Assembly: GCF_001523745.2 (NCBI RefSeq)
Contig: NZ_CP013386.1
Span: 3,658,001 to 3,722,000, forward strand
DNA from: Burkholderia mayonis
GTDB taxonomy: Bacteria > Pseudomonadota > Gammaproteobacteria > Burkholderiales > Burkholderiaceae
Reading direction: 5' to 3'
Length of the DNA: 64,000 bases
Below, one piece after another: positions 1 to 64,000 of this stretch; the stretch's first letter is position 1, and every line of letters begins with the position of its first letter. The notes under the pieces are model-generated. The model worked only from the letters and a program-made list of their open reading frames with translations, was not told the DNA's origin and ran no database searches. The translations under genes and the position numbers were made by a program.

Positions 1-636
1 CCGCTTGGCGATACCGCCCTCGTCTGCGAGGCGCCCCCTCCCGCAACGCTCGAATGCCAGCGCCGCGTGTGGGCGGTCGCGGGCGCGGCGGCGGGCTGGC
101 CGCATGTCGTCGACGTCGTGCCCGGGATGAACAATCTGACGATCGTGTTCGACCCGCTCGAGACGACGGCCGACGCGCTCGCGCCGCTGATGAAGACCGC
201 GTGGCGCGACGCCGACGACGTCGCCGAAAGCGGCCGCGAAGTCGAGATCCCCGTCGAGTACGGCGGCGCGTTCGGTCCCGATCTCGACGCGGTCGCGAAG
301 CACACGGGGCTCACGCGCGGCGAAGTCGTGCGGCGCCATTCGACCGGCACCTACGTCGTGTTCTTCCTGGGCTTCCAGCCGGGCTTCACGTACATGGGCG
401 GCCTCGACGACTCGCTGCACACGCCGCGGCGCGCCGCACCCCGGCTGGAAGTGCCGGCCGGCTCGGTCGGCATCGGCGGCGAGCAGACTGGCATCTATCC
501 GGCCGCCGCGCCGGGCGGCTGGCAGTTGATCGGCCGCACGCCGCTCGCCCTCTTCGATCCCGCGCGCACGCCGCCGACGCTCCTGCAGCCGGGCGACCGC
601 GTGCGCTTCACCGTCGCAGGGGTGCATACCGGATGA
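1..636 (+). CDS. pxpB: 5-oxoprolinase subunit B (PxpB), 5' end outside the window
   Basis: Part of the PxpABC enzyme, which hydrolyses 5-oxoproline (pyroglutamate) to glutamate using ATP in the cytoplasm. Frame 1 is open from the first base, so the start lies upstream; 211 residues are visible. The family core (KipI / CT_C_D domain) is clear, with the signature [11 protein letters not shown] near visible residue 125 and the glycine-rich [12 protein letters not shown] after it. The stop overlaps the pxpC start as ATGA, implying translational coupling. An internal ATG at 67 is not a credible start because homologous sequence continues upstream of it. Function rests on family knowledge and the pxpBCA context. 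Confidence 0.93.
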
Positions 637-1712
637 CTTCACGCCAAGCCACGGGCGGCATCGAAGTGCTGCGCGCCGGTCCCCTTTCGACGATCCAGGA
701 TCTCGGACGCCGAGGCTATCGCCATCTCGGCGTCGCGCAGAGCGGCGCGCTCGACTCGCTCGCGCTCGAAGTCGGCAATCGCCTTGTCGGCAACCGGCCC
801 GACGCCGCCGCGATCGAAATCACGCTCGGCCCCGCGACGTTCCGCTTCCCGCGCGCGACGCGCATCGCGATCACCGGCACCGAGTTCGGCGCGACGCTCG
901 ACGGCGTGCCGATCTACTCGTGGTGGAGCGTGCCCGTCGCGGCCGGCGAGACGCTCACGCTGCCCGTCGCGAAGCGCGGGATGCGCGGCTACCTGTGTGT
1001 CGCGGGCGGCCTCGACGTGCTGCCGATGCTCGGCTCGCGCAGCACCGATCTCGCGTCGCGCTTCGGCGGCCTCGGCGGCCGCGTGCTGCGCGACGGCGAC
1101 CGTCTGCCCGTCGGCACGCCGCCTGCCGGCGCGCCCGCGTGCGTCGCGCCCGACGCGCCCGAGTTCGGCGTGAAGGCGCCTGCGTGGTGCGCGTTCGCGC
1201 GCGTCGACGAGCAGCCGCGCCGCCACAAGCATACGCACGCCGCTTGGGCGATGCCCGTGCGCGTGCTGCCCGGTCCGCAGTATGCGAGCTTCACGCCGGC
1301 GTCGCAGCAGACGTTCTGGGACGAGGAATGGATCGTCACGCCGAGCAGCAACCGGATGGGCTACCGGCTTTCGGGCGCGAAGCTCGAGCGCGCCGAACCG
1401 GGCGACATGCTGTCGCACGCGGTGCTGCCGGGCACGATCCAGGTGCCGGGCAACGGCCAGCCGATCGTGCTGATGAACGATGCGCAGACGACGGGCGGCT
1501 ATCCGCGGATCGGCGCGGTGATCCGCGCGGACCTCTGGAAGCTCGCGCAGGCGCGCCTGAACCTGCCGATCCGCTTTGTCCGCGTGACGGTGGCGGCCGC
1601 GCGCGACGCGCTCGCCGCCGAGCGCGCGTACCTGCGGCAGATCGACATCGCGATCGAGATGCGCGAGGAGGCGCTGCAGCGCGCGCTCGCCGCGCGTGGA
1701 GTGGCGGCATGA
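633..1712 (+). CDS. pxpC: 5-oxoprolinase subunit C (PxpC)
   Basis: A 359-residue protein of the KipA / CT_A_B (biotin-dependent carboxyltransferase-like) family, the second large subunit of the ATP-dependent 5-oxoprolinase. The N-terminal family signature [18 protein letters not shown] starts near residue 14 and is followed by the typical [15 protein letters not shown] lies in the C-terminal half. The ATG was chosen because it overlaps the pxpB stop by four bases; the longer frame running back to 54 is a shadow of pxpB. The stop in turn overlaps an in-frame ATG of the next gene. Older annotations call such proteins allophanate hydrolase subunit 2 or urea amidolyase-like; the linked pxpA argues for 5-oxoprolinase. 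Confidence 0.93.
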
Positions 1713-1768
1713 TTGAAGGACCGGGCGCGGCTGCGCGGCCGGGCGCGAACGCTTTGGGCAGAAACATC

Positions 1769-2533
1769 ATGGAAATCGATTTGAACGCCGACCTCGGCGA
1801 AGGGTGCGGCTCGGACGAGGCGCTTCTCGGCCTCGTCACGTCGGCGAACATCGCGTGCGGCTGGCACGCGGGCGGCGCCCAGGCAATGCGCGACTGCGTG
1901 CGCTGGGCTGTGGAGAAAGGCGTGTCGATCGGCGCACATCCGAGCTTTCACGATCCGGAGAACTTCGGCCGCAAGGAAATGGACCTGCCGGCAGGCGAAA
2001 TCTACGCCGGCGTGCTGTATCAACTGGGCGCGCTGTCTGCGATCGCGCTGGCGGAAGGCGGGCGCATCGTGCACGTGAAGCCGCACGGCGCACTGTACAA
2101 CCAGGCCGCGCGCGATCCCGAGATCGCCGACGCGGTCGTCTCCGCGATCCACGATTTCGATCCGTCGCTCATGGTGTTCGGCCTCGCGAAGAGCGGCTTC
2201 GTCGACGCCGCGCGGCACGCGGGGCTCGCCGCCGTCGAGGAAGTGTTCGCCGATCGCGGCTATCGCGCGGACGGCTCGCTCGTGCCGCGCAGCCAGCCGG
2301 GCGCGCTCGTCGACGACGAGGACGAGATGCTCGCGCGCACGCTCGAGATGGTCTGCGGCCGGCGCGTGCGCGCGGTCACGGGCGAATGGGTGCCCCTCAA
2401 TGCACAGACGGTCTGCCTGCACGGCGACGGGGCGCACGCGCTCGCGTTCGCCAAACGGATCCGCGCGGCGCTCGAAGCCGCCGGCATCGACGTGCAAGCG
2501 CCCGGCGCGGTGCACGCAGGGGAACGCGCGTAA
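1769..2533 (+). CDS. pxpA: 5-oxoprolinase subunit A (PxpA, LamB/YcsF family)
   Basis: A 254-residue LamB/YcsF-family protein, the third subunit of 5-oxoprolinase. The canonical N-terminus [12 protein letters not shown] and then [13 protein letters not shown] are present, as are [16 protein letters not shown] and [10 protein letters not shown], all typical of the TIM-barrel-like YcsF fold. An in-frame ATG at 1709 overlapping the pxpC stop would add 20 residues with no homology to the family; the ATG at 1769 gives the standard start, although its ribosome binding site is weak. Translation could begin at either. Last enzyme gene of the cluster, about 500 bases before the transporter pair. Confidence 0.93.
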
Positions 2534-3038
2534 GGACCGGACGCGCAGCCGGCGGCGCTCGTCGACGCAGCGACCCGGCCTGGCGCGAGCGGCTTGCCGA
2601 CGCCGCGCGCGCGCATTGCGCCACGCGTGACATGCGTGGCCGTCCGAGCGGCGGCAGCGCCGACGCGCGCCGCCCGCCCCGGCTTGCACGAACGACCGCC
2701 CGGCCGGCCCGCGCAGTGCACGACGGGCCGCGAAGCATGAGAACCGCCTGGCGCTCGCCACCCGCCGGGCACACACGACGCCTTGCATGCGGCGGGCCAC
2801 GCCCGCCGCACGAACGATTCGCCGACGCTGCGAAGGCCGGCGCGCGCTCACGCTTGCGCGCGACAGCCGTCGCCATCGCCTGGATCGGGCGGGCGCGCAA
2901 GAACCGCGCGCCCGCCCCGCAGTCCCGAGCGGCCGTCAGAGCCGCGAAGGCCCATCGGCGCGACGGCCGCGCGCCGATCGCAAGCCGCCGTGCGCCGCCC
3001 GAAGACGGCGCGCGTCAACCCATGTCAGGAGAATGTTC
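2534..3038 (+). other. Intergenic stretch between pxpA and the transporter genes
   Basis: About 500 bases of very GC-rich DNA. Reading frames crossing it are arginine/alanine-rich and look like composition artefacts. I see no terminator after pxpA and no convincing promoter. A ribosome binding site (AGGAG, 3027-3031) for the next gene lies at its 3' end. Confidence 0.5.
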
Positions 3039-3788
3039 ATGCAAGGCACCGTAAGTCTATGGCCGCTGATTGGCGTCGCTGTGATCGTCGCCGGCTTCGC
3101 GCTGCGCTTCAATCCGATGCTGATCGTCGCGACCGCGGCGATCGCGACGGCCGCGAGCGCGCACTTCCCGCCCGAGCGGATCCTCGCCGCGATCGGCGCG
3201 GGCTTCCTCAAGACCCGCAACATCCCGCTCATCATCCTGCTGCCGCTCGCCGTGATCGGCCTCCTCGAACGGCACGGACTGCGCGAGCGTGCGCAGGCGT
3301 GGATCGCAAACATCAAGGCCGCGACGGCGGGACGCCTCCTGATCATCTATCTGCTCGTGCGCGAGCTGACGGCGGCCGTCGGCCTGACGGGCCTGGGCGG
3401 CCATCCGCAGATGGTGCGGCCGCTGATCGCGCCGATGGCCGAAGGCGCGACCGAGAACCGCTTCGGTCCGCTGCCCGACGCAACCCGCCACCGGCTGCGC
3501 GCGTACGCGGCCGCGACCGACAACGTCGGCCTCTTCTTCGGCGAAGACATCTTCGTCGCATTCGGCGCGATCGTGCTGATGGTGACGTTCCTGAAGGAGG
3601 CGGGCATCGTCGTGGAACCGATGCACGTCGCGCTCTGGGGCATTCCGACCGCCGTATCCGCGTTCCTGATCCACGGCTTCCGGCTGTGGCTCCTCGATCG
3701 CAGGCTCGAACGCGAGATGCGCGCGCTGACCGATCCGCGCGCCGCGAACGCCACCGCCGCCACCGCCGCCCAGGGAGGCCGCGCATGA
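3039..3788 (+). CDS. DUF969 family membrane protein, probable 5-oxoproline transporter subunit
   Basis: A 249-residue hydrophobic protein starting MQGTVSLWPLIGVAVIVAG. Family members (DUF969) occur next to DUF979 proteins and beside pxpABC genes and have been proposed, by genomic association, as a 5-oxoproline uptake pair in the inner membrane. Several membrane segments are visible, e.g. residues 8-25 and around NIPLIILLPLAVIGLLE. An ATG six bases upstream (3033) is too close to the AGGAG at 3027-3031, whereas 3039 has seven-base spacing. The stop overlaps the DUF979 start as ATGA. Transport substrate is inferred from neighbours only. Confidence 0.88.
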   Translation: MQGTVSLWPLIGVAVIVAGFALRFNPMLIVATAAIATAASAHFPPERILAAIGAGFLKTRNIPLIILLPLAVIGLLERHGLRERAQAWIANIKAATAGRLLIIYLLVRELTAAVGLTGLGGHPQMVRPLIAPMAEGATENRFGPLPDATRHRLRAYAAATDNVGLFFGEDIFVAFGAIVLMVTFLKEAGIVVEPMHVALWGIPTAVSAFLIHGFRLWLLDRRLEREMRALTDPRAANATAATAAQGGRA

Positions 3789-4741
3789 CGCTCACGATCA
3801 ACGACCTGTTCTGGCTCGTCGGCCTCGTGCTGCTCGCGGTCGGCGCGACGATCGTCACGGACCGCGCGCATCCGCGCCGCTTCACCGCGGGCGGCTTCTG
3901 GCTGCTCTACGCGCTCGTCTTCATCGCCGGCGACAAGCTGCCCGTTGAGCTCGTCGGCGCACTCGTGATCGTGATGGCGCTGATCGCGGGCTTCGGCGGC
4001 GTGACAGCGGCGAAGCCGAAACTGCCGTCCGACGAGGTCCGCCGCGCAAGCGCCGCGCGCATCGGCAACCGGCTCTTCGTGCCCGCGCTCACGATCCCGT
4101 TCGTGACGGTCGCGGTCACACTCGCCGCGAGCCATCTGCACGTCGGCGGCGCGCCGCTCGTCGATCCGAAGAACGTCACGCTGATCGGCTTCGGCATCGG
4201 CTGCGTGATCGCGCTCGGGTTCGCGTGCCGGATCACTCGCGACTCGGTCGGCCAGTCGCTGCAGGAGGCGCGACGCCTCGTCGACGCGCTGTCGTGGGCG
4301 GCCGTGCTGCCGCAGATGCTCGGCATGCTCGGGCTCGTGTTCTCGGACGCGGGCGTCGGCAAGGCGGTCGCGCACCTGACGACGGCGTACGTGAACCTCG
4401 ACTACCGGTTCGTCGCGGTCGCCGTTTACTGCATCGGGATGGCGCTCTTCACGATGGTGATGGGCAACGGTTTCGCCGCATTTCCGGTGATGACGGGCGG
4501 CGTCGGCGTGCCGATCCTCGTCAACGTGTTCCACGGCGATCCGGCCGTGATGGTCGCGATCGGGATGTTCTCCGGCTACTGCGGCACGCTGATGACGCCA
4601 ATGGCCGCGAACTTCAACATAGTGCCCGCCGCGCTGCTCGAGCTGCCCGACAAGAACGGCGTGATCAAGACGCAGATCCCGACCGCGCTCGCGCTGCTCG
4701 CGACGAACATCGTCCTGCTGAACGTCCTGATGTTTCGATGA
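3785..4741 (+). CDS. DUF979 family membrane protein, probable 5-oxoproline transporter subunit
   Basis: A 318-residue polytopic membrane protein (DUF979), partner of the preceding DUF969 protein and translationally coupled to it by a four-base overlap. Hydrophobic segments begin at once (LFWLVGLVLLAVGATIV) and recur to the C-terminus (ALALLATNIVLLNVLMF). A conserved-looking stretch MGNGFAAFPVMTGGVGVPI lies near residue 230. The start is fixed by the overlap; the much longer frame upstream is a shadow of the DUF969 gene. Last gene of the cluster, followed 30 bases later by an intrinsic terminator. Substrate assignment to 5-oxoproline is inference from association with pxp genes. Confidence 0.88.
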   Translation: MTLTINDLFWLVGLVLLAVGATIVTDRAHPRRFTAGGFWLLYALVFIAGDKLPVELVGALVIVMALIAGFGGVTAAKPKLPSDEVRRASAARIGNRLFVPALTIPFVTVAVTLAASHLHVGGAPLVDPKNVTLIGFGIGCVIALGFACRITRDSVGQSLQEARRLVDALSWAAVLPQMLGMLGLVFSDAGVGKAVAHLTTAYVNLDYRFVAVAVYCIGMALFTMVMGNGFAAFPVMTGGVGVPILVNVFHGDPAVMVAIGMFSGYCGTLMTPMAANFNIVPAALLELPDKNGVIKTQIPTALALLATNIVLLNVLMFR

Positions 4742-4772
4742 ACGGGGCGCGGCGCATTCCCGCCCGGCCATG

Positions 4773-4797
4773 AAAAAAGCGCCCTCGGGCGCTTTTT
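4773..4797 (+). terminator. Intrinsic terminator of the pxp/DUF969-DUF979 cluster
   Basis: GCGCC and GGCGC arms flank a four-base loop, with an A-tract before and a TTTTT tract after the stem. It sits about 30 bases after the DUF979 stop. The flanking A and T tracts make it potentially bidirectional. Confidence 0.85.
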
Positions 4798-5242
4798 CTT
4801 CGCTCTGCCGACCGATCCGGCACACGGCCGGCTACCCGGCTACCGGCTGCATCCGTCATGCAGCGGCCCGGCGGCCGCCGCGCGCGTCGCAAGAAAGTTC
4901 GACGCTCAAAGTAAAAAAATGCGTCCGCCGCCGCCCGCATTGACATCTGCTTCCCCCGGCCGGACGGCGGAACGTCGATTGAATGGGCGTATGCGCCTGC
5001 ATGTTGGTTTGTTGTGGTGTTTGGCCCCGTCGTGCATGCAGACAACCGCTGCCGACACGCTGAACGCGTGCCGGCAACGCTACCCCCGCGCTGTTTTTAT
5101 CGTTCCCCGTAGCGCATTTTCTTTTTCCTACTCGGTGAAAGGAGAATAGATTTGGCCCAACGGCGTGTCAATCGCCGGAACGCACTTCACTCGTCAACCT
5201 CGGTCAAAACTTGGGTTAATCCCTATTCGTTCGGGTTCCCGA
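4798..5242. other. Intergenic region between convergent genes; one unexplained strong SD
   Basis: About 445 bases between the plus-strand transporter cluster and the minus-strand TraB/GumN gene. Parts are less GC-rich (5090-5220). A very good Shine-Dalgarno (AAAGGAG, 5138-5144) stands seven bases before a TTG at 5152, opening an 81-codon frame that then runs antisense through the end of the next gene. The peptide matches nothing I recognise and is arginine-rich after the overlap, so I do not call a gene. Confidence 0.4.
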
Positions 5243-6380
5243 TCACCCGGCGTCGACGAGATAGCCCTGCTGCCGCAGTAGTTCGAGCACGCCCTTCGGG
5301 CCGCCCAGGTGCAGCGCGCCGATCGCGACGAAGAGCGGCCTATTCGGCGCGGCGATCGCGGTCATCCGCGCGACGAAGCGGCGGTTGCGCTCGTTGACGA
5401 TCTTGTTGTCGATCGAATCGGCGACCGCCTTCGCGCGCGCGAGCCGCTCCGTCTTCGCGGTCGCCCATGCGGCGAGCGCGTCCGCGTCGCCGATGCGCCA
5501 GAGGCGGTGCAGCGCGCGCACGTCGGCGGCGTTCTGCGCGGGCGTCTGCACCATGTCCTGCGCGAGCATCTCGCGCTGCTGCGCGAGCGTGAGCCCCGTG
5601 AACGCGCGCATCTGCTCGGCGAGCGTCTCGAGCCCGACGACCTTCCCGCCCTTTTTGCGCAGGAACACGTTCTGCAACTGCGCCTCGGTGCCGTATTCGG
5701 TTTGCAGGCCGGCCGACAGCGAATCGTACGTCTCGACGACGAGCGACGCGAGCCACGGCCGCATGTTGCGGATGCCGGCGAGCGCGGCCGGATTGCCGCG
5801 CAGCCGGCCCGCGAGCCTCTGCCAGAGAGGCGGCGGCAGCAGGCGCGGCAGGCACGCGTAGTTGCACACGCCGTACTTCGATACGTCGTCCTGCGATTCG
5901 AGTAGATCGTCCGGCGACAACTCGAGCGCGAGCGTCGGCGATGCGGCGAGCGCCGCGAGGATCGGACGGCGGAACGGCTGGTTTTGCGGATAGTCGGCGG
6001 GATCGCCGACGTGCAGCGTGCCGAGCACGTAGATCGTGACCTTGCCTTTCGTCGCGACGTAGAACGGCATCCGCGCGGGCTGCGTGCGCACCACGCCGCT
6101 CGCGACGGTGCCGTTCGACGTCGACGGCGGCGCATGGAAGCCCGGCAGCGACAGGCTCGGCGAAGGAATCGGCGACTGCGACAGCGGCGCGGTCGCAGCG
6201 CTGCCCGCCGCCAGCGCGCCGACGGGCGGCCACGCGATGCCGCCCGTCGCGCACGCGCCGGCGAGCACGGCACTGGCGAGCGCACGCGCGCGCCAGCGCC
6301 GGGGATGCCTGCCGGCGTGCGTCGCCGCGCGCCGGCCGCCGTTACGCAAGCGGCGCGCGGCTTCGCGCGCCGCCACTGCA

Positions 6381-6388
<8 letters not shown>
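5243..6388 (-). CDS. TraB/GumN family protein with N-terminal signal/anchor
   Basis: A 381-residue TraB/GumN-family protein. The two family signatures are present: YVLGTLHVGDP near residue 150 and the C-terminal FVAIGALHLGGPKG followed by LLRQQGYLVD. GxxH motifs of this type are thought to form a metalloprotease-like active site related to the EreA/ChaN superfamily. A basic N-terminus and hydrophobic stretch (about residues 33-60) suggest export or membrane anchoring. The gene starts eight bases inside the end of dppF, so it is probably the last gene of the dpp transcription unit. GGAGG precedes the ATG with short spacing. Substrate unknown; a link to peptide or haem handling would be speculation. 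Confidence 0.85.
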
Positions 6389-7393
<1,005 letters not shown>

Positions 7394-7397
<4 letters not shown>

Positions 7398-8386
7398 CGC
7401 GCGCCTCCTTCCGTGTGCGTCGCTTGCAGGTTGAGCGGCTTGATGCAGCGCGTGCGCATGCCGGTGCCCGGCACGAGCTCGGCGAGCGCAGGGCGCGCCT
7501 TCGTGCAGCCGTCGACGACGTACTTGCAGCGCGGCGCGAACAGGCACCCGCTCGGCCTATCGTCGCGGCCCGGCACCATCCCGGGAAGCGCGGCGAGCCG
7601 CTTCGCCCCCGCATTGTGCTCGGGAATCGCGGCGAGCAACGCTTCGGTGTACGGATGATGCGGCGATGCGAAGATGTCCGGCACGCGGTTCGTCTCGATG
7701 ATCTCGCCCGCGTACATCACCGCGACGCGCTGCGCGACTTCCGACACGACCGCGAGATCGTGAGAAATCAGCACGAGCGCCATCCCGCGCTCCTTCTGCA
7801 ACGCGACGAGGAGATCCATGATCTGCGCCTGGATCGTCACGTCGAGCGCGGTCGTCGGCTCGTCGGCGATCAGGAGCTTCGGATTGCACGCGACCGCCAT
7901 CGCGATCATCACGCGCTGGTTCATGCCGCCCGACATCTGGTGCGGGAAGGTGTCGATGCGGTTCTTCGCATCGGGAATCCCGACCTGGTCGAGCAGTTCG
8001 AGCGCGCGCTTCTTCAGCGCGTCGCCGCGCAGGCCCTCGTGCAGCTTCAGCACCTCCTTGATCTGATAGCCGACCGTGTAGCTCGGGTTCAGGCTCGTCA
8101 GCGCGTCCTGGAACACCATCGCGATGTCCTTGCCGATGATCCTGCGGCGCGCCTTCGGGCTCGCCTTCAAGAGATCGACGCCGTCGAACGTGACTTCGTC
8201 GGCGGTGACGATGCCGGGCGCGTCGATCAAGCCCATCAGCGCCATCATCGTCACGCTCTTGCCCGAGCCGGATTCGCCCACCACGCCGACCACTTCGCCG
8301 CGCGCGACGGACAGATTGATCCTGTCGACCGCGGGCAGCCCGTTGAAGTTCACCGCGAGATTGCGGATGGTCAATAAGTCGCTCAT
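7394..8386 (-). CDS. dppD: Dipeptide ABC transporter ATP-binding protein DppD
   Basis: A 330-residue ATPase, partner of DppF. Walker A (GESGSGKS), signature [14 protein letters not shown] and Walker B ([12 protein letters not shown]) are present. The methionine in the signature (SGGMNQR rather than SGGQRQR) is a known variation among Dpp/Opp D subunits. The C-terminal half holds the cysteine-containing family extension ([14 protein letters not shown]). The start is two bases after the dppC stop; the stop overlaps dppF. Confidence 0.95.
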
Positions 8387-8387
8387 G

Positions 8388-9305
8388 TCAGGCCATCCGT
8401 TTGAGTTTGGGATCGAGCGCGTCGCGCAGCCCGTCGCCGAGCAGGTTGATCGCGAGCACCGAGATCAGGATCGACAGGCCGGGCATCGTCACGATCCACC
8501 ACGCATTGTCGATGTAATCGCGCGCCGATGCGAGCATCGCGCCCCACTCAGCCGTCGGCGGCTGCACGCCGAGACCGAGGAAGCCGAGCGCGGCCGCGTC
8601 GAGGATCGCCGACGAAAAGCCGAGCGTCGCCTGCACGATCAACGGCGCCGTGCAGTTCGGCAGCACCTGCGAGAACATCAGGCGCAGCGTGCCCGCGCCC
8701 GCGACGCGCGATGCGGTCACGTACTCCTTCTGCAGTTCGCCCAGCGCCGACGCGCGCGTGAGACGCACGTACGCAGGCAGCGCGACGATCGCGATCGCGA
8801 ACATCGTGTTCGTCAGGCCGGGACCGATGATCGCGACGACCGCGACCGCGAGCAGCAGCGACGGCAGCGCGAGCAGCACGTCCATCACGCGCATCACGGG
8901 CGTGTCGGCCCACTTCTGGAAGAACGCGGCGACGAGGCCGAGCACGATGCCCGGAATCAGCGCGAGCACGACCGACACGAAGCCGATCCAGAACGACATC
9001 CGCGCGCCGTACATCAGGCGCGAGAGGATGTCGCGGCCCGCTTCGTCGGTGCCGAGCACGAATTGCCAGTTGCCGCCCGCGAGCCACGCGGGCGGAATCT
9101 TCACGTGGTCGCGGTACTGCTCGATCGGGCTGTGCGGCGCGAGCACCGGCGCCAGCAGCGCGACGACGACGAGCACGAGCACGACGATGCCCGCGCCGAC
9201 CGCGCCGCGATTGCGGGAGAAGTTCGCCCAGAATTCGCGCAGCGCGAGCACACGGCCGCCGACGGGCGCCGCTTGCGACGGCATCGCGTTTTGCATGTCG
9301 CTCAT
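8388..9305 (-). CDS. dppC: Dipeptide ABC transporter permease DppC
   Basis: A 305-residue inner-membrane permease. An OppC-type N-terminal region with the first membrane segment ([21 protein letters not shown]) is followed by the binding-protein-dependent transport domain; the EAA-like coupling loop is around [18 protein letters not shown]. The start at 9305 is preceded by GGGAGG; an alternative ATG three codons in is possible. The longer frame to 9974 is a shadow of dppB. Confidence 0.94.
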
Positions 9306-9403
9306 TGCGCCTCCCGCGTTGCCGCGCGAGCGCGGCCGAATGCCGCCGCCGCAGTTGACCGCTGATTCAGCGGATGAATACGCGTATGGGAATGCATGTT
9401 CGA

Positions 9404-10414
9404 TTACCTCGTATGGCGAATGCGCGGATTCAGCACGCCGTACAGCAGATCGACGACCAGGTTCACGACGATCACGAGCGTCGCGATCAGCAGGATGCCG
9501 CCTTGCACGACCGGATAGTCGCGGCGGCCGATCGCGTCGATCAGCCACTTGCCGACGCCCGGCCACGAAAACAGCGTCTCGGTGAGCACCGCGCCCGCGA
9601 GCAGCGTGCCCACCTGAAGGCCGATCACCGTGACGACCGGAATCAGCGCGTTGCGCAGCGCATGCACGACGACGACGCGCACGGGCGACAGCCCCTTCGC
9701 GCGCGCGGTGCGGATGTAGTCTTCGCGCAGCACTTCGAGCATCGACGAGCGCGTCATCCGCGCGATCACCGCGAGCGGAATCGTGCCGAGCACGATCGCG
9801 GGCAGGATCAGATGGCTCACCGCCGACGCGAACGCGCCTTCTTCGCCGGAGAGCAGTGTGTCGATCAGCATGAAGCCCGTCGTATGAGGAATCTCGTATT
9901 CGACCGCGAGGCGGCCCGACACGGGCGTCCACCCGAGATACGCCGAAAACACCATGATGAGGATGAGCCCCCACCAGAAGATCGGCATCGAATAACCGGT
10001 GAGCGCCGTGCCCATCACGCCGTGATCGACGATCGTGCCGCGCTTCAACGCGGCGAACACGCCGGCCGGCAGCCCGACGGCGAGCGCGAACAGGAGCGCG
10101 CAGATCGACAGCTCGACCGTCGCCGGAAAGCGTGCGAGGAACTCGCTCATCACGCTCGTGTTGGTGATGATCGACATGCCCAGGTCGCCGTGCAGCGCAC
10201 GGCCGACGTAGTGCAGGTACTGAAGGGGCAGCGGCTCGTCGAGCCCCAGGCGATGCATTGCTTCCGCGTGCATCGCGGGATCGACGCCGCGCTCGCCCAT
10301 CATCACTTCGATGGGGTCGCCCGGTATCAGGTGAATCAGCGCGAACGCGAGCACCGTGATGCCGATGAAGGTCGGGATCACCATGCCCACGCGGCGCAAG
10401 ACGAATCGGAACAT
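9404..10414 (-). CDS. dppB: Dipeptide ABC transporter permease DppB
   Basis: A 336-residue permease with the standard OppB/DppB N-terminus (MFRFVLRRVGMVIPTFIGIT) and LIPGDP motif, six predicted membrane segments and the EAA loop EDYIRTARAKGLSPVRVV. Together with DppC it forms the channel for peptides delivered by DppA. It lies 98 bases upstream of dppC and 112 bases after dppA, all on the minus strand in the usual dppABCDF order. Confidence 0.95.
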   Translation of the reverse strand: MFRFVLRRVGMVIPTFIGITVLAFALIHLIPGDPIEVMMGERGVDPAMHAEAMHRLGLDEPLPLQYLHYVGRALHGDLGMSIITNTSVMSEFLARFPATVELSICALLFALAVGLPAGVFAALKRGTIVDHGVMGTALTGYSMPIFWWGLILIMVFSAYLGWTPVSGRLAVEYEIPHTTGFMLIDTLLSGEEGAFASAVSHLILPAIVLGTIPLAVIARMTRSSMLEVLREDYIRTARAKGLSPVRVVVVHALRNALIPVVTVIGLQVGTLLAGAVLTETLFSWPGVGKWLIDAIGRRDYPVVQGGILLIATLVIVVNLVVDLLYGVLNPRIRHTR

Positions 10415-10526
10415 GACGCTTCTCGATATTTTCTTGTGGGAAATGTGCGACCGGCGACGAGGAGCTCGTGGCCCCCCGTCGCCGGATGATTATCGTGCAG
10501 TCGGCCTAACGGCGCACCGACGCCGC

Positions 10527-12155
10527 TTATTTCACGCTGACGCCGTCGAAGCGCGTATAGCCGAGCGGCTCGATCCGCATGTCGGCGACGTTCTTGCGCG
10601 CCGGCTGATAGACGGTCGAGTTCGCGATCGGCGAAAACGGCAGCTGCTGTGCGAAGACTTGCTGCGCCTGCATGTAAATCTTCGTACGAGCATCCTGCGA
10701 CGTCGTCACGCGCCCCTTCTGAACGAGCTCGTCGAACGGCTTGTAGCACCACTCGGAGAAGTTGTTGCCCTTCACCGCCTCGCAGCCGAGCAGCGTGCCG
10801 AGCCAGTTGTCGGGGTCGCCGTTGTCGCCGGTCCAGCCGATCAGCATCGTGTCGTGCTCGCCCGCGTGCGCGCGCTTGATGTACTCGCCCCACTCATACG
10901 TGACGATCTTCGCCTGCACGCCGATCTTCGCCCAGTCGGCCTGGATCATCTCGGCCATCAGCTTCGCGTTCGGGTTGTAAGGGCGCTGCACGGGCATCGC
11001 CCACAGCGTGATGGGGAAGCCGTTCGGATAGCCTGCCTTCGCGAGCAGCGCCTTCGCCTTCGCCGGGTCGTAAGTCGCGGCCTTCAGGTTCTTGTCGTAC
11101 GACCATTGCGTCGGCGGCATCGGTGCGCTCGCCGCCTGCCCCGCGCCCTGATAGACGGACTCGATGATCGCCTTCTTGTTGATCGCCATGTCGAGCGCCT
11201 GGCGCACCTCGAGCTTGTCGACCGGCTTGTGCTGCACGTTGTACGCGAGGTAGCCGAGATTGAAGCCCGGCAGCGACGGCATGTCGACGTTCGCATCGGC
11301 CTTCAGCGTCGCGATATCGGCGGGCCGCGGATAGCTCATCACCTGGCACTCGTTGCGCTTGATCTTCTGCACGCGCACGCCCGGGTCGGGCGTGATCGAG
11401 AAGATCAGCTTCGAGATCTTCACCGCGCCCTTCTTCCAATAATCAGGATTGCCGTCGAATCGAATCGTCGCGTCCTTCGTGTAGCTGCGGAAGATGAACG
11501 GACCGGTGCCGATCGGCTTCTGGTTGATGTCGGCCGCCTTGCCCGCCTTCATCAGCTGGTCCGCGTATTCGGCGGACAGGATCGACGCATACTCCATCGC
11601 GAGGTTCTGGATGAACGGCGCGTTCGGCTCCTTCAGCGTGAAGCGGACCGTATACGGATCGAGTTTTTCGACTTTCGTGATCAGCTTGTCGAGGCCCATG
11701 TCGGTGAAGTACGGGAACGATACCGGATACGCCTTGCGGAATGGCTGGTTCGCATCGAGCATCCGCTCGAACGTGAACACGACGTCGTCCGCGTCGAATT
11801 CGCGCGCCGGCTTGAAGAAATCGGTCGTATGGAATTTGACGCCGTGGCGCAGATGGAACGTGTAGACCTTGCCGTCGGGCGAGATGTCCCATGTCTCGGC
11901 GAGGCCGGGCTCGACCTTCGTGCCGCCGCGCTCGAACTCGACGAGGCGGTTGTAGAGCGGAAACGTCGACGCGGTGAAATCGACGCCCGTCGTGAATTGC
12001 GCGGAATCGAAACCCGCCGGGCTGCCTTCTGAGCAGTAGACGAGCGTTTTGTTCGGGATCTGTGCGAATGCAGAGCCCGCGACGCCGAAAGATGCCGCTG
12101 CAACGCCCGCGATGGCGGTAACACGCAGTGCGCGCAACAGACGATTATGTTCCAT
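10527..12155 (-). CDS. dppA: Periplasmic dipeptide-binding protein DppA
   Basis: A 542-residue solute-binding protein of family 5 (SBP_bac_5). The signal peptide is clear: MEHNRLLRALRVTA with a hydrophobic core and AFA|QIP as the likely cleavage site near residue 27. Mature features include the LVYCSEGSPAGFD start and RHGVKFHTT typical of DppA/OppA proteins. The ATG at 12155 has a GGAGGAA ribosome binding site; the frame extending to 12251 is not used. First gene of the operon. A 16-bp perfect palindrome stands 26 bases upstream of the start. Confidence 0.95.
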   Translation of the reverse strand: MEHNRLLRALRVTAIAGVAAASFGVAGSAFAQIPNKTLVYCSEGSPAGFDSAQFTTGVDFTASTFPLYNRLVEFERGGTKVEPGLAETWDISPDGKVYTFHLRHGVKFHTTDFFKPAREFDADDVVFTFERMLDANQPFRKAYPVSFPYFTDMGLDKLITKVEKLDPYTVRFTLKEPNAPFIQNLAMEYASILSAEYADQLMKAGKAADINQKPIGTGPFIFRSYTKDATIRFDGNPDYWKKGAVKISKLIFSITPDPGVRVQKIKRNECQVMSYPRPADIATLKADANVDMPSLPGFNLGYLAYNVQHKPVDKLEVRQALDMAINKKAIIESVYQGAGQAASAPMPPTQWSYDKNLKAATYDPAKAKALLAKAGYPNGFPITLWAMPVQRPYNPNAKLMAEMIQADWAKIGVQAKIVTYEWGEYIKRAHAGEHDTMLIGWTGDNGDPDNWLGTLLGCEAVKGNNFSEWCYKPFDELVQKGRVTTSQDARTKIYMQAQQVFAQQLPFSPIANSTVYQPARKNVADMRIEPLGYTRFDGVSVK

Positions 12156-12180
12156 GTTTCCTCCAGGTCTCCGGTTCAAG

Positions 12181-12196
12181 GCCGGCCTAGGCCGGC
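12181..12196. repeat. Perfect 16-bp palindrome in the dppA 5' region
   Basis: GCCGGCCTAGGCCGGC reads identically on both strands and lies between the dppA ribosome binding site and its upstream region. It could be an operator or, in RNA, a stable hairpin just before the translation start. GC-rich palindromes also arise by chance in this genome. Confidence 0.4.
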
Positions 12197-12499
12197 GTAG
12201 GCGGATATTACTTGAGCTTTCGTAAGAGGAACAAGCCGGAGAAAAATCCATTCGTCATGCGCGCGCCATCGTGAAATGCGTGGCTCGGCCGCGCGCGGCG
12301 CGCGCGCCGTCGAGCCGATTCGGCGCGATTCGCCGCGATCAGCGTTATCCCTTACATCCTCGATTTTTCGTAACGATCTTCGGCGATGGATCGGGTTCGA
12401 TACGTGAGTGTTACGGATTGCGCGATCTTTTTTGGCGCGCATTCGCGCCGACGCGTTGCGCGTCGACCGCGCAGGCCGGCCGCAGCGAGCAGCCGCGAT

Positions 12500-12851
12500 C
12501 AATCGAAATCGGCGCATAGGGCGGCGCGACCGCGATCAGGAAGATGCCGAGCGTCATCAGCAGAATCACGAGCGACAGCGCCGCCTTGCGCCCCGCTCGA
12601 TCCGCGTAGAGACCGAGCACGATGCTGCCGATCGGCCGCATGAAGAAGGCGACGCCGAACGTCGCGGTCGTCAGGAGAAGCGACTAATATTCGCTGCTGG
12701 TCGGAAAGAACAACTCGGCGATCACGACCGTCATGAAGCTGAAGACGATGAAGTCGTACCACTCGAGCGCGTTGCCGATCACGGCCGCCGCCACCGCGCG
12801 CCGGTTCAGCGCATGTCCCGCCGTTTTCGTCGAAGCCGCAATCGATGCCAT
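12500..12851 (-). pseudogene. Remnant of an MFS (MHS-type) transporter gene, interrupted and truncated
   Basis: From the ATG at 12851 the frame encodes the start of a metabolite:H+ symporter-family MFS protein: RAVAAAVIGNALEWYDFIVF and then a first membrane segment. An amber stop (CTA on plus at 12684-12686) interrupts it after ELFFPTSSEY. The same frame resumes with typical family sequence, FFMRPIGSIVLGLYADRAGR and LVILLMTLGIFLIAVAPPYAPI, then homology ends abruptly around 12500. Only about 115 of the usual 420-550 residues remain, so the gene has both a nonsense codon and a 3' deletion. The rest of the region to dppA holds nothing recognisable. Confidence 0.85.
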
Positions 12852-12980
12852 CCTCGCCCCTCGCTGTCGTCGTGCTTTCGTCGTGCGTCGTGCGTCGTGC
12901 GCCTGCGCCGTAACAAGCTGACGCTGCGCCAACGGCCGTGGAGCGAGTGTAGAAAGCGAAGGAATCGATTTCAAGCAATA

Positions 12981-13016
12981 AAAAAACGCCCGCTGTCGTC
13001 GGACCGCGGGCGTTTT
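12981..13016 (-). terminator. Intrinsic terminator after the HiPIP gene
   Basis: CGCCCGC and GCGGGCG arms flank a short loop. Read on the minus strand the stem is followed by a run of T, about 50 bases after the HiPIP stop. The A- and T-tracts on both sides could also stop transcripts coming the other way. Confidence 0.85.
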
Positions 13017-13064
13017 TCGCTTCGGTGCGATGCGAAGCGGCGCCGCAAGACGCCGCGCGCCGCG

Positions 13065-13379
13065 TCACGCCATTTTCGTGAACGCGTTGCACCAGCCCTT
13101 CGCCGACACCTGCTTGCCGGGGAACGCACCGCACGGGCCCGACGCCGAGCCCTTCTTGCCCTGATACAGCATGCAGCCCGAACAGGCTTCGCCTGCCGCG
13201 TACTTCGGGAACTTCGCCTTGTCGACCTTGGCGGCGTCGGCCTTGTAGCCGAGCGCGACGGCGGTCGGATCAGTTTCGGACAGCATCGGCAGATCGGCCG
13301 AGAACGCTTCGCGCGTGAGCGCGAGCGCCGACACGGCGCCGACGCTCGTGATCAGGAAACTCCGGCGGGACGTTTTCAT
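13065..13379 (-). CDS. High-potential iron-sulfur protein (HiPIP)
   Basis: A 104-residue periplasmic electron carrier binding one 4Fe-4S cluster. A twin-arginine signal (SRRSFLITSVGAVSALAL) leads the protein, fitting export of a folded metalloprotein by Tat. Four cysteines with HiPIP spacing follow: EACSGCMLYQ, GPCGAFPG and GWCNAF. The ATG at 13379 follows GGAGCG at suitable spacing; an in-frame ATG 18 bases upstream is less likely. Single gene with its own terminator. Electron partner is unknown; soluble cytochromes or a reaction centre are the usual ones. Confidence 0.93.
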   Translation of the reverse strand: MKTSRRSFLITSVGAVSALALTREAFSADLPMLSETDPTAVALGYKADAAKVDKAKFPKYAAGEACSGCMLYQGKKGSASGPCGAFPGKQVSAKGWCNAFTKMA

Positions 13380-13522
13380 GGGAATTCGCTCCAACATTGT
13401 GGGTTGTCGCTGCTCTAGCGGCAGCAGCGCACAAGCATACCGCTCGTGCGCCCGAATGTGACGCGGGTAATTCCGAAGATAAGCCAATCGAAAACAAGAA
13501 ATCGGCGCACCGCCTACGGAGG

Positions 13523-14635
13523 TTATGTGCGCGCCGCCATTTCGCCGACGCGCTGCGCGATCGCGAGCGCCGCGGTGAGCCCGGGCGATTCGATGCCGAA
13601 CAGGTTCACGAGCCCGCGCACGCCGTGCTGCGCCACGCCCTGGATCACGAAATCGGCGGTGGGCTCGCCGGGCCCCGCGACCTTCGGACGAATGCCCGCG
13701 TAGGCCGGCTGCAGCGAGTCGTCGGGCAATCCTGGCCAATACGCGCGGATCGATGTGTAGAACGCGGCGGCGCGGCGCGGATCGACGTCGTAGCGCAGCG
13801 TGTCGATCCATTCGACGTCGGGCCCGAAACGCGCCTGTCCGGCGAGATCGAGCGTCAGATGCACGCCGAGCCCGGCGCGATCCGGAACCGGGTAGACGAG
13901 ATGCGAGAACGGCACGCGCCCGGACAGGCCGAAGTAATTGCCGCGCGCGAGATAGAGCGGCGGCACCCAGCGCGAATCGAGCCCGCGAATGCGCTTCGCG
14001 AGCGCCTGCGCACCGAGCCCCGCGCTGTTGATCACGCACGCGGCTTCGATCTCGGCCGGCGTATCGCCGCCGACGCGCACGACGAAGCAGCCGCCCCCCA
14101 CGTCGATCGATTCGACCGGTGAGCGCAGCGCGCACGCGGCGCCGTCGCGCTCGGCGTCGCCGAGGAGCGCGAGCATCAGTTGATGGCTGTCGACGATGCC
14201 CGTGCTCGGCGAGAACAGCGCCTCGAGGCACTCGAGCTCGGGTTCGAGCGCCTGCACTTCGTCGCGCGACAGCGACAGCAGATCGAGCACGCCGTTTTCC
14301 TCCGCGCGCGCGGCGATCGCCTTCAGTTGCTTCGCCTGCGCGGGCGACGTCGCGACGATGAGCTTGCCGCAGCGCCGGTGCGGCACGTTGTGCGTCTCGC
14401 AGAAGTCGTACAGCAGGTCGCGCCCGTGCACGCACAGCGACGCCTTCAACGATCCGCGCGGATAGTAGAGCCCCGCGTGGATCACTTCGCTGTTGCGCGA
14501 GCTCGAGCCCGTGCCGATCGCATCGGCCGCCTCCAGGATCAGCGTCTCGCGTCCGCGCGCGGCCAGCTCGCGCGCGATCGCAAGGCCGACTATGCCGGCG
14601 CCGATCACCACACAGTCAATCCGCTCCATCGTCAT
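13523..14635 (-). CDS. FAD-dependent oxidoreductase, L-2-hydroxyglutarate oxidase-like
   Basis: A 370-residue DAO-family flavoprotein. The N-terminal FAD-binding Rossmann motif is [17 protein letters not shown] at about residues 9-25, followed by [25 protein letters not shown], which is the pattern of L-2-hydroxyglutarate dehydrogenase/LhgO-like proteins (the single string is quoted here in parts: [14 protein letters not shown] is diagnostic). C-terminal [12 protein letters not shown] and [15 protein letters not shown] complete the domain. Start at 14635 or the second ATG at 14629; no strong SD decides. Substrate is inferred from family resemblance only. Confidence 0.82.
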
Positions 14636-14706
14636 TCGCGTCGCTCACGCTTCGAAAGCAGGACCTACGATTGTACGTCGCGCGACGCGTATGCGCCTGC
14701 CGGCCG

Positions 14707-15687
14707 TCAAAAGCCGATCGGCCGGCGGCGCCCGGTGCTTTCGTCGGTGCGGATGTCGCGCGGCGCGACCGCGTCTCGCCCGTCGAGCCGCGCCGCGCCG
14801 AACGCGTGCAGCAGCACGCGGCGCATCGTGCGGGGCGGCATCGCGGCGAGCACGTCGAGCGCGTCGTCGCCCAGCGCGTCGGGGAACCGACGCCCCCACG
14901 CGTGCGCGTCGCGGATCTCGCCGTAGATCGTCCGCGCGATGCGGCGCGCGCCCGGCGCGTCGGGCGGCTCGATCTCGTACACGTTCATCCGGTTCATGAT
15001 CGGCTCGGGAATCGCGCTTGCGTCGTTCGCGGTCGCGATCCAGATCACGTTGCCCGCGTCGATCGGCACCTCGGCGAATTCGTCGATGAACGCGCATGCG
15101 GTGTCGTGCTCGAGCAGCGCGTATAGCGCACCGAGCGGATCGTATTGCGCGTCGCTGCCCGCCTTGTCGATCTCGTCGATCGCGATCACGGGATTCGAGT
15201 AGCAGCCGTTGACGAGCGCGTCGAACACCTTGCCCGGCTTCGCGTTCTTCCACTGCGACGACGCGCCCGACAGCACCCAGCCCGCCGTCAGCGAGCTCAT
15301 CGGCACGTAGTGGTAAGCGGTCCCGAGCATCTTCGCGAGCGCCTTCGCGAAATGCGTCTTGCCGATGCCCGGCTCGCCGAGCAGCAGAATCGGCATCAAT
15401 TCGAGGCGATCGTCGGTTTCGAGGCAAAGCGCCACTTGCTTGCGCACGTCGTCGAGCGGCTCGGCGAAGTTCGGCAATTCCTCGGCGAGCGAATCGAACG
15501 CGGGCATTCGCGTCGGCTTCACGCAAAAGCGCAGGTTGCCCGTCTTCAGCATCTTCTCGTAAGTCGCGCGCAGCGCGTCGCTTGCGCCTTCGTTCAGATC
15601 GTTCAGCGCCGTCTCGATTCGATCCAGATCGTAGACCGTACTGAACGACGCCACCGCCAGTTCCTGTTTCACCATCGCCGTCGTCAT
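14707..15687 (-). CDS. AAA+ ATPase, Lon-like ATPase module without protease domain
   Basis: A 326-residue AAA+ protein. Walker A is LLGEPGIGKTH (about residue 127), Walker B is NPVIAIDEIDKA, and sensor-1 is IWIATAND, followed by EPIMNRMNVYEIEPPD, all resembling the ATPase module of Lon. No Lon protease domain or N-domain is present; the protein ends soon after the small C-terminal subdomain. GAGGTG precedes the ATG at 15687. It probably remodels an unknown protein substrate. Neighbours give no clear partner. Confidence 0.85.
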   Translation of the reverse strand: MTTAMVKQELAVASFSTVYDLDRIETALNDLNEGASDALRATYEKMLKTGNLRFCVKPTRMPAFDSLAEELPNFAEPLDDVRKQVALCLETDDRLELMPILLLGEPGIGKTHFAKALAKMLGTAYHYVPMSSLTAGWVLSGASSQWKNAKPGKVFDALVNGCYSNPVIAIDEIDKAGSDAQYDPLGALYALLEHDTACAFIDEFAEVPIDAGNVIWIATANDASAIPEPIMNRMNVYEIEPPDAPGARRIARTIYGEIRDAHAWGRRFPDALGDDALDVLAAMPPRTMRRVLLHAFGAARLDGRDAVAPRDIRTDESTGRRRPIGF

Positions 15688-16104
15688 CGCACACCTCGCC
15701 TTGCTGCCGCCGTCCGTCTTTCAGACTCCTTCGATTTCAGTGTAGCCAGCGCGACATCCCGCGCAAGCGAGCAGCCGCCGGGGACTGCTGCTAACATCTT
15801 CGCGACGCTGCACGCGACACGCGCCGCGCGTATGATCGTAGATTCACGTCGTGCGTGCGCGCATCGCGCCGTCGCCATTCCGTGGCGCGGTCCGCAGCCC
15901 TTGCGCATCGCGCCGCTCGTCGACGAGTCAGCCGATGCGTTCGCCGCTCGCGCCGGCTGCCGCGCCGTCGCCGCGGCGCGCCCGTTTGCCGCGCCGCCCG
16001 GTGCTTGAAAAATCCGCGCGCTGCGCTCACCTCGTCGATGTCCCCGATAACGGCGCCGCGCGCGAAAGATGAACCGAGCAATTACCCGCGCGGTCGGAAG
16101 TTCG
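15688..16104. other. Intergenic region between divergent genes
   Basis: About 400 bases between the minus-strand AAA+ gene and a plus-strand secreted hypothetical. A TATGAT (15830-15835) could be a -10 for the plus-strand gene but lies far from it. I see no RNA gene or repeat. Confidence 0.4.
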
Positions 16105-16677
16105 ATGAATTTGTTTAAGCGTGAGATGTCCGCCTGTCCCGCCTCCCGGCTCGCCCGCGCCGGAAAATTCGTGCTCGAAGCCGGCGTCGCGGGCGCGCTT
16201 GTCTGCGCCGCGCTCTCCGCGCATGCGCAGAGCGGTCCGCAGTCCGTGATCGATTGGGAAATCCAGGTGGTGCGCGACGGCCAGACGATCGACACGTTCG
16301 AGCAGAAGACCACCGTCGGCCAAGCCCGCTCGGACACGCACAGCTTTCCCGTCGCGCCCGCGGCCAGTTGCGGCGCCGCGACGACGAACGCGTCGGCCGC
16401 CGACGCGCCCGCATCCGAAATGTCGCGCACGATCACGGTCGCGCCGCTGTACGTCGAAGGCGACGCGGTCGCGCTCGCGATCGACGCGCAGGAAACGCTC
16501 GCCGACGGCGGCGCGGTGCCGTCCGGCGGCGCGCCGTGCACGTCCCCGCCGCCGCTGCGAATCGTCGCAAGCCATCCGGGCCTGAACGCACGCGCCGCGC
16601 AGTGGACCGACTGGACCTTGGCCGACCGCAGCCCGCAACTCGTCTATCGCGTGCGTGCGCACGTCGTCGAGGACTGA
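16105..16677 (+). CDS. Hypothetical exported protein
   Basis: A 190-residue protein with a signal peptide: a basic start (MNLFKREM), a hydrophobic stretch around ALVCAALSAHAQ and likely cleavage after AHA. The mature part begins SGPQSVIDWEIQVVRDGQ, contains two cysteines (SCGAA, APCTS) that could pair, and has no domain I recognise. The ATG at 16105 follows GGAAG; an upstream in-frame ATG at 16069 would add 12 residues and lacks a good SD. It ends six bases before the EEP-family gene, so the two are probably cotranscribed. Confidence 0.72.
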   Translation: MNLFKREMSACPASRLARAGKFVLEAGVAGALVCAALSAHAQSGPQSVIDWEIQVVRDGQTIDTFEQKTTVGQARSDTHSFPVAPAASCGAATTNASAADAPASEMSRTITVAPLYVEGDAVALAIDAQETLADGGAVPSGGAPCTSPPPLRIVASHPGLNARAAQWTDWTLADRSPQLVYRVRAHVVED

Positions 16678-16683
16678 CCGACC

Positions 16684-17490
16684 ATGCACGTGCCCGAGAC
16701 CCTGCCGCTCGCCGAACCGCAGCCTGCCGAGAACGAGATCACGGCGGTCAGCTGGAATCTGCACAAGGGCCGCTCGCCGCTCGGCTTCACCGCGTGGGAC
16801 GCGATGCGCAGCTGGGTCGAATCGACGCACGCGGACGTCTATTTCCTGCAGGAAGCGATGGCGCGGCGCATGCCGCGCCCGATGCTCGCGTCCGGCTTCG
16901 GCAGGCCGATGGCGGAGCCCGTCGACGACGTCTGGCACTGCCAGGCGACCGAGATCGCGCGCGCGCTCGACTGGCAGATCGCACTCGGGCCGAACGTGTT
17001 CAAGCCTTCATGGCGGCACGGCAACGCGATCCTGTCGCCGCATCCGCTCGACCTCGGCGGCCGCTGGGACATTTCCGCGCACCGCTTCGAGCGTCGCGGC
17101 CTCCTCGTCGCGCGCGCGACGCTCGCGGGCAGCGCGCCCGTCACGCTGCTGTGCGCGCACCTCGCGCTCACGCGCGCCGCGCGGCTGCGGCAGATGAGCT
17201 GGATCGCGCACTGGATCGAGCGCCACGCGAGCACGGGGCCGCTCGTCCTCGCGGGCGACTTCAACGACTGGCGCAACGACTCGATCCCGCTCTTCGGCGA
17301 GATTGGCCTGTCCGAAGTCGCGACGCTGCTCGGCGCGTCGGGCCGCACGTTTCCCGCGTTCTCGCCCGCGCTCGCGCTCGACAAGATGTTCGTGCGCGGG
17401 ATGACGCCGATCGAATGGCGCGCGCCCGGCGACGAAACCGCATGGCTGTCCGATCATCTGCCGTACGTCGCGCGGCTGCGGCTCGACTGA
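16684..17490 (+). CDS. Endonuclease/exonuclease/phosphatase family protein
   Basis: A 268-residue EEP-superfamily protein. Family hallmarks are SWNLHKGRSP (N-terminal Asn), VYFLQEA (metal-binding Glu), LLCAHLALT, LAGDFNDWRND (Asp/Asn pair) and the C-terminal WLSDHLPYVA (catalytic Asp-His). This fold covers phosphodiesterases, sphingomyelinase-like enzymes and nucleases; the sequence alone does not say which. No signal peptide is seen. It follows the exported hypothetical with a six-base gap. Confidence 0.85.
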   Translation: MHVPETLPLAEPQPAENEITAVSWNLHKGRSPLGFTAWDAMRSWVESTHADVYFLQEAMARRMPRPMLASGFGRPMAEPVDDVWHCQATEIARALDWQIALGPNVFKPSWRHGNAILSPHPLDLGGRWDISAHRFERRGLLVARATLAGSAPVTLLCAHLALTRAARLRQMSWIAHWIERHASTGPLVLAGDFNDWRNDSIPLFGEIGLSEVATLLGASGRTFPAFSPALALDKMFVRGMTPIEWRAPGDETAWLSDHLPYVARLRLD

Positions 17491-17745
17491 CGCCCGAACG
17501 CGCGCCGCACCGGACGCACCCGGCGCACCGGCCCCGAAAAGCCTGCCTGAATCGACGAAAGACGCACGCAAGTTTGTCGGCGATTTCCGCGCGTTTGCCG
17601 GGATCAAGCACGCGAGCATCCAAGGCACGGTAAAATACGGCGTTTCTCACTCGTCTGTTTTATCGGGTAGGCGTGCGAATGACGTGCGCCATCGGCCGGT
17701 CCGCGGACCGGGCCGTCCCTCGGTTTCCGCATCGTTTCCGAATCC

Positions 17746-18516
17746 ATGAGCAAATTCGACACCGCTACCGTCCTGTCCGTCCACCACTGGACCGACACGC
17801 TGTTCAGCTTCACTTGCACCCGCGAACAAGCCCTGCGCTTCAACAACGGCGAGTTCACGATGGTCGGCCTGGAAGTCGACGGCAAGCCGCTCACGCGTGC
17901 ATACAGCATCGTGAGCCCGAACTACGAAGAGCACCTCGAGTTCTTCAGCATCAAGGTGCAGAACGGCCCGCTGACGTCGCGGCTGCAACACCTGAAGGTC
18001 GGCGATGCGGTCCTGATCGGCAAGAAGCCGACAGGCACGCTCGTCGCCGACAACCTGCTGCCCGGCAAGACGCTATGGCTGCTGTCGACGGGCACGGGCC
18101 TGGCGCCGTTCATGTCGATCATCCGCGATCCGGACATCTACGACCGCTTCGACAAGGTGATCCTCACGCACACGTGCCGCCTGAAGGGCGAGCTCGCGTA
18201 CATGGATTTCATCAAGCACGACCTGCCGGGCCACGAATACCTCGGCGACGTGATCCGCGAGAAGCTCGTCTACTACCCGACCGTCACGCGCGAGGAATTC
18301 GAGAACGAAGGCCGGATCACCGACCTGATCTCGTCCGGCAAGCTGTTCACGGATCTGGACGTTCCGCCGTTCTCGCCCGAGCACGACCGCGTCATGCTGT
18401 GCGGCAGCACCGCGATGCTGAAGGACACGACCGAGCTGCTGAAGAAGGCGGGCCTCGTCGAAGGCAAGAACAGCGCCCCCGGCCACTATGTGATCGAGCG
18501 CGCGTTCGTCGACTGA
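17746..18516 (+). CDS. fpr: Ferredoxin--NADP+ reductase
   Basis: A 256-residue flavoprotein that moves electrons between NADPH and ferredoxin or flavodoxin. The FAD-binding motif RAYSIVSPNY is at about residues 52-61, the NADP-binding STGTGLAPFMSII at about 114-126, and the C-terminal segment ends HYVIERAFVD, as in bacterial FPR enzymes of about 256 residues. A TAAAAT at 17631-17636 may be part of its promoter. Monocistronic: a strong terminator follows 24 bases after the stop. Confidence 0.93.
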   Translation: MSKFDTATVLSVHHWTDTLFSFTCTREQALRFNNGEFTMVGLEVDGKPLTRAYSIVSPNYEEHLEFFSIKVQNGPLTSRLQHLKVGDAVLIGKKPTGTLVADNLLPGKTLWLLSTGTGLAPFMSIIRDPDIYDRFDKVILTHTCRLKGELAYMDFIKHDLPGHEYLGDVIREKLVYYPTVTREEFENEGRITDLISSGKLFTDLDVPPFSPEHDRVMLCGSTAMLKDTTELLKKAGLVEGKNSAPGHYVIERAFVD

Positions 18517-18540
18517 CCCCGTTTCTTAATCCACATCAAA

Positions 18541-18577
18541 AACCGGAGCCACCGAAGCCTGGCGCTCCGGTTTTTTT
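18541..18577 (+). terminator. Intrinsic terminator after fpr
   Basis: AACCGGAGC pairs with GCTCCGGTT around a 14-base loop, followed by seven T. It lies just after the ferredoxin reductase stop. Confidence 0.9.
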
Positions 18578-18598
18578 GTGTCGGATTTTGGCAACATG

Positions 18599-18824
18599 GT
18601 TACAAAACGTCATATTTGTATCTCAAAATAGTTACAAGTTCGCGTTGTGTTGCTGAAGTTGTCTGTCAGCGTTTGTCCTACATCGGGAACACCCCGAGGC
18701 ACGGCGAGCACCTTAAAGCGTCCGCCCAGTATGACTTTGCATATAATTCTGCGATATCATGCGCGGCGCGTGAAAACGGTCCCATTCACTGTTACAGCGC
18801 CACGCAAAATGTTACAGAATGTAA
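18599..18824. promoter_or_regulatory. AT-rich region with four GTTACA boxes and one TTACA-N3-TGTAA site
   Basis: Between the fpr terminator and the histidine kinase gene lies unusually AT-rich DNA with GTTACA at 18599, 18631, 18790 and 18811. The last belongs to an inverted repeat, TTACA (18812-18816), GAA, TGTAA (18820-18824). The repetition suggests binding of a regulator, possibly the response regulator encoded downstream. No direct evidence for which protein binds. Confidence 0.45.
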
Positions 18825-18938
18825 ATAATGTTTCCGAAGCATATTGCTGACCCCGCCCCGGCTGGCCGTGCCGATCGCGTCGGTCGGCAGTCGTTCCAGT
18901 GGGTGTCTGAATAGCTTTCTGAACAGAAAGGGAGAGTC

Positions 18939-19781
18939 ATGGATACGCCGTCTATTGCGCTGTCGAGTGCAAGCGCCCTAGCTTCGTCGTCGCGCGACCT
19001 TGCGACCGATGCCGGCATTCCTTTCGTTTCCCGTCCCGCCGTGCGCCCGCCTGCCGCCGAGCGGCTCGGCGCGCGCGTCGCGCAACTGTCCGCCGAACTC
19101 GTCGCCGCCGACGAATCCGCGCGCCGCCATCTCGCGGGCGAGCTGCACGACGGCCTCGGGGCCGACCTCACCGCCGCACGCTTCGCGCTTGCGAACATCG
19201 AAACCTGGCTGCCGGACGACGTGCCCGACGGATGCCGGCGCGCGCTCGCGCTCGCGCAGCAGGCGCTCGACGCCGCGACGGCCGCAAACCGCCGCCTGAT
19301 CGACGGCCTCGGCACACCCGCGCTCGAAGCGGGGCTCGTCGGCGCGCTCGCCGCGTGGATCGGCGCGCACGGCGCGCGCACCGGCCTGCGCACGAGCTTC
19401 GTCTGCGCGGCCGACGCGCGCGTCACGCAGCTTTCCGCCGACGGCGCGCTCGCCGTATTCCGTGTCGCGCAGGAAGCGCTCGCAAACGTTGCCAAGCATG
19501 CGCGCGCATCGGCCGCCGACGTGCGGATCGACGTCGACGACACGCATCTGACCCTCGTCGTCGCCGACGACGGCGTGGGCATTCCGGCCACGCGCCGCCG
19601 CGGCTACGGGCTCGGCGGCATGCGCGCGCGCTGCGAAGCGCTCGGCGGCACGCTCGAACTCGTTTCGCCGCGCTCGAGCGGCACGGGCACGGCGCTTTGC
19701 GCGCGCTTCGCGTGGGCCGCGCTCGTCGCCCCCGCGCATACGCCGGCCGCCGCGCGCAGGATGCGCAAGGAGGCGCGATGA
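18939..19781 (+). CDS. Soluble sensor histidine kinase (HisKA_3 / HPK7 type)
   Basis: A 280-residue kinase of the NarX/DegS class. The H-box is AGELHDGLGADL with His70 as the likely phosphoacceptor, followed by the HATPase_c domain: N-box QEALANVAKHA, G1 ADDGVGIP and G2 GYGLGGMRARCEALGG. There is no membrane segment and no recognisable sensory domain; the first 45 residues are low-complexity. It presumably senses a cytoplasmic signal or takes input from another protein. GGGAG precedes the ATG. The stop overlaps the response regulator start as ATGA. Confidence 0.9.
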   Translation: MDTPSIALSSASALASSSRDLATDAGIPFVSRPAVRPPAAERLGARVAQLSAELVAADESARRHLAGELHDGLGADLTAARFALANIETWLPDDVPDGCRRALALAQQALDAATAANRRLIDGLGTPALEAGLVGALAAWIGAHGARTGLRTSFVCAADARVTQLSADGALAVFRVAQEALANVAKHARASAADVRIDVDDTHLTLVVADDGVGIPATRRRGYGLGGMRARCEALGGTLELVSPRSSGTGTALCARFAWAALVAPAHTPAAARRMRKEAR

Positions 19782-20434
19782 GTCTGCAGATCCTGCTCGT
19801 CGACGACCACGCGATCGTCCGCCAAGGCATCCGTCAACTGCTGATCGACCGCGGCATCGCACGCGAGGTGATGGAAGCCGAGTGCGGCAGCGAGGCGCTC
19901 GCGATCACCGACAGGAGCGCGTTCGACGTGATCCTCCTCGACATCTCGTTGCCCGACATGAACGGGATCGAGGTGCTCAAGCGCCTGAAGCGCAAGCTGC
20001 CGCGCATGCCGGTGCTGATGTTCTCGATGTACCGCGAAGATCAATTCGCCGTGCGTGCGCTGAAAGCGGGCGCGGCCGGCTATCTGTCGAAGACCGTCAA
20101 CGCCGCGCAAATGGTGTCGGCGATCAGCCAGGTCGCCGCCGGCCGCAAGTATGTGAGCCCGGCGATGGCCGAGGCGCTCGCCGAATATGTGTCGTTCGAG
20201 AACGAGCCGCTGCCGCATGAGAAGCTGTCCGACCGCGAGTACCAGACGCTTTGCATGATCGCGTCGGGCAAGCGGCTCACCGACATCGCGCACGCGCTGT
20301 CGCTGTCGGTGAAGACGGTCAGCGTCTACCGCACCCGCCTCCTCGAGAAGATGAAGCTGTCGAACAACGCGGAGCTGACGTTCTACGTGATGAGCAACCG
20401 GCTCGTCGACATGAACCCGGCAATCGGCGCGTAG
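19778..20434 (+). CDS. LuxR/NarL-family response regulator
   Basis: A 218-residue two-domain regulator. The receiver domain has the acidic pair DD (9-10), phosphoacceptor Asp55 in ILLDISLPDMNG, and the conserved Lys in GYLSKTVN. The C-terminal LuxR-type helix-turn-helix runs from about residue 148 (LSDREYQTLCMIASGKRLTD) to VKTVSVYRTRLLEKMKL. It overlaps the kinase gene by four bases and has AAGGAGG just upstream, so it is the cognate partner. Targets are unknown; the GTTACA boxes upstream of the kinase are candidates. Confidence 0.93.
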   Translation: MSLQILLVDDHAIVRQGIRQLLIDRGIAREVMEAECGSEALAITDRSAFDVILLDISLPDMNGIEVLKRLKRKLPRMPVLMFSMYREDQFAVRALKAGAAGYLSKTVNAAQMVSAISQVAAGRKYVSPAMAEALAEYVSFENEPLPHEKLSDREYQTLCMIASGKRLTDIAHALSLSVKTVSVYRTRLLEKMKLSNNAELTFYVMSNRLVDMNPAIGA

Positions 20435-20640
20435 CGCGGCGCGCGTTCCCCGCGCGGCCGACGCCTCCCGCGACGCGGCGCAGCGCCGCGCCGCGCGCAA
20501 GCGGTTGTTTTCATTGGACGATTTTTTTGCGGCTCGCGTCGCAATTGCGCATCGTCCGGCACGGGCAAGCGCGCCACATCCGCTAAAATGGCGGATTTTC
20601 CACTTTCCGGTGCGCCTCGCGTTTCCGGCAATTCTTCGCA

Positions 20641-22044
20641 ATGTCTCTTTTCCGCAAGAAAAACGTCGACCGCATGATCGCCGGCGCGCACGCGGCCGGC
20701 CTCAAGAAGGCGCTCGGCGCGGTCGACCTCACCTTTCTCGGCATCGGCGCGATCATCGGCACCGGCATCTTCGTGCTGACCGGCACGGGCGCCGTGCAGG
20801 CCGGCCCCGCGCTGATGCTGGCGTTCGTGGTCGCGGCGATCGCGTGCGGCCTCGCCGCGCTGTCGTATGCCGAATTCGCATCGACGATCCCCGTCGCCGG
20901 CTCGATCTACACGTATTCATATGCGACGCTCGGCGAGCTCGTCGCGTGGATCATCGGCTGGGATCTGATGCTCGAGTATGGGCTCGCGGCGTCCGCGGTG
21001 TCGGTCGGCTGGTCCGGCTACCTGCAGTCGCTGCTGCAGGGCTTCGGCGTGTCTCTGCCCGCGGCGCTCACCGCCGCGCCGGGCGCGCTGCCGGGCGTCG
21101 TCACCTACTTCAACCTGCCCGCGTTCCTCGTGATGATCATCATCACGACGCTGCTGTCGATCGGCATCCGCGAATCGACGCGCGTAAACAACATCATGGT
21201 GTTCATCAAGGTCGCGGTCGTGCTGCTCGTGATCGCGGTCGGCGTCTTCCACGTGACGCCCGCGAACTGGAAGCCGTTCATGCCGCACGGCTGGAACGGC
21301 GTGTTCGGCGCGGCGGCCGTGATGTTCTTCGCGTTCATCGGCTTCGACGCGGTGTCGTCGGCGGCCGAGGAAGTGAAGAATCCGAAGCGCGATCTGCCGA
21401 TCGGCATCATCGCGTCGCTCGGCGTGTGCGCGTTCCTGTACGTCGCGGTCGCGGCTATCGCGACGGGCATCGTGCCGTGGGCGCAGTACGCGAACGTCTC
21501 GCATCCGATCTCGTACGCGCTGCAAATCGCGGGCGAGAAGTGGGTCGCGGGCTTCATCGACCTCGGCGCCGTCGTCGGCATGCTGACCGTGATTCTCGTG
21601 ATGAGCTACGGCCAGACCCGGATCATCTTCGCGATGTCGCGCGACGGCCTGCTGCCCGCCGCGCTGTCGCGCGTGCATCCGCGCTTCGCGACGCCGTTCC
21701 TGACGACCTGGCTCGTCGGCCTGTTCTTCGGCTTGATCGCCGCGCTGATTCCGCTCAACGTGCTCGCCGAGTTGATCAACATCGGCACGCTCGCCGCGTT
21801 CTCGATGGTGTCGATCGCGGTGCTCGTGCTGCGCCGCACGCACCCGGATCTGCCGCGCGCGTTCCGCTGCCCGGGCGTGCCGGTGGTGCCGATCCTCGCG
21901 GTCGCCGCTTGCCTGTTCCTGATGCTGAACCTGCAGCCCGTCACGTGGATCGCGTTCGGGACGTGGCTCGTGATCGGCCTCGTCGTGTACTTCGCGTACT
22001 CGCGCCGTCATTCGAAGCTCGCGCACGGCGCCGAGCAGCACTGA
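20641..22044 (+). CDS. APC-family amino acid permease (CAT/YfnA type)
   Basis: A 467-residue inner-membrane transporter with about 12 hydrophobic segments. The N-terminal FLGIGAIIGTGIFVLTGTGA is the classic APC-superfamily substrate-binding glycine motif, and GFDAVSSAAEEVKNPKRDLP is the conserved loop of the cationic amino acid transporter subfamily. A TAAAAT at 20584-20589 is a plausible -10. Followed by its own terminator. Exact amino acid not deducible. Confidence 0.92.
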   Translation: MSLFRKKNVDRMIAGAHAAGLKKALGAVDLTFLGIGAIIGTGIFVLTGTGAVQAGPALMLAFVVAAIACGLAALSYAEFASTIPVAGSIYTYSYATLGELVAWIIGWDLMLEYGLAASAVSVGWSGYLQSLLQGFGVSLPAALTAAPGALPGVVTYFNLPAFLVMIIITTLLSIGIRESTRVNNIMVFIKVAVVLLVIAVGVFHVTPANWKPFMPHGWNGVFGAAAVMFFAFIGFDAVSSAAEEVKNPKRDLPIGIIASLGVCAFLYVAVAAIATGIVPWAQYANVSHPISYALQIAGEKWVAGFIDLGAVVGMLTVILVMSYGQTRIIFAMSRDGLLPAALSRVHPRFATPFLTTWLVGLFFGLIAALIPLNVLAELINIGTLAAFSMVSIAVLVLRRTHPDLPRAFRCPGVPVVPILAVAACLFLMLNLQPVTWIAFGTWLVIGLVVYFAYSRRHSKLAHGAEQH

Positions 22045-22110
22045 CGCGTTTCTTCCCGCGTATCGCGCGCAGCGGGCCTGCTCGAGCGGCTCGCCGGCGC
22101 GTGCAATAGG

Positions 22111-22139
22111 CGCTCCCGACTTCCGGGAGCGTTTTTTTT
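22111..22139 (+). terminator. Intrinsic terminator after the amino acid permease
   Basis: CGCTCCCG and CGGGAGCG arms with a four-base loop, then eight T. It lies about 65 bases after the permease stop. Confidence 0.92.
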
Positions 22140-22239
22140 GCGCGCGCGGCCGCTCCTGCGCGCTTTCACCGGACGCGCCATAATCGCGCCATCGAGCGGC
22201 CGGGTCTCCCGCCGGCCGGGACGTCGCAAGGATCGGATC

Positions 22240-23265
22240 ATGGAAAGCATGGATCTCGAAGTGCTGAGGACGGGCGCGCGCTGGCTCGGCGACGGCCGCC
22301 GCGCGCTGCTCGTGACGGTCGTGCGGACCTGGGGTTCGTCGCCGCGGCCGGAGGGCGCGATGCTCGCGGTGCGCGACGACGGGCTCGTCGTCGGCTCGGT
22401 GTCGGGCGGCTGCATCGAGGACGATCTGATCGCACGCGTGCAGGCGTCGGGCGTCGCGAGCTGGGCGCGGCCCGAAGCGGTCAAGTACGGCGTGACGGCC
22501 GAAGAAGCGCATCGCTTCGGCCTGCCGTGCGGCGGCACGATCGAGCTCGTGCTCGAACCGCTCGCGCCGAAAAGCGGCATCGCGGCGCTGTGCGACGCGC
22601 TCGAACGCGGCCGGCTCGTCACGCGCACGCTCGATCTCGCGACGGGCGAAGCGGCGCTCGCGCCCGCGATCGCGACCGACGGGCTGTCCTTCGACGGCGC
22701 GCGCCTCGTGACGATTCACGGGCCGCGCTACCGGATGCTCGTGATCGGCGCGGGGCAGTTGTCGCGCTATCTGTGCCAGATCGCGGTCGGGCTCGACTAT
22801 CAGGTGACGGTCTGCGATCCGCGCGAAGCGTACACGGACGCGTGGGACGTGCCGGGCACGCGGCTCGTGCGGACGATGCCCGACGATACCGTGCTCGACA
22901 TGCAGCTCGATCGCCGCTCGGCGGTGATCGCGTTGACGCATGATCCGAAGCTCGACGATCTCGCGCTGATGGAAGCGCTGAAGACGCCGGCGTTCTACGT
23001 CGGCGCGCTCGGCTCGCGGCGCAACAGCCAGGCGCGGCGCGAGCGGCTGCGCGAGTTCGATCTGGGCGCGGCGGCGCTTGCGCGGCTGCATGGCCCGGCG
23101 GGCATCTACATCGGCAGCCGCACGCCGCCGGAGATCGCGGTGTCGATCCTCGCCGAGGTGACGGCGGCGAAGAACGGCGTGTCGCTGCCGACGATCCTGC
23201 AGGTCGAAGGGGCGAAAGCGGCGCGGGAGGTCGCGGCGGGCGGCGGCGCGGTCTGCGGGATTTAA
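22240..23265 (+). CDS. XdhC/CoxI family protein
   Basis: A 341-residue protein of the XdhC family, whose members insert or sulfurate the molybdenum cofactor of xanthine dehydrogenase-like enzymes. The N-terminal XdhC_CoxI signature is GSSPRPEGAMLAV and GSVSGGCIEDDL; the C-terminal Rossmann domain starts MLVIGAGQLSRYLCQIA. The C-terminus ends GGGAVCGI, a cysteine-containing tail. The start at 22240 follows AAGGA; the frame upstream of it is not coding. No molybdenum enzyme gene is adjacent here, so its client lies elsewhere. Confidence 0.88.
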   Translation: MESMDLEVLRTGARWLGDGRRALLVTVVRTWGSSPRPEGAMLAVRDDGLVVGSVSGGCIEDDLIARVQASGVASWARPEAVKYGVTAEEAHRFGLPCGGTIELVLEPLAPKSGIAALCDALERGRLVTRTLDLATGEAALAPAIATDGLSFDGARLVTIHGPRYRMLVIGAGQLSRYLCQIAVGLDYQVTVCDPREAYTDAWDVPGTRLVRTMPDDTVLDMQLDRRSAVIALTHDPKLDDLALMEALKTPAFYVGALGSRRNSQARRERLREFDLGAAALARLHGPAGIYIGSRTPPEIAVSILAEVTAAKNGVSLPTILQVEGAKAAREVAAGGGAVCGI

Positions 23266-23303
23266 CGCGGCGGCGGCGCGCATCGATCACCGGTTGGCGT
23301 CGG

Positions 23304-23355
23304 CGGTTGGGCGGTTGGGCGGTTGGGCGGTCGGCGGTCGGCGGTTGACGGTTGG
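23304..23355. repeat. Short tandem repeat of GCGGTTGG and GCGGTCG units
   Basis: Three GCGGTTGG-like 8-mers are followed by two GCGGTCG 7-mers and degenerate copies. It lies in the gap between the xdhC-like gene and the lacI stop. Short repeats of this kind often vary in copy number between strains. Confidence 0.7.
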
Positions 23356-23439
23356 CATTCGACAGTCGCTAATCGCAAATCGACGCTCATCATTCAGCGC
23401 TGCAGCCAAGCCACACGGCTCTCGCCACCACCACGATAC

Positions 23440-24498
23440 TCAGCGATCGCGCATCCCACCATGCGCGGACCGCGCGCGCCCCGTCGTCCCGCGCACGAGC
23501 AATCTCGGCGCGGAAGTCGTCCGCGCGCGCGCCGCTGCCAGTAGCGCCTCGTCGACGCCCCCTCCCGTCTCGCGCAACGCGTTGAGCAGTTCGACCGCCA
23601 GATCCGCCGCCTCGTCGATCGGAATCGCGACGGTCGTGAGCGCCGGCCGCACGTCGTTCGCCAGATGAATGTTCGTGATCCCGACGATCGACAGATCGTC
23701 CGGCACCTGCCTGCCGCGCTCGGCCGCCGTGTGCATCGCGCCGATCGCCGGCAGATCGTTCGTCGCGAAAAGCGCGGTCAGGTGCGGCTTCGCGTCGAGC
23801 AGCCGGCGCGCTGCGCGCGCGCCGCCGTCGATCGTGTCCGGCTCGCACGCGACAGCCGCGACATCGAGACCGTGCTCGCGCATCGTGTCGACGAAGCCGT
23901 CGAATCGCGCCGCGTGCACGCCCGTCTCCGAACGGCCGCCGACGATCACGCCGACGTCGCGATGCCCGAGCGCGATCAGGTGCTGCGCCGCGAGCCGCCC
24001 CGCCAGCCGGAAATCGACCGCGACGCACGGCAGCGTGTCGGGCAGCGCGTCCGGGCGCTCCCACATGCACAGCACGACGGGCACGCCGCGCCGCTGCACG
24101 TCGAGCAGGTCGGGCAGATGCAGGTTCGCGTTCGTCACGAGAATGCCTTCGGAAATCGTCCCCGCGATCTGGTCGAGATACGCGCGTCCTTCGGACGGGT
24201 TGTCGTTCGTATTGCAAACGATCAGGAACTGCCCGTTGCGCCGCACCGCCTTTTCGACCGCCAGTGCGAACTCCGGGTAGAACGGGTTTGCGATGCTCGA
24301 CACCATCAGCGCGACCGTCGGCGCGCGCCCTTCGGCGAGCGCGCGGGCGGCAAGGTGCGGCCGATAGCCGAGCGCGCGCACCGCGTCCAGCACGCGCGCG
24401 CGCGTATCGGCGCCGACGCGCCCGCGGTTGCGCAGCACGTTCGATACGGTCGCCGCGGTCACGCCCGCACGCTGCGCGACCTCATTCAACGTCGCCAT
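23440..24498 (-). CDS. LacI-family transcriptional regulator of the galactoside operon
   Basis: A 352-residue repressor. The N-terminal helix-turn-helix is TLNEVAQRAGVTAATVSNVL (residues 3-22), with the hinge region YRPHLAARAL and a periplasmic-binding-protein-like effector domain (SSIANPFYPEF, FATNDLPAIGAM). The start MATLNEV at 24498 is preferred over an ATG four codons upstream. It is divergent from the ABC/beta-galactosidase operon, and a perfect palindrome typical of LacI operators lies between them, so it most likely represses that operon until a galactoside or its product binds. Confidence 0.92.
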   Translation of the reverse strand: MATLNEVAQRAGVTAATVSNVLRNRGRVGADTRARVLDAVRALGYRPHLAARALAEGRAPTVALMVSSIANPFYPEFALAVEKAVRRNGQFLIVCNTNDNPSEGRAYLDQIAGTISEGILVTNANLHLPDLLDVQRRGVPVVLCMWERPDALPDTLPCVAVDFRLAGRLAAQHLIALGHRDVGVIVGGRSETGVHAARFDGFVDTMREHGLDVAAVACEPDTIDGGARAARRLLDAKPHLTALFATNDLPAIGAMHTAAERGRQVPDDLSIVGITNIHLANDVRPALTTVAIPIDEAADLAVELLNALRETGGGVDEALLAAARARTTSAPRLLVRGTTGRARSAHGGMRDR

Positions 24499-24625
24499 CT
24501 CGTCTCTCACTATCTGAGCCGGTTATTCAATATTTGATTCGCAAATTTTTCTGGCGCACCATCGTCGCACATCGAGTCGCCGAAACACGGGCGCGGCGCA
24601 TCCGCGATCGCAGGCGGTCATTTTT

Positions 24626-24653
24626 TTGAGCCCGATGATTAAGCGCTTAATCT
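24626..24653 (+). promoter_or_regulatory. Promoter with overlapping LacI-type operator
   Basis: GATTAAGCGCTTAATC (24637-24652) is a perfect 16-bp palindrome with the central CG step common to LacI-family operators. It sits within a plausible sigma-70 promoter: -35 TTGAGC (24626-24631), 16-base spacer, -10 TAATCT (24648-24653). The repressor would then block polymerase directly. The site is 34 bases before the ABC ATPase gene and divergent from lacI. Confidence 0.72.
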
Positions 24654-24685
24654 TACGCGGCGCATTAGAACATGGAGTGGAGACG

Positions 24686-25825
24686 ATGGCGAGCATTTCA
24701 TTGAGGCGCGTGCAGAAAGCCTATGGAGACGGCGCGCCGGTCATCCGCGACGTCGATCTGGAGATCGGCGCGCACGAATTCTGCGTGTTCCTCGGGCCGT
24801 CCGGCTGCGGCAAGTCGACCTTGCTGCGGATGATCGCCGGACTCGAGGATCTGAGCGACGGCGAGCTGCTGATCGACGGACGGCGCGTCGACGACGTTCC
24901 CGCCGCCGAGCGCGGCGTCGCGATGGTGTTCCAGAGCTACGCGCTGTTTCCGCACATGACGGTCTACGAAAACATGGCGTTCGGCCTGAAGCTCGCGCGC
25001 ACGCCGAAGCCGGAGATCGACCGGAAAGTGCGCGACGCGGCGCGCATCCTGCAACTCGACGCGCTGCTCGACCGCAAGCCGAAGGCGCTGTCGGGCGGCC
25101 AGCGGCAGCGCGTCGCGATCGGCCGCGCGATCGTGCGCGAGCCGGGCGTGTTTCTGTTCGATGAACCGCTGTCGAATCTCGACGCGACGCTGCGCGGGCA
25201 GACCCGCATCGAGATCGCCCGCCTGCACCGGCAGTTCGCGAACGCGAGCGTCGTCTACGTGACGCACGATCAGACCGAAGCGATGACGCTCGCGGACAAG
25301 ATCGTGCTGCTGCACGCGGGCGCCGACGCCGCGCGCGACGGCAGCATCGCGCAGATCGGCACGCCGCTCGAGCTCTATCACCATCCGAACAGCCGGTTCG
25401 TGGCGGGCTTCATCGGCTCGCCGCGGATGAATTTCCTGCCGGCCGTCGTCGCCGCGCGCGACGTAAATCGCACGACCGTCACGCTCGCCTCCGGCGAAGC
25501 GCTGACGCTGCCGCGCGACGGCACGGCGCTGCAGGCCGGCGACGAAGTGACGCTCGGCATCCGCCCCGAGCATCTCGCGCTCGCCAGCGAGCCAACGCCC
25601 GCGACGCTCGCGCGCGACGTCGCGCTCGTCGAACATCTCGGCGAGCTGAGCTACGTGCATCTCGACGAGCCGGGCGGCGCGCCGCTCGTCGCGAAAGTGC
25701 CGGGCGACGCGCGGCTGCGCGCGGGCGATCGCGTGCGGCTGCACGCGCCCGCCGCCGCCTGCCATCTGTTCACCGCAGACGGCCGCGCGGTGCCCGCGTG
25801 CGCCGTCGTTCACCACTACGCATAA
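24686..25825 (+). CDS. Sugar ABC transporter ATPase (MsmX/UgpC/MalK type)
   Basis: A 379-residue carbohydrate-importer ATPase. Walker A GPSGCGKST, Q-loop VFQSYALFPHMTV, signature LSGGQRQRVAIGRAI, Walker B VFLFDEPLSNLDA and the H-loop VTHDQTEAMTL are intact. The C-terminal TOBE domain contains LGIRPEHLAL. The ATG at 24686 has GGAGTGGAG upstream; the frame back to 24626 crosses the promoter and is not used. First gene of the galactoside operon and an unusual position, since the ATPase is more often last. Confidence 0.94.
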   Translation: MASISLRRVQKAYGDGAPVIRDVDLEIGAHEFCVFLGPSGCGKSTLLRMIAGLEDLSDGELLIDGRRVDDVPAAERGVAMVFQSYALFPHMTVYENMAFGLKLARTPKPEIDRKVRDAARILQLDALLDRKPKALSGGQRQRVAIGRAIVREPGVFLFDEPLSNLDATLRGQTRIEIARLHRQFANASVVYVTHDQTEAMTLADKIVLLHAGADAARDGSIAQIGTPLELYHHPNSRFVAGFIGSPRMNFLPAVVAARDVNRTTVTLASGEALTLPRDGTALQAGDEVTLGIRPEHLALASEPTPATLARDVALVEHLGELSYVHLDEPGGAPLVAKVPGDARLRAGDRVRLHAPAAACHLFTADGRAVPACAVVHHYA

Positions 25826-25834
25826 GGACTCGGC

Positions 25835-27817
25835 ATGCGCATCGGCGTTTGTTACTACCCGGAACACTGGCCCGAATCGATGTGGGCGGAAGACGCCCGC
25901 CGGATGAAGACGCTCGGCATCGAGCAGGTGCGGATCGGCGAATTCGCATGGAGCCGCATCGAGCCGTCGCCGGGCGAATTCGACTGGGGCTGGCTCGATC
26001 GCGCGATCGACGTGCTCGGCGCGGCGGGACTCGACGTCGTGATGTGCACGCCGACCGCGACGCCGCCGAAATGGCTGATCGACCGCCATCCCGACATCCT
26101 CGCGACCGGCGCCGACGGCCGGCCGCGCACGTTCGGCTCGCGCCGCCACTACGATTTCTCGTCGCCGGCGTACTACGACGCGTCGCAGCGGATCTGCACG
26201 GCGGTCGCCGAGCGCTACGGCCGGCATCCGGCCGTGCGCTACTGGCAGACCGACAACGAGATGGGCTGCCACCACACGGTCGTCAGCTACTCGCCCGCCG
26301 CGCTGGCGCGCTTTCGCAACTGGCTGAAGGCGCGCTACGGGACGATCGACGCGCTGAACCGCGCATGGGGCACGGTGTTCTGGAGCATGGAGTACCGGCG
26401 CTTCGACGAGATCGACGCGCCGATCGGCACCGTGACCGAAGCGCATCCGTCGCATCGCCTCGACTATCGCCGCTTCGCGTCTGACGAGCTCGCGCGCTAT
26501 CACCGGATGCAGGTCGACGCGATCCGCGCGCATTCGCCCGGCCGCGGCGTCACGCACAACTTCATGCAGCTCTTCACCGAGTTCGATCACTACGAGGTCG
26601 CGCGCGATCTCGATTTCGCCGCATGGGACAGCTACCCGCTCGGCGCGCTCGAAGAGCAATGGTTCGCGCCGGAGCTGAAGGCGCGCTGGCTGCGCACGGG
26701 CCATCCGGATTTCGCATCGTTCAATCACGACGTCTATCGCGGGATGTCGAAGCAACCGTTCTGGGTAATGGAGCAGCAGCCGGGCCCCGTCAACTGGGCG
26801 CAATGGAATCCGGCGCCGCTGCCCGGCATGGTGCGGCTGTGGAGCTGGGAGGCGTTCGCGCACGGCGCAGGCTGCGTGTCGTATTTCCGCTGGCGGCAGG
26901 CCCCGTTCGCGCAGGAGCAGATGCACGCCGGGCTGAACACGCCGGACAACGCGCTCGACGTGGGCGGCCATGAAGCCGCGCGCGTCGCGCGGGAAATCGC
27001 CGCGCTGCGCGACGCCGCCGGCGCCGGCGCCGATGCCAAGGTTCGCGCGCAGGTCGCGCTGATCTACGACTACGAAGCGACGTGGCTGTTCGGCGTGCAT
27101 CCGCAAGGCGCGGATTTCCACTATCCGCGCTTCGCGTTCGAGTACTACTCGGCGCTGCGCGCGCTCGGCTTCGACGTCGACGTCATTCCGGCCGGCGCGC
27201 CGCTCGACGGCTACCGGCTGATCGTCGTGCCGCCGCTGCCCGTCGTGCCGGACGGTTTCGCCGCTCGGCTCGCGGCGTCGAACGCGCATGTCGTGCTCGG
27301 GCCGCGCAGCGGCTCGAAGACACGCGATCTGCAAATCCCGCCGACGCTGCCGCCCGGCCCGCTCGCATCGATCGTGCCGATCCGCGTGTGGCGCGTCGAG
27401 TCGCTGCGGCCGAACGTCGTCGAGCGCGTCGACGGCGCGTTGCGCGACGGCACGGCGTTTTCGGGCTTCGCGCGTCACTGGCGCGATCTCGTCGAGCTGC
27501 GCGACGGCGCGCACGGCGACGTGCGCGCGCGCTTCGCTGACGGCCATCCGGCATGCATCGCGCACGGCCGGCTGCATTACTGGGCAGCCCTCTTCGACGA
27601 AGGCACGACCGAGCAGCTCTTCGCCGACGTTGCCGCCGAAGCGGGACTCGCGCCCGCGCCGCTCGGCGACAGCGTCCGCGTGAGCCGCCGCGGCGGACTC
27701 ACGTACGTCTTCAACTACGGCGACGCGCCGCACACGATCGACGCGGTCCCGCCGTCGGCGTTCGTGCTCGGCGACGCGCAGGTCGAGCCGCGCGGCGTCG
27801 CGGCCTATCGCGGCTGA
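25835..27817 (+). CDS. Beta-galactosidase, glycoside hydrolase family 42
   Basis: A 660-residue GH42 enzyme cleaving terminal beta-galactosyl residues. The start [12 protein letters not shown] and [15 protein letters not shown] are family hallmarks. The acid/base is Glu142 in QTDNEMG and the nucleophile Glu313 in [10 protein letters not shown], nearly the same positions as in the Thermus GH42 enzyme (141 and 312). A trimerisation domain and a small C-terminal beta domain follow. No signal peptide, so hydrolysis is cytoplasmic after import by the flanking ABC transporter. Ten bases after the ATPase gene. Galacto-oligosaccharides from plant galactan or arabinogalactan are the likely substrates. 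Confidence 0.95.
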
Positions 27818-27878
27818 CGGCGTCGGCAGTACCGGCGCCGCGCGGCGTCGTCCATCCACACCAACATCGGAGACACAC

Positions 27879-29138
27879 ATGAACCATCGCCCCATCCGCT
27901 TCATTGCCGGGCTCGCGGCGACGGCCGCCGTCGCGGTCGCGTCGTTCGGCGCCGCGTCGCCCGCCGACGCCGGCACGCTCGCGATCAACATCGCGTTCAA
28001 GGGCGCGAGCCAGCGCGCGGTGTGGCAGTCGACGCTCGACGCGTTCCACAAGGCGCACCCGGACATCGACGTAAAGGCGACCTTCGTCGACGAAGAGGCA
28101 TACAAGGTCCAGTTGCCGGCGTGGCTCACGACAGTCGCGCCCGACGTCGTCAACTGGCACGCGGGCGAGCGGATGGCGTACTACGCGCGGCGCGGCCTGT
28201 TCGAAGACCTGAGCGCCGACTGGGCGAAGAACGGCTGGAACGCGATGTATGCGTCGACGCGCGACGCGTCGTCGTACAACGGCAAGCAGTACGCGGCGCC
28301 GACCGTCTACTACTCGTGGGGCCTCTTCTACCGGAAGGATCTGCTGCACAAGGTCGGCATCGCCGACGAGCCGAAGACCTGGGATCAATTCCTCGCCGCA
28401 TGCAAGAAGCTGAAGGCGGCGGGGATCACGCCGATCGCGATCGGCGGCCGCGATGCGTGGACGCTCGCCGGCTGGTTCGACTATCTCGACTTGCGGATCA
28501 ACGGCAACGCATTCCATCAGCGGCTAATGGCGGGCGACGTGCCGTACACCGACCCGCGCGTGAAAAAGGTGTACACGACGTGGAAGTCGCTGATCGACGC
28601 CGGCTACTTCGTCGACAACGCGCTGTCCTACGATCTCGACGGCGCGCAGCCGTTCCTGTTCCAGGGCAAGGCGGCGATGATGCTGATGGGCACGTTCATC
28701 GCGGCGGGCTTTCCGCAGAACGTGAAGCCGCAGATGGGCTACTTCCAGTTTCCGATCATCGATCCGTCGGTGCCGACCGCCGAGGACGGCCCGGTCGAAT
28801 CACTGCACATCCCGACGAAAGCAAAGAACAAGGCCGACGCGCGCACGTTCCTCGCGTTCGTCGAAACGCCGGAGATCGGCGCGAAGCTCGCGGAAGGGCT
28901 CGGTTCGCTGTCGGCGAACAGCAAGTCGCCGGAACCCGACGATCCGATCTCGCGCATCGGCTTCCGGATCCTCGCCGGCACGAAGGGCGGCGTCGCGCAG
29001 TTCTACGATCGCGACATGACGAAGGAAATGGCCGACGAGGGAATGAAGGGCATGCAGCAGTTCATGGCCAATCCCGCGCAGCTCGACGCCGTGCTCGCGC
29101 AGCTCGAACAGACCCGCAAGCGGATCTACAAGAAGTGA
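27879..29138 (+). CDS. Extracellular sugar-binding protein of the galactoside ABC importer
   Basis: A 419-residue family-1 solute-binding protein. Its signal peptide (MNHRPIRFIAGLAATAAVAV with cleavage near ADA|GTL) sends it to the periplasm. The mature part follows the sugar-binding pattern, e.g. WQSTLDAFHKAHPDIDVKAT, VTYYSW-like PTVYYSWGLFYRKDLL and LAGWFDYLDLRINGN. It lies 61 bases after the beta-galactosidase gene and just before the permeases. Confidence 0.93.
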   Translation: MNHRPIRFIAGLAATAAVAVASFGAASPADAGTLAINIAFKGASQRAVWQSTLDAFHKAHPDIDVKATFVDEEAYKVQLPAWLTTVAPDVVNWHAGERMAYYARRGLFEDLSADWAKNGWNAMYASTRDASSYNGKQYAAPTVYYSWGLFYRKDLLHKVGIADEPKTWDQFLAACKKLKAAGITPIAIGGRDAWTLAGWFDYLDLRINGNAFHQRLMAGDVPYTDPRVKKVYTTWKSLIDAGYFVDNALSYDLDGAQPFLFQGKAAMMLMGTFIAAGFPQNVKPQMGYFQFPIIDPSVPTAEDGPVESLHIPTKAKNKADARTFLAFVETPEIGAKLAEGLGSLSANSKSPEPDDPISRIGFRILAGTKGGVAQFYDRDMTKEMADEGMKGMQQFMANPAQLDAVLAQLEQTRKRIYKK

Positions 29139-29184
29139 TTCGGCGGCGGCCGTGCGCCGCCGCGTCCCGTTTCAGGAGTTCGCC

Positions 29185-30165
29185 GTGCCCAGATCGATCA
29201 CGCCCCGTGAAATCGACGACGCCCGCCCCGACGCGCCGCCGCGCCGGGACGCCGCGCCAGTTGCGCCAATCGCACGCGCCGCCCCCGCCGCGCCGCCCGC
29301 GCGCCACCCGTCGCTCGCCGCGCGCAGGCAGCAGCGCGCCGCGTGGCTCTTTCTCGCCCCCGCCTGCCTGATGGTTGCCGTCTACGTGATCTGGCCGATC
29401 CTGTCGACGATGTGGCTGAGCCTGTACAACTGGGACGGCATGACGGAGCGCACGTTCGTCGGCATCGCGAACTACGTCGAGTTGCTGCACGCGCCGACGT
29501 TCTATACCGCACTGAAGAACAACGTGATCTGGCTCGCGCTCTTCATGCTCGCGCCGCCGCTCGGCCTCGCGTTCGCGCTGTACCTGAACCAGTCGGTCGG
29601 CGGCATCCGCCTCGTCAAGTCGCTGTGCTTCGCGCCGTTCGTGCTGTCGGGCGTCGTCGTCGGACTGATCTTCTCGTGGTTCTACGATCCGACCTTCGGC
29701 CTCCTCGCGCTCATCGTCGGACATGGCGTGCCCGTGCTCGGCGACGCGCGCTACGCGACGTTCGGCATCGTGCTCGCGGCGCTGTGGCCGCAGACCGCAT
29801 ACTGCATGATCCTCTACCTGACGGGCCTCACGGCGCTCAACGCCGAGCAGATCGAGGCCGCGCGAATGGAAGGTGCGCGCGGCTTCACGCTGTTCTGGCA
29901 CGTCGTGTTGCCGCAGTTGCGGCCGACGACCTTCATGGCGATCGTCGTCACAGTGATCGGCGCGCTGCGCAGCTTCGACCTGATCTCGGTGATGACGGGC
30001 GGCGGGCCGTTCGAAAGCTCGACCGTGCTCGCGTATTACATGTACGACCAGGCGATCAAGTACTACCGCCTCGGCTATTCCGCGTCGATCGCCGTCGCGC
30101 TGTTCGCGATCATGCTCGTCTATATCGTCTTCCAACTGCGCCGCATGGTGCGCAACGAACAGTGA
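29185..30165 (+). CDS. Sugar ABC transporter permease (MalF/LacF type)
   Basis: A 326-residue permease. After a proline/alanine-rich cytoplasmic N-terminus (about 50 residues) comes WLFLAPACLMVAVYVIWPIL and six membrane segments. The EAA loop is EAARMEGARGFTLFWHVVLP. I chose GTG at 29185, with CAGGAG six bases upstream, over an ATG at 29152 that lacks a ribosome binding site. It pairs with the permease encoded next. Confidence 0.92.
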   Translation: MPRSITPREIDDARPDAPPRRDAAPVAPIARAAPAAPPARHPSLAARRQQRAAWLFLAPACLMVAVYVIWPILSTMWLSLYNWDGMTERTFVGIANYVELLHAPTFYTALKNNVIWLALFMLAPPLGLAFALYLNQSVGGIRLVKSLCFAPFVLSGVVVGLIFSWFYDPTFGLLALIVGHGVPVLGDARYATFGIVLAALWPQTAYCMILYLTGLTALNAEQIEAARMEGARGFTLFWHVVLPQLRPTTFMAIVVTVIGALRSFDLISVMTGGGPFESSTVLAYYMYDQAIKYYRLGYSASIAVALFAIMLVYIVFQLRRMVRNEQ

Positions 30166-30174
30166 GGTGCCGCC

Positions 30175-31026
30175 ATGTTTCCGATGCCGCTCCAGCAATG
30201 GAAGCCCGTCTCTCGCAATCTGTACAAGCTGTCGCTGCCCGTCGCGCTCGTCGTGTGGCTGCTGCCGATGATCGCGGTGTTCGTCACGTCGGTCCGCTCG
30301 ACCGAGGAGCTCCAGGAAGGCCGCTACTGGGGCTGGCCGAAGCACTTCTCGATGATCGAGAACTACCGCGACGCGCTGACGACGTCGCCAATGCTCCATT
30401 ATTTCTGGAACAGCGTGCAGATCACCGTGCCTTCGGTGCTCGGCTCGATCGCGCTCGCGGCGATGGCGGGCTACGCGCTCGCAACCTATCGCTTTCGCGG
30501 CAACGCCGCACTGTTCGGCACGTTCGTCGCCGGCAACTTCGTGCCGGTGCAGGTGCTGATGATTCCCGTGCGCGACCTGTCGCTCAGGCTCGGCGTGTTC
30601 AACACGGTCGAGGCGCTGATCCTGTTCCACGTCGCGTTCCAGACCGGCTTTTGCACGCTGTTCTTGCGCAACTTCATCAAGCAGTTGCCGTTCGAACTGA
30701 TCGAGGCGGCGCGCGTCGAGGGCGCGGGCGAATGGATCGTGTTCTACCGGATCGTGCTGCCGCTGATCCGCCCCGCGCTCGCGGCGCTCGCGATCCTCGT
30801 CTTCACGTTCGTCTGGAACGACTACTTCTGGGCGCTGTGCCTCACGCAAGGCGACGAGGCAGCGCCGATCACGGCGGGCGTCGCGGCGCTGAAGGGGCAA
30901 TGGACGACGTCGTGGAACCTCGTGTCGGCGGGCTCGATCCTCGCTGCGCTGCCGTCGGTCGCGATGTTCTTCGCGATGCAGAAGAATTTCGTCGCGGGGA
31001 TCACGTTCGGCGCGACGAAGGGGTGA
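30175..31026 (+). CDS. Sugar ABC transporter permease (MalG/LacG type)
   Basis: A 283-residue second permease, starting MFPMPLQQWKPVSRNLYKL. Six membrane segments and the EAA loop EAARVEGAGEWIVFYRIVLP are visible, then the typical FVWNDYFWALCL. It lies nine bases after the previous permease and ends the operon ATPase, beta-galactosidase, binding protein, two permeases. I see no terminator directly after it. Confidence 0.93.
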   Translation: MFPMPLQQWKPVSRNLYKLSLPVALVVWLLPMIAVFVTSVRSTEELQEGRYWGWPKHFSMIENYRDALTTSPMLHYFWNSVQITVPSVLGSIALAAMAGYALATYRFRGNAALFGTFVAGNFVPVQVLMIPVRDLSLRLGVFNTVEALILFHVAFQTGFCTLFLRNFIKQLPFELIEAARVEGAGEWIVFYRIVLPLIRPALAALAILVFTFVWNDYFWALCLTQGDEAAPITAGVAALKGQWTTSWNLVSAGSILAALPSVAMFFAMQKNFVAGITFGATKG

Positions 31027-31322
31027 GCGGGATACGCGGTCGCCGTGGCTGTCTGGGTTCGGTCGTTAGTCGCCGTGCCGCACTTCGCACTTCGTCCTTC
31101 GCTCGGCTTGCGTGCGTAGAAGCGGCCAGGCGGGAGACGGCATATTCCGGCCGACGCTCCGGCATCGCGAATGGCAGGCCGCTCGTCCGGCAGTCAACTC
31201 GACAGCGGGAAGGCGCGGCCCGCGCGGAACTCGATGTGTCGCGTGATGCGTGCCATTCGATATCGACGAAGCGCACCGCACGCCGCGACGCGCCGCCGTG
31301 AAGCGCGCGCCGCGATCGGCCG
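31027..31322. other. Intergenic region between convergent genes
   Basis: About 295 bases after the galactoside operon and before the 3' end of the PepSY gene. Nothing recognisable was found, including no clear terminator. Confidence 0.4.
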
Positions 31323-32069
31323 TCAAGCCAAGCCAGCCGCGAGCGCCGCGGCGACCGAGCCGACGACGAGCACGACACCGACCGTGCGCCGCTTGTTGAG
31401 CTCGGTCCAGAGCAGCACGCCCGTCAGCGACAGCAGAACCATCGAACCCGCGATCGTATCCATCAGCAGGACCCAGAACAGGTTCATCCCGACGCCGCGA
31501 TGCAGGTTGTTGAGCGTCGTGAGGAATGCGTTGTCGGTGCGCTTCACCGACACGTAGCCGTTCCCCTTCCAGTACTCGACCTGCACGTTGCTGTGCGGAC
31601 CGAAGATGCCGAACTGCCAGTGCTCGGGCTGCGTGACGCGACGCTCGCCCCACGCGACGGGCTGCGCCGGCTCCTTCCGAATGCGGCCGAGCCGGCCATC
31701 GAACGCGAGCTCGCGCCCGACCCACGCGGCCATGGCGACGGGCGTCGCGGGCGCGGGCGACGGCAGCGCGAGCTGTAACTGACTGACCTGCGGCTCGCCG
31801 GACGAGATCTTGAGCGGCGGCGCGCGGTGATTGAGCAGCACGCCCGTCACGCCGAACAGGAGGCCGAGCACCGCGCCCCACAAGCCGACCCAGCCGTGCA
31901 CCTTGCGCAGCCACTTGATGAACGTCGCGCGCTGCGAGCGGCGGCGGCGTTCGGCCAGTTCGGCGGCGTCGAGCTTCCTCGGCGCGCCCGGATACGGCAC
32001 CACGACGCCGGTGTGTTTTTCGATCGATTCGGGCGCGTTCACGCTTCGGCTTCCATTCGCACAAAACAT
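31323..32069 (-). CDS. PepSY-associated membrane protein, probably iron-regulated
   Basis: A 248-residue membrane protein of the PepSY-TM family. The N-terminal anchor KWLRKVHGWVGLWGAVLGLL is the typical PepSY_TM start, followed by a periplasmic part and a C-terminal pair of membrane segments (LLMDTIAGSMVLLSLTGVLL; VGVVLVVGSVAAALAAGL). HRGVGMNLFWVL carries the conserved His. Members occur with siderophore uptake and may reduce ferric siderophores. Start is uncertain: 32069 (MFCANGS) or 32108. A Fur-box-like site lies immediately upstream, supporting a role in iron metabolism. Confidence 0.8.
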   Translation of the reverse strand: MFCANGSRSVNAPESIEKHTGVVVPYPGAPRKLDAAELAERRRRSQRATFIKWLRKVHGWVGLWGAVLGLLFGVTGVLLNHRAPPLKISSGEPQVSQLQLALPSPAPATPVAMAAWVGRELAFDGRLGRIRKEPAQPVAWGERRVTQPEHWQFGIFGPHSNVQVEYWKGNGYVSVKRTDNAFLTTLNNLHRGVGMNLFWVLLMDTIAGSMVLLSLTGVLLWTELNKRRTVGVVLVVGSVAAALAAGLA

Positions 32070-32113
32070 CGGGCGGCGCGCAACCGAGTCGCGCGCCGCC
32101 CGCTTCAATTAAA

Positions 32114-32128
32114 TGAGAATGGATATCA
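32114..32128 (-). promoter_or_regulatory. Fur-box-like site before the PepSY gene
   Basis: TGAGAATGGATATCA matches the 7-1-7 Fur consensus TGATAAT-N-ATTATCA at 11 of 14 arm positions. It lies in an AT-rich patch directly upstream of the PepSY gene on the minus strand, where Fur-Fe2+ would block transcription in iron-replete cells. The short length makes this a candidate, not a certainty. Confidence 0.6.
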
Positions 32129-32227
32129 TTACACAGAATGTCAGCGAACTCAATGCTGCGGGCAGGCGGGCAGGCGTGGCCGTCGCGCCATTCAACCGTC
32201 GCGCCGCGGCACCACGGCGTCTCCCAT

Positions 32228-32545
32228 TCAGCGCTTCGGCAGCAGCGGAAAGACCGGCGGCGCGTCTCCGCCATCGTCCGCGCCGCTCTCGAGCGCATAC
32301 AGCCACGCGAGCAGCTCCGCGACCGCCTGATACAGCTGCGGCGGAATCCGCGCGTCGAGATCGACCTGCATCAGCAGCGACACCATCTCGGGCGCGGTAT
32401 GCACATATAGCCCGGCGTCGCGCGCTCGCTCGATGATCCGCTCGGCGACGAGCCCGTATCCCTTCGCGACGACGCGCGGCGCGGTATCGCCGCCCTTCGC
32501 GTCGTAGGCGAGCACTGCGGCGCGCTTGCGCCGCGGCCCGCTCAT
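32228..32545 (-). CDS. FlhB C-terminal-domain-like protein (EscU/YscU/FlhB family)
   Basis: A 105-residue protein resembling only the cytoplasmic C-terminal domain of the export-gate protein FlhB. The pattern AAVLAYDAKGGDTAPRVVAKG and then ERIIERARDAGLYVHTAPEM is the region after the FlhB autocleavage site. The NPTH cleavage motif and membrane domain are absent, as in stand-alone FhlB/FlhX-type proteins. It overlaps the upstream FliK-like gene by four bases. A role in substrate switching together with that FliK-like protein is an inference from family and pairing. Confidence 0.85.
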   Translation of the reverse strand: MSGPRRKRAAVLAYDAKGGDTAPRVVAKGYGLVAERIIERARDAGLYVHTAPEMVSLLMQVDLDARIPPQLYQAVAELLAWLYALESGADDGGDAPPVFPLLPKR

Positions 32546-34023
32546 CGCGTGAACTCCCAGTCGTCGTCAGTCTCGGTCGGCGGCGGCGGCGGCGTCCGAC
32601 GCTCGGCGCTTGCCGCCCCGGCCGCCCCCACCGCATCCGCCAAGCCCGCCGCCCCCATCGGCCCCGCTTCGCCGCCCGCGGCCGCGCGCGCGTACGCGGA
32701 CGCCGCCGCCCGCGCAACCGTCGTGTCGAAGCCGTCCGGTACGCCGTCGATCGCGCGAATCGACAGGCCGCTCACTTGCAGGCCAAGCGCCTGCAGGCGG
32801 GCGCGCAGCGCGTCGCCGTGCGGCGCGAGCCGCGCCGCGCCCGCCTCGGTCGCGCGCAGCCGCGCGGCGAGCTGCTCGCCGTTCAGCACGAGCTCCACAT
32901 CGATCGTGCCGAGCGACGGCAGCGCGAGCGTGAGGCGCGTGCGCCAGCCGCCCGCGCCCGGGAAATCGGTGTCGGGCGCGGATCGTTCGCGGCGGTGCTG
33001 CTCGTCCGGCTCGATCGTCCAGTCGAGCCGCGCGCCCGGCCACGCCTCGCCGATCCAGCGAAACTGATCGGTCGCGAGCAGATCGAGCTGCTGGCGCACG
33101 ATCGGCAGCGTCGCCGCATGCAGCGATGCCGCGACCGACGCCGACGTGTCGGCGTCCGTAGGTGGCAGGCCGGCTCGCGTGCCGGCCGTCTGCGCGGAGG
33201 ACGCGGCGGCAGGCTTGCCGTTCGCGTCGGCGAGCGCCGCATACGCGTCGACGGAGCGCGCAAGCGCCGCTGCGTTCGGTAGTGCGCGCCCCGCCGCTGT
33301 GCCTTCGCCCGCATCGCCCGCCGTCTGCCCCGGACCGCGCGCGACCGCCTGCGCGGGCGCGTCGCGGCCGCCTTGCGGCAGCGGCGGGCGCGCGGCGAGC
33401 AGGTCGGCAAACGCGTCGCCGAGCGCATCGCCCGCCTGGGCGGTCTGTGCGCCCGGCTGGCCGGCCGTCGCCAGCCGCGCCTGCGGCTCGCGTGCGAGTT
33501 CGGCCGTCGTGCGCTGGCCGGCGAGCCATTGAGCGAGATGAGATTCGTAGAAGAGGCCGCAGTCCGCGACAGCCTGCGCGAGCGCTGCGCTCAGCGCGGC
33601 AGCGGGCGACGCGGCAGACGACGCTTGCGCGGCGATCTGCGCGGCCGATGCGGCAGCGGACGGCGCGGCATTGCCTGCGCCGGTATCGAGCGGCAGGAGC
33701 AACGGCTCGAGCAGCGCCCCCGCCTGCGCGGTCGAAGCGGGCGGCGCGGGCAGCAGCGGCGCGGCGCCGACGACGGCGGGCGTCGCGCCGCCGCCGTAGC
33801 GGGAAATCGCGTCGAGCGTGAGTCCGACCTCGGACAGCGCGGCCTGTGCGGACGCGGGCGGCGGTCCGCCCGTCGCGCCCTGCGGCGGCGCGGCGGCGGG
33901 CGGCGCGCCGGACGTGCCGACCTGCGCCGCCGCCGCGCCGCCCGCCGAGGGCTGGATCGCGTCGAGAAGGCTGTCGATGCGGCTCGCCAGGATGGCGGCA
34001 GCAGCGGTGTCGATACCGGTCAT
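32542..34023 (-). CDS. Second FliK-like protein (flagellar hook-length control domain)
   Basis: A 493-residue protein, mostly alanine/glycine/proline-rich for its first 300 residues, ending in a Flg_hook-type C-terminal domain (RLTLALPSLGTIDVELVLNG, then ARLRATEAGAARLAPHGDAL). This layout matches FliK-type molecular rulers. A canonical fliK is also present at 41129-42544, so this is an additional copy. It is followed, with a four-base overlap, by the FlhB-like gene. Function might be in hook length or another export switch; the sequence does not decide. Confidence 0.8.
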   Translation of the reverse strand: MTGIDTAAAAILASRIDSLLDAIQPSAGGAAAAQVGTSGAPPAAAPPQGATGGPPPASAQAALSEVGLTLDAISRYGGGATPAVVGAAPLLPAPPASTAQAGALLEPLLLPLDTGAGNAAPSAAASAAQIAAQASSAASPAAALSAALAQAVADCGLFYESHLAQWLAGQRTTAELAREPQARLATAGQPGAQTAQAGDALGDAFADLLAARPPLPQGGRDAPAQAVARGPGQTAGDAGEGTAAGRALPNAAALARSVDAYAALADANGKPAAASSAQTAGTRAGLPPTDADTSASVAASLHAATLPIVRQQLDLLATDQFRWIGEAWPGARLDWTIEPDEQHRRERSAPDTDFPGAGGWRTRLTLALPSLGTIDVELVLNGEQLAARLRATEAGAARLAPHGDALRARLQALGLQVSGLSIRAIDGVPDGFDTTVARAAASAYARAAAGGEAGPMGAAGLADAVGAAGAASAERRTPPPPPTETDDDWEFTR

Positions 34024-34135
34024 CGTGAATCCTGACGCGCGCCGGATGAAAATCGGGCAACCCGCGGAGACGAACGCGCGCCGTTCGTCCGCGCAAGCCG
34101 GCGCGCCCGAAGGCGGCGGCGCGCCCCGCCCGCCT

Positions 34136-34462
34136 TCAGCCGCGCGCCCGATACAAATCCTTCAGCGTCGAGCGGCCCGCGTGGATGAACGCGGACAGCC
34201 GCGCGACCTCGGGGCTCGCGAGATCGCGGATCGCGGCGTCGTCGGCGAGGATGCGGCGGATCAGCTCGAACTTGCGGGTGCGCTCGGCGTCGTCGAGCAG
34301 GACGCCCTGCTCGGCTTCCTTCAGCCCGTCGACGAGCCGCAGATACTCGTCCTGCAGCCCGCTCAGCGCATGCCACGACGCATCGCGGGCCGCGACGAGC
34401 ATCCGTCCGGACACGTCGGCGATCGCTTCGTAGCGGGCAAAGTACTCATCCTTCCGGTTCAT
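34136..34462 (-). CDS. fliT: Flagellar export chaperone FliT
   Basis: A 108-residue, mainly helical protein, in the usual position directly after fliS and overlapping it by four bases. FliT binds the filament cap protein FliD and, in enterics, modulates FlhDC. The sequence (MNRKDEYFARYEAIADVSGR and LLDDAERTRKFELIRRIL) is weakly conserved, so the call depends on position and length. The ATG at 34462 fixes the overlap; the frame further upstream is a shadow of fliS. Confidence 0.82.
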   Translation of the reverse strand: MNRKDEYFARYEAIADVSGRMLVAARDASWHALSGLQDEYLRLVDGLKEAEQGVLLDDAERTRKFELIRRILADDAAIRDLASPEVARLSAFIHAGRSTLKDLYRARG

Positions 34463-34893
34463 CGCGACTGTTCCGTTCCTGCTTGCGCGGTCATCCTGGC
34501 AACCTCCGGGCCGATGCCCGTCCATGCGTCCTCGAGCGTCGCGAGCAGGCCGTCGACCTCGATCAGCATCGCTTCGCTTGCGTCGACGTTCGCCTGCAGC
34601 AGACGCCGGCAGATGTACGTATAGAGCGCGTCGAGGCGAGACGCGATGTCGCCGCCGACTTCAAGGTTCAGCGACTGCTGCAGGCCGCTCTCGACGATGC
34701 GGATCGCCTTGCCGATCGCCTCGCCGCGCGCGGCGACATTGCCTTGCTGCAGATGCAGCCGCGCATGCGCGATCGCCTGGCGCGCGCCCTGGTAGAGCAT
34801 AGCAATGAGCCGGTGGGGAGACGCGCCCATCACCCCTGTTTCGACGCCGACGCGCGCATAGGCACTGGCTCCAGCGTGACCTGGGGTAAACAT
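34459..34893 (-). CDS. fliS: Flagellar export chaperone FliS
   Basis: A 144-residue chaperone that keeps flagellin unpolymerised in the cytoplasm. Family features are AYARVGVETGVMGASPHRLI and MLYQGARQAIAHAR near the N-terminus, then GGDIASRLDALYTYICRRL. First gene of the operon fliS-fliT-fliK-like-flhB-like. A sigma-28 promoter candidate lies about 75 bases upstream, which fits expression late in flagellar assembly. fliD is not adjacent here. Confidence 0.93.
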   Translation of the reverse strand: MFTPGHAGASAYARVGVETGVMGASPHRLIAMLYQGARQAIAHARLHLQQGNVAARGEAIGKAIRIVESGLQQSLNLEVGGDIASRLDALYTYICRRLLQANVDASEAMLIEVDGLLATLEDAWTGIGPEVARMTAQAGTEQSR

Positions 34894-34968
34894 GGCGCTC
34901 CTCCTCTTTGGTGCATTCGATCCGATACCACCGCTCCGTGCGCGACACGGCGCGGTCTTGTATCGACG

Positions 34969-34996
34969 TTATCGGTAAGAAAGCCCGAGAGCTTTA
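34969..34996 (-). promoter_or_regulatory. Sigma-28 (FliA) promoter candidate for fliS
   Basis: On the minus strand TAAA (34996-34993) is followed after 16 bases by ACCGATAA (34976-34969), against the consensus TAAA-N15-GCCGATAA. Only one -10 base differs and the spacer is one base long. It lies between fliE and fliS and points to fliS. Confidence 0.75.
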
Positions 34997-35021
34997 GAAA
35001 AATGACGCGGAGCAAGGTCCG

Positions 35022-35366
35022 TCAAACGGACATCTGCATGATCTCGTTGTAGGCGCTCACTAACTTGTTGCGCACCTGGAGTCCGAACTGGAAGCCGATG
35101 TTGGCTTTCTGCATGTCGACCATCACGTCGTTCAGCGACACGTTCTGCGCGCCGAGCTCGAACGCCTGGGCCTCGCCGAGCGCCTTGTGCTGGTCGCCGC
35201 TGATCTTGTCGAGCGACGCCTTCATCGCGCTCGCGAACGAGCCGGCCGTCGCCGCGCCGGAACCGGCGAGCGCCGCCGTCGGACTCGCCGCTCCGCCCGT
35301 GGCCTGAGCGGCCATCGCCTGCATTTGTTGCAGCGCCGAAGCGATTCCGTTGACGGGGGCAACCAT
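35022..35366 (-). CDS. fliE: Flagellar hook-basal body protein FliE
   Basis: A 114-residue export substrate that joins the MS ring to the rod. The conserved C-terminal region is clear: [20 protein letters not shown] and [17 protein letters not shown]. The start [12 protein letters not shown] at 35366 is the family start; upstream codons are not homologous. It is divergent from fliF, separated by about 250 bases that hold the promoters of both. I see no clear sigma-54 or sigma-28 motif there. Confidence 0.94.
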
Positions 35367-35614
35367 GTGATCTCCGCAGAAGAAGCCGGGCCGCGCGGGC
35401 CCGGCGGGGGGAACCCCGGCTTCCCGCGAGCGTTGCGAGGGCCGGATTGCGAAAAAGCATAGCAGCCGCGCAACGGCGAAAGCCGGAGAAGTACGGGCGA
35501 AACCCTGCTCTATTCGTCCGATCGCGCTTGACTGCGTTGCGGATAATCGCACCGTGTCAATGTCCGCCTGCTCTGCCGAGCCGGCATTCAGCCCGCAGTG
35601 GAGATACTCGACGC

Positions 35615-37411
35615 ATGGACTCGCAGGCCAACTCGCTGATCAATCCCGACGCCCGTTCGAGCCTGACGGGTGCGTCGCCGCAAGCCGTGGCCGCGGCGGG
35701 CGCGCTGCCGGGCGCAGCGGCGGGCGGCGCGGATTTCGGCCTGGGCGGCTTCGCCGAACGCATCCCCGGCCTCGCGCGGATGAAGACGAACCCGCGCCTG
35801 CCGTTCCTGATCGGCGCGGCGCTCGCGATCGCCGCGATCGTCGCGCTCGTGCTCTGGAGCCGCTCGCCCGACTACCGCGTGCTCTACAGCAACCTGTCGG
35901 ACCGCGACGGCGGCGCGATCATCGCCGCGCTCCAGCAGGCAAACGTTGCCTATAAGTTCGCCGACGCAGGCGGCGCGATCCTCGTGCCCGCGAACCAGGT
36001 CCACGAAACACGCCTCAAGCTCGCGTCGATGGGGCTGCCGAAGGGCGGCTCGGTCGGCTTCGAGCTGATGGACAACCAGAAATTCGGAATCAGCCAGTTC
36101 GCCGAGCAGGTCAACTATCAGCGCGCGCTCGAAGGCGAGCTGCAGCGCACGATCGAATCGATCAACGCGGTGCGCGCCGCGCGCGTGCATCTCGCGATCC
36201 CGAAGCCATCGGTGTTCGTGCGCGACCGCGAGGCGCCGTCGGCGTCGGTGCTCGTCGATCTGTATCCGGGCCGCGTGCTCGACGAAGGCCAGGTGCTCGC
36301 CGTCACACGGATGGTGTCGTCGGGCGTGCCCGACATGCCCGCGAAGAACGTGACGATCGTCGACCAGGACGGCAACCTGCTCACGCAGACCGCGTCGGCG
36401 TCCGGCCTCGACGCGAGCCAGCTCAAGTACGTGCAGCAGATCGAGCGCAACACGCAAAAACGCATCGACGCGATCCTCGCGCCGATCTTCGGCGCCGGCA
36501 ACGCGCGCTCGCAGGTGAGCGCCGACGTCGATTTCTCGAAGATCGAGCAGACCTCGGAGAGCTACGGCCCGAACGGCACGCCGCAGCAGAGCGCGATCCG
36601 CAGCCAGCAGACGAGCACCGCGACCGAGCTCGCGCAAAGCGGCGCGTCGGGCGTGCCGGGCGCGCTGTCGAACACGCCGCCGCAGCCGGCGTCCGCGCCG
36701 ATCGTCGCGAGCAACGGCCAGCCGGCCGGCCCGGCTGCGACACCCGTCAGCGACCGCAAGGATTCGACGACGAACTACGAACTCGACAAGACCGTGCGTC
36801 ACGTCGAACAGTCGACGGGCACGATCAAGCGGCTGTCGGTCGCGGTCGTCGTCAACTATCAGCCTGCCGCCGACGCGAAGGGCCACGTGACGATGCAGCC
36901 GCTCACCGCGGAGAAGCTCACGCAGATCCAGCAGCTCGTGAAGGACGCGATGGGCTACGACGAGAAGCGCGGCGATTCGGTCAACGTCGTCAACAGCGCG
37001 TTCTCGACGGCCGCCGACCCGTTCGCCAACCTGCCGTGGTGGCGCCAGCCCGACATGATCGAGCTCGGCAAGGACATCGCGAAGTGGCTGGGCGTCGCCG
37101 CCGCGGCCGCAGCGCTCTACTTCATGTTCGTGCGCCCGGCGCTGCGCCGCGCATTCCCGCCGCCGGCGGAGCCCGCGCCGGCCGCGATCCCGGCGCTCGA
37201 CGGCCCGAACGACGCGATCGCGCTCGACGGCCTGCCGAGCCCCGACAAGAAGCAGCTCGCCGACGAGGACGACGAGCACCCGGCCCTCCTCGCCTTCGAA
37301 AGCGAGAAGAACCGCTACGAACGCAATCTCGACTACGCGCGCACGATCGCGCGCCAGGATCCGAAGATCGTCGCAACCGTCGTCAAGAACTGGGTGTCCG
37401 ATGAACGCTGA
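35615..37411 (+). CDS. fliF: Flagellar MS-ring protein FliF
   Basis: A 598-residue inner-membrane protein forming the MS ring, the base of the flagellar motor. The two membrane helices are at about residues 66-86 ([20 protein letters not shown]) and near 490-510 ([20 protein letters not shown]). The periplasmic ring-building region includes [16 protein letters not shown] and [16 protein letters not shown]. The C-terminal tail that binds FliG ends [23 protein letters not shown] at 35615 with GGAG upstream; its end overlaps fliG by 11 bases. Confidence 0.95.
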
Positions 37412-38396
37412 AGGCTTGAACAAGAGCGCGCTCCTGCTGATGTCGATCGGCGAGGAGGAGGCCGCGCAGGTATTCAAATTCCTCGCGCCGCGCGAGGTGC
37501 AGAAGATCGGCGCCGCGATGGCCGCACTGAAGAACGTCACGCGCGAAGAAGTCGAGGGCGTGCTGAACGACTTCGTGCTCGAAGCGGAGAAGCACACCGC
37601 GCTGTCGCTCGATTCGAGCGAGTACATCCGTTCGGTGCTGACGAAGGCGCTTGGCGAAGACAAGGCGGGCGTCCTCATCGACCGCATCCTGCAAGGCAGC
37701 GACACGAGCGGCATCGAAGGCCTCAAGTGGATGGATTCGGCGGCCGTCGCCGAGCTCATCAAGAACGAGCATCCGCAGATCATCGCGACGATCCTCGTGC
37801 ATCTCGACCGCGACCAGGCGTCCGAGATCGCGTCGTGCTTCACCGAGCGGCTGCGCAACGACGTGCTGCTGCGGATCGCGACGCTCGACGGCATCCAGCC
37901 GACCGCGCTGCGCGAGCTCGACGACGTGCTGACGGGCCTGCTGTCCGGCAGCGACAACCTGAAGCGCGCGCCGATGGGCGGCATCCGCACAGCGGCCGAG
38001 ATCCTGAACTTCATGACGAGCGTGCACGAAGAAGCGGTGCTCGAGAACGTCAAGCAATACGATCCGGACCTCGCGCAGAAGATCATCGACCAGATGTTCG
38101 TGTTCGAGAACCTGCTCGAGCTCGAGGATCGAGCGATCCAGCTCCTGCTCAAGGAAGTGGAGTCGGAAGCGCTGATCGTCGCGCTGAAGGGCGCGCCGCC
38201 CGCGCTGCGGCAGAAGTTCCTGTCGAACATGTCGCAGCGCGCGGCCGAGCTGCTCGCCGAGGATCTCGACGCACGGGGCCCGGTGCGCGTGTCCGAAGTC
38301 GAGACGCAGCAGCGCAAGATCCTGCAGGTCGTACGCAACCTCGCCGAGAGCGGCCAGATCGTGATCGGCGGCAAGGCGGAAGACGCGTATGTCTGA
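37401..38396 (+). CDS. fliG: Flagellar motor switch protein FliG
   Basis: A 331-residue switch protein on the MS ring that carries torque and rotation direction. N-terminal GLNKSALLLMSIGEEEAAQV binds FliF; the middle has the EHPQIIATILVHLD motif; the C-terminal domain contains the charged torque helix region (LLELEDRAIQLLLKEVESEA) and the switching segment. Full length for the family. It overlaps both fliF and fliH. Confidence 0.96.
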   Translation: MNAEGLNKSALLLMSIGEEEAAQVFKFLAPREVQKIGAAMAALKNVTREEVEGVLNDFVLEAEKHTALSLDSSEYIRSVLTKALGEDKAGVLIDRILQGSDTSGIEGLKWMDSAAVAELIKNEHPQIIATILVHLDRDQASEIASCFTERLRNDVLLRIATLDGIQPTALRELDDVLTGLLSGSDNLKRAPMGGIRTAAEILNFMTSVHEEAVLENVKQYDPDLAQKIIDQMFVFENLLELEDRAIQLLLKEVESEALIVALKGAPPALRQKFLSNMSQRAAELLAEDLDARGPVRVSEVETQQRKILQVVRNLAESGQIVIGGKAEDAYV

Positions 38397-39069
38397 TCGC
38401 ACGAGCGCGTCGAGCAAGCCCGTCACCGCATACCAGCGATGGGAGATGGCTTCGTTCGATCCGCCGCCGCCCCCGCCGCCCGACGACGGCGGCGCGGCGG
38501 CCGCCGCGCTCGCAGCCGAACTGCAGCGCGTGCGCGACGCCGCGCACGCGGAAGGGCTCGCCGCCGGCCACGTCGAAGGCCAGGCGCTCGGCTATCAGGC
38601 AGGTTATGAACAAGGTCGCGCGAAAGGCTTCGACGACGGCCAGACCGAGGCGCGCACGCAAAGCGCGCAGCTCGCCGCGCTCGCCGCATCGTTTCGCGAC
38701 GCGCTCACGGGCGTCGAGCGCGATCTCGCCGACGACATCGCGACGCTCTCGCTCGAGATCGCGCAGCAGGTCGTGCGCCAGCACGTGCAGTACGACCCGG
38801 CCGCGCTGATCGCGGCCGCGCGCGAGGTGCTCGCCGCGGAGCCCGCGCTCGCCGGCGCGCCGCATCTGATCGTGAATCCGGCGGATCTGCCCGTCGTCGA
38901 GGCGTATCTGAAGGACGAGCTCGACACGCTCGGCTGGAGCGTGCGCACCGACGCGTCGATCGAGCGCGGCGGCTGCCGCGCGCAGGCATCGACGGGCGAA
39001 ATCGACGCGACGCTCACCACCCGCTGGGAGCGGGTCGCCGCCGCGATCGGCAAGGTGAGCGCATGGTGA
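38389..39069 (+). CDS. fliH: Flagellar assembly protein FliH
   Basis: A 226-residue regulator of the export ATPase FliI. It has the typical N-terminal proline run and [12 protein letters not shown], then glycine-repeat helices ([20 protein letters not shown]) seen in FliH stalks, and a C-terminal domain with [12 protein letters not shown]. It overlaps fliG by eight bases and fliI by seven. Confidence 0.93.
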
Positions 39070-40634
39070 GCGACGCATCCGGCGCGCTCGGCCGCGACGA
39101 ACTCGACGCGCTCGAACGCGAGCTCGCGCTGGCGTCGCACGGCCCCGAGCACGTCGATGCGGCCGCGCACGACATCGGCGCCAGCGTCGGCGCGCACCCT
39201 CATCACCCTCGCCCGCTCGCGGCGCCGCCCGCGACGTCGCGCGCGGCGCTCGCGAATCCGCATCTCGCGCACTGGCGCGCCCATCTCGACGGCATGCGCG
39301 AGCGCAACGCGCGCGCGCTGCCGCTGCGTCCGTGCGGACGCCTCACGCGCGCGGCGGGTCTCGTGCTCGAAGCGATCGGACTGCGCCTGTCGGTCGGCGC
39401 CGAATGCACGATCGAGCTGCCTCCGGGCAGCGCGCTGCCGTATGCGGAAGCCGAAGTCGTCGGCTTCGCGGGCGAGCGCCTGTTCCTGATGCCGACCACC
39501 GCGGTCGCTGGCGTGCTGCCCGGCGCGCGCGTGTGGCCGCTCGAAAGCGCGCCCGTCGCCGATCCGCTCGCGGGCGCGAAGCGGCTGCCCGTCGGCTGGG
39601 AAATGCTCGGGCGCGTCGTCGACGCGTCGGGCCGCCCGCTCGACAATCTCGGGCCGCTCGCGTCGAAGGTCGACGCGCCGCTCGCCGCGCCGTCGATCAA
39701 CCCGCTCGAACGCGAGCCGATCCATCACGTGCTCGACGTCGGCGTGCGCGCGATCAACACGCTCCTCACCGTCGGCCGCGGCCAGCGGATGGGCCTCTTC
39801 GCGGGCTCGGGCGTCGGCAAATCGGTGCTGCTCGGCACGATGGCGCGCTACACGAGCGCCGAGGTGATCGTGATCGGCCTGATCGGCGAGCGGGGCCGCG
39901 AAGTGAAGGAATTCATCGAACAGATCCTCGGCGAGGACGGGCTCGCGCGCTCGGTCGTCGTCGCCGCGCCGGCCGACGTGTCGCCGCTCTTGCGGATGCA
40001 GGGCGCGGCGTACGCGACGTCGCTCGCCGAATACTTCCGCGACCAGGGCAAGCACGTGCTGCTCTTGATGGATTCGCTCACGCGCTATGCAATGGCGCAG
40101 CGCGAGATCGCGCTCGCGATCGGCGAGCCGCCCGCGACGAAAGGCTATCCGCCGTCGGTGTTCGCGAAGCTGCCCGCGCTCGTCGAGCGCACCGGCAACG
40201 GACCGGAAGGCGGCGGTTCGATCACCGCGTTCTACACGGTGCTCACCGAAGGCGACGACCAGCAGGACCCGATCGCCGATTCCGCGCGCGCGATCCTCGA
40301 CGGCCACATCGTGCTGTCGCGCTCGCTCGCGGAAGCCGGTCACTATCCGGCGATCGACATCGAAGCGTCGATCAGCCGCGCGATGACCGCGCTGATCGAC
40401 GACGCGCACCTCGACCGCGTGCGCCAGTTCAAGCAGATGCTGTCGCGCTACCAGCGCAACCGCGACCTGATCGCGGTCGGCGCGTACGCGCCCGGCCGCG
40501 ACGCGCAGCTCGACCGCGCGATCGCGCTTTACCCGCGCATCGAATCGTTTTTGCAGCAAGGCTTTCGTGAATGCGCGCCGTACGCGCCGAGCCTCGCCGC
40601 GCTCGATGCGCTGTTCGATATCGAAGGAAGCTGA
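39063..40634 (+). CDS. fliI: Flagellar export ATPase FliI
   Basis: A 523-residue ATPase of the F1-beta-like type III export family. Walker A is AGSGVGKS (residues 247-254), followed by [15 protein letters not shown] and the Walker B region [20 protein letters not shown]. The first ~65 residues extend beyond the usual ~450-residue protein and are histidine/alanine-rich, so the N-terminus is either a lineage-specific extension or the true start lies further in. Overlaps fliH; fliJ follows after five bases. Confidence 0.95.
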
Positions 40635-40639
40635 TCGCC

Positions 40640-41092
40640 ATGGCCCAATCCTTTCCTCTGCAACTCCTGCTCGACCGCGCGCAGCACGATCTCGACGCCG
40701 CGACGAAGCAACTCGGCCACGCGCAGCGCGAGCGCACCGACGCGCAGACGCAGCTCGACGCGCTCGTGCGCTATCGCGACGAATATCGCGTGCGCTTCGC
40801 CGAATCCGCGCAATCGGGGATGCCCGCCGGCAACTGGCGCAACTTCCAGGCGTTCCTCGACACGCTCGACGCGGCGATCGACCAGCAGCGGCGCGTGCTC
40901 GCCGCCGCGGAGACCCGCATCGACGCGGCGCGCCCCGAGTGGCAGGCGAAGAAGCGCACGCTCGGCTCGTACGAGATCCTGCAGGCGCGCGGCGCGCAGC
41001 AGGAAGCGAAACGCGTCGCGAAACGCGAGCAGCGCGACGCCGACGAGCACGCGGCGAAAGTGCTGCGCATGCGCGCGGAAGCGGCGAAGTGA
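40640..41092 (+). CDS. fliJ: Flagellar export protein FliJ
   Basis: A 150-residue, almost entirely alpha-helical protein predicted to be an antiparallel coiled coil, the stalk-like partner of the FliI hexamer. FPLQLLLDRAQHDLDAATKQ starts the first helix, and RVAKREQRDADEHAAKV is near the end. The start is five bases after fliI with a GAAGG upstream. It has the expected length for FliJ (about 147 residues). Confidence 0.92.
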   Translation: MAQSFPLQLLLDRAQHDLDAATKQLGHAQRERTDAQTQLDALVRYRDEYRVRFAESAQSGMPAGNWRNFQAFLDTLDAAIDQQRRVLAAAETRIDAARPEWQAKKRTLGSYEILQARGAQQEAKRVAKREQRDADEHAAKVLRMRAEAAK

Positions 41093-41128
41093 GCGCCGCG
41101 CCCATCGAACCCGAACACGAGATCCGAC

Positions 41129-42544
41129 ATGCCTCCTCTTCCCCTGATCGGTATGCTGCTCGGCGCGGCGAGCACGATGATCGAGTCGTCGTCCGGCTCC
41201 GCGGCGAACGCGTCCGGCTCGTCGAGCGCGTCGTCAGGCGATGCGTCGTCGGCCGCGCCGTTCGCGCAAACGCTCAAGCAGAGCGTGCAGACGCAGCGTC
41301 AGACCATCGCGAATGCGAATGTGAACGTAAACGCGCAGAACGCAGGCAATGCGACGAATGCCGCGGCGAACAACGCGGCGAATTCGTCTGTCTCCGGCGC
41401 GGGCGCGCAGACGACGGCGAGCGCGGGCAACGCGAAGGGCGCCGGCAAACCGGATGACGAAGACGACGGCGAAACCGCGACGCAATCGGCGTCCGCCGAC
41501 GCAGCGGCGCTCGCCGCAGCCGCGTCGCTGCAAGCGCAATTGCAAGCGCGGCCCGACGCACAGATGGCGCAGGCGGTGCAGACGGCCGCCGATGCGGCGG
41601 CCGCGCAAGCGGGCACGGGCGACACCGCCCATCCGTCGAACACGATCGCGGCGGGCGCCGCTGCTCAGGACAGCGCCGCCTCGTCCGATCGCGCCGGCAC
41701 GCAGCAATCGATCGGCGATGCGCTGAATGCCGCGTTGAGCAAGCTCACGGGTGCCGGCAAGACGAGCGCGGCGACGACGCCCGCCGCACTGCCGGCGAGC
41801 CAAGGCAACGCGCCGCTCGCTGCGAACGGCTCCGCATTCGACAAGATGCTCGCCGGCGCGAAGGCTCCGGGCATGCAAACCGCGCTCACCGATGCGTCGG
41901 GTGCGAACCCCGCGGCCACCATGGCGAACGCCGCCGCGAATGCGGCCCAGCCGGACGCGACGGGCGCACTCGCCGCATTGCAGGACGCGGCCGATTCCGC
42001 ACGCGCGACGCTCGCCGCGTCGACCGCGCCGGCTGCGCTGCAACAGGCGGCGCCCGCCGCGAACGCCGCGGCGGCTTCGGCAGCGCCGACGCTCGCACCG
42101 CCCGTCGGCACGCCGGACTGGGCCGACGCGCTGAGCCAAAAGATCGTATTCCTGTCGAACGCGCATCAGCAGAGCGCGGAGCTCACGCTGAATCCGCCCG
42201 ATCTCGGGCCGCTGCAAGTCGTGCTGCGCGTCGCGGACAACCACGCGCACGCGCTCTTCGTGTCGCAGCATGCGCAGGTGCGCGACGCGGTCGAAGCCGC
42301 GCTGCCGAAGCTGCGCGAAGCGATGGACGCGGGCGGACTCGGGCTCGGCAGCGCGAGCGTCAGCGACGGCGGCTTCGCGTCCGCGCAACAGCAGCAGACC
42401 CCGCAACGACAATCGTCGGACGGAGCCGCGACGCGACGCGCATTCGGCGCGACGACGGCCGACGCCGCGCACGACGACGTCTCAGCGACAACCTCCAGCG
42501 ACGCGACGCGACGCAGCGTCGGGATGGTCGACACGTTCGCCTGA
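41129..42544 (+). CDS. fliK: Flagellar hook-length control protein FliK
   Basis: A 471-residue ruler protein. The long central part is alanine/asparagine/serine-rich low complexity, and the C-terminal Flg_hook domain is clear: QQSAELTLNPPDLGPLQVVL, then ALFVSQHAQVRDAVEAALPK and LREAMDAGGLGLGSASVSDG. It ends the fliF-K cluster in the standard position, so it is the canonical fliK. Start could be 41129 or an internal ATG (41153 or 41177). A GC-rich hairpin (42547-42562) lies at the convergent junction with the next gene. Confidence 0.92.
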   Translation: MPPLPLIGMLLGAASTMIESSSGSAANASGSSSASSGDASSAAPFAQTLKQSVQTQRQTIANANVNVNAQNAGNATNAAANNAANSSVSGAGAQTTASAGNAKGAGKPDDEDDGETATQSASADAAALAAAASLQAQLQARPDAQMAQAVQTAADAAAAQAGTGDTAHPSNTIAAGAAAQDSAASSDRAGTQQSIGDALNAALSKLTGAGKTSAATTPAALPASQGNAPLAANGSAFDKMLAGAKAPGMQTALTDASGANPAATMANAAANAAQPDATGALAALQDAADSARATLAASTAPAALQQAAPAANAAAASAAPTLAPPVGTPDWADALSQKIVFLSNAHQQSAELTLNPPDLGPLQVVLRVADNHAHALFVSQHAQVRDAVEAALPKLREAMDAGGLGLGSASVSDGGFASAQQQQTPQRQSSDGAATRRAFGATTADAAHDDVSATTSSDATRRSVGMVDTFA

Positions 42545-42580
42545 CGGCCGCGCCCGCGGCCGCCTGCACGGCAGCGCGCA

Positions 42581-44227
42581 TCAGCCGCCGTGCATCGTCG
42601 CCTCGACCCGCTCGCGAGCGGGCTCGGCCTGCCCTTTGCGCGCGGCCACGATGAACTCCGCCGCGCGCTCGCCGATCATCACGGTCGGCGCATTCGTGTT
42701 GCCGCCGATCAGCGTCGGCATCACCGACGCATCAACGACCCGCAATCCTTCCACCCCGTTCACGCGCAATTGCGGGTCGACGACCGCGCGCGCGTCGGCG
42801 CCCATCCGGCACGTGCCGACCGGGTGATAGATCGTGTCCGCGTGCGCGACGATCGCGGCGCGCAACTGCGCGTCGGTGTCGTTCGGATCGGTGTACAGCT
42901 CGCGCCCGCCTTGCGACGCGAGCGGCGCGGCGGACAGGATCTTGCGCATCGCCTTCGCGCCGCGGATCAGCAGGTCGAGATCGCGCTCGTCACTGAAGAA
43001 GCGCGGATCGATGAGCGGTGCGACGCGCGCGTCGCCGCTCGCGAGCGCGACGTTGCCGCGGCTCTTCGGCCGCAGCGCGCACACGTGCAGCGAATAGCCG
43101 AAGCCCCAGTGCATGTTGCGGTTGTGGTCGTCGACGAGCGCCGTGCAGAAGTGCAATTGCAGATCGGGGCGATCGAGGCCGGGATCGCTCTTGATGAAGC
43201 CGCCCGCCTCGGCGACGTTGCTCGTCATCATCCCTTCACGCTTCGACAGGTAGCCGAACAGCGCGGGCGTCATCTTCGCGACGCCGCGCACGCAGATGCC
43301 GACGAGCTCGGACGAATTCACGCGCTTGTTGATGATGAAATCGATGTGATCGATCAGGTTCTCGCCGACGTCGGGCGCATCGTGCACGAGCGCGACGCCG
43401 TGACGGCGCAACTGCGCGGCGGGACCCACGCCGGAGCACATCAGCAGTTGCGGCGTATTGAACGCGCCTGCGGACAGAATGACTTCCGCGCGCGCGCCGA
43501 TCGTCTCGATGCGTCCGCCGCGCGCGACCTCGACGCCCGTCGCGCGCTTGCCGTCGAACACGACGCGCAGCACCGTCGCATCGACGATCACATGCAGGTT
43601 CGGCCGCGTGCGGCCGTACACATAGGCGCGCGCGACGCTGCAGCGCGCGCCGTCGCGATGCGTGACCTGATAGAAGCCGACGCCTTCCTGATTCTCGCCG
43701 TTGAAGTCGTCGTTGAGCGGATAGCCCGCTTCGTGCGCGGCCGCGATGAATCGTTCGGAGAACGGATTACGGAAGCGCAGATCGGATACCGTGAGCGGGC
43801 CGTCCGCGCCGTGCCATTCGTTCGCGCCGCGCTCGTTGCCTTCCGCGCGGCGGAAGTACGGCAGCACGTCGCGCCATCCCCAGCCGGTGCAGCCGAGCTG
43901 CTCCCATTCGTCGTAATCGTGCGGATGGCCGCGCGTGTAGATCATCGCGTTGATCGCACTCGAGCCGCCGAGCCCGCGGCCGCGAGGCTGATAGCCGCGG
44001 CGTCCGCCGAGGCCCGGCTGCGGCACCGTTTCGTAGCCGTAGTTCGTGCCGAGCTTGAACGGCACGAGCGCCGCGATCCCCACCGGCATGTTGACGAGCA
44101 GATTGCGTTCGGTGTGACCGCCCGCTTCGATCAGCGCGATCGTCGCGTCCGGGCACGCATCGGCCAGGCGACCCGCGAGGCTCGATCCGCCGGACCCGGC
44201 CCCGACGATAATGTAGTCGTACTGCAT
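42581..44227 (-). CDS. GMC family oxidoreductase (choline/alcohol dehydrogenase-like)
   Basis: A 548-residue FAD enzyme of the glucose-methanol-choline family. The N-terminal dinucleotide motif is YIIVGAGSGGSSLAGRLAD, with the GMC signatures GRGLGGSSAINAMIYTRGH and SAGAFNTPQLLMCSG, and the active-site His in YHPVGTCRMG near the C-terminus. No signal peptide. GGGAG precedes the ATG. The enzyme could oxidise choline, a polyol or a long-chain alcohol; BetA itself is not certain because no betaine genes are adjacent. Confidence 0.9.
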   Translation of the reverse strand: MQYDYIIVGAGSGGSSLAGRLADACPDATIALIEAGGHTERNLLVNMPVGIAALVPFKLGTNYGYETVPQPGLGGRRGYQPRGRGLGGSSAINAMIYTRGHPHDYDEWEQLGCTGWGWRDVLPYFRRAEGNERGANEWHGADGPLTVSDLRFRNPFSERFIAAAHEAGYPLNDDFNGENQEGVGFYQVTHRDGARCSVARAYVYGRTRPNLHVIVDATVLRVVFDGKRATGVEVARGGRIETIGARAEVILSAGAFNTPQLLMCSGVGPAAQLRRHGVALVHDAPDVGENLIDHIDFIINKRVNSSELVGICVRGVAKMTPALFGYLSKREGMMTSNVAEAGGFIKSDPGLDRPDLQLHFCTALVDDHNRNMHWGFGYSLHVCALRPKSRGNVALASGDARVAPLIDPRFFSDERDLDLLIRGAKAMRKILSAAPLASQGGRELYTDPNDTDAQLRAAIVAHADTIYHPVGTCRMGADARAVVDPQLRVNGVEGLRVVDASVMPTLIGGNTNAPTVMIGERAAEFIVAARKGQAEPARERVEATMHGG

Positions 44228-44454
44228 GTCACGTCTCCCTGTTTGTCATCAACGGCGGCTGGAATCGCGATCGAGACAGCCGGCTTGCGTCGCCATGTTC
44301 GTGCATTTTAGGAACGCAAGGCGAGCCGGGACATCCCGACTCAAGAGCGATTCCTCTAAACGGCGGCGTGAACTAAATTTAAGATGATCGGATTCGCCTC
44401 GCGCGGAGGACGTGGCCAACAGAAGCCGGGCCCCGCGAAATGGGAGACAAAGGC

Positions 44455-46134
44455 ATGCAGCAAGACCTTCAAATGGCGACGCACCGGGTGACGAACCAGG
44501 CGCCGCCGCTTCACGATTACAACGCGTTTGAAACAGATGCCGCGCTCGTCGATGCCGTCGAACGGTACGGCGCGAGCTGGCATCAAACGGCGCTCGCGCG
44601 CGACGGCGCCGCGCTGACGACGCTCGACGCGCTCGCGCTTGCCGATCTCGCCAACCGGCACACGCCCGAGCTGTCGACGCACAGCCCGCGCGGCGAGCGG
44701 ATCGACGCACTCGAATTCCATCCGAGCTGGCACCGGCTGCTCGCGATGCTGCGCGGCGAAGGGCTGCACGCGCTGCCGTTCTCGGACCCGCGGCCGGGCG
44801 CGATGGTCGCGCGCTGCGCCGGGTATTTCCTGCATGCGCAACTCGAATCCGGCTCGCTGTGTCCGCTCACGATGACGTTCGCGAGCATTCCGGTGCTGCA
44901 GCGCGAACCGGCCCTTTTTGCGACGCTGCGCGACAAGCTCTATTCCCACGAGCACGACGCGCGCGACGCGCCGCTTCCGGAAAAGCGCACGATGATGGTC
45001 GGCATGGGGATGACCGAGAAGCAAGGCGGCTCCGACGTGCGCAGCAACGAGACGCAAGCGTATGCGCTCGGCGCGAGCGGACGCGGCGAAGCGTATCGGC
45101 TCGTCGGTCACAAATGGTTCTTCTCCGCGCCGCAATGCGACGCGCATCTCGTGCTCGCGCGCACGACCGAACACGCGGGCATCTCGTGCTTCTACGTGCC
45201 GCGCTTTTCGCCGGACGGCAGCAAGAACGCGGTGCAGGTGCAGCGCCTGAAGGACAAGCTCGGCAACCGCTCGAACGCGAGCAGCGAAGTCGAATTCCTG
45301 AATGCGTACGGCGTGATGATCGGCGACGAAGGACGCGGCGTGCCGACGATCATCGAGATGGCGAACTACACGCGGCTCGATTGCGTGATCGGCAGCGCGG
45401 CGCTGATGCGCGCGGCGCTCGTGCAGGCGATCCACCATGCGCGGCATCGCAGCGCGTTCGGCCGCCTGCTCGCCGATCAGCCGCTGATGCGCAACGTGCT
45501 CGCCGATCTGGCGCTCGAATCGGAAGCGGCGACCGCGCTCTTCATGCGGCTCGCGCATGCGTTCGAAGAGGATGCGGCGGCGCGCTCGCCGCAGGCGCGC
45601 GGCTGGCGCCGCATCGTCACGCCGGCCGCGAAGTTCTGGGTCTGCAAGCGCACGCTCGAATTCACCGGCGAAGCGATGGAAGTGTGGGGCGGCAACGGCT
45701 ACGTCGAGACCGCGCCGATGGCGCGCTTCTATCGCGAAGCGCCCGTCAATTCGATCTGGGAAGGATCGGGCAACGTCATGTGTCTCGACGTGCTGCGCGC
45801 GATCGAGCGCGAGCCCGACGCGGCCGCCGCGCTCTTCGCCGAATGGCGGGATGCGGCGAAGCACAGCGCGCCGCTCGCTGATGCGCTCGCGGAATTGACG
45901 CGTCTCCTGTCCCTCGAACCCGAGCAACGCGAAGCGTGCGCACGCCGGATCGCACAACGCATCGCACTCGTCGCGCAGGCCTCGCTGCTGCTGCGCGACG
46001 GGCCGCCCGCCGTCGCCGAGGCGTTCGTCGCCACGCGCTTCGGCGACGCCAGCAGCGAAACCGGACGCGTTTATGGAACGCTGCCGGCCACTTTCGATCA
46101 CGCCGCGCTCATCGAGCGGGCGTTCCCGGCCTGA
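44455..46134 (+). CDS. Acyl-CoA dehydrogenase family protein, AidB-like
   Basis: A 559-residue protein with the acyl-CoA dehydrogenase fold and an extended AidB-type architecture. Motifs include GMGMTEKQGGSDVRSNET, GHKWFFSAPQCDAHLVLART and WGGNGYVETAPMARFYREAP, followed by IWEGSGNVMCLDVLRA, all characteristic of AidB/isovaleryl-CoA dehydrogenase-like proteins. E. coli AidB belongs to the alkylation response and binds DNA. Start at 44455 (MQQDLQMATH) has GGGAG upstream; an in-frame ATG at 44440 is possible. It lies 34 bases before the aldehyde dehydrogenase gene. Confidence 0.88.
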   Translation: MQQDLQMATHRVTNQAPPLHDYNAFETDAALVDAVERYGASWHQTALARDGAALTTLDALALADLANRHTPELSTHSPRGERIDALEFHPSWHRLLAMLRGEGLHALPFSDPRPGAMVARCAGYFLHAQLESGSLCPLTMTFASIPVLQREPALFATLRDKLYSHEHDARDAPLPEKRTMMVGMGMTEKQGGSDVRSNETQAYALGASGRGEAYRLVGHKWFFSAPQCDAHLVLARTTEHAGISCFYVPRFSPDGSKNAVQVQRLKDKLGNRSNASSEVEFLNAYGVMIGDEGRGVPTIIEMANYTRLDCVIGSAALMRAALVQAIHHARHRSAFGRLLADQPLMRNVLADLALESEAATALFMRLAHAFEEDAAARSPQARGWRRIVTPAAKFWVCKRTLEFTGEAMEVWGGNGYVETAPMARFYREAPVNSIWEGSGNVMCLDVLRAIEREPDAAAALFAEWRDAAKHSAPLADALAELTRLLSLEPEQREACARRIAQRIALVAQASLLLRDGPPAVAEAFVATRFGDASSETGRVYGTLPATFDHAALIERAFPA

Positions 46135-46168
46135 ATGCCGGCCACACCCGTATCGCACTGGAGACGCC

Positions 46169-47587
46169 ATGAAGAACGATCTGCCCGGTTTAGCCACACT
46201 CGACGCACTGCTGCGCGACCAGCGCGCCGCGTATCTGCGCGCGCCGTATCCGTCGTGGGCAACGCGCGCCGACCACCTGCGCGCACTGCGCAAGATGCTG
46301 CTCGACAACCGCGACGCGCTCGCGGCCGCGATCAGCGCGGACTTCGGCCATCGCGCGAAGGAAGAAGTGCTGATGTCCGAAATCTGGCTCGCGAAAGAGG
46401 AAATCGACGAAGCGCTCAAGCACGGCAAGCGCTGGATCAAGCCGAAGAGCCGGGCGATGAACAAATGGATGCGCCCGGCGCGCGCGAAGGTAATGCCGCA
46501 GCCACTCGGCGTCGTCGGCATCGTCGTGCCGTGGAACTACCCGGTGCTGCTCGCCGCGGGGCCGCTCATCTGCGCGCTCGCCGCGGGCAACCGCGCGATC
46601 ATCAAGATGTCCGAACTGACGCCGCGCACGTCGCAGCTGTTCGAGGAGCTGATCGCGAAGACCTTCGCGCGCGATCACGTCGCGGTCGTCAACGGCGATG
46701 CTGAAATCGGCGCCGCGTTCAGTGGGCTGCCGTTCGATCACCTGCTCTTCACCGGCTCGACGAACGTCGGCCGCCATGTGATGCGCGCGGCCGCCGAACA
46801 CCTGACGCCCGTCACGCTCGAGCTCGGCGGCAAGTCGCCCGTGATCGTCGGGCCGCGCGCACGCTTCGACGCGGCGGTCGACGCCGTCATCACCGGCAAG
46901 ACACTGAACGCTGGCCAGACCTGCATCGCGCCCGACTACGTGCTCGTGCCGCGCGGCAAGGAAGCGGCGTTCGTCGCGCGTGCGCGAGAGCGGATGGCGA
47001 AGCTCTACCCGAATCTGTCGACGAACCCGGACTACACGTCGATCGTTTCCGAGCGTCACTTCGCGCGGCTGCAGCGGCTCGCGAGCGAAGCACAGGAAGC
47101 GGGCGCGCAGCTCCATCCGCTCACCGACGCGGCGCCCGATCCCGCGCTGCGCCGGCTGCCGCCCGTCCTCGTCACCCAGGCGCCCGACGCATCGCAGTTG
47201 ATGCAGGAAGAGATCTTCGGGCCGCTGCTGCCGATCGTCCCGTACGACACGCTCGACGATGCGATCGCCTACGTGAACGCGCGCCCGCGGCCGCTTGCGC
47301 TGTATCTGTTCGACGAAGACCGCGCGACCGTCGACCGCGTGATGCGCGACACGATCTCGGGCGGCGTGACGGTCAACGACACGCTGATGCACATCGCTTG
47401 CGGCACGCTGCCGTTCGGCGGCGTCGGCGCGAGCGGGATGGGCGCGTACCACGGCTACGACGGCTTCGTGACATTCTCGAAGATGAAGCCCGTGCTCACG
47501 CAGCCGCGTCTCAACACGCGCGGCATGATCGCGCCGCCGTACGGCAGGCGCTTCGCCGCGATTCTCAAGATGATGCTGAAGTTCTGA
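46169..47587 (+). CDS. calB: Coniferyl aldehyde dehydrogenase-like enzyme
   Basis: A 472-residue NAD(P)-dependent aldehyde dehydrogenase of the CalB class. The catalytic Cys252 is in LNAGQTCIAPDYVLVP and Glu218 in TLELGGKSP; the cofactor motif FTGSTNVGRHV is present. The N-terminus (LRDQRAAYLRAPYPSWATRA) and C-terminus (GMGAYHGYDGFVTFSKMKP) are typical of coniferyl aldehyde dehydrogenases. Translation starts at the ATG after CTGGAG. Probably cotranscribed with the AidB-like gene. The actual substrate may be another aromatic or aliphatic aldehyde. Confidence 0.85.
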   Translation: MKNDLPGLATLDALLRDQRAAYLRAPYPSWATRADHLRALRKMLLDNRDALAAAISADFGHRAKEEVLMSEIWLAKEEIDEALKHGKRWIKPKSRAMNKWMRPARAKVMPQPLGVVGIVVPWNYPVLLAAGPLICALAAGNRAIIKMSELTPRTSQLFEELIAKTFARDHVAVVNGDAEIGAAFSGLPFDHLLFTGSTNVGRHVMRAAAEHLTPVTLELGGKSPVIVGPRARFDAAVDAVITGKTLNAGQTCIAPDYVLVPRGKEAAFVARARERMAKLYPNLSTNPDYTSIVSERHFARLQRLASEAQEAGAQLHPLTDAAPDPALRRLPPVLVTQAPDASQLMQEEIFGPLLPIVPYDTLDDAIAYVNARPRPLALYLFDEDRATVDRVMRDTISGGVTVNDTLMHIACGTLPFGGVGASGMGAYHGYDGFVTFSKMKPVLTQPRLNTRGMIAPPYGRRFAAILKMMLKF

Positions 47588-47634
47588 CGCGTCGCCGCCG
47601 ACGCCGGACGAACGAAGGGCCGCAGCGCCTGCAC

Positions 47635-48453
47635 ATGACGCAGCCGCCGCTGTCCCGGCAAGTGCGCCTGCTCGAGCACCAGATCGGCACCGAGCGGCTC
47701 GAACGCACGAGCCGCTCGGTGAAGCTGACGGCGGCCGGGCGCAGCTTCCTGCCCGATGCGGCCCGCATTCTGCGGCTCGCCGACGAAGCGGCAGCAACCG
47801 CGCGCCGCGTCGCGACAGGCGCGGCCGGCGCGCCCACGATCGGCTTCACCGCGTCGGTCGGCTACGGCCTGCTGCCGTCGCTCGTGAGCGCGGTGCGCGC
47901 CGCGTCGCCCGACGTGCGGCTGACGCTGAAGGAGATGGTGAGCGGCGCGCAGCTGGAAGCGCTCGACGCGCGGCTGATCGACGTCGGGCTGCTGCGCCCG
48001 CCCGTCGAGCATGGCGAGCGCGCATCGGCGCCGTGCGTGCGGGAGGCGCTCGTGCTCGCGTTGCCGGAGGCGGCCGCCGACGCCTGGCCGAAGCACCCGA
48101 CGCTGCGCGATTCCGAGGGCCGGCCGCTGCTGATGTATTCGCCGTACGAGGCGCGCTATTTTCACCAACTGGTGAGCGGACTGTTCGAGCGCGCCGAGGT
48201 ACTGCCCGACATCGTCGAATACGTGAGCCAGATCCATTCGATGCTGGCGCTGGTGCGCGCGGGCATCGGCGCCGCGTTGATTCCGGCGGCTGCGTCGATG
48301 CTGCACTTCAAGGGGGTCGTCTATCGGCCGGTGCGCACGACGCCGGCGAAGCCCGTCGAGCTGACGTTCGCGTATCGGAAGGACAACGACAATCCGGTGT
48401 TCAGCGCGCTGAAGGACGTGCTGCGCAAGTCGCTCCTCACTGACGGCCGTTGA
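47635..48453 (+). pseudogene. LysR-family regulator lacking its N-terminal part
   Basis: From the ATG at 47635 the frame reads MTQPPLSRQVRLLEHQIG, which is the middle of the LysR helix-turn-helix, then a full substrate-binding domain (TIGFTASVGYGLLPSLVSAV) to the stop. The usual first ~25 residues with helices 1 and 2 are missing; the DNA between the calB stop (47587) and here encodes no equivalent. LERTSRSVKLTAAG and the effector domain are intact. The gene therefore looks 5'-deleted and is unlikely to bind DNA normally, though a short protein could still be made. Confidence 0.75.
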
Positions 48454-48636
48454 AGCGTGCGTCGACGCCGCCGACGCACGCGAGGGAAACGATGACGCGC
48501 GTGCGAAGCGAGCGTCGTCGCATGCGACGCGATCAATCGATCGTTAGGGAAGCTGACGTTATGGAATCGCGAAGACTGCGGCGCACGCGTCCATGATGTC
48601 GATCGAGCGCAGGCCGCGCGACCGGCACGGCGAACG

Positions 48637-49668
48637 TCATACGGGCCACAACGGCCCTTCCTGCATCGCGCCGATCTGCTCGCGCAATTCGAGCACGCGC
48701 GCCTCCCAATAGCGATGCGTGTTGAACCACGGAAACGCGGCCGGAAACGCGGGATCGTTCCAGCGGCGCGCGAGCCACGCCGCGTAATGAATGAGCCGCA
48801 ACGTGCGCAGCGCCTCGATCAGATGCAGCTCACGCGGATCGAATTCGCAAAAGTCCTCGTAGCCGGCGAGCAAATCGGCGAGCGCGCGCATCGCGTCCGG
48901 CCGGTCGCCCGGCAGCAGCAGCCACAAGTCCTGCACGGCGGGCGCCATCCGGCTGTCGTCGAAGTCGACGAAGTGCGGGCCCGCGTCGGTCCATAGCACG
49001 TTGCTCGGATGGCAATCGCCGTGCGCGCGCAGCATCCGCACGTCGCCCGCGCGTTCGTATGCTTGCGCGACGCCTTCCAGTGCGAGCGTCACCGCCGCTT
49101 CATAAGCAGGCCGAACGTCGTTCGGCACGAAGTCGTGCGACAGCAGGAAATCGCGCGGCTCGTAGCCGAACGTATCGATATCGAGTGTCGGCCGTGCGAC
49201 GTACGGCTTCGTCGCGCCGACTGCGTGAATGCGACCGATGAAACGGCCCAGCCACTCGAGCGTATCGCAACGATCGAGCTCGGGCGCGCGACCGCCGCGC
49301 CGCTCGAAGATCGCAAAGCGGAAGCCTTCGAATTCGTGCAGCGTACGGCCGTCGAACGCGAGCGCCGGTACGGCCGGAATCTCGCGCGCCACCAGTTCGG
49401 CGACGAACGCATGCTCTTCGAGGATCGCGTCGTTCGGCCAGCGATGCGGACGATAGAACTTCGCGACGATCGGCGGCCCGTCTTCGATGCCCGCCTGATA
49501 GACGCGGTTTTCGTAGCTGTTGAGCGCGAGCAGGCGCCCGTCGGTGCGCGAACCGGCGGGGATCAGCACGCTGTCGAGCGCGTCGAGCACGCGCTCCGGC
49601 GTGAGACCTGCAAAAGGCAAGCCGGCGTTGTCGCCGGCTGCGGTGGATTCGGAAGTGGCGTCGGTCAT
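48637..49668 (-). CDS. srkA: Stress response kinase A-like Ser/Thr protein kinase
   Basis: A 343-residue SrkA/YihE-family kinase of the APH-like fold. LNSYENRVYQAGIEDGPPIV and AKFYRPHRWPNDAILEEH start the kinase domain, the catalytic loop is LRAHGDCHPSNVLW, and the metal-binding motif is FVDFDDSRMAP, followed by QDLWLLLPG. In E. coli SrkA counters stress-induced death. ATG at 49668 was chosen, with a slightly earlier one at 49677; there is no strong SD for either. Confidence 0.9.
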   Translation of the reverse strand: MTDATSESTAAGDNAGLPFAGLTPERVLDALDSVLIPAGSRTDGRLLALNSYENRVYQAGIEDGPPIVAKFYRPHRWPNDAILEEHAFVAELVAREIPAVPALAFDGRTLHEFEGFRFAIFERRGGRAPELDRCDTLEWLGRFIGRIHAVGATKPYVARPTLDIDTFGYEPRDFLLSHDFVPNDVRPAYEAAVTLALEGVAQAYERAGDVRMLRAHGDCHPSNVLWTDAGPHFVDFDDSRMAPAVQDLWLLLPGDRPDAMRALADLLAGYEDFCEFDPRELHLIEALRTLRLIHYAAWLARRWNDPAFPAAFPWFNTHRYWEARVLELREQIGAMQEGPLWPV

Positions 49669-49708
49669 GCCCCGCATTGTGCCGCGCGCGAGGCCGAAAG
49701 ACGAGCGG

Positions 49709-49921
49709 TCAGTGCAGCGCCGCGCCCGCGGGAAGCACGGATTCGCCGGTGTCGATCAGATCCTCGAGAAAGAATGGCTCGGTATTGAGCTCCTTGGATT
49801 CGCCCGGCACGCCCGCGTACCAGGTCACCATCGCCATGTCCCCGAGAATGCGCTGGACGATGCCGCGCGCGCCTTTCGGCACGGCGATGTGGGTGGTGCA
49901 GACAATCGAACCGACATGCAT
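49709..49921 (-). CDS. Small conserved-looking hypothetical protein, SH3-like pattern
   Basis: A 70-residue protein starting MHVGSIVCTTHIAVPKGARG. The beginning GSIVCTT, VPKGARGIVQRIL and MAMVTWY resembles small beta-barrel (SH3/KOW-like) domains, with alternating hydrophobic strands. No signal or membrane segment. Balanced composition, unlike the arginine-rich shadow frames nearby, supports a real gene. Function unknown. It lies 40 bases upstream of srkA on the same strand. Confidence 0.7.
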   Translation of the reverse strand: MHVGSIVCTTHIAVPKGARGIVQRILGDMAMVTWYAGVPGESKELNTEPFFLEDLIDTGESVLPAGAALH

Positions 49922-50267
49922 GATGTTTCCCCGCTTTCAAAGCCGGCCGCGTGCTGCCCGGCCGGAAATACCCGAATTGCGCATCCATGCGGCGACGGTT
50001 GCGCGTATCCCATTGTTCACCGTTCATGGAATCGCGAAAACGCGAGCTGACGACAAAGGTGCCGCCAATTCGCAGGATGCGTCGATTCCGCCGCCGCGAC
50101 GCCGCCATTATTACGGCAGCGCGTCGCTCCATCATACCCTGACGCGCGCGACCGCCATTCAGCGATTCATTCTGAAATGCGGCCAAAAGCCAACGCCTCA
50201 TCCGACGAAACGACGCCGAACGAACAACCGGCGTATCGTTTAGGTTTGCTTCGCTTGGAGAATCAGC
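49922..50267. other. Intergenic region between divergent genes
   Basis: About 345 bases between the small hypothetical (minus) and the MFS transporter (plus). It is less GC-rich near 50220-50260 and contains the transporter's TTGGAG ribosome binding site. No RNA gene or repeat was seen. Confidence 0.4.
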
Positions 50268-51557
50268 GTGACTGTATCATCCGGCGCGCCGCGGCCCGCC
50301 GCCCGCGCGCGTCAGGACGACGCATCGGCCGTCGAGCGCGCGCCGTCCGCTTCGTCCGCTTCGTATCTCGAACGCGGCTCGCGCAGCTACTGGCACGCGA
50401 GCCTCGCGCTGCTGTTCGCCGGCTACGCGACGTTTTCGCTGCTCTACTACGTGCAGCCGCTCTTGCCCGAGTTCTCGAACACGTTCGGCGTGAGCCCCGC
50501 GCAGAGCAGTCTCGCGCTATCGTTCGCGACCGCCGCGCTCGCCGCCGCGGTCTTCGTCGCAGGCTTCATCTCCGAAGCGCTGAGCCGTCACAAGCTGATG
50601 ACGGCATCGCTCACCGCATCGTCGCTCCTCACGCTCGCCGCCGCGTTCGCGCCGCATTGGCATCAGTTGCTGATCCTGCGCGCGCTGACGGGACTCGCGC
50701 TCGGCGGCGTGCCCGCGGTCGCGATGGCGTATCTCGCGGAAGAAGTGCATCCGGACGGGCTCGGACTCGCGATGGGTCTCTACGTCGGCGGCACCGCGAT
50801 CGGCGGGATGGCGGGGCGCGTGATCACCGGCATTCTCACCGAGCTGTTCTCGTGGCGCATCGCAGTCGGCGTGATCGGCCTGCTCGGTCTCGCATCGATG
50901 CTCGCGTTTCGCACGCTGCTGCCGCCGTCGCGGCACTTCACGCCGCGCCGCGGCCTCAACCTCGCGCATCATCGCGCGTCGCTCGCCCACCATCTCGGCA
51001 AGCGGCGCGAGCTGCCCGTGCTGTTTCTGATGGCGTTCGTGCTGATGGGCAGCTTCGTCACGCTCTACAACTACATCGGCTATCGGCTGCTCGCGCCGCC
51101 GTATTCGATGGGCCAGGCGACGATCAGCGCGATCTTCGTCGTCTATCTGACGGGCGTCATCGCGTCGCCGCTGTCGGGGCGACTCGCCGATACGCTCGGC
51201 CGCGGCCGCGTGCTGATCGCAAGCCTCGTCGTGATGCTCGCGGGCGTCGCGCTGACGCTGCTCCATCCCGTCGCCGCGATCGCCGCGGGCATCGCATGCG
51301 TGACGTTCGGTTTCTTCGCGGGTCACGCGGTCGCGAGCGGCTGGGTCGGCCGGCTCGCGCAGCACGGCAAGGGCCAGGCCGCGGCGCTCTATCTGCTCGC
51401 GTATTACATCGGCTCGAGCGTCGTCGGCTCGTTCGGCGGACGCTTCTGGAGCACGCTCGGCTGGCCGGGCGTCGCGATGCTCGTCGGCGCATTGCTCGTG
51501 CTGGGTGTCGTCGCGGCGACTTGGCTGCACGCGCGCGAACGCGTCGGCGCCGCTTGA
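50268..51557 (+). CDS. MFS transporter (YnfM/AraJ-like drug or metabolite exporter)
   Basis: A 429-residue major facilitator with 12 hydrophobic segments after a 35-residue polar N-terminus. The loop 2-3 region is FISEALSRHKLMTASLTASS and the segment 4 motif is LRALTGLALGGVPAVAMAYL; a second-half GRLADTLGRGRVL loop is present. GTG start at 50268 with TTGGAG seven bases upstream. Substrate not deducible. Confidence 0.9.
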   Translation: MTVSSGAPRPAARARQDDASAVERAPSASSASYLERGSRSYWHASLALLFAGYATFSLLYYVQPLLPEFSNTFGVSPAQSSLALSFATAALAAAVFVAGFISEALSRHKLMTASLTASSLLTLAAAFAPHWHQLLILRALTGLALGGVPAVAMAYLAEEVHPDGLGLAMGLYVGGTAIGGMAGRVITGILTELFSWRIAVGVIGLLGLASMLAFRTLLPPSRHFTPRRGLNLAHHRASLAHHLGKRRELPVLFLMAFVLMGSFVTLYNYIGYRLLAPPYSMGQATISAIFVVYLTGVIASPLSGRLADTLGRGRVLIASLVVMLAGVALTLLHPVAAIAAGIACVTFGFFAGHAVASGWVGRLAQHGKGQAAALYLLAYYIGSSVVGSFGGRFWSTLGWPGVAMLVGALLVLGVVAATWLHARERVGAA

Positions 51558-51901
51558 CGGCATGACGCCGCCGAAGCGATTGCCAAGCGACGCATCGATG
51601 CGTTACCTTTGACGCTCTCGCATTCCATTCGCACTCGTCGCGATGAAACCCTCGTTGCCCGCCCGCGCCGTATCGAAGCCGTCAATCGCACGGCTGCCGC
51701 GCGCGTGCGCGCATCGTCCGCCTGCCGCTTCGCCGCCCGTCGGCGCGCCGCCTCCTCCGGCGGCGCTGCTCGGTTGACCGCCGCGCAACTTCTCTCACTC
51801 TCCGTTCGCCGCTGACCGAACCGTTCCGCGCGCTCGTGCGCGGCGTATTCGCGTGCGCGTGCATTCGGAGCGTTCCGATCCGATCGACAGGTGGATTTCA
51901 G
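51558..51901. other. Intergenic region before the EamA transporter
   Basis: About 345 bases with no supported gene. A 44-codon frame from an ATG at 51642 lacks a ribosome binding site and is proline/alanine-rich, so I left it out. No repeat or terminator recognised. Confidence 0.4.
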
Positions 51902-52765
51902 ATGGCTTCAGTCAAACCCGCGCTCGCCGCGCATGGCGCGACGTCGCTCTTCGTGCTGCTGTGGAGCAGCGGAGCGATCTTCGCCGAACTCGGCCTGCGG
52001 CATGCGTCCGCATTCGCTTTCCTGATCGCGCGCTTCGCGCTCGCATCGCTCGTGCTGCTCGTGCTGTCGCTCGCGCGACGCCGCTGGCTGCCGCCGCCCG
52101 GCGCGCGCCGCACGACGGTCGCGACCGGGTTGCTGCTCACAGGCGGCTACTCGATCCTGTATCTGCTCGCGCTCGAGCACGGGCTCGCGCCCGGCATCCT
52201 CGCGACGATCCTCGGCATGCAGCCGATCCTCACGCTCGTCATGCTCGAACGCCGCGCATCGGGCGCGCGGCTCGCGGGACTCGCGCTCGCGCTGATCGGC
52301 TTGAGCCTCGTCGTCTACCGCAGCATCGCGGGCGGCGACGCGCCGGTGTCGGGCGCCGCGTGCGCACTCGGCGCATTGCTCGCGATCACGACAGGCGCGC
52401 TGCTGCAAAAACGCGTGTGCGCGGCGCCGATCGACGTGCTGCCGCTGCAGAACGCACTCGGCCTCGGACTGTGCATGCTGGTCGCACCGTTCGAGCCGAT
52501 CTCGTTCGAAGCGAGCTGGTCGTTCGTGCTGCCGCTCGCGTGGCTCGGCATCGTGATCTCGGTGTTCGCGCAGTTGCTGTTCTATCGGCTGATGCGGCAA
52601 GGCGACCTCGTCGACGTGACGAGCCTTTTCTATCTCGTCCCGGTCGTCACGGCGCTCATGGATGCGGCGTGGCTCGGCAATCGTCTCGCGCCGCTCGAGA
52701 TCGCCGGCATGATCGCGATTCTCGCGGGGCTCGCGCTCGTGTTCCGACACACCGCGCGCACATGA
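51902..52765 (+). CDS. EamA/DMT family transporter
   Basis: A 287-residue drug/metabolite exporter with ten membrane segments in two EamA repeats. It begins SLFVLLWSSGAIFAELGLRH, the usual first helix with its charged residue, and the second repeat contains SLFYLVPVVTALMDAAWLG. ATG at 51902 follows CAGGTGG; the frame upstream is not coding. Followed by a long hairpin. Substrate unknown, though amino acid or metabolite efflux is typical. Confidence 0.9.
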   Translation: MASVKPALAAHGATSLFVLLWSSGAIFAELGLRHASAFAFLIARFALASLVLLVLSLARRRWLPPPGARRTTVATGLLLTGGYSILYLLALEHGLAPGILATILGMQPILTLVMLERRASGARLAGLALALIGLSLVVYRSIAGGDAPVSGAACALGALLAITTGALLQKRVCAAPIDVLPLQNALGLGLCMLVAPFEPISFEASWSFVLPLAWLGIVISVFAQLLFYRLMRQGDLVDVTSLFYLVPVVTALMDAAWLGNRLAPLEIAGMIAILAGLALVFRHTART

Positions 52766-52778
52766 CGGCTGCCTGAAG

Positions 52779-52814
52779 ACAAGGCGCCCGCACTGCAACA
52801 TGCGGGCGCCTTGT
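52779..52814 (+). terminator. Terminator-like hairpin after the EamA gene
   Basis: ACAAGGCGCCCGCA pairs perfectly with TGCGGGCGCCTTGT around an eight-base loop. The stem is long, but the T-run after it is short (TTGTTC), so efficiency is uncertain. Confidence 0.65.
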
Positions 52815-53014
52815 TCACCGCGCCGCAGCACGAGAAAGCAATTAGAAAGACGAAATGAAAGCGTTTCGCCGGATTGTTCGCAATAAACCCGGCAGTCCGC
52901 GAATTTTCGTCGCGCTACGAAGCTTCGGATAGCCCCAAACCGCCGGCCGTTACCTATACTCGAAACAACCGGCTGCCCCGCACGCGACCGGGCCAAGCAA
53001 GAAAGGAGACACGC

Positions 53015-53200
53015 ATGTCGACATACTTCACGATCGCCGACTTCATCCTGCTGATCCCGATGGCGCTCGCCGGCGCGCTGTTCCTCGGCGCGATCCCGTG
53101 CGCGACCGAATTCCGTCACAACGTGCTGCGCGTGCTCGGCGCGATGCTCGGCATGGCCGTCGCCGTGCTGCTGGTCGAAGGGCTCCCCGCGCTGATCTAG
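53015..53200 (+). CDS. Small two-helix membrane protein
   Basis: A 61-residue protein, MSTYFTIADFILLIPMALAG, with a second helix VLRVLGAMLGMAVAVLLVEG. A good AAAGGAG ribosome binding site lies seven bases before the ATG, and TATACT (52955-52960) could be its -10. It has no homologue I recognise. Strong SD and consistent membrane character support a real gene. Confidence 0.72.
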   Translation: MSTYFTIADFILLIPMALAGALFLGAIPCATEFRHNVLRVLGAMLGMAVAVLLVEGLPALI

Positions 53201-53287
53201 CCGCGACGCACGCGCCACGCACATCCGCCTGCGCCGCATTCGGCACGCGAAAGCGGGCGGCAGGCACGTCGTCAGGATGACTACCGA

Positions 53288-54331
53288 TCAGATCGCCTGA
53301 TCGGTGGACGGCTTTTCCCACAAGTTGATCCCACCTTCCGTCGCATAGCGATCGATCTCGGCGATCTCATCGTCGCTGAATGCGAGCTGCTGGAGCGCCG
53401 CCACGTTTTCGCGCACCTGCTCCGCGCGGCTCGCGCCGATCAGCGCCGACGTCACGCGCGGATCGCGCAGCACCCACGCGAGCGCCATCTGCGCGAGACT
53501 CTGGCCGCGCCGCTGCGCGATCTCGTTCAGCTTGCGCACGTGTTCGAGGTTCTGCGCGCTCAGGTGACCGTCCTTCAATGATCCGCCGCCCGGCTTGTTG
53601 ATGCGCGCATCGGCTGGCACGCCGTTCAGGTACTTCGACGTCAAGAGCCCCTGCGCGAGCGGCGTGAACGCGATGCAGCCGGAACCCGTCCCGTCGAGCG
53701 CATCGAGCAGCTCGCGCTCGATCCAGCGATTGAGCAAGTTGTACGCGGGCTGGTGAATCAGGAGCGGCACCTTGTATTCGGCGAGCAGTTTCGCGATCTC
53801 GCGCGTCTTCGCCGCCGAATACGACGAGATCCCGATGTAGAGCGCCTTGCCCTGCTGGACGGCCGTCGCGAGCGCACTCGCGGTTTCCTCGAGCGGCGTG
53901 TGCGCGTCGAAGCGGTGCGAGTAGAAGATGTCGACGTAGTCGAGCCCCATCCGTTGCAGGCTCTGATCGAGGCTCGCGAGCACGTACTTGCGCGAGCCGC
54001 CGCCGCTGCCGTACGGACCGGGCCACATGTCCCAGCCGGCCTTCGTCGAAATCAGGAGTTCGTCGCGATACGGCTTGAAGTCCTCGCGCAGCAGCCGGCC
54101 GAAGTTCGTTTCGGCGCTGCCGTACGGCGGCCCGTAGTTGTTCGCGAGATCGAAATGGGTGATGCCGAGGTCGAATGCGGTGCGCAGGATCTCGCGCTGC
54201 GTCGAGATCGGCGTCGTGTCGCCGAAGTTGTGCCACAAGCCGAGCGAAAGCGCCGGCAGTTTGAGCCCGGATGTGCCGCATACGCGATACTGCATATCCG
54301 CATAGCGTTCGGAAGCTGCTTCGTAGGCCAT
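53288..54331 (-). CDS. Aldo/keto reductase (L-glyceraldehyde 3-phosphate reductase-like)
   Basis: A 347-residue NADPH-dependent aldo/keto reductase of the YghZ/MgrA type (AKR14-like). The family starts MQYRVCGTSGLKLPALSLGL; catalytic residues fit FDLANNYGPPYGSAE (Asp, Tyr), TKAGWDMWPGPYGSGG (Lys) and FYSHRFDAHTP (His). C-terminal SALIGASRAEQV binds the cofactor. In E. coli the homologue reduces L-glyceraldehyde 3-phosphate and methylglyoxal. The ATG at 54331 is the family start region; upstream codons are not homologous. Confidence 0.9.
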   Translation of the reverse strand: MAYEAASERYADMQYRVCGTSGLKLPALSLGLWHNFGDTTPISTQREILRTAFDLGITHFDLANNYGPPYGSAETNFGRLLREDFKPYRDELLISTKAGWDMWPGPYGSGGGSRKYVLASLDQSLQRMGLDYVDIFYSHRFDAHTPLEETASALATAVQQGKALYIGISSYSAAKTREIAKLLAEYKVPLLIHQPAYNLLNRWIERELLDALDGTGSGCIAFTPLAQGLLTSKYLNGVPADARINKPGGGSLKDGHLSAQNLEHVRKLNEIAQRRGQSLAQMALAWVLRDPRVTSALIGASRAEQVRENVAALQQLAFSDDEIAEIDRYATEGGINLWEKPSTDQAI

Positions 54332-54506
54332 CTGAATTCCCGTCAGGACGTTGAGCGAGGCCGGACGCGATCCGGCCGGACGAACCTCAGCCGGCCATGT
54401 TAGCCAACGATCGCGAATCGTGCAGCAATGCACTGCCGCGATGGACGTGACGGCGGCGCTCCCCTACACTGCGGCGTCTTCATCATCCGTTTCAGCGAGG
54501 ATTTTC

Positions 54507-54713
54507 ATGACTCGAGCGATTTCCGTTGCGCTCATCGTCGGCGGCGTCGTGCTGCTGTATTTCGGCGGCCAGTCGTTTCATTCGATCAACGACGGCATCG
54601 CGCGCTTCTTCACCGGCTCGCCTTCGACGAAGACGACCATGCTGATCGCGGGCGGCGTGGTCGCGACGCTCGTCGGGCTGATCGGCCTGTCGATGCCGAG
54701 CGGCAAGCGCTGA
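54507..54713 (+). CDS. DUF3185-type small membrane protein
   Basis: A 68-residue protein with two hydrophobic helices: ISVALIVGGVVLLYFGGQSF and TMLIAGGVVATLVGLIGLSM, joined by a polar loop (NDGIARFFTGSPSTK). This matches the small inner-membrane DUF3185 family of unknown function. AGCGAGG precedes the ATG. A hairpin lies about 40 bases downstream. Confidence 0.82.
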   Translation: MTRAISVALIVGGVVLLYFGGQSFHSINDGIARFFTGSPSTKTTMLIAGGVVATLVGLIGLSMPSGKR

Positions 54714-54745
54714 CGCGCTCGTGCTTTCGGCATTGCCCCCAAGAC

Positions 54746-54776
54746 GAAAACGGGCGGCCCGCATGCGGGCCGCCCG
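54746..54776 (-). terminator. Strong hairpin between convergent genes, T-run on the minus strand
   Basis: CGGGCGGCCCGC and GCGGGCCGCCCG form a 12-bp perfect stem. A TTTT tract follows on the minus strand (GAAAA on plus), so it best serves the phyH-like gene, and may also end the DUF3185 transcript. Confidence 0.7.
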
Positions 54777-54910
54777 GTCGTTGTCCGATCATCAGTTGCT
54801 TGCACGCGATGCAAGGCCGTGCGCATCCGATTCCGCATGAAACGAACGCGCGGCACGCGACGCATCGCTAATCGCGAATCGCGCCGCCCCCCGCCGCCGC
54901 GAACGGCGAA

Positions 54911-55681
54911 CTAGAAGCGCACTTCCGGCTTCGACGCCGAGCGCGAGCCCGGAACCGGTCGATTGCTGTCGCCGTGGTACGTGAACACAAGCGAGAACTT
55001 CACCTGATCGGTGCGGTTCTGACCCGCCGAATGCAGCGTGTTGCAGTGGAAGAACACGACGTCGCCCGCGGCGAGTTCCGGACACACCGCCTGGTCGATC
55101 AACTGCCGGTTCGCCGGCACGTCGCTGCGGAAGAACTTCGCTTCGTCGAAGCTTTCCGGCCCGAATTCCGCGCCATGCGAGCCCGGCACGAGCCACAGCG
55201 CGCCATTCTCGTTTGTCTCCGCCCCGAGCGCGAGCCACACGGACACGAGGTCCGGACGCTCGAACGACCAGTAGCGCACATCGCGATGCCAGCCGGTCAG
55301 GCTGCCGTATGCCGGATGCTTCGTCATCATGCAGTTGTGATGCGCGCGCGACAGAACCGGCGTCTCGCCGAAATACATGCGCATCCACGCGGCGATCTCC
55401 GGCGCCGTCGCGCGCTCGGCGAACGCCTTGTCGCGCGCGTACGCGTCGAGCAGCCGCCGCACCGTATGGCCGCCCGGTGCGTGCCGCGATTCGGGCGCGC
55501 CCGGATAGCGCAAGTCGGCCTCGAATTCGAGCGGCTGCGCCGCTTCGCGCAATTGCCGCTCGGCAATCGCCTTCAATTGCGCGCACCGCTCGGGTGCGAC
55601 GAGCCCCGGAGCGACGACGAAGCCGCGCTCGCGCAGCGTCTGGACCTGCGTGTGAATCAACTCCGGGTGCAAGGAAGACAT
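54911..55681 (-). CDS. Phytanoyl-CoA dioxygenase (PhyH) family protein
   Basis: A 256-residue Fe(II)/2-oxoglutarate-dependent oxygenase-type protein. The metal-binding motif HxD is in GWHRDVRYW, and the distal His is in FFHCNTLHSAGQNRT; the 2-oxoglutarate-binding Arg could be the one in that segment. NGALWLVPGSHG is a family hallmark. ATG at 55681 (MSSLHPEL) is preferred over 55738. Substrates range from phytanoyl-CoA to ectoine and quorum-sensing molecules; none can be assigned here. Confidence 0.85.
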   Translation of the reverse strand: MSSLHPELIHTQVQTLRERGFVVAPGLVAPERCAQLKAIAERQLREAAQPLEFEADLRYPGAPESRHAPGGHTVRRLLDAYARDKAFAERATAPEIAAWMRMYFGETPVLSRAHHNCMMTKHPAYGSLTGWHRDVRYWSFERPDLVSVWLALGAETNENGALWLVPGSHGAEFGPESFDEAKFFRSDVPANRQLIDQAVCPELAAGDVVFFHCNTLHSAGQNRTDQVKFSLVFTYHGDSNRPVPGSRSASKPEVRF

Positions 55682-56049
55682 GGGATGTTCGGCATAATTT
55701 TTATCAACGATCGATTGTAAAGCGGACGTGCGCGACATGCTCGGCTACGATGCCGGCAAGCGAAAAACGGCGCACGATCGCAGCGGCGAATTTGATGTAA
55801 CGCAAAGGAACTGTCGGCCGCGCGCGCGCCACTAAGTTCGGCAGGTTCGCGCGCCACGCGCCTGCGCGCAAGGGTCAGCGCGACTTTTGGGCGTCACGAA
55901 TCGCCTGTAGTCTCGGCGCACCTGCTAGTTTTCGCGGGCAGCGGCGCACCGATGCTTTCGGTACGATGGGTTCGACCCGTGCCGCATAACGGCCGTTTTT
56001 ACATTCGCGCCCCGAAATGGGCGCAATCTACGAGCGAATTATTTTCGTC
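55682..56049. other. Intergenic region before a small hypothetical gene
   Basis: About 370 bases with mixed composition. TTTTTACATT around 55996 and TACGAT near 55962 resemble -10 elements. No RNA gene or repeat recognised. Confidence 0.35.
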
Positions 56050-56403
56050 ATGCCTTTCCGACTGACTTCCCGTCTTCACCGCACCCCGAAGAGCGCGCCG
56101 TCGGCGCCGCACCGGATCGTGCGCGCGTTGCGTCACCACAGCGCCCGAGCGAGCGTGCTCGCCGAGCGCGCTCGCCAGCACCAGCTGCGGCTCGACGGCC
56201 TGCGCGCGTGGCTGCACGCGGTCCTGTCGTTGATGAGTGCGCATGCGGCGGCACGCCGCACCGCGCTGCGCTCGCTGCTGCAAAAGCCGGCGTTGCGACT
56301 GCGCGCGCCGTCGCTGCATCGCGCGAGCGTCGTGCCGCCCCGGATCAACCGGCCGCGCCGTCTCGCAGCGAGCACCGGCTGGTTCGTGTTCGCCGCGCGC
56401 TGA
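56050..56403 (+). CDS. Hypothetical arginine/alanine-rich protein
   Basis: A 117-residue frame from the ATG at 56050 (MPFRLTSRLHRTPKSAPSAP), rich in Arg, Ala, Leu and His. There is no domain I know, no membrane segment and no clear ribosome binding site. Weak evidence: the AT-rich upstream region looks promoter-like, and the frame ends naturally before the terminator at 56500. It could equally be a composition artefact. Confidence 0.35.
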   Translation: MPFRLTSRLHRTPKSAPSAPHRIVRALRHHSARASVLAERARQHQLRLDGLRAWLHAVLSLMSAHAAARRTALRSLLQKPALRLRAPSLHRASVVPPRINRPRRLAASTGWFVFAAR

Positions 56404-56499
56404 ACGCGCGAAGCACGCGGCAATTCGCCGCGTCCTGCAAACCGCATGCCGCGACGAACGCAGGCAAGGCCGAAGCAGGACGCGAGCGAAGCCGAAATG

Positions 56500-56526
56500 A
56501 AAAAACCCCGGTCTCGACCGGGGTTT
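56500..56526 (-). terminator. Intrinsic terminator, probably the original metK terminator
   Basis: AAACCCCGGT and ACCGGGGTTT form a perfect stem with a four-base loop. On the minus strand the stem is followed by six T, so it serves minus-strand transcripts. The only such upstream gene is metK, now separated from it by the insertion sequence. Confidence 0.82.
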
Positions 56527-56547
56527 AATGAGATGGTCAGCCTGACC

Positions 56548-56585
56548 GAAACAGCCCGATCGGCTTACGCTGATCGGGCTGTTTC
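56548..56585 (+). terminator. Perfect 14-bp hairpin at the left end of the IS
   Basis: GAAACAGCCCGATC (56548-56561) pairs with GATCGGGCTGTTTC (56572-56585) around a ten-base loop. It lies between the left inverted repeat and the transposase gene. It resembles hairpins that block outside transcripts from entering a transposase gene; it could also have a role at the DNA or RNA level in recombination. Confidence 0.65.
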
Positions 56586-56601
56586 CTTATGGGAGATCGT
56601 C

Positions 56602-57627
56602 ATGGACACCATCTCGTTGATCGGAATCGATCTTGGCAAGCATTGCTTTCACCTGCACGCACAGTCCGCATCGGGCCGCATGGTGTTCCGCAAGAAGCTG
56701 ACGCGCAGCCAAATGTTCACGCTGCTTGCCAATGTGCCGAGTTGTACCGTGGTCATGGAAGCGTGTGCTGGGGCTCACTGGGTCGCCCGGCGCATCCAAG
56801 AACTCGGGCACCACGCGAAGTTGATCTCCCCGCAGTTCGTCAAACCTTTCGTGCAAGGCAACAAGAACGACTTCGCCGATGCACAGGCGATCTGCGAAGC
56901 GGCATCGCGCCCGAGCATGCGGTTCGTCAGTCCGCGCAACGAGGTGCAACAGACGATCTCGGCGCTGCATCGCGTACGTGAAGCGCTGGTGCGCGACCGT
57001 ACTGGCACTGTCAACCAGATTCATGCCTTTCTGCTGGAATTTGGGGTCAGCCTGCCCAAGGGGATGGCCGTCATTCGTCGGCTTCCAGCCGTGCTGGCCA
57101 CACACGCTCTGCCGCCGCGGCTAGTTGAATTGCTCGAGCGTCTGCAAGCGCATTTCAAGTACCTCGATGAACAGATCACGCAGATCGAAAGCGAGCTGAT
57201 ACGGCAGCTGCGGGAGGACGAACGCAGCCAACGCCTGTTGGAGATTCCCGGCATCGGTCCAATCACGGCCAGCGTGTTGGCAACTGAATTGGGCGACGCC
57301 CATCAGTTCGCTTGCGCTCGCCAGTTTGCGGCATCCATCGGGCTGGTTCCACGCCAATACAGTACCGGCGGCAAGGCAACGCTGCTGGGAATCAGCAAGC
57401 GCGGCGATAAGCATTTAAGGCGACTCCTGGTGCAGTGCGCGCGAGTTCTCATGCTGCACATCGAGCGGCGCACCGATCGCCTGGGCGCCTGGGTCCGCGA
57501 CCTGCTGGCCCGACGGCATTCCAACGTGGTGGCTTGTGCGTTGGCCAACAAATTGGCGAGGATCGCCTGGGCCATCCTCGCCAGCGGAACACACTACCAA
57601 GGTGGTCAGGTTGTGGCAGCAGCCTGA
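56602..57627 (+). CDS. IS110-family transposase (DEDD/Tnp20)
   Basis: A 341-residue recombinase. The N-terminal RuvC-like DEDD domain has Asp10 in LIGIDLGKH, Glu53 in VVMEACAGAHW and the Asp pair in KNDFADAQ (90 and 93). The C-terminal Transposase_20 domain contains EIPGIGPITASVLATELGD and GLVPRQYSTGGKATLLGISK, with the family serine in YSTGG. The start follows GGGAG at 56591-56595. Full length, no frameshift, so probably active. Its base use is visibly less GC-biased than neighbouring genes. Confidence 0.95.
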   Translation: MDTISLIGIDLGKHCFHLHAQSASGRMVFRKKLTRSQMFTLLANVPSCTVVMEACAGAHWVARRIQELGHHAKLISPQFVKPFVQGNKNDFADAQAICEAASRPSMRFVSPRNEVQQTISALHRVREALVRDRTGTVNQIHAFLLEFGVSLPKGMAVIRRLPAVLATHALPPRLVELLERLQAHFKYLDEQITQIESELIRQLREDERSQRLLEIPGIGPITASVLATELGDAHQFACARQFAASIGLVPRQYSTGGKATLLGISKRGDKHLRRLLVQCARVLMLHIERRTDRLGAWVRDLLARRHSNVVACALANKLARIAWAILASGTHYQGGQVVAAA

Positions 57628-57876
57628 CACGGTGCGCCGCCTCCGTTACCCTTTTTACCCAGTCATTTCCTGGTTTTGCGACGCGAGATACGTGAAGACA
57701 TAAACGGCTCAACGGCCGGGCAAGCAACCTGGTAAAACAAACAGCGCTCTGATGCTGCGGGTTTTTTGAGGTTTGCCCGGCGCGGCTCTCATCATGGGGC
57801 GGGAACCTGTTCCCACAACGACCCCGGATAGATTTGCGCATGCCCAATTTACGTCAACACCGCCTCGCTTGCAAAA
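57628..57876 (+). ncRNA. Candidate bridge RNA in the IS 3' non-coding end
   Basis: IS110-family elements make a structured non-coding RNA that guides donor and target choice, and in IS1111-like members it is encoded after the transposase. This 249-base segment has no reading frame and can fold: GCCGGGCAA (57715-57723) pairs with TTGCCCGGC (57773-57781), enclosing CAGC/GCTG at 57742-57757. GGGAAC/GTTCCC (57801-57814) forms another hairpin. Exact RNA ends and loops cannot be set by eye. The role follows from family knowledge plus visible structure. Confidence 0.6.
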
Positions 57877-57917
57877 GTCAGGCTGACCATAGATTGTTTG
57901 CTACGGCGAACCGTGCG

Positions 57918-59105
57918 TCAGGCGACTTGCACGGCCGGCTCGACGCCAGCCGCTTCGGCGAGCACGAGCGCCTTGTCGGCGGCTTCCCACGAGAATTCCG
58001 GCTCTTCGCGGCCGAAGTGGCCGTAGGCGGCGGTCTTCTCGTAGATCGGACGCAGCAGGTCGAGCATCTGGATGATGCCCTTCGGACGCAGGTCGAAGTG
58101 CTCGCGGACGAGCTTCGTGATCGTCTCGTCAGACACGCGGCCGGTGCCGAACGTATTGACCATCACCGAGGTCGGCTCGGCGACGCCGATCGCGTACGAC
58201 ACCTGGATCAGCGCGCGCGACGCGAGGCCCGCGGCAACGATGTTCTTCGCAACGTAGCGGCCCGCGTAAGCAGCCGAGCGGTCGACCTTCGACGGATCCT
58301 TGCCCGAGAACGCACCGCCGCCGTGCGGGGCCGCGCCGCCGTACGTGTCGACGATGATCTTGCGGCCGGTCAGCCCGCAGTCGCCTTGCGGGCCACCGAT
58401 CACGAAGCGGCCGGTCGGGTTCACGAGGAACTTGATGTCGCCCTTGATCAGGTCGGCGGGCAGCGTCGGCTTGATGACCTCTTCGATCACCGCTTCACGC
58501 AGCGCGGGCAGTTCGATGTCCGGCGCGTGCTGCGTCGACAGCACGACGGTGTCGATCGAATGCGGCTTGCCGTCGACGTAGCGGACCGTCACCTGCGACT
58601 TCGCGTCCGGACGCAGCCACGGCAGGCGGCCGTCGCGGCGCAGGTTCGCCTGGCGCTCGACGAGGCGGTGCGACAGGTGGATCGGCAGCGGCATCAGCTC
58701 GGGCGTTTCGTCGCACGCGTAGCCGAACATCAGGCCCTGGTCGCCTGCGCCCTGATCGAGGTTGTTGTCGTGCGCACGGTCGACGCCTTGTGCGATGTCC
58801 GGCGATTGCTTGTCGTACGCGACGAGCACCGCGCAGCCCCGGTAGTCGATGCCGTAATCGGTGTTGTCGTAGCCGATACGCTTGATCGTGTCGCGGGCGA
58901 TCTGGATGTAGTCGATGTTCGCCGTCGTCGTGATTTCACCGGCCAGAACGACGAGGCCCGTGTTGCACAGCGTTTCGGCTGCGACACGGGAATACTTGTC
59001 TTGCGCGAGGATTGCGTCGAGGATCGCGTCGGAGATTTGGTCTGCGACCTTGTCCGGATGGCCTTCGGAAACGGATTCGGACGTAAAGAGATAATCGTTT
59101 GCCAC
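57918..59105 (-). CDS. metK: S-adenosylmethionine synthetase MetK
   Basis: A 395-residue cytoplasmic enzyme joining methionine and ATP to make S-adenosylmethionine. [20 protein letters not shown] starts the protein, [16 protein letters not shown] is the P-loop-like signature, and [19 protein letters not shown] is the second. Start codon is GTG at 59105 with CAGGAG upstream. The gene ends only 27 bases from the IS, and its probable terminator lies on the far side of that element. Confidence 0.97.
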
Positions 59106-59219
59106 GTTCTCAGGCTCCTGTTGTGGTTACGGTTGAAGTTCACGTAGCCAGCTTCCAGAGGCCCGAAGTGGCGACGCTTTAGCGGATTTCCTGCGCCGTG
59201 GACGCTTGTTGCGCCCGCC

Positions 59220-59258
59220 GGCTTCGCCCCGCAAGTTGTCAGTTAACTCGGCGAAGCC
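59220..59258. repeat. Inverted repeat in the metK leader / lpxL upstream region
   Basis: GGCTTCGCC (59220-59228) and GGCGAAGCC (59250-59258) are perfect complements with a 21-base loop containing GTTAAC. In metK mRNA it could form a stem-loop at the 5' end; as DNA it may be a protein site between the divergent genes. Confidence 0.5.
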
Positions 59259-59261
59259 CGT

Positions 59262-59288
59262 ATTATAGCGGCTTTCTCGAATTGTCAC
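59262..59288 (-). promoter_or_regulatory. Probable metK promoter
   Basis: On the minus strand a perfect -10 TATAAT (59267-59262) stands 15 bases after GTGACA (59288-59283), a five-of-six match to the -35. The spacer is short. The start point would leave a leader of about 150 bases before the GTG of metK. Confidence 0.6.
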
Positions 59289-59371
59289 AGAGCGTCGATC
59301 GTGCTGCTCCTTCCGCTGTCCTTCAACCCTGTTCTCATCGCGCCGGCCGTCCGGATCGACGGAGGATTCGC

Positions 59372-60256
59372 ATGCTAGGCCGTCTCGGCACGCAGCTCGC
59401 CATCGCATTCCTCAAATTCCTCGCGGTCCTGCCCTACGGCTTGACCGCGCGCCTCGGCGACGGCCTTGGCTGGCTGCTCTATCGGATCCCCAGCCGGCGA
59501 AAGCGCATCGTACACATCAATTTGAAACTTTGCTTCCCTGATTGGAGCGACGCGCGCCGCGAGGAAGTGGCCGGCCGGCACTTCCGGCACGCGATCCGCA
59601 GCTACGTCGAGCGCAGCGTTCAGTGGTTCGGCTCCGCGAAAAAGCTCGAAAAATTGATCGAAGTCGACAGCGCGATCGATCTCACCGATCCGAACCTGCC
59701 GCCGACGCTCTTCCTCGGCCTGCACTTCGTCGGCATCGAGGCGGGCTCGATCTGGCTCAATCGATCGCTGCAGCGCCGCTGCGGGTCGCTGTACCAGCCG
59801 TTCTCGAACCAGACGCTCGAAGCCGTCGCGAAGGCGGCCCGGGGGCGCTTCGACGCCGAGATGGTCGGCCGCGCCGACAGCGCGCGCGTCGTGCTGCGCT
59901 GGCTGCGCGACCGCAAGCCGGTGATGCTCGGCGCCGACATGGACTACGGGCTGCGCAACTCGACCTTCGCGCCGTTCTTCGGCGTGCCCGCGTGCACGCT
60001 GACCGCGGTCGGCCGGCTCGCGAAGACGGGCCGTGCGCAGGTCGTGCCGTTCATCGGCGAAGTGCTGCCCGATTACAAGGGTTATCGGCTGAAAGTGTTC
60101 AAACCTTGGGAAAATTATCCGACGGGCGACGACGGTCTCGACGCGCGCCGGATGAACGCGTTCCTCGAAGCGCAGATCCCGCTGATGCCCGAGCAGTACT
60201 ACTGGGTGCACAAGCGCTTCAAGACGCGCCCGCCCGGCGAGCCGAGCTTCTATTGA
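59372..60256 (+). CDS. lpxL: Lipid A lauroyl acyltransferase (LpxL/HtrB family)
   Basis: A 294-residue inner-membrane acyltransferase adding a secondary acyl chain to lipid A. It has an N-terminal membrane anchor ([20 protein letters not shown]) and family motifs [12 protein letters not shown] (the HX4D/E catalytic motif, with Glu in the acidic position) and [20 protein letters not shown] in part ([12 protein letters not shown]). GGAGGA precedes the ATG at 59372. Divergent from metK; dapF follows 29 bases after the stop. Which acyl chain it uses is not deducible. Confidence 0.92.
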
Positions 60257-60278
60257 CCTCGCCGCCGCGGCATACAAT
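60253..60278 (+). promoter_or_regulatory. Possible dapF promoter giving a very short leader
   Basis: TTGACC (60253-60258, overlapping the lpxL stop) and TACAAT (60273-60278) resemble -35 and -10 with a 14-base spacer, shorter than usual. A transcript from it would start at or next to the dapF ATG, and dapF has no ribosome binding site. Readthrough from lpxL is an alternative. Confidence 0.35.
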
Positions 60279-60285
60279 AGCGCCC

Positions 60286-61170
60286 ATGAAACTCTCGTTT
60301 ACCAAGATGCACGGCGCGGGCAACGACTTCGTCGTGCTCGACGGCTACACCCGCGCGCTGCCCACGCTCACCGACGCGCAGGTGCGCGCGCTCGCCGACC
60401 GCCACTTCGGGATCGGCGCCGATCAGCTCTTGCTCGTCGAAAAGCCGACCGTCGAAGGCGCCGATTTCAAATACCGGATCTTCAACTGCGACGGCGGCGA
60501 GGTCGAGCACTGCGGCAACGGCGCGCGCTGCTTCGTCAAATTCGTCCGCGACAACGGGCTCACCGACAAGGCGAGCGTGCGCGTCGAAGTGAAGCATGGC
60601 GTGATCACGCTGACGATGCAGGACAACGGCGAGGTCGTCGTCGACATGGGCGCGCCGGTGTTCGAGCCGGCGCGCGTGCCGTTCGACGCGAGCGGCCTCG
60701 ATGGCCGCCGCGAAGGCGCCGACACGCTGTGGCCGCTCGACGTGAACGGCGCGACGCGCTGGATCTCGGTCGTGTCGATGGGCAATCCGCACGCGGTGCA
60801 GATCGTCGACGACGCCGAGGCGTTCCCGGTGCTCGTCGACGGGCCCGCGATCGAGCGCCATCCGCGCTTTGCCCAGCGTGTAAACGCGGGCTTCATGCAA
60901 ATCCTGTCGCGCCACGAAGTAAAGCTGCGCGTCTACGAGCGCGGCGCGGGCGAGACGCTCGCGTGCGGCACGGGCGCGTGCGCGGCGGTCGCGGCGGGCA
61001 TCCGTCGCGGGCAACTCGATTCGCCCGTCACGGTCCATACGCATGGCGGCACGCTGACGATCTCGTGGGACGGCGCGCGCGACGAAAGCGCGCCACTGCT
61101 GATGGCCGGCCCGGCGACGACCGTCTTCGAAGGCGTGATCGACCTGTCCGTCCGGCCTTTTGTTGTCTGA
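60286..61170 (+). CDS. dapF: Diaminopimelate epimerase DapF
   Basis: A 294-residue enzyme turning LL- into meso-diaminopimelate for lysine and peptidoglycan. The start [20 protein letters not shown] is canonical. The two active-site cysteines are in [11 protein letters not shown] (first) and [11 protein letters not shown] (second), with MGNPHAV between. The protein is full length. No Shine-Dalgarno is seen before the ATG, and a -10-like element lies just upstream. DUF484 and xerC follow, a common arrangement in proteobacteria. Confidence 0.96.
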
Positions 61171-61201
61171 CCTTTCATTTGCTGAAGCTGAACGAAGCGC
61201 C

Positions 61202-61915
61202 ATGAACGATCGCGAAGTCGCCGACTACCTGCTCGCCAACCCCGAATTCTTCGCCACGCACGCGGAGCTGCTCGCGACGATCAAGCTCGCGAACCCGCAC
61301 GGCAAGGCCGCGGTGTCACTGCAGGAGCGGCAAATGGAGATGCTGCGAGACAAGAACAAGCATCTCGAACGCCGGCTCGCCGAGCTGTTGCGCTACGGCC
61401 ACGAGAACGACGGACTCGCCGCGAAGTTCAACCGCTGGACCGCGCGCGTGATCGCCGAACGCGATCCGTACGCGCTGCCGCGCTCGATCGCGGGCGGCCT
61501 CGCCGACGTGTTCGACGTGCCGCAGACGGCGCTCAGGCTCTGGGATGTCGCCGACACCTACGCGCAGGCCGATTTCGCGCGCAACGTCGGCGAGGAAGTG
61601 CGCCTCTTCACGAGTAGTCTTGCGACCCCTTATTGCGGAGCGAATACCGGCTTCGAAGCCGCGCAGTGGCTCGCGCCCGCCGCAGCCGCGCCGGCCGTCG
61701 ACGGCGGCGAAGCGCCTGCCGCGAGCGGCGCCGCCGAGTCGGTCGCGCTGATCGCGCTGCGCGCGCCCGCGGCGGGTGACGGCGCGAGCGCGTTCGGCCT
61801 GCTCGTGCTGGGCTCGCCGGACCCGCGGCGCTTCCACGACGGGATGGGCACCGATTTCCTCACGCAGATCGGCACGCTCGCGAGCGCGGCGCTCACGCGC
61901 CTGCTGCCTCACTGA
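61202..61915 (+). CDS. DUF484 family protein
   Basis: A 237-residue protein, MNDREVADYLLANPEFFATH, with the family pattern: an N-terminal helical part with VSLQERQMEMLRDKNKHLER (coiled coil, about residues 37-70), and a GAF-like C-terminal domain (FGLLVLGSPDPRRFHDGMGT). DUF484 genes usually lie between dapF and xerC, as here. Function unknown. A linker from about 160 to 190 is alanine-rich. The ATG at 61202 is 31 bases after dapF. Confidence 0.9.
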   Translation: MNDREVADYLLANPEFFATHAELLATIKLANPHGKAAVSLQERQMEMLRDKNKHLERRLAELLRYGHENDGLAAKFNRWTARVIAERDPYALPRSIAGGLADVFDVPQTALRLWDVADTYAQADFARNVGEEVRLFTSSLATPYCGANTGFEAAQWLAPAAAAPAVDGGEAPAASGAAESVALIALRAPAAGDGASAFGLLVLGSPDPRRFHDGMGTDFLTQIGTLASAALTRLLPH

Positions 61916-61955
61916 CGGCCGCGCAGAGCGCCCCGGCACCCGCCCGCCACCCGAC

Positions 61956-62876
61956 ATGACCGCCGCCCCGATCGCCGACTACCTGTCGAACCTGCGGCAC
62001 GTCAGGAAGCTGTCGGACCACACGCTGCGCGCGTACGCGCATGAACTCGACGAGCTGAAGAAACTCGCGAACGGCCGGCCGCTCGAAAGCCTGACGGCCG
62101 TCGACGTGCGCGGCGCGGTCGCGCGCGCGCATGCGGGCGGCCTGTCGGCGCGCTCGATCTCGCACCGGCTGTCCGCATGGCGCGCGTTCTACCGCTGGTT
62201 CGCGCAGCACGTCGAGATGAACGCGAACCCGGTGGCCACGATCCGCGCGCCGAAGCGCGCGAAGCTGCTGCCGAAGGCATTGTCCGTCGACGATGCGGCC
62301 GCGCTGATGGACGCGCCGATGTCCGGCACCGCCGAGGGCGTGCGCGACCACGCGATCCTCGAGCTGTTCTATTCGTCCGGGTTACGGCTCGCCGAGCTGA
62401 TCGGCCTCGACGTCGCGTACGTGAGAAACGGCGAGCATCGCTCCGAAGGCTGGCTCGACCTCGCCGAAGCGGAAGTCACGGTGCGCGGCAAGGGCGACAA
62501 GGAGCGCAAGGTGCCCGTCGGCCGCAAGGCGATCGACGCGCTCAACGCATGGCTCGCGGTGCGCGGCGAGTTCGTGAGGCACGATCCGCATCCGCTCTTC
62601 CTGTCGGTGCGCGGCAACCGGATGTCGCCCGGCGTCGTGCGCGAGCGCGTGAAGCGCGCGGCGCGCGCGGCGGGCATCCCGGCGAACGTCCATCCGCACG
62701 TGCTGCGCCACTCGTTCGCGACACACGTGCTGCAGTCGAGCGGCGACCTGCGCGCGGTGCAGGAGTTGCTCGGCCACGCGAGCATCTCGGCGACGCAGGT
62801 CTATACGTCGCTCGACTTCCAGCATCTCGCAAAGATTTACGACAGCGCGCATCCACGCGCGAAGAAGCGCGACTGA
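61956..62876 (+). CDS. xerC: Site-specific tyrosine recombinase XerC
   Basis: A 306-residue recombinase that with XerD resolves chromosome dimers at dif. The N-terminal SAM-like domain starts IADYLSNLRHVRKLSDHTLR. Catalytic residues fit the family: Arg in YSSGLRLAELIGLD, Lys in VRGKGDKERKVPVG, HxxR in HPHVLRHSFATHVL, His in LLGHASISATQVYT and Tyr in the same segment. Overlap with the previous gene is absent (40-base gap). No dif-like site is seen in the window. Confidence 0.95.
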   Translation: MTAAPIADYLSNLRHVRKLSDHTLRAYAHELDELKKLANGRPLESLTAVDVRGAVARAHAGGLSARSISHRLSAWRAFYRWFAQHVEMNANPVATIRAPKRAKLLPKALSVDDAAALMDAPMSGTAEGVRDHAILELFYSSGLRLAELIGLDVAYVRNGEHRSEGWLDLAEAEVTVRGKGDKERKVPVGRKAIDALNAWLAVRGEFVRHDPHPLFLSVRGNRMSPGVVRERVKRAARAAGIPANVHPHVLRHSFATHVLQSSGDLRAVQELLGHASISATQVYTSLDFQHLAKIYDSAHPRAKKRD

Positions 62877-62941
62877 CGCGCGTCGCCCACGCTCACCGAA
62901 TCGCCTTCCGCCGCGTCCGACGCGGCTTTTTCGATCCCGAC

Positions 62942-64000
62942 ATGCATACCGTTACGCTCAAGCCGTCCAAAGACAAATCCCTGCTGCGCCGCCATCCGTG
63001 GGTCTACGCGAACGCGATCGACCGCGTCGACGGCAAGCCCGCGCCCGGCGCGACCGTCATCGTGCGCGCGCACGACGGGCGTTTCCTCGCGCGCGCGGCG
63101 TACAGCCCGCATTCGCAGATCCGGCTGCGCGTGTGGAGCTTCGACGAGGCCGAGCCGATCGACCACGCGTTCTTCAAGCGGCGCGTGCAGCGCGCGATCG
63201 CGCATCGCAACGCGATGATCTCGGGGACGGGCGCGGTGCGGCTCGTCTTCGGCGAGGCGGACGGCCTGCCGGGGCTCATCGTCGATTACTACATGGCGGC
63301 GCAAGTCCTCTCGGGAGGCACCGCAGCGCACGCTGTCAAAGAAGGTGCGGCGGCGCAAACCACATCGAACGACGGCACCGCCGGCGCGGGCCGCGCGCAG
63401 CTCGTCTGCCAGTTCATGGCGGCGGGCGTCGAGCAGTGGAAGGACGCGATCGTCGCGGCGCTCGTCGCCGCGACCGGCTGCCCGAACGTCTACGAGCGCT
63501 CGGACGTGTCGATCCGCGAGAAAGAAGGCCTCGAACAGACGACGGGCGTGCTCGCCGGCGATGCGCCGCCCGACACGCTGATCACGAACGAGAACGACGT
63601 GCTGTATCACGTCGACGTCCGCAACGGCCACAAGACGGGCTTCTACGTCGACCAGCGCGACAACCGCGCGCTCGTCGCGCAGTACGCGCGCGATCGCGAC
63701 GTGCTGAACTGCTTCTGCTACACGGGCGGCTTCTCGCTCGCGGCGCTGAAAGGCGGCGCGAAGCGGGTCGTGTCGATCGATTCGTCGGGCGACGCGCTCG
63801 CGCTCGCGCGGCAGAACGTCGCGACGAATGGCTTCGACGCGGCGCGCGCCGAGTGGCTCGACGCGGATGCGTTCAAGACGCTGCGCCGTCTCGTCGAAGA
63901 CGGCGAGCGCTTCAACCTCATCGTGCTCGATCCGCCGAAATTCGCGCCGACCCGCGACAGCGTCGACCGCGCCGCGCGCGCCTACAAGGACATCAACCTG
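62942..64000 (+). CDS. 23S rRNA (cytosine) methyltransferase, RlmI-like, 3' end outside the window
   Basis: 353 codons of a class I SAM-dependent methyltransferase, open to the last base. The start MHTVTLKPSKDKSLLRRHPW opens a PUA-like RNA-binding domain (about residues 1-75). The catalytic region shows VDQRDNRALVAQYA, LNCFCYTGGFSLAALKGGAK (SAM motif) and VLDPPKFAPTRDS. A ~28-residue glycine/alanine/threonine-rich segment at about 125-152 interrupts the GLIVDYY and QLVCQFMAAG stretch and has no counterpart I know in RlmI. RlmI methylates m5C1962 in E. coli 23S rRNA. Confidence 0.9.
   Translation, partial: MHTVTLKPSKDKSLLRRHPWVYANAIDRVDGKPAPGATVIVRAHDGRFLARAAYSPHSQIRLRVWSFDEAEPIDHAFFKRRVQRAIAHRNAMISGTGAVRLVFGEADGLPGLIVDYYMAAQVLSGGTAAHAVKEGAAAQTTSNDGTAGAGRAQLVCQFMAAGVEQWKDAIVAALVAATGCPNVYERSDVSIREKEGLEQTTGVLAGDAPPDTLITNENDVLYHVDVRNGHKTGFYVDQRDNRALVAQYARDRDVLNCFCYTGGFSLAALKGGAKRVVSIDSSGDALALARQNVATNGFDAARAEWLDADAFKTLRRLVEDGERFNLIVLDPPKFAPTRDSVDRAARAYKDINL

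What the first reader, a model, noticed from the sequence alone, without database searches (positions are those of the whole stretch)
57628..57876. Putative bridge RNA of a complete IS1111-like element
The element has intact DEDD transposase, perfect 14-bp inverted repeats and about 250 non-coding bases after the gene that can form nested stems. IS110-family elements are known to use a bridge RNA to choose donor and target, so this segment is a testable guide RNA. Reading its loops against the two junctions (target left ending ...TTTAATGAG and right starting AGATTGTTTG) could reveal its target rule.
Basis: partly seen in the sequence, partly recalled or inferred. Interest (0 to 1): 0.72.

Follow-up and report, generated by a model that had tools for sequence, protein, structure and literature searches.

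The report
Guide RNA steering inserts into terminators
This stretch very probably encodes the guide RNA of a jumping gene in a Burkholderia genome, and comparison with dozens of relatives suggests that the guide steers the element into the stop signals at the ends of host genes.

Summary
The segment is real: 57628-57876 is exactly the non-coding gap between the stop of an intact IS1111-group transposase and a perfect 14-bp subterminal repeat. It very probably encodes a bridge/seek RNA. A covariance model built from relatives of at most 70% transposase identity finds it at 57668-57846 (136.7 bits, sole hit in the window). The consensus structure has 17 of 30 pairs with compensatory change. All four guide arms covary with the DNA they should read: over 41 distinct guides at 69 sites the left target guide matches its own flank at 4.68 of 5 positions (1.77 when swapped), the right at 6.60 of 8 (4.42).

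All three copies in this genome sit in terminator-like sites, as do 21 of 26 tested sites at 75% or higher identity. More distant relatives carry other guides and often sit at matching non-terminator sites.

The RNA class is known (2024); a terminator-targeting clade was not found in my searches. No expression data exist here, copy 3 fits the right guide poorly, and the best-matching terminators (rRNA operons) are vacant.

The parts
56526..57893 (+). Complete IS1111-group element (7-bp left extension TAATGAG to 3-bp right extension AGA)
   Evidence: Three nearly identical copies share exactly this span; extensions conserved in relatives
56533..56546 (+). Left subterminal inverted repeat, 14 bp
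   Evidence: Perfect match to the right repeat
56548..56585 (+). Left-end hairpin, 17-bp stem, terminator-like; function untested
   Evidence: Fold -33.2 kcal/mol for the leader; resembles host terminators in other Burkholderia
56602..57627 (+). DEDD transposase/recombinase gene, 341 aa
   Evidence: Pfam and NCBIfam; PDB sequence matches IS621 and ISCro4
57668..57846 (+). Modelled bridge/seek RNA core (target loop and donor loop)
   Evidence: Covariance model from 23 relatives, 136.7 bits, only hit in the window
57733..57740 (+). Right target guide TAAAACAA (reads top strand right of the junction)
   Evidence: Register fixed across 72 parsed sites; 6.60 of 8 vs 4.42 swapped over 41 guides
57759..57763 (+). 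Left target guide GGGTT (reads bottom strand left of the junction)
   Evidence: 5 of 5 at all three copies; 4.68 of 5 vs 1.77 swapped over 41 guides
57787..57792 (+). Donor guide for the element's left end (TCTCAT)
   Evidence: Covaries with the left extension
57828..57834 (+). Donor guide for the element's right end plus core (ATAGATT)
   Evidence: Covaries with right end and core, 4.57 of 5 vs 3.00 swapped
57869..57874 (+). Predicted -35 (TTGCAA) of a promoter completed only at the circle joint (GA of 57892-57893 plus TAAT of 56526-56529)
   Evidence: Same arrangement in 44 of 51 distinct elements
57877..57890 (+). Right subterminal inverted repeat, 14 bp
   Evidence: Perfect match to the left repeat
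56503..56525 (.). Host bidirectional terminator stem interrupted at its T-tract (left target flank)
   Evidence: Terminator scan on the minus strand; stem score; empty site in a relative
57894..57901 (+). Right target flank TTGTTTGC
   Evidence: Continues the T-tract in the empty site of a relative
57918..59105 (-). metK (S-adenosylmethionine synthetase), now separated from its terminator stem by the element
   Evidence: Pfam S-AdoMet_synt N, M and C

Best explanation
The segment encodes a bridge (seek) RNA for the adjacent DEDD recombinase. A target loop carries a right guide (TAAAACAA), a small hairpin and a left guide (GGGTT). Together they read both strands of GGGTT-TT-GTTTTA, which is the 3' arm and T-tract of an intrinsic terminator. 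A donor loop (TCTCAT and ATAGATT) reads the element's own joined ends. Transcription probably starts from a promoter completed only when the ends are joined in a circle; the recombinase then inserts the circle at the core TT, inside the T-tract. Shown here by sequence comparison: the anatomy, covariation of the structure and of all four guides, and terminator-like insertion sites. Inferred from published work on IS621 and other IS1111 elements: transcription, circle formation, RNA-protein binding and catalysis.
For: Covariance model from relatives of 70% or lower identity finds 57668-57846, 136.7 bits. 17 of 30 consensus pairs with compensatory change; controls. Left target guide 4.68 of 5 vs 1.77 swapped and right 6.60 of 8 vs 4.42, 0 of 5000 permutations each, 41 guides at 69 sites; per-position signal at -5 to -1 and +3 to +8. 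Donor guides 4.57 of 5 vs 3.00 and 2.29 of 3 vs 1.66. Terminator-like sites: 3 of 3 in this genome, 21 of 26 at 75% or higher identity, against 14 of 18230 sampled window positions. Circle-joint promoter in 44 of 51 elements, at 0 of 69 integrated left junctions. Right-guide-then-left-guide order is the one reported for IS1111 (PMC11187229).
Against: Copy 3's right flank matches the right guide at only 4 of 8 (5 with a slip); copies 1 and 2 at 6 of 8. The five nearest matches to the predicted 13-mer (one mismatch), four of them rRNA-operon-type terminators, are vacant; up to two mismatches the 13-mer has 40 places against 44 for its reversed control. 5 of 26 close-relative sites are not terminator-like, and a stricter stem cut passes only 9 of 26. 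Single-sequence fold not significant. Elements L213 and L216 have right ends that do not match their donor guide. A first right-donor-guide test, in a wrong register, was negative. Permutations do not correct for relatedness, and the register was first seen on part of the same data.
Confidence: 0.88

Rival explanations
1. The recombinase recognises the terminator's hairpin shape, and the RNA plays no part in choosing the target.
For: All three copies and 21 of 26 close-relative sites have a stem just left of the junction. Hairpin-forming targets (REP, attC) are known in the group (PMC11187229).
Against: Relatives at sites without a stem carry guides for those sites, e.g. L118, L205, L213; guide and flank covary among close relatives too, 4.61 of 5 vs 3.07 swapped.
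Confidence: 0.06
2. The guide-like segments are flank DNA picked up by the element, not functional guides.
For: Guide segments vary much faster than the scaffold: 18 of 22 pairs with 90% or more scaffold identity differ at 30% or more of guide positions.
Against: The two segments have opposite strand sense and fixed places in a covarying scaffold, and one guide serves several different sites of a multi-copy element, e.g. the GGGCT guide in G011 and G043.
Confidence: 0.02
3. Insertion is loosely targeted and only copies behind genes survive, so terminators are over-represented by selection.
For: Terminators lie where insertion does little harm; established reasoning, not tested.
Against: The junction falls at a fixed place in the T-tract with a fixed orientation, and 69 of 69 kept sites have TT at the core; survival does not predict base-by-base guide matches.
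Confidence: 0.04

Closest known systems
IS1111-group elements with seekRNA: ISEc11, ISKpn4, ISPst6, ISPa11 (PMC11187229; abstract, sections 4, 8, 9, 13, part of 5, and passages seen)
   Same: Downstream non-coding region, subterminal repeats, 7/3-bp extensions, top-strand complement 5' of bottom-strand match, natural retargeting also reported there
   Different: Targets there are a short linear site, attC and REP. The donor-end pairing found here was not described in the parts I saw. No terminator target in those parts
Bridge RNAs of IS110/IS621 (PMC11208160, section 12 and passages; PMC11208158, passages)
   Same: Target loop and donor loop, four guides, core included in the pairings
   Different: Order of guides reversed and RNA downstream of the gene here; IS621 targets REP; the word 'terminator' does not occur in the main text of either paper
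IS1111 of Coxiella burnetii (PMC2104537, passages)
   Same: Described there as inserting at a chromosomal stem-loop recognition site
   Different: That stem-loop is not called a transcription terminator in the passages seen
ISPpu9 of Pseudomonas putida (PMC8450116, abstract and passages)
   Same: Structured 5' leader of tnp and a sense small RNA downstream of tnp
   Different: REP target; the leader there hides the ribosome site, whereas the leader hairpin here is untested

Membership tests
IS1111 group (IS110 family) | DEDD transposase with C-terminal Transposase_20 domain | tested here: met
IS1111 group (IS110 family) | Subterminal inverted repeats, usually 11-13 bp | tested here: met
   14 bp, perfect
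IS1111 group (IS110 family) | Asymmetric terminal extensions, 7 bp left and 3 bp right | tested here: met
   TAATGAG and AGA shared by three copies; TAATNNN at 69 of 73 and AGA at 67 of 73 sites
IS1111 group (IS110 family) | Longer non-coding region downstream of tnp | tested here: met
   249 nt at 57628-57876
IS1111 group (IS110 family) | No target duplication | tested here: inconclusive
   Empty sites in one relative differ by one T less and one T more
IS1111 group (IS110 family) | Circular intermediate | not testable with these tools
   Only a promoter across the joined ends is predicted
Bridge/seek RNA | Conserved structured RNA with target and donor loops | tested here: met
Bridge/seek RNA | Segments complementary to both target strands, top-strand complement first in IS1111 | tested here: met
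Bridge/seek RNA | Donor guides matching the element's ends and core | tested here: met
   (exceptions L213, L216; right donor guide 10 of 24 combinations exact)
Bridge/seek RNA | RNA is transcribed, binds the transposase and is needed for movement | not testable with these tools
   No RNA-seq or assay available

The most novel reading that the evidence does not exclude
A clade of IS1111 elements in Burkholderia and relatives has specialised on intrinsic terminators as a common, low-harm landing pad and carries its own strong terminator-like hairpin at the left end. Each insertion splits a host terminator and supplies a replacement, insulating host and element. The hairpin of this element resembles host terminators and may have been captured. 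The guides change much faster than the RNA scaffold, which would let the elements follow terminator sequence from host to host.
Probability: 0.35. Interest if true: 0.7.

Novelty: new member of a known kind. Interest (0 to 1): 0.55.

Why it matters
It gives natural covariation for all four guides of an IS1111 bridge RNA and a per-position target rule (5 left bases, core TT, about 6 right bases). It also points to a landing class, intrinsic terminators, that genomes hold in number. If true, it would explain how such elements spread with little damage, and it is directly testable. The matched guide-target pairs (41 guides, 69 sites) are a ready data set for asking how guides are retargeted in nature.

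Tried and rejected
The single-sequence fold is not significant (z -1.19 and -1.67), so it is not used as evidence. Rfam at gathering scores gave only BTH_s1 in the window, no bridge-RNA family. A first test of the donor guide for the left end used a wrong register and a loose parse and was negative (0.74 of 3 vs 0.86 swapped, 4469 of 5000 as high, 35 rows). The corrected register gave 2.29 vs 1.66 (24 combinations), which still included L062 (misparsed) and L177, L202, L209 (altered left ends). Two distant rows (L227, L232) were also misparsed in the other donor test and were left in. A first guide pattern parsed only 12 sites and was replaced. A stem cut at the random 99% level gave 9 of 26 and 5 of 39 sites. 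The criterion of the final count (stem score 19 or more and 5 or more T in 8) was set after seeing those scores and gives 21 of 26 and 11 of 39. The link between a strong left hairpin and terminator targeting (17 vs 28 left ends, median 33 vs 18, P 0.0018; below 75% identity P 0.036; T-tail P 0.038 and 0.082) is not corrected for relatedness and supports only the novel case.

Rows dropped: L062 (no guide parse; 72 of 73 sites parsed); L177, L202, L209 (left extension altered); L046, L135, L195, L050 (short left flank) before the terminator counts, leaving 65 of 69 sites; L048 (left end cut off); L180 (anchor not found) from the 41 guides, leaving 40 sequences in alignment A1. Some kept sites are near-duplicates (e.g. 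L173/L174, L190/L193, L045/L046); guides, not sites, were the unit of the permutation. An empty site for copy 2 was sought and not found.

Print: searches listed no paper that I recognised as describing IS110/IS1111 insertion in transcription terminators. One search listed 20 of 36 papers, and I opened passages of only a few. Subscription papers, preprints and supplements were not searchable.

Full report
What is there. The window holds a complete IS1111-group element at 56526-57893. The protein hits DEDD_Tnp_IS110 and Transposase_20, NCBIfam 'IS110 family RNA-guided transposase', and the IS621 and ISCro4 chains in the PDB. Two more nearly identical copies lie elsewhere in the genome.

The junctions. 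All three copies share TAATGAG before the left repeat and AGA after the right one. Of 73 distinct sites at 60% or more identity, 69 have TAATNNN and 67 have AGA. This fits the 7-bp and 3-bp extensions known for the group (PMC11187229 introduction). The real flanks are GACCGGGGTT|TTGTTTGC (metK), ACGCGGGGTT|TTGTCTTC and CGAGGGGGTT|TTTCGTTT. In each, the left flank ends in the 3' arm of a GC-rich stem and the right flank continues a T-tract. A relative without the element (G017) has ACCGGGGTTTTTGTTTGCC at the metK site and GAGGGGGTTTTCGTTT at the site of copy 3, each within one T of the joined flanks; none was found for copy 2. In the window the element lies between metK and its terminator stem. 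An element 77% identical in DNA lies next to metK in another Burkholderia (G010), in the opposite orientation and beside a similar stem.

The data set. Searches of 65 genus genomes, 398 family genomes and the species-representative contigs (65 loci), with stretches fetched, gave 189 loci with a transposase match. Of these, 137 had recognisable ends, at 93 distinct sites. Of 73 sites at 60% or more identity, 72 gave a parse of the RNA's target loop.

The RNA. An alignment of 40 distinct sequences gives a consensus of 30 pairs, 17 with changes on both sides that keep the pair. 96.7% of cells pair. Sliding the partner strand by 1-3 columns drops this to 29.2-40.5% and the covariation score from 0.369 to 0.039-0.077; none of 500 shuffles reached the observed values. 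A covariance model built from 23 of the sequences, none above 70% transposase identity to the window, finds one place in the 64-kb window: 57668-57846, 136.7 bits. By itself the segment's fold is not remarkable.

The target guides. Between CCTGN and the inner hairpin there are ten bases at 70 of 72 parsed sites (9 and 11 at the other two), read as eight of right guide and two of spacer. After the hairpin and one base come five of left guide. After dropping three sites with altered left ends, 41 distinct guides at 69 sites remain. The left guide matches its own flank at 4.68 of 5 positions; with guides and sites swapped it is 1.77 (sd 0.17). The right guide matches at 6.60 of 8, swapped 4.42 (sd 0.16), allowing a slip of one T; without the slip 5.75 against 4.07. 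None of 5000 permutations reached any of these. The result holds among the 11 guides at 79% or more identity and the 30 below (0 of 3000 each). By position, signal is strong at -5 to -1 (z 7.8-10.2) and clear from +3 to +8 (z 3.4-6.2); +1 and +2 are TT at all 69 sites. The register was first seen on 30 elements, so the test is not fully independent of its discovery, and relatedness is not corrected; the size of the effect makes neither a likely explanation. For this element the left guide fits all three copies (5 of 5), the right guide 6, 6 and 4 of 8 (5 with a slip for copy 3).

The donor guides. Most elements ending CATAGA carry ATAGATT in the RNA. Those ending CATACA carry ATACATT, those ending CATGTA with core TG or CG carry ATGTATG or ATGTACG where parsed, and those ending CATATA carry ATATAAG or ATATACG, with one mismatch (L064). 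L213 and L216, with right ends GGA and AGT, do not fit. Over 37 combinations the match is 4.57 of 5 against 3.00 swapped, 0 of 5000. The guide for the left end follows the left extension: TAATGAG with TCT, TAATGAA with TTT, CAATGGG with TCC, TAATGGA with TTC in L229 but TTT in L214. It matches at 2.29 of 3 against 1.66 over 24 combinations, 0 of 10000, after a first test in the wrong register was negative. Joining the ends would place TTGCAA 17 nt before GATAAT. A promoter of this kind spans the joint in 44 of 51 distinct elements and is at none of 69 integrated left junctions.

Terminators as the target. With a stem score of 19 or more and at least 5 T in 8, 21 of 26 sites at 75% or more identity are terminator-like, against 11 of 39 at lower identity. 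The same test passes 14 of 18230 window positions sampled on both strands, and 14 of 126 T-rich ones. A stricter stem cut alone gives 9 of 26 and 5 of 39. The 26 sites include this genome's three, and some are near-duplicates. Relatives at other sites carry guides for those sites: L118 AAGGTTAA for TTAACCTT, L213 AGAGTAAA for TTTACTCT, L205 CAAGCAAA for TTTGCTTG. The choice therefore follows the guide; terminators are what this clade's guides name. In this genome the nearest matches to GGGTTTTGTTTTA are five places with one mismatch. Four of them correspond to L236, L238, L244 and L250, which share one terminator sequence; it lies downstream of 5S rRNA in the two tested (L236, L244). All five are vacant, which is unexplained. 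Up to two mismatches the pattern has 40 places, its reversed control 44. The shorter GGGGTTTTG has 20 places (control 10), 8 of them terminator-like.

The left-end hairpin. The element carries a 17-bp stem at 56548-56585, before the transposase. Strong stems with T-rich tails occur in most terminator-targeting relatives, and weaker ones in many others (17 vs 28 left ends, median score 33 against 18, P 0.0018, uncorrected for relatedness). Its sequence resembles host terminators found in other Burkholderia. It may replace the terminator that insertion splits, or hide the transposase leader as reported for ISPpu9 (PMC8450116, abstract and passages). This was not decided.

Known and new. Guide RNAs of this group, their downstream place and their order were reported in 2024 (PMC11187229; PMC11208160). 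Every group feature that sequence can test is met except target duplication, which is uncertain by one base. What I did not find in print, within the searches named in Tried and rejected, is a clade that targets intrinsic terminators; IS1111 of Coxiella is described as inserting at a chromosomal stem-loop (PMC2104537 passages). Transcription, binding and movement were not tested.

Noticed in passing
window 4912-5119: Burkholderia sRNA BTH_s1 (RF02690), minus strand, 215.3 bits.
   Followed up: no
G040:C80:59538-59591: A 54-bp stretch identical to the left end of the element; no long match to the rest of the element was listed at that place; a remnant or small derivative.
   Followed up: no
L051 and L053 (Achromobacter sp. 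Marseille-Q4962): Two shortened elements (1216 and 1162 bp) share one guide and intact ends and sit at sites whose left flanks match it; they may have been moved by a recombinase supplied from elsewhere.
   Followed up: no
L236, L238, L244, L250: The rRNA-operon-type terminators are the best matches to this element's guide in its genome, yet all are vacant.
   Followed up: partly
L103 (G010), beside metK: A 77%-identical relative lies beside metK in opposite orientation, so the same kind of site may have been hit independently.
   Followed up: partly
Alignment A1, guide positions: Guides change quickly while the scaffold stays: 18 of 22 pairs with 90% or more scaffold identity differ at 30% or more of guide positions. 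How guides change is unknown.
   Followed up: partly
L007/L003 (copy 3): Copy 3 differs from the window copy by one base in the RNA's inner hairpin and by at least one transposase residue.
   Followed up: no
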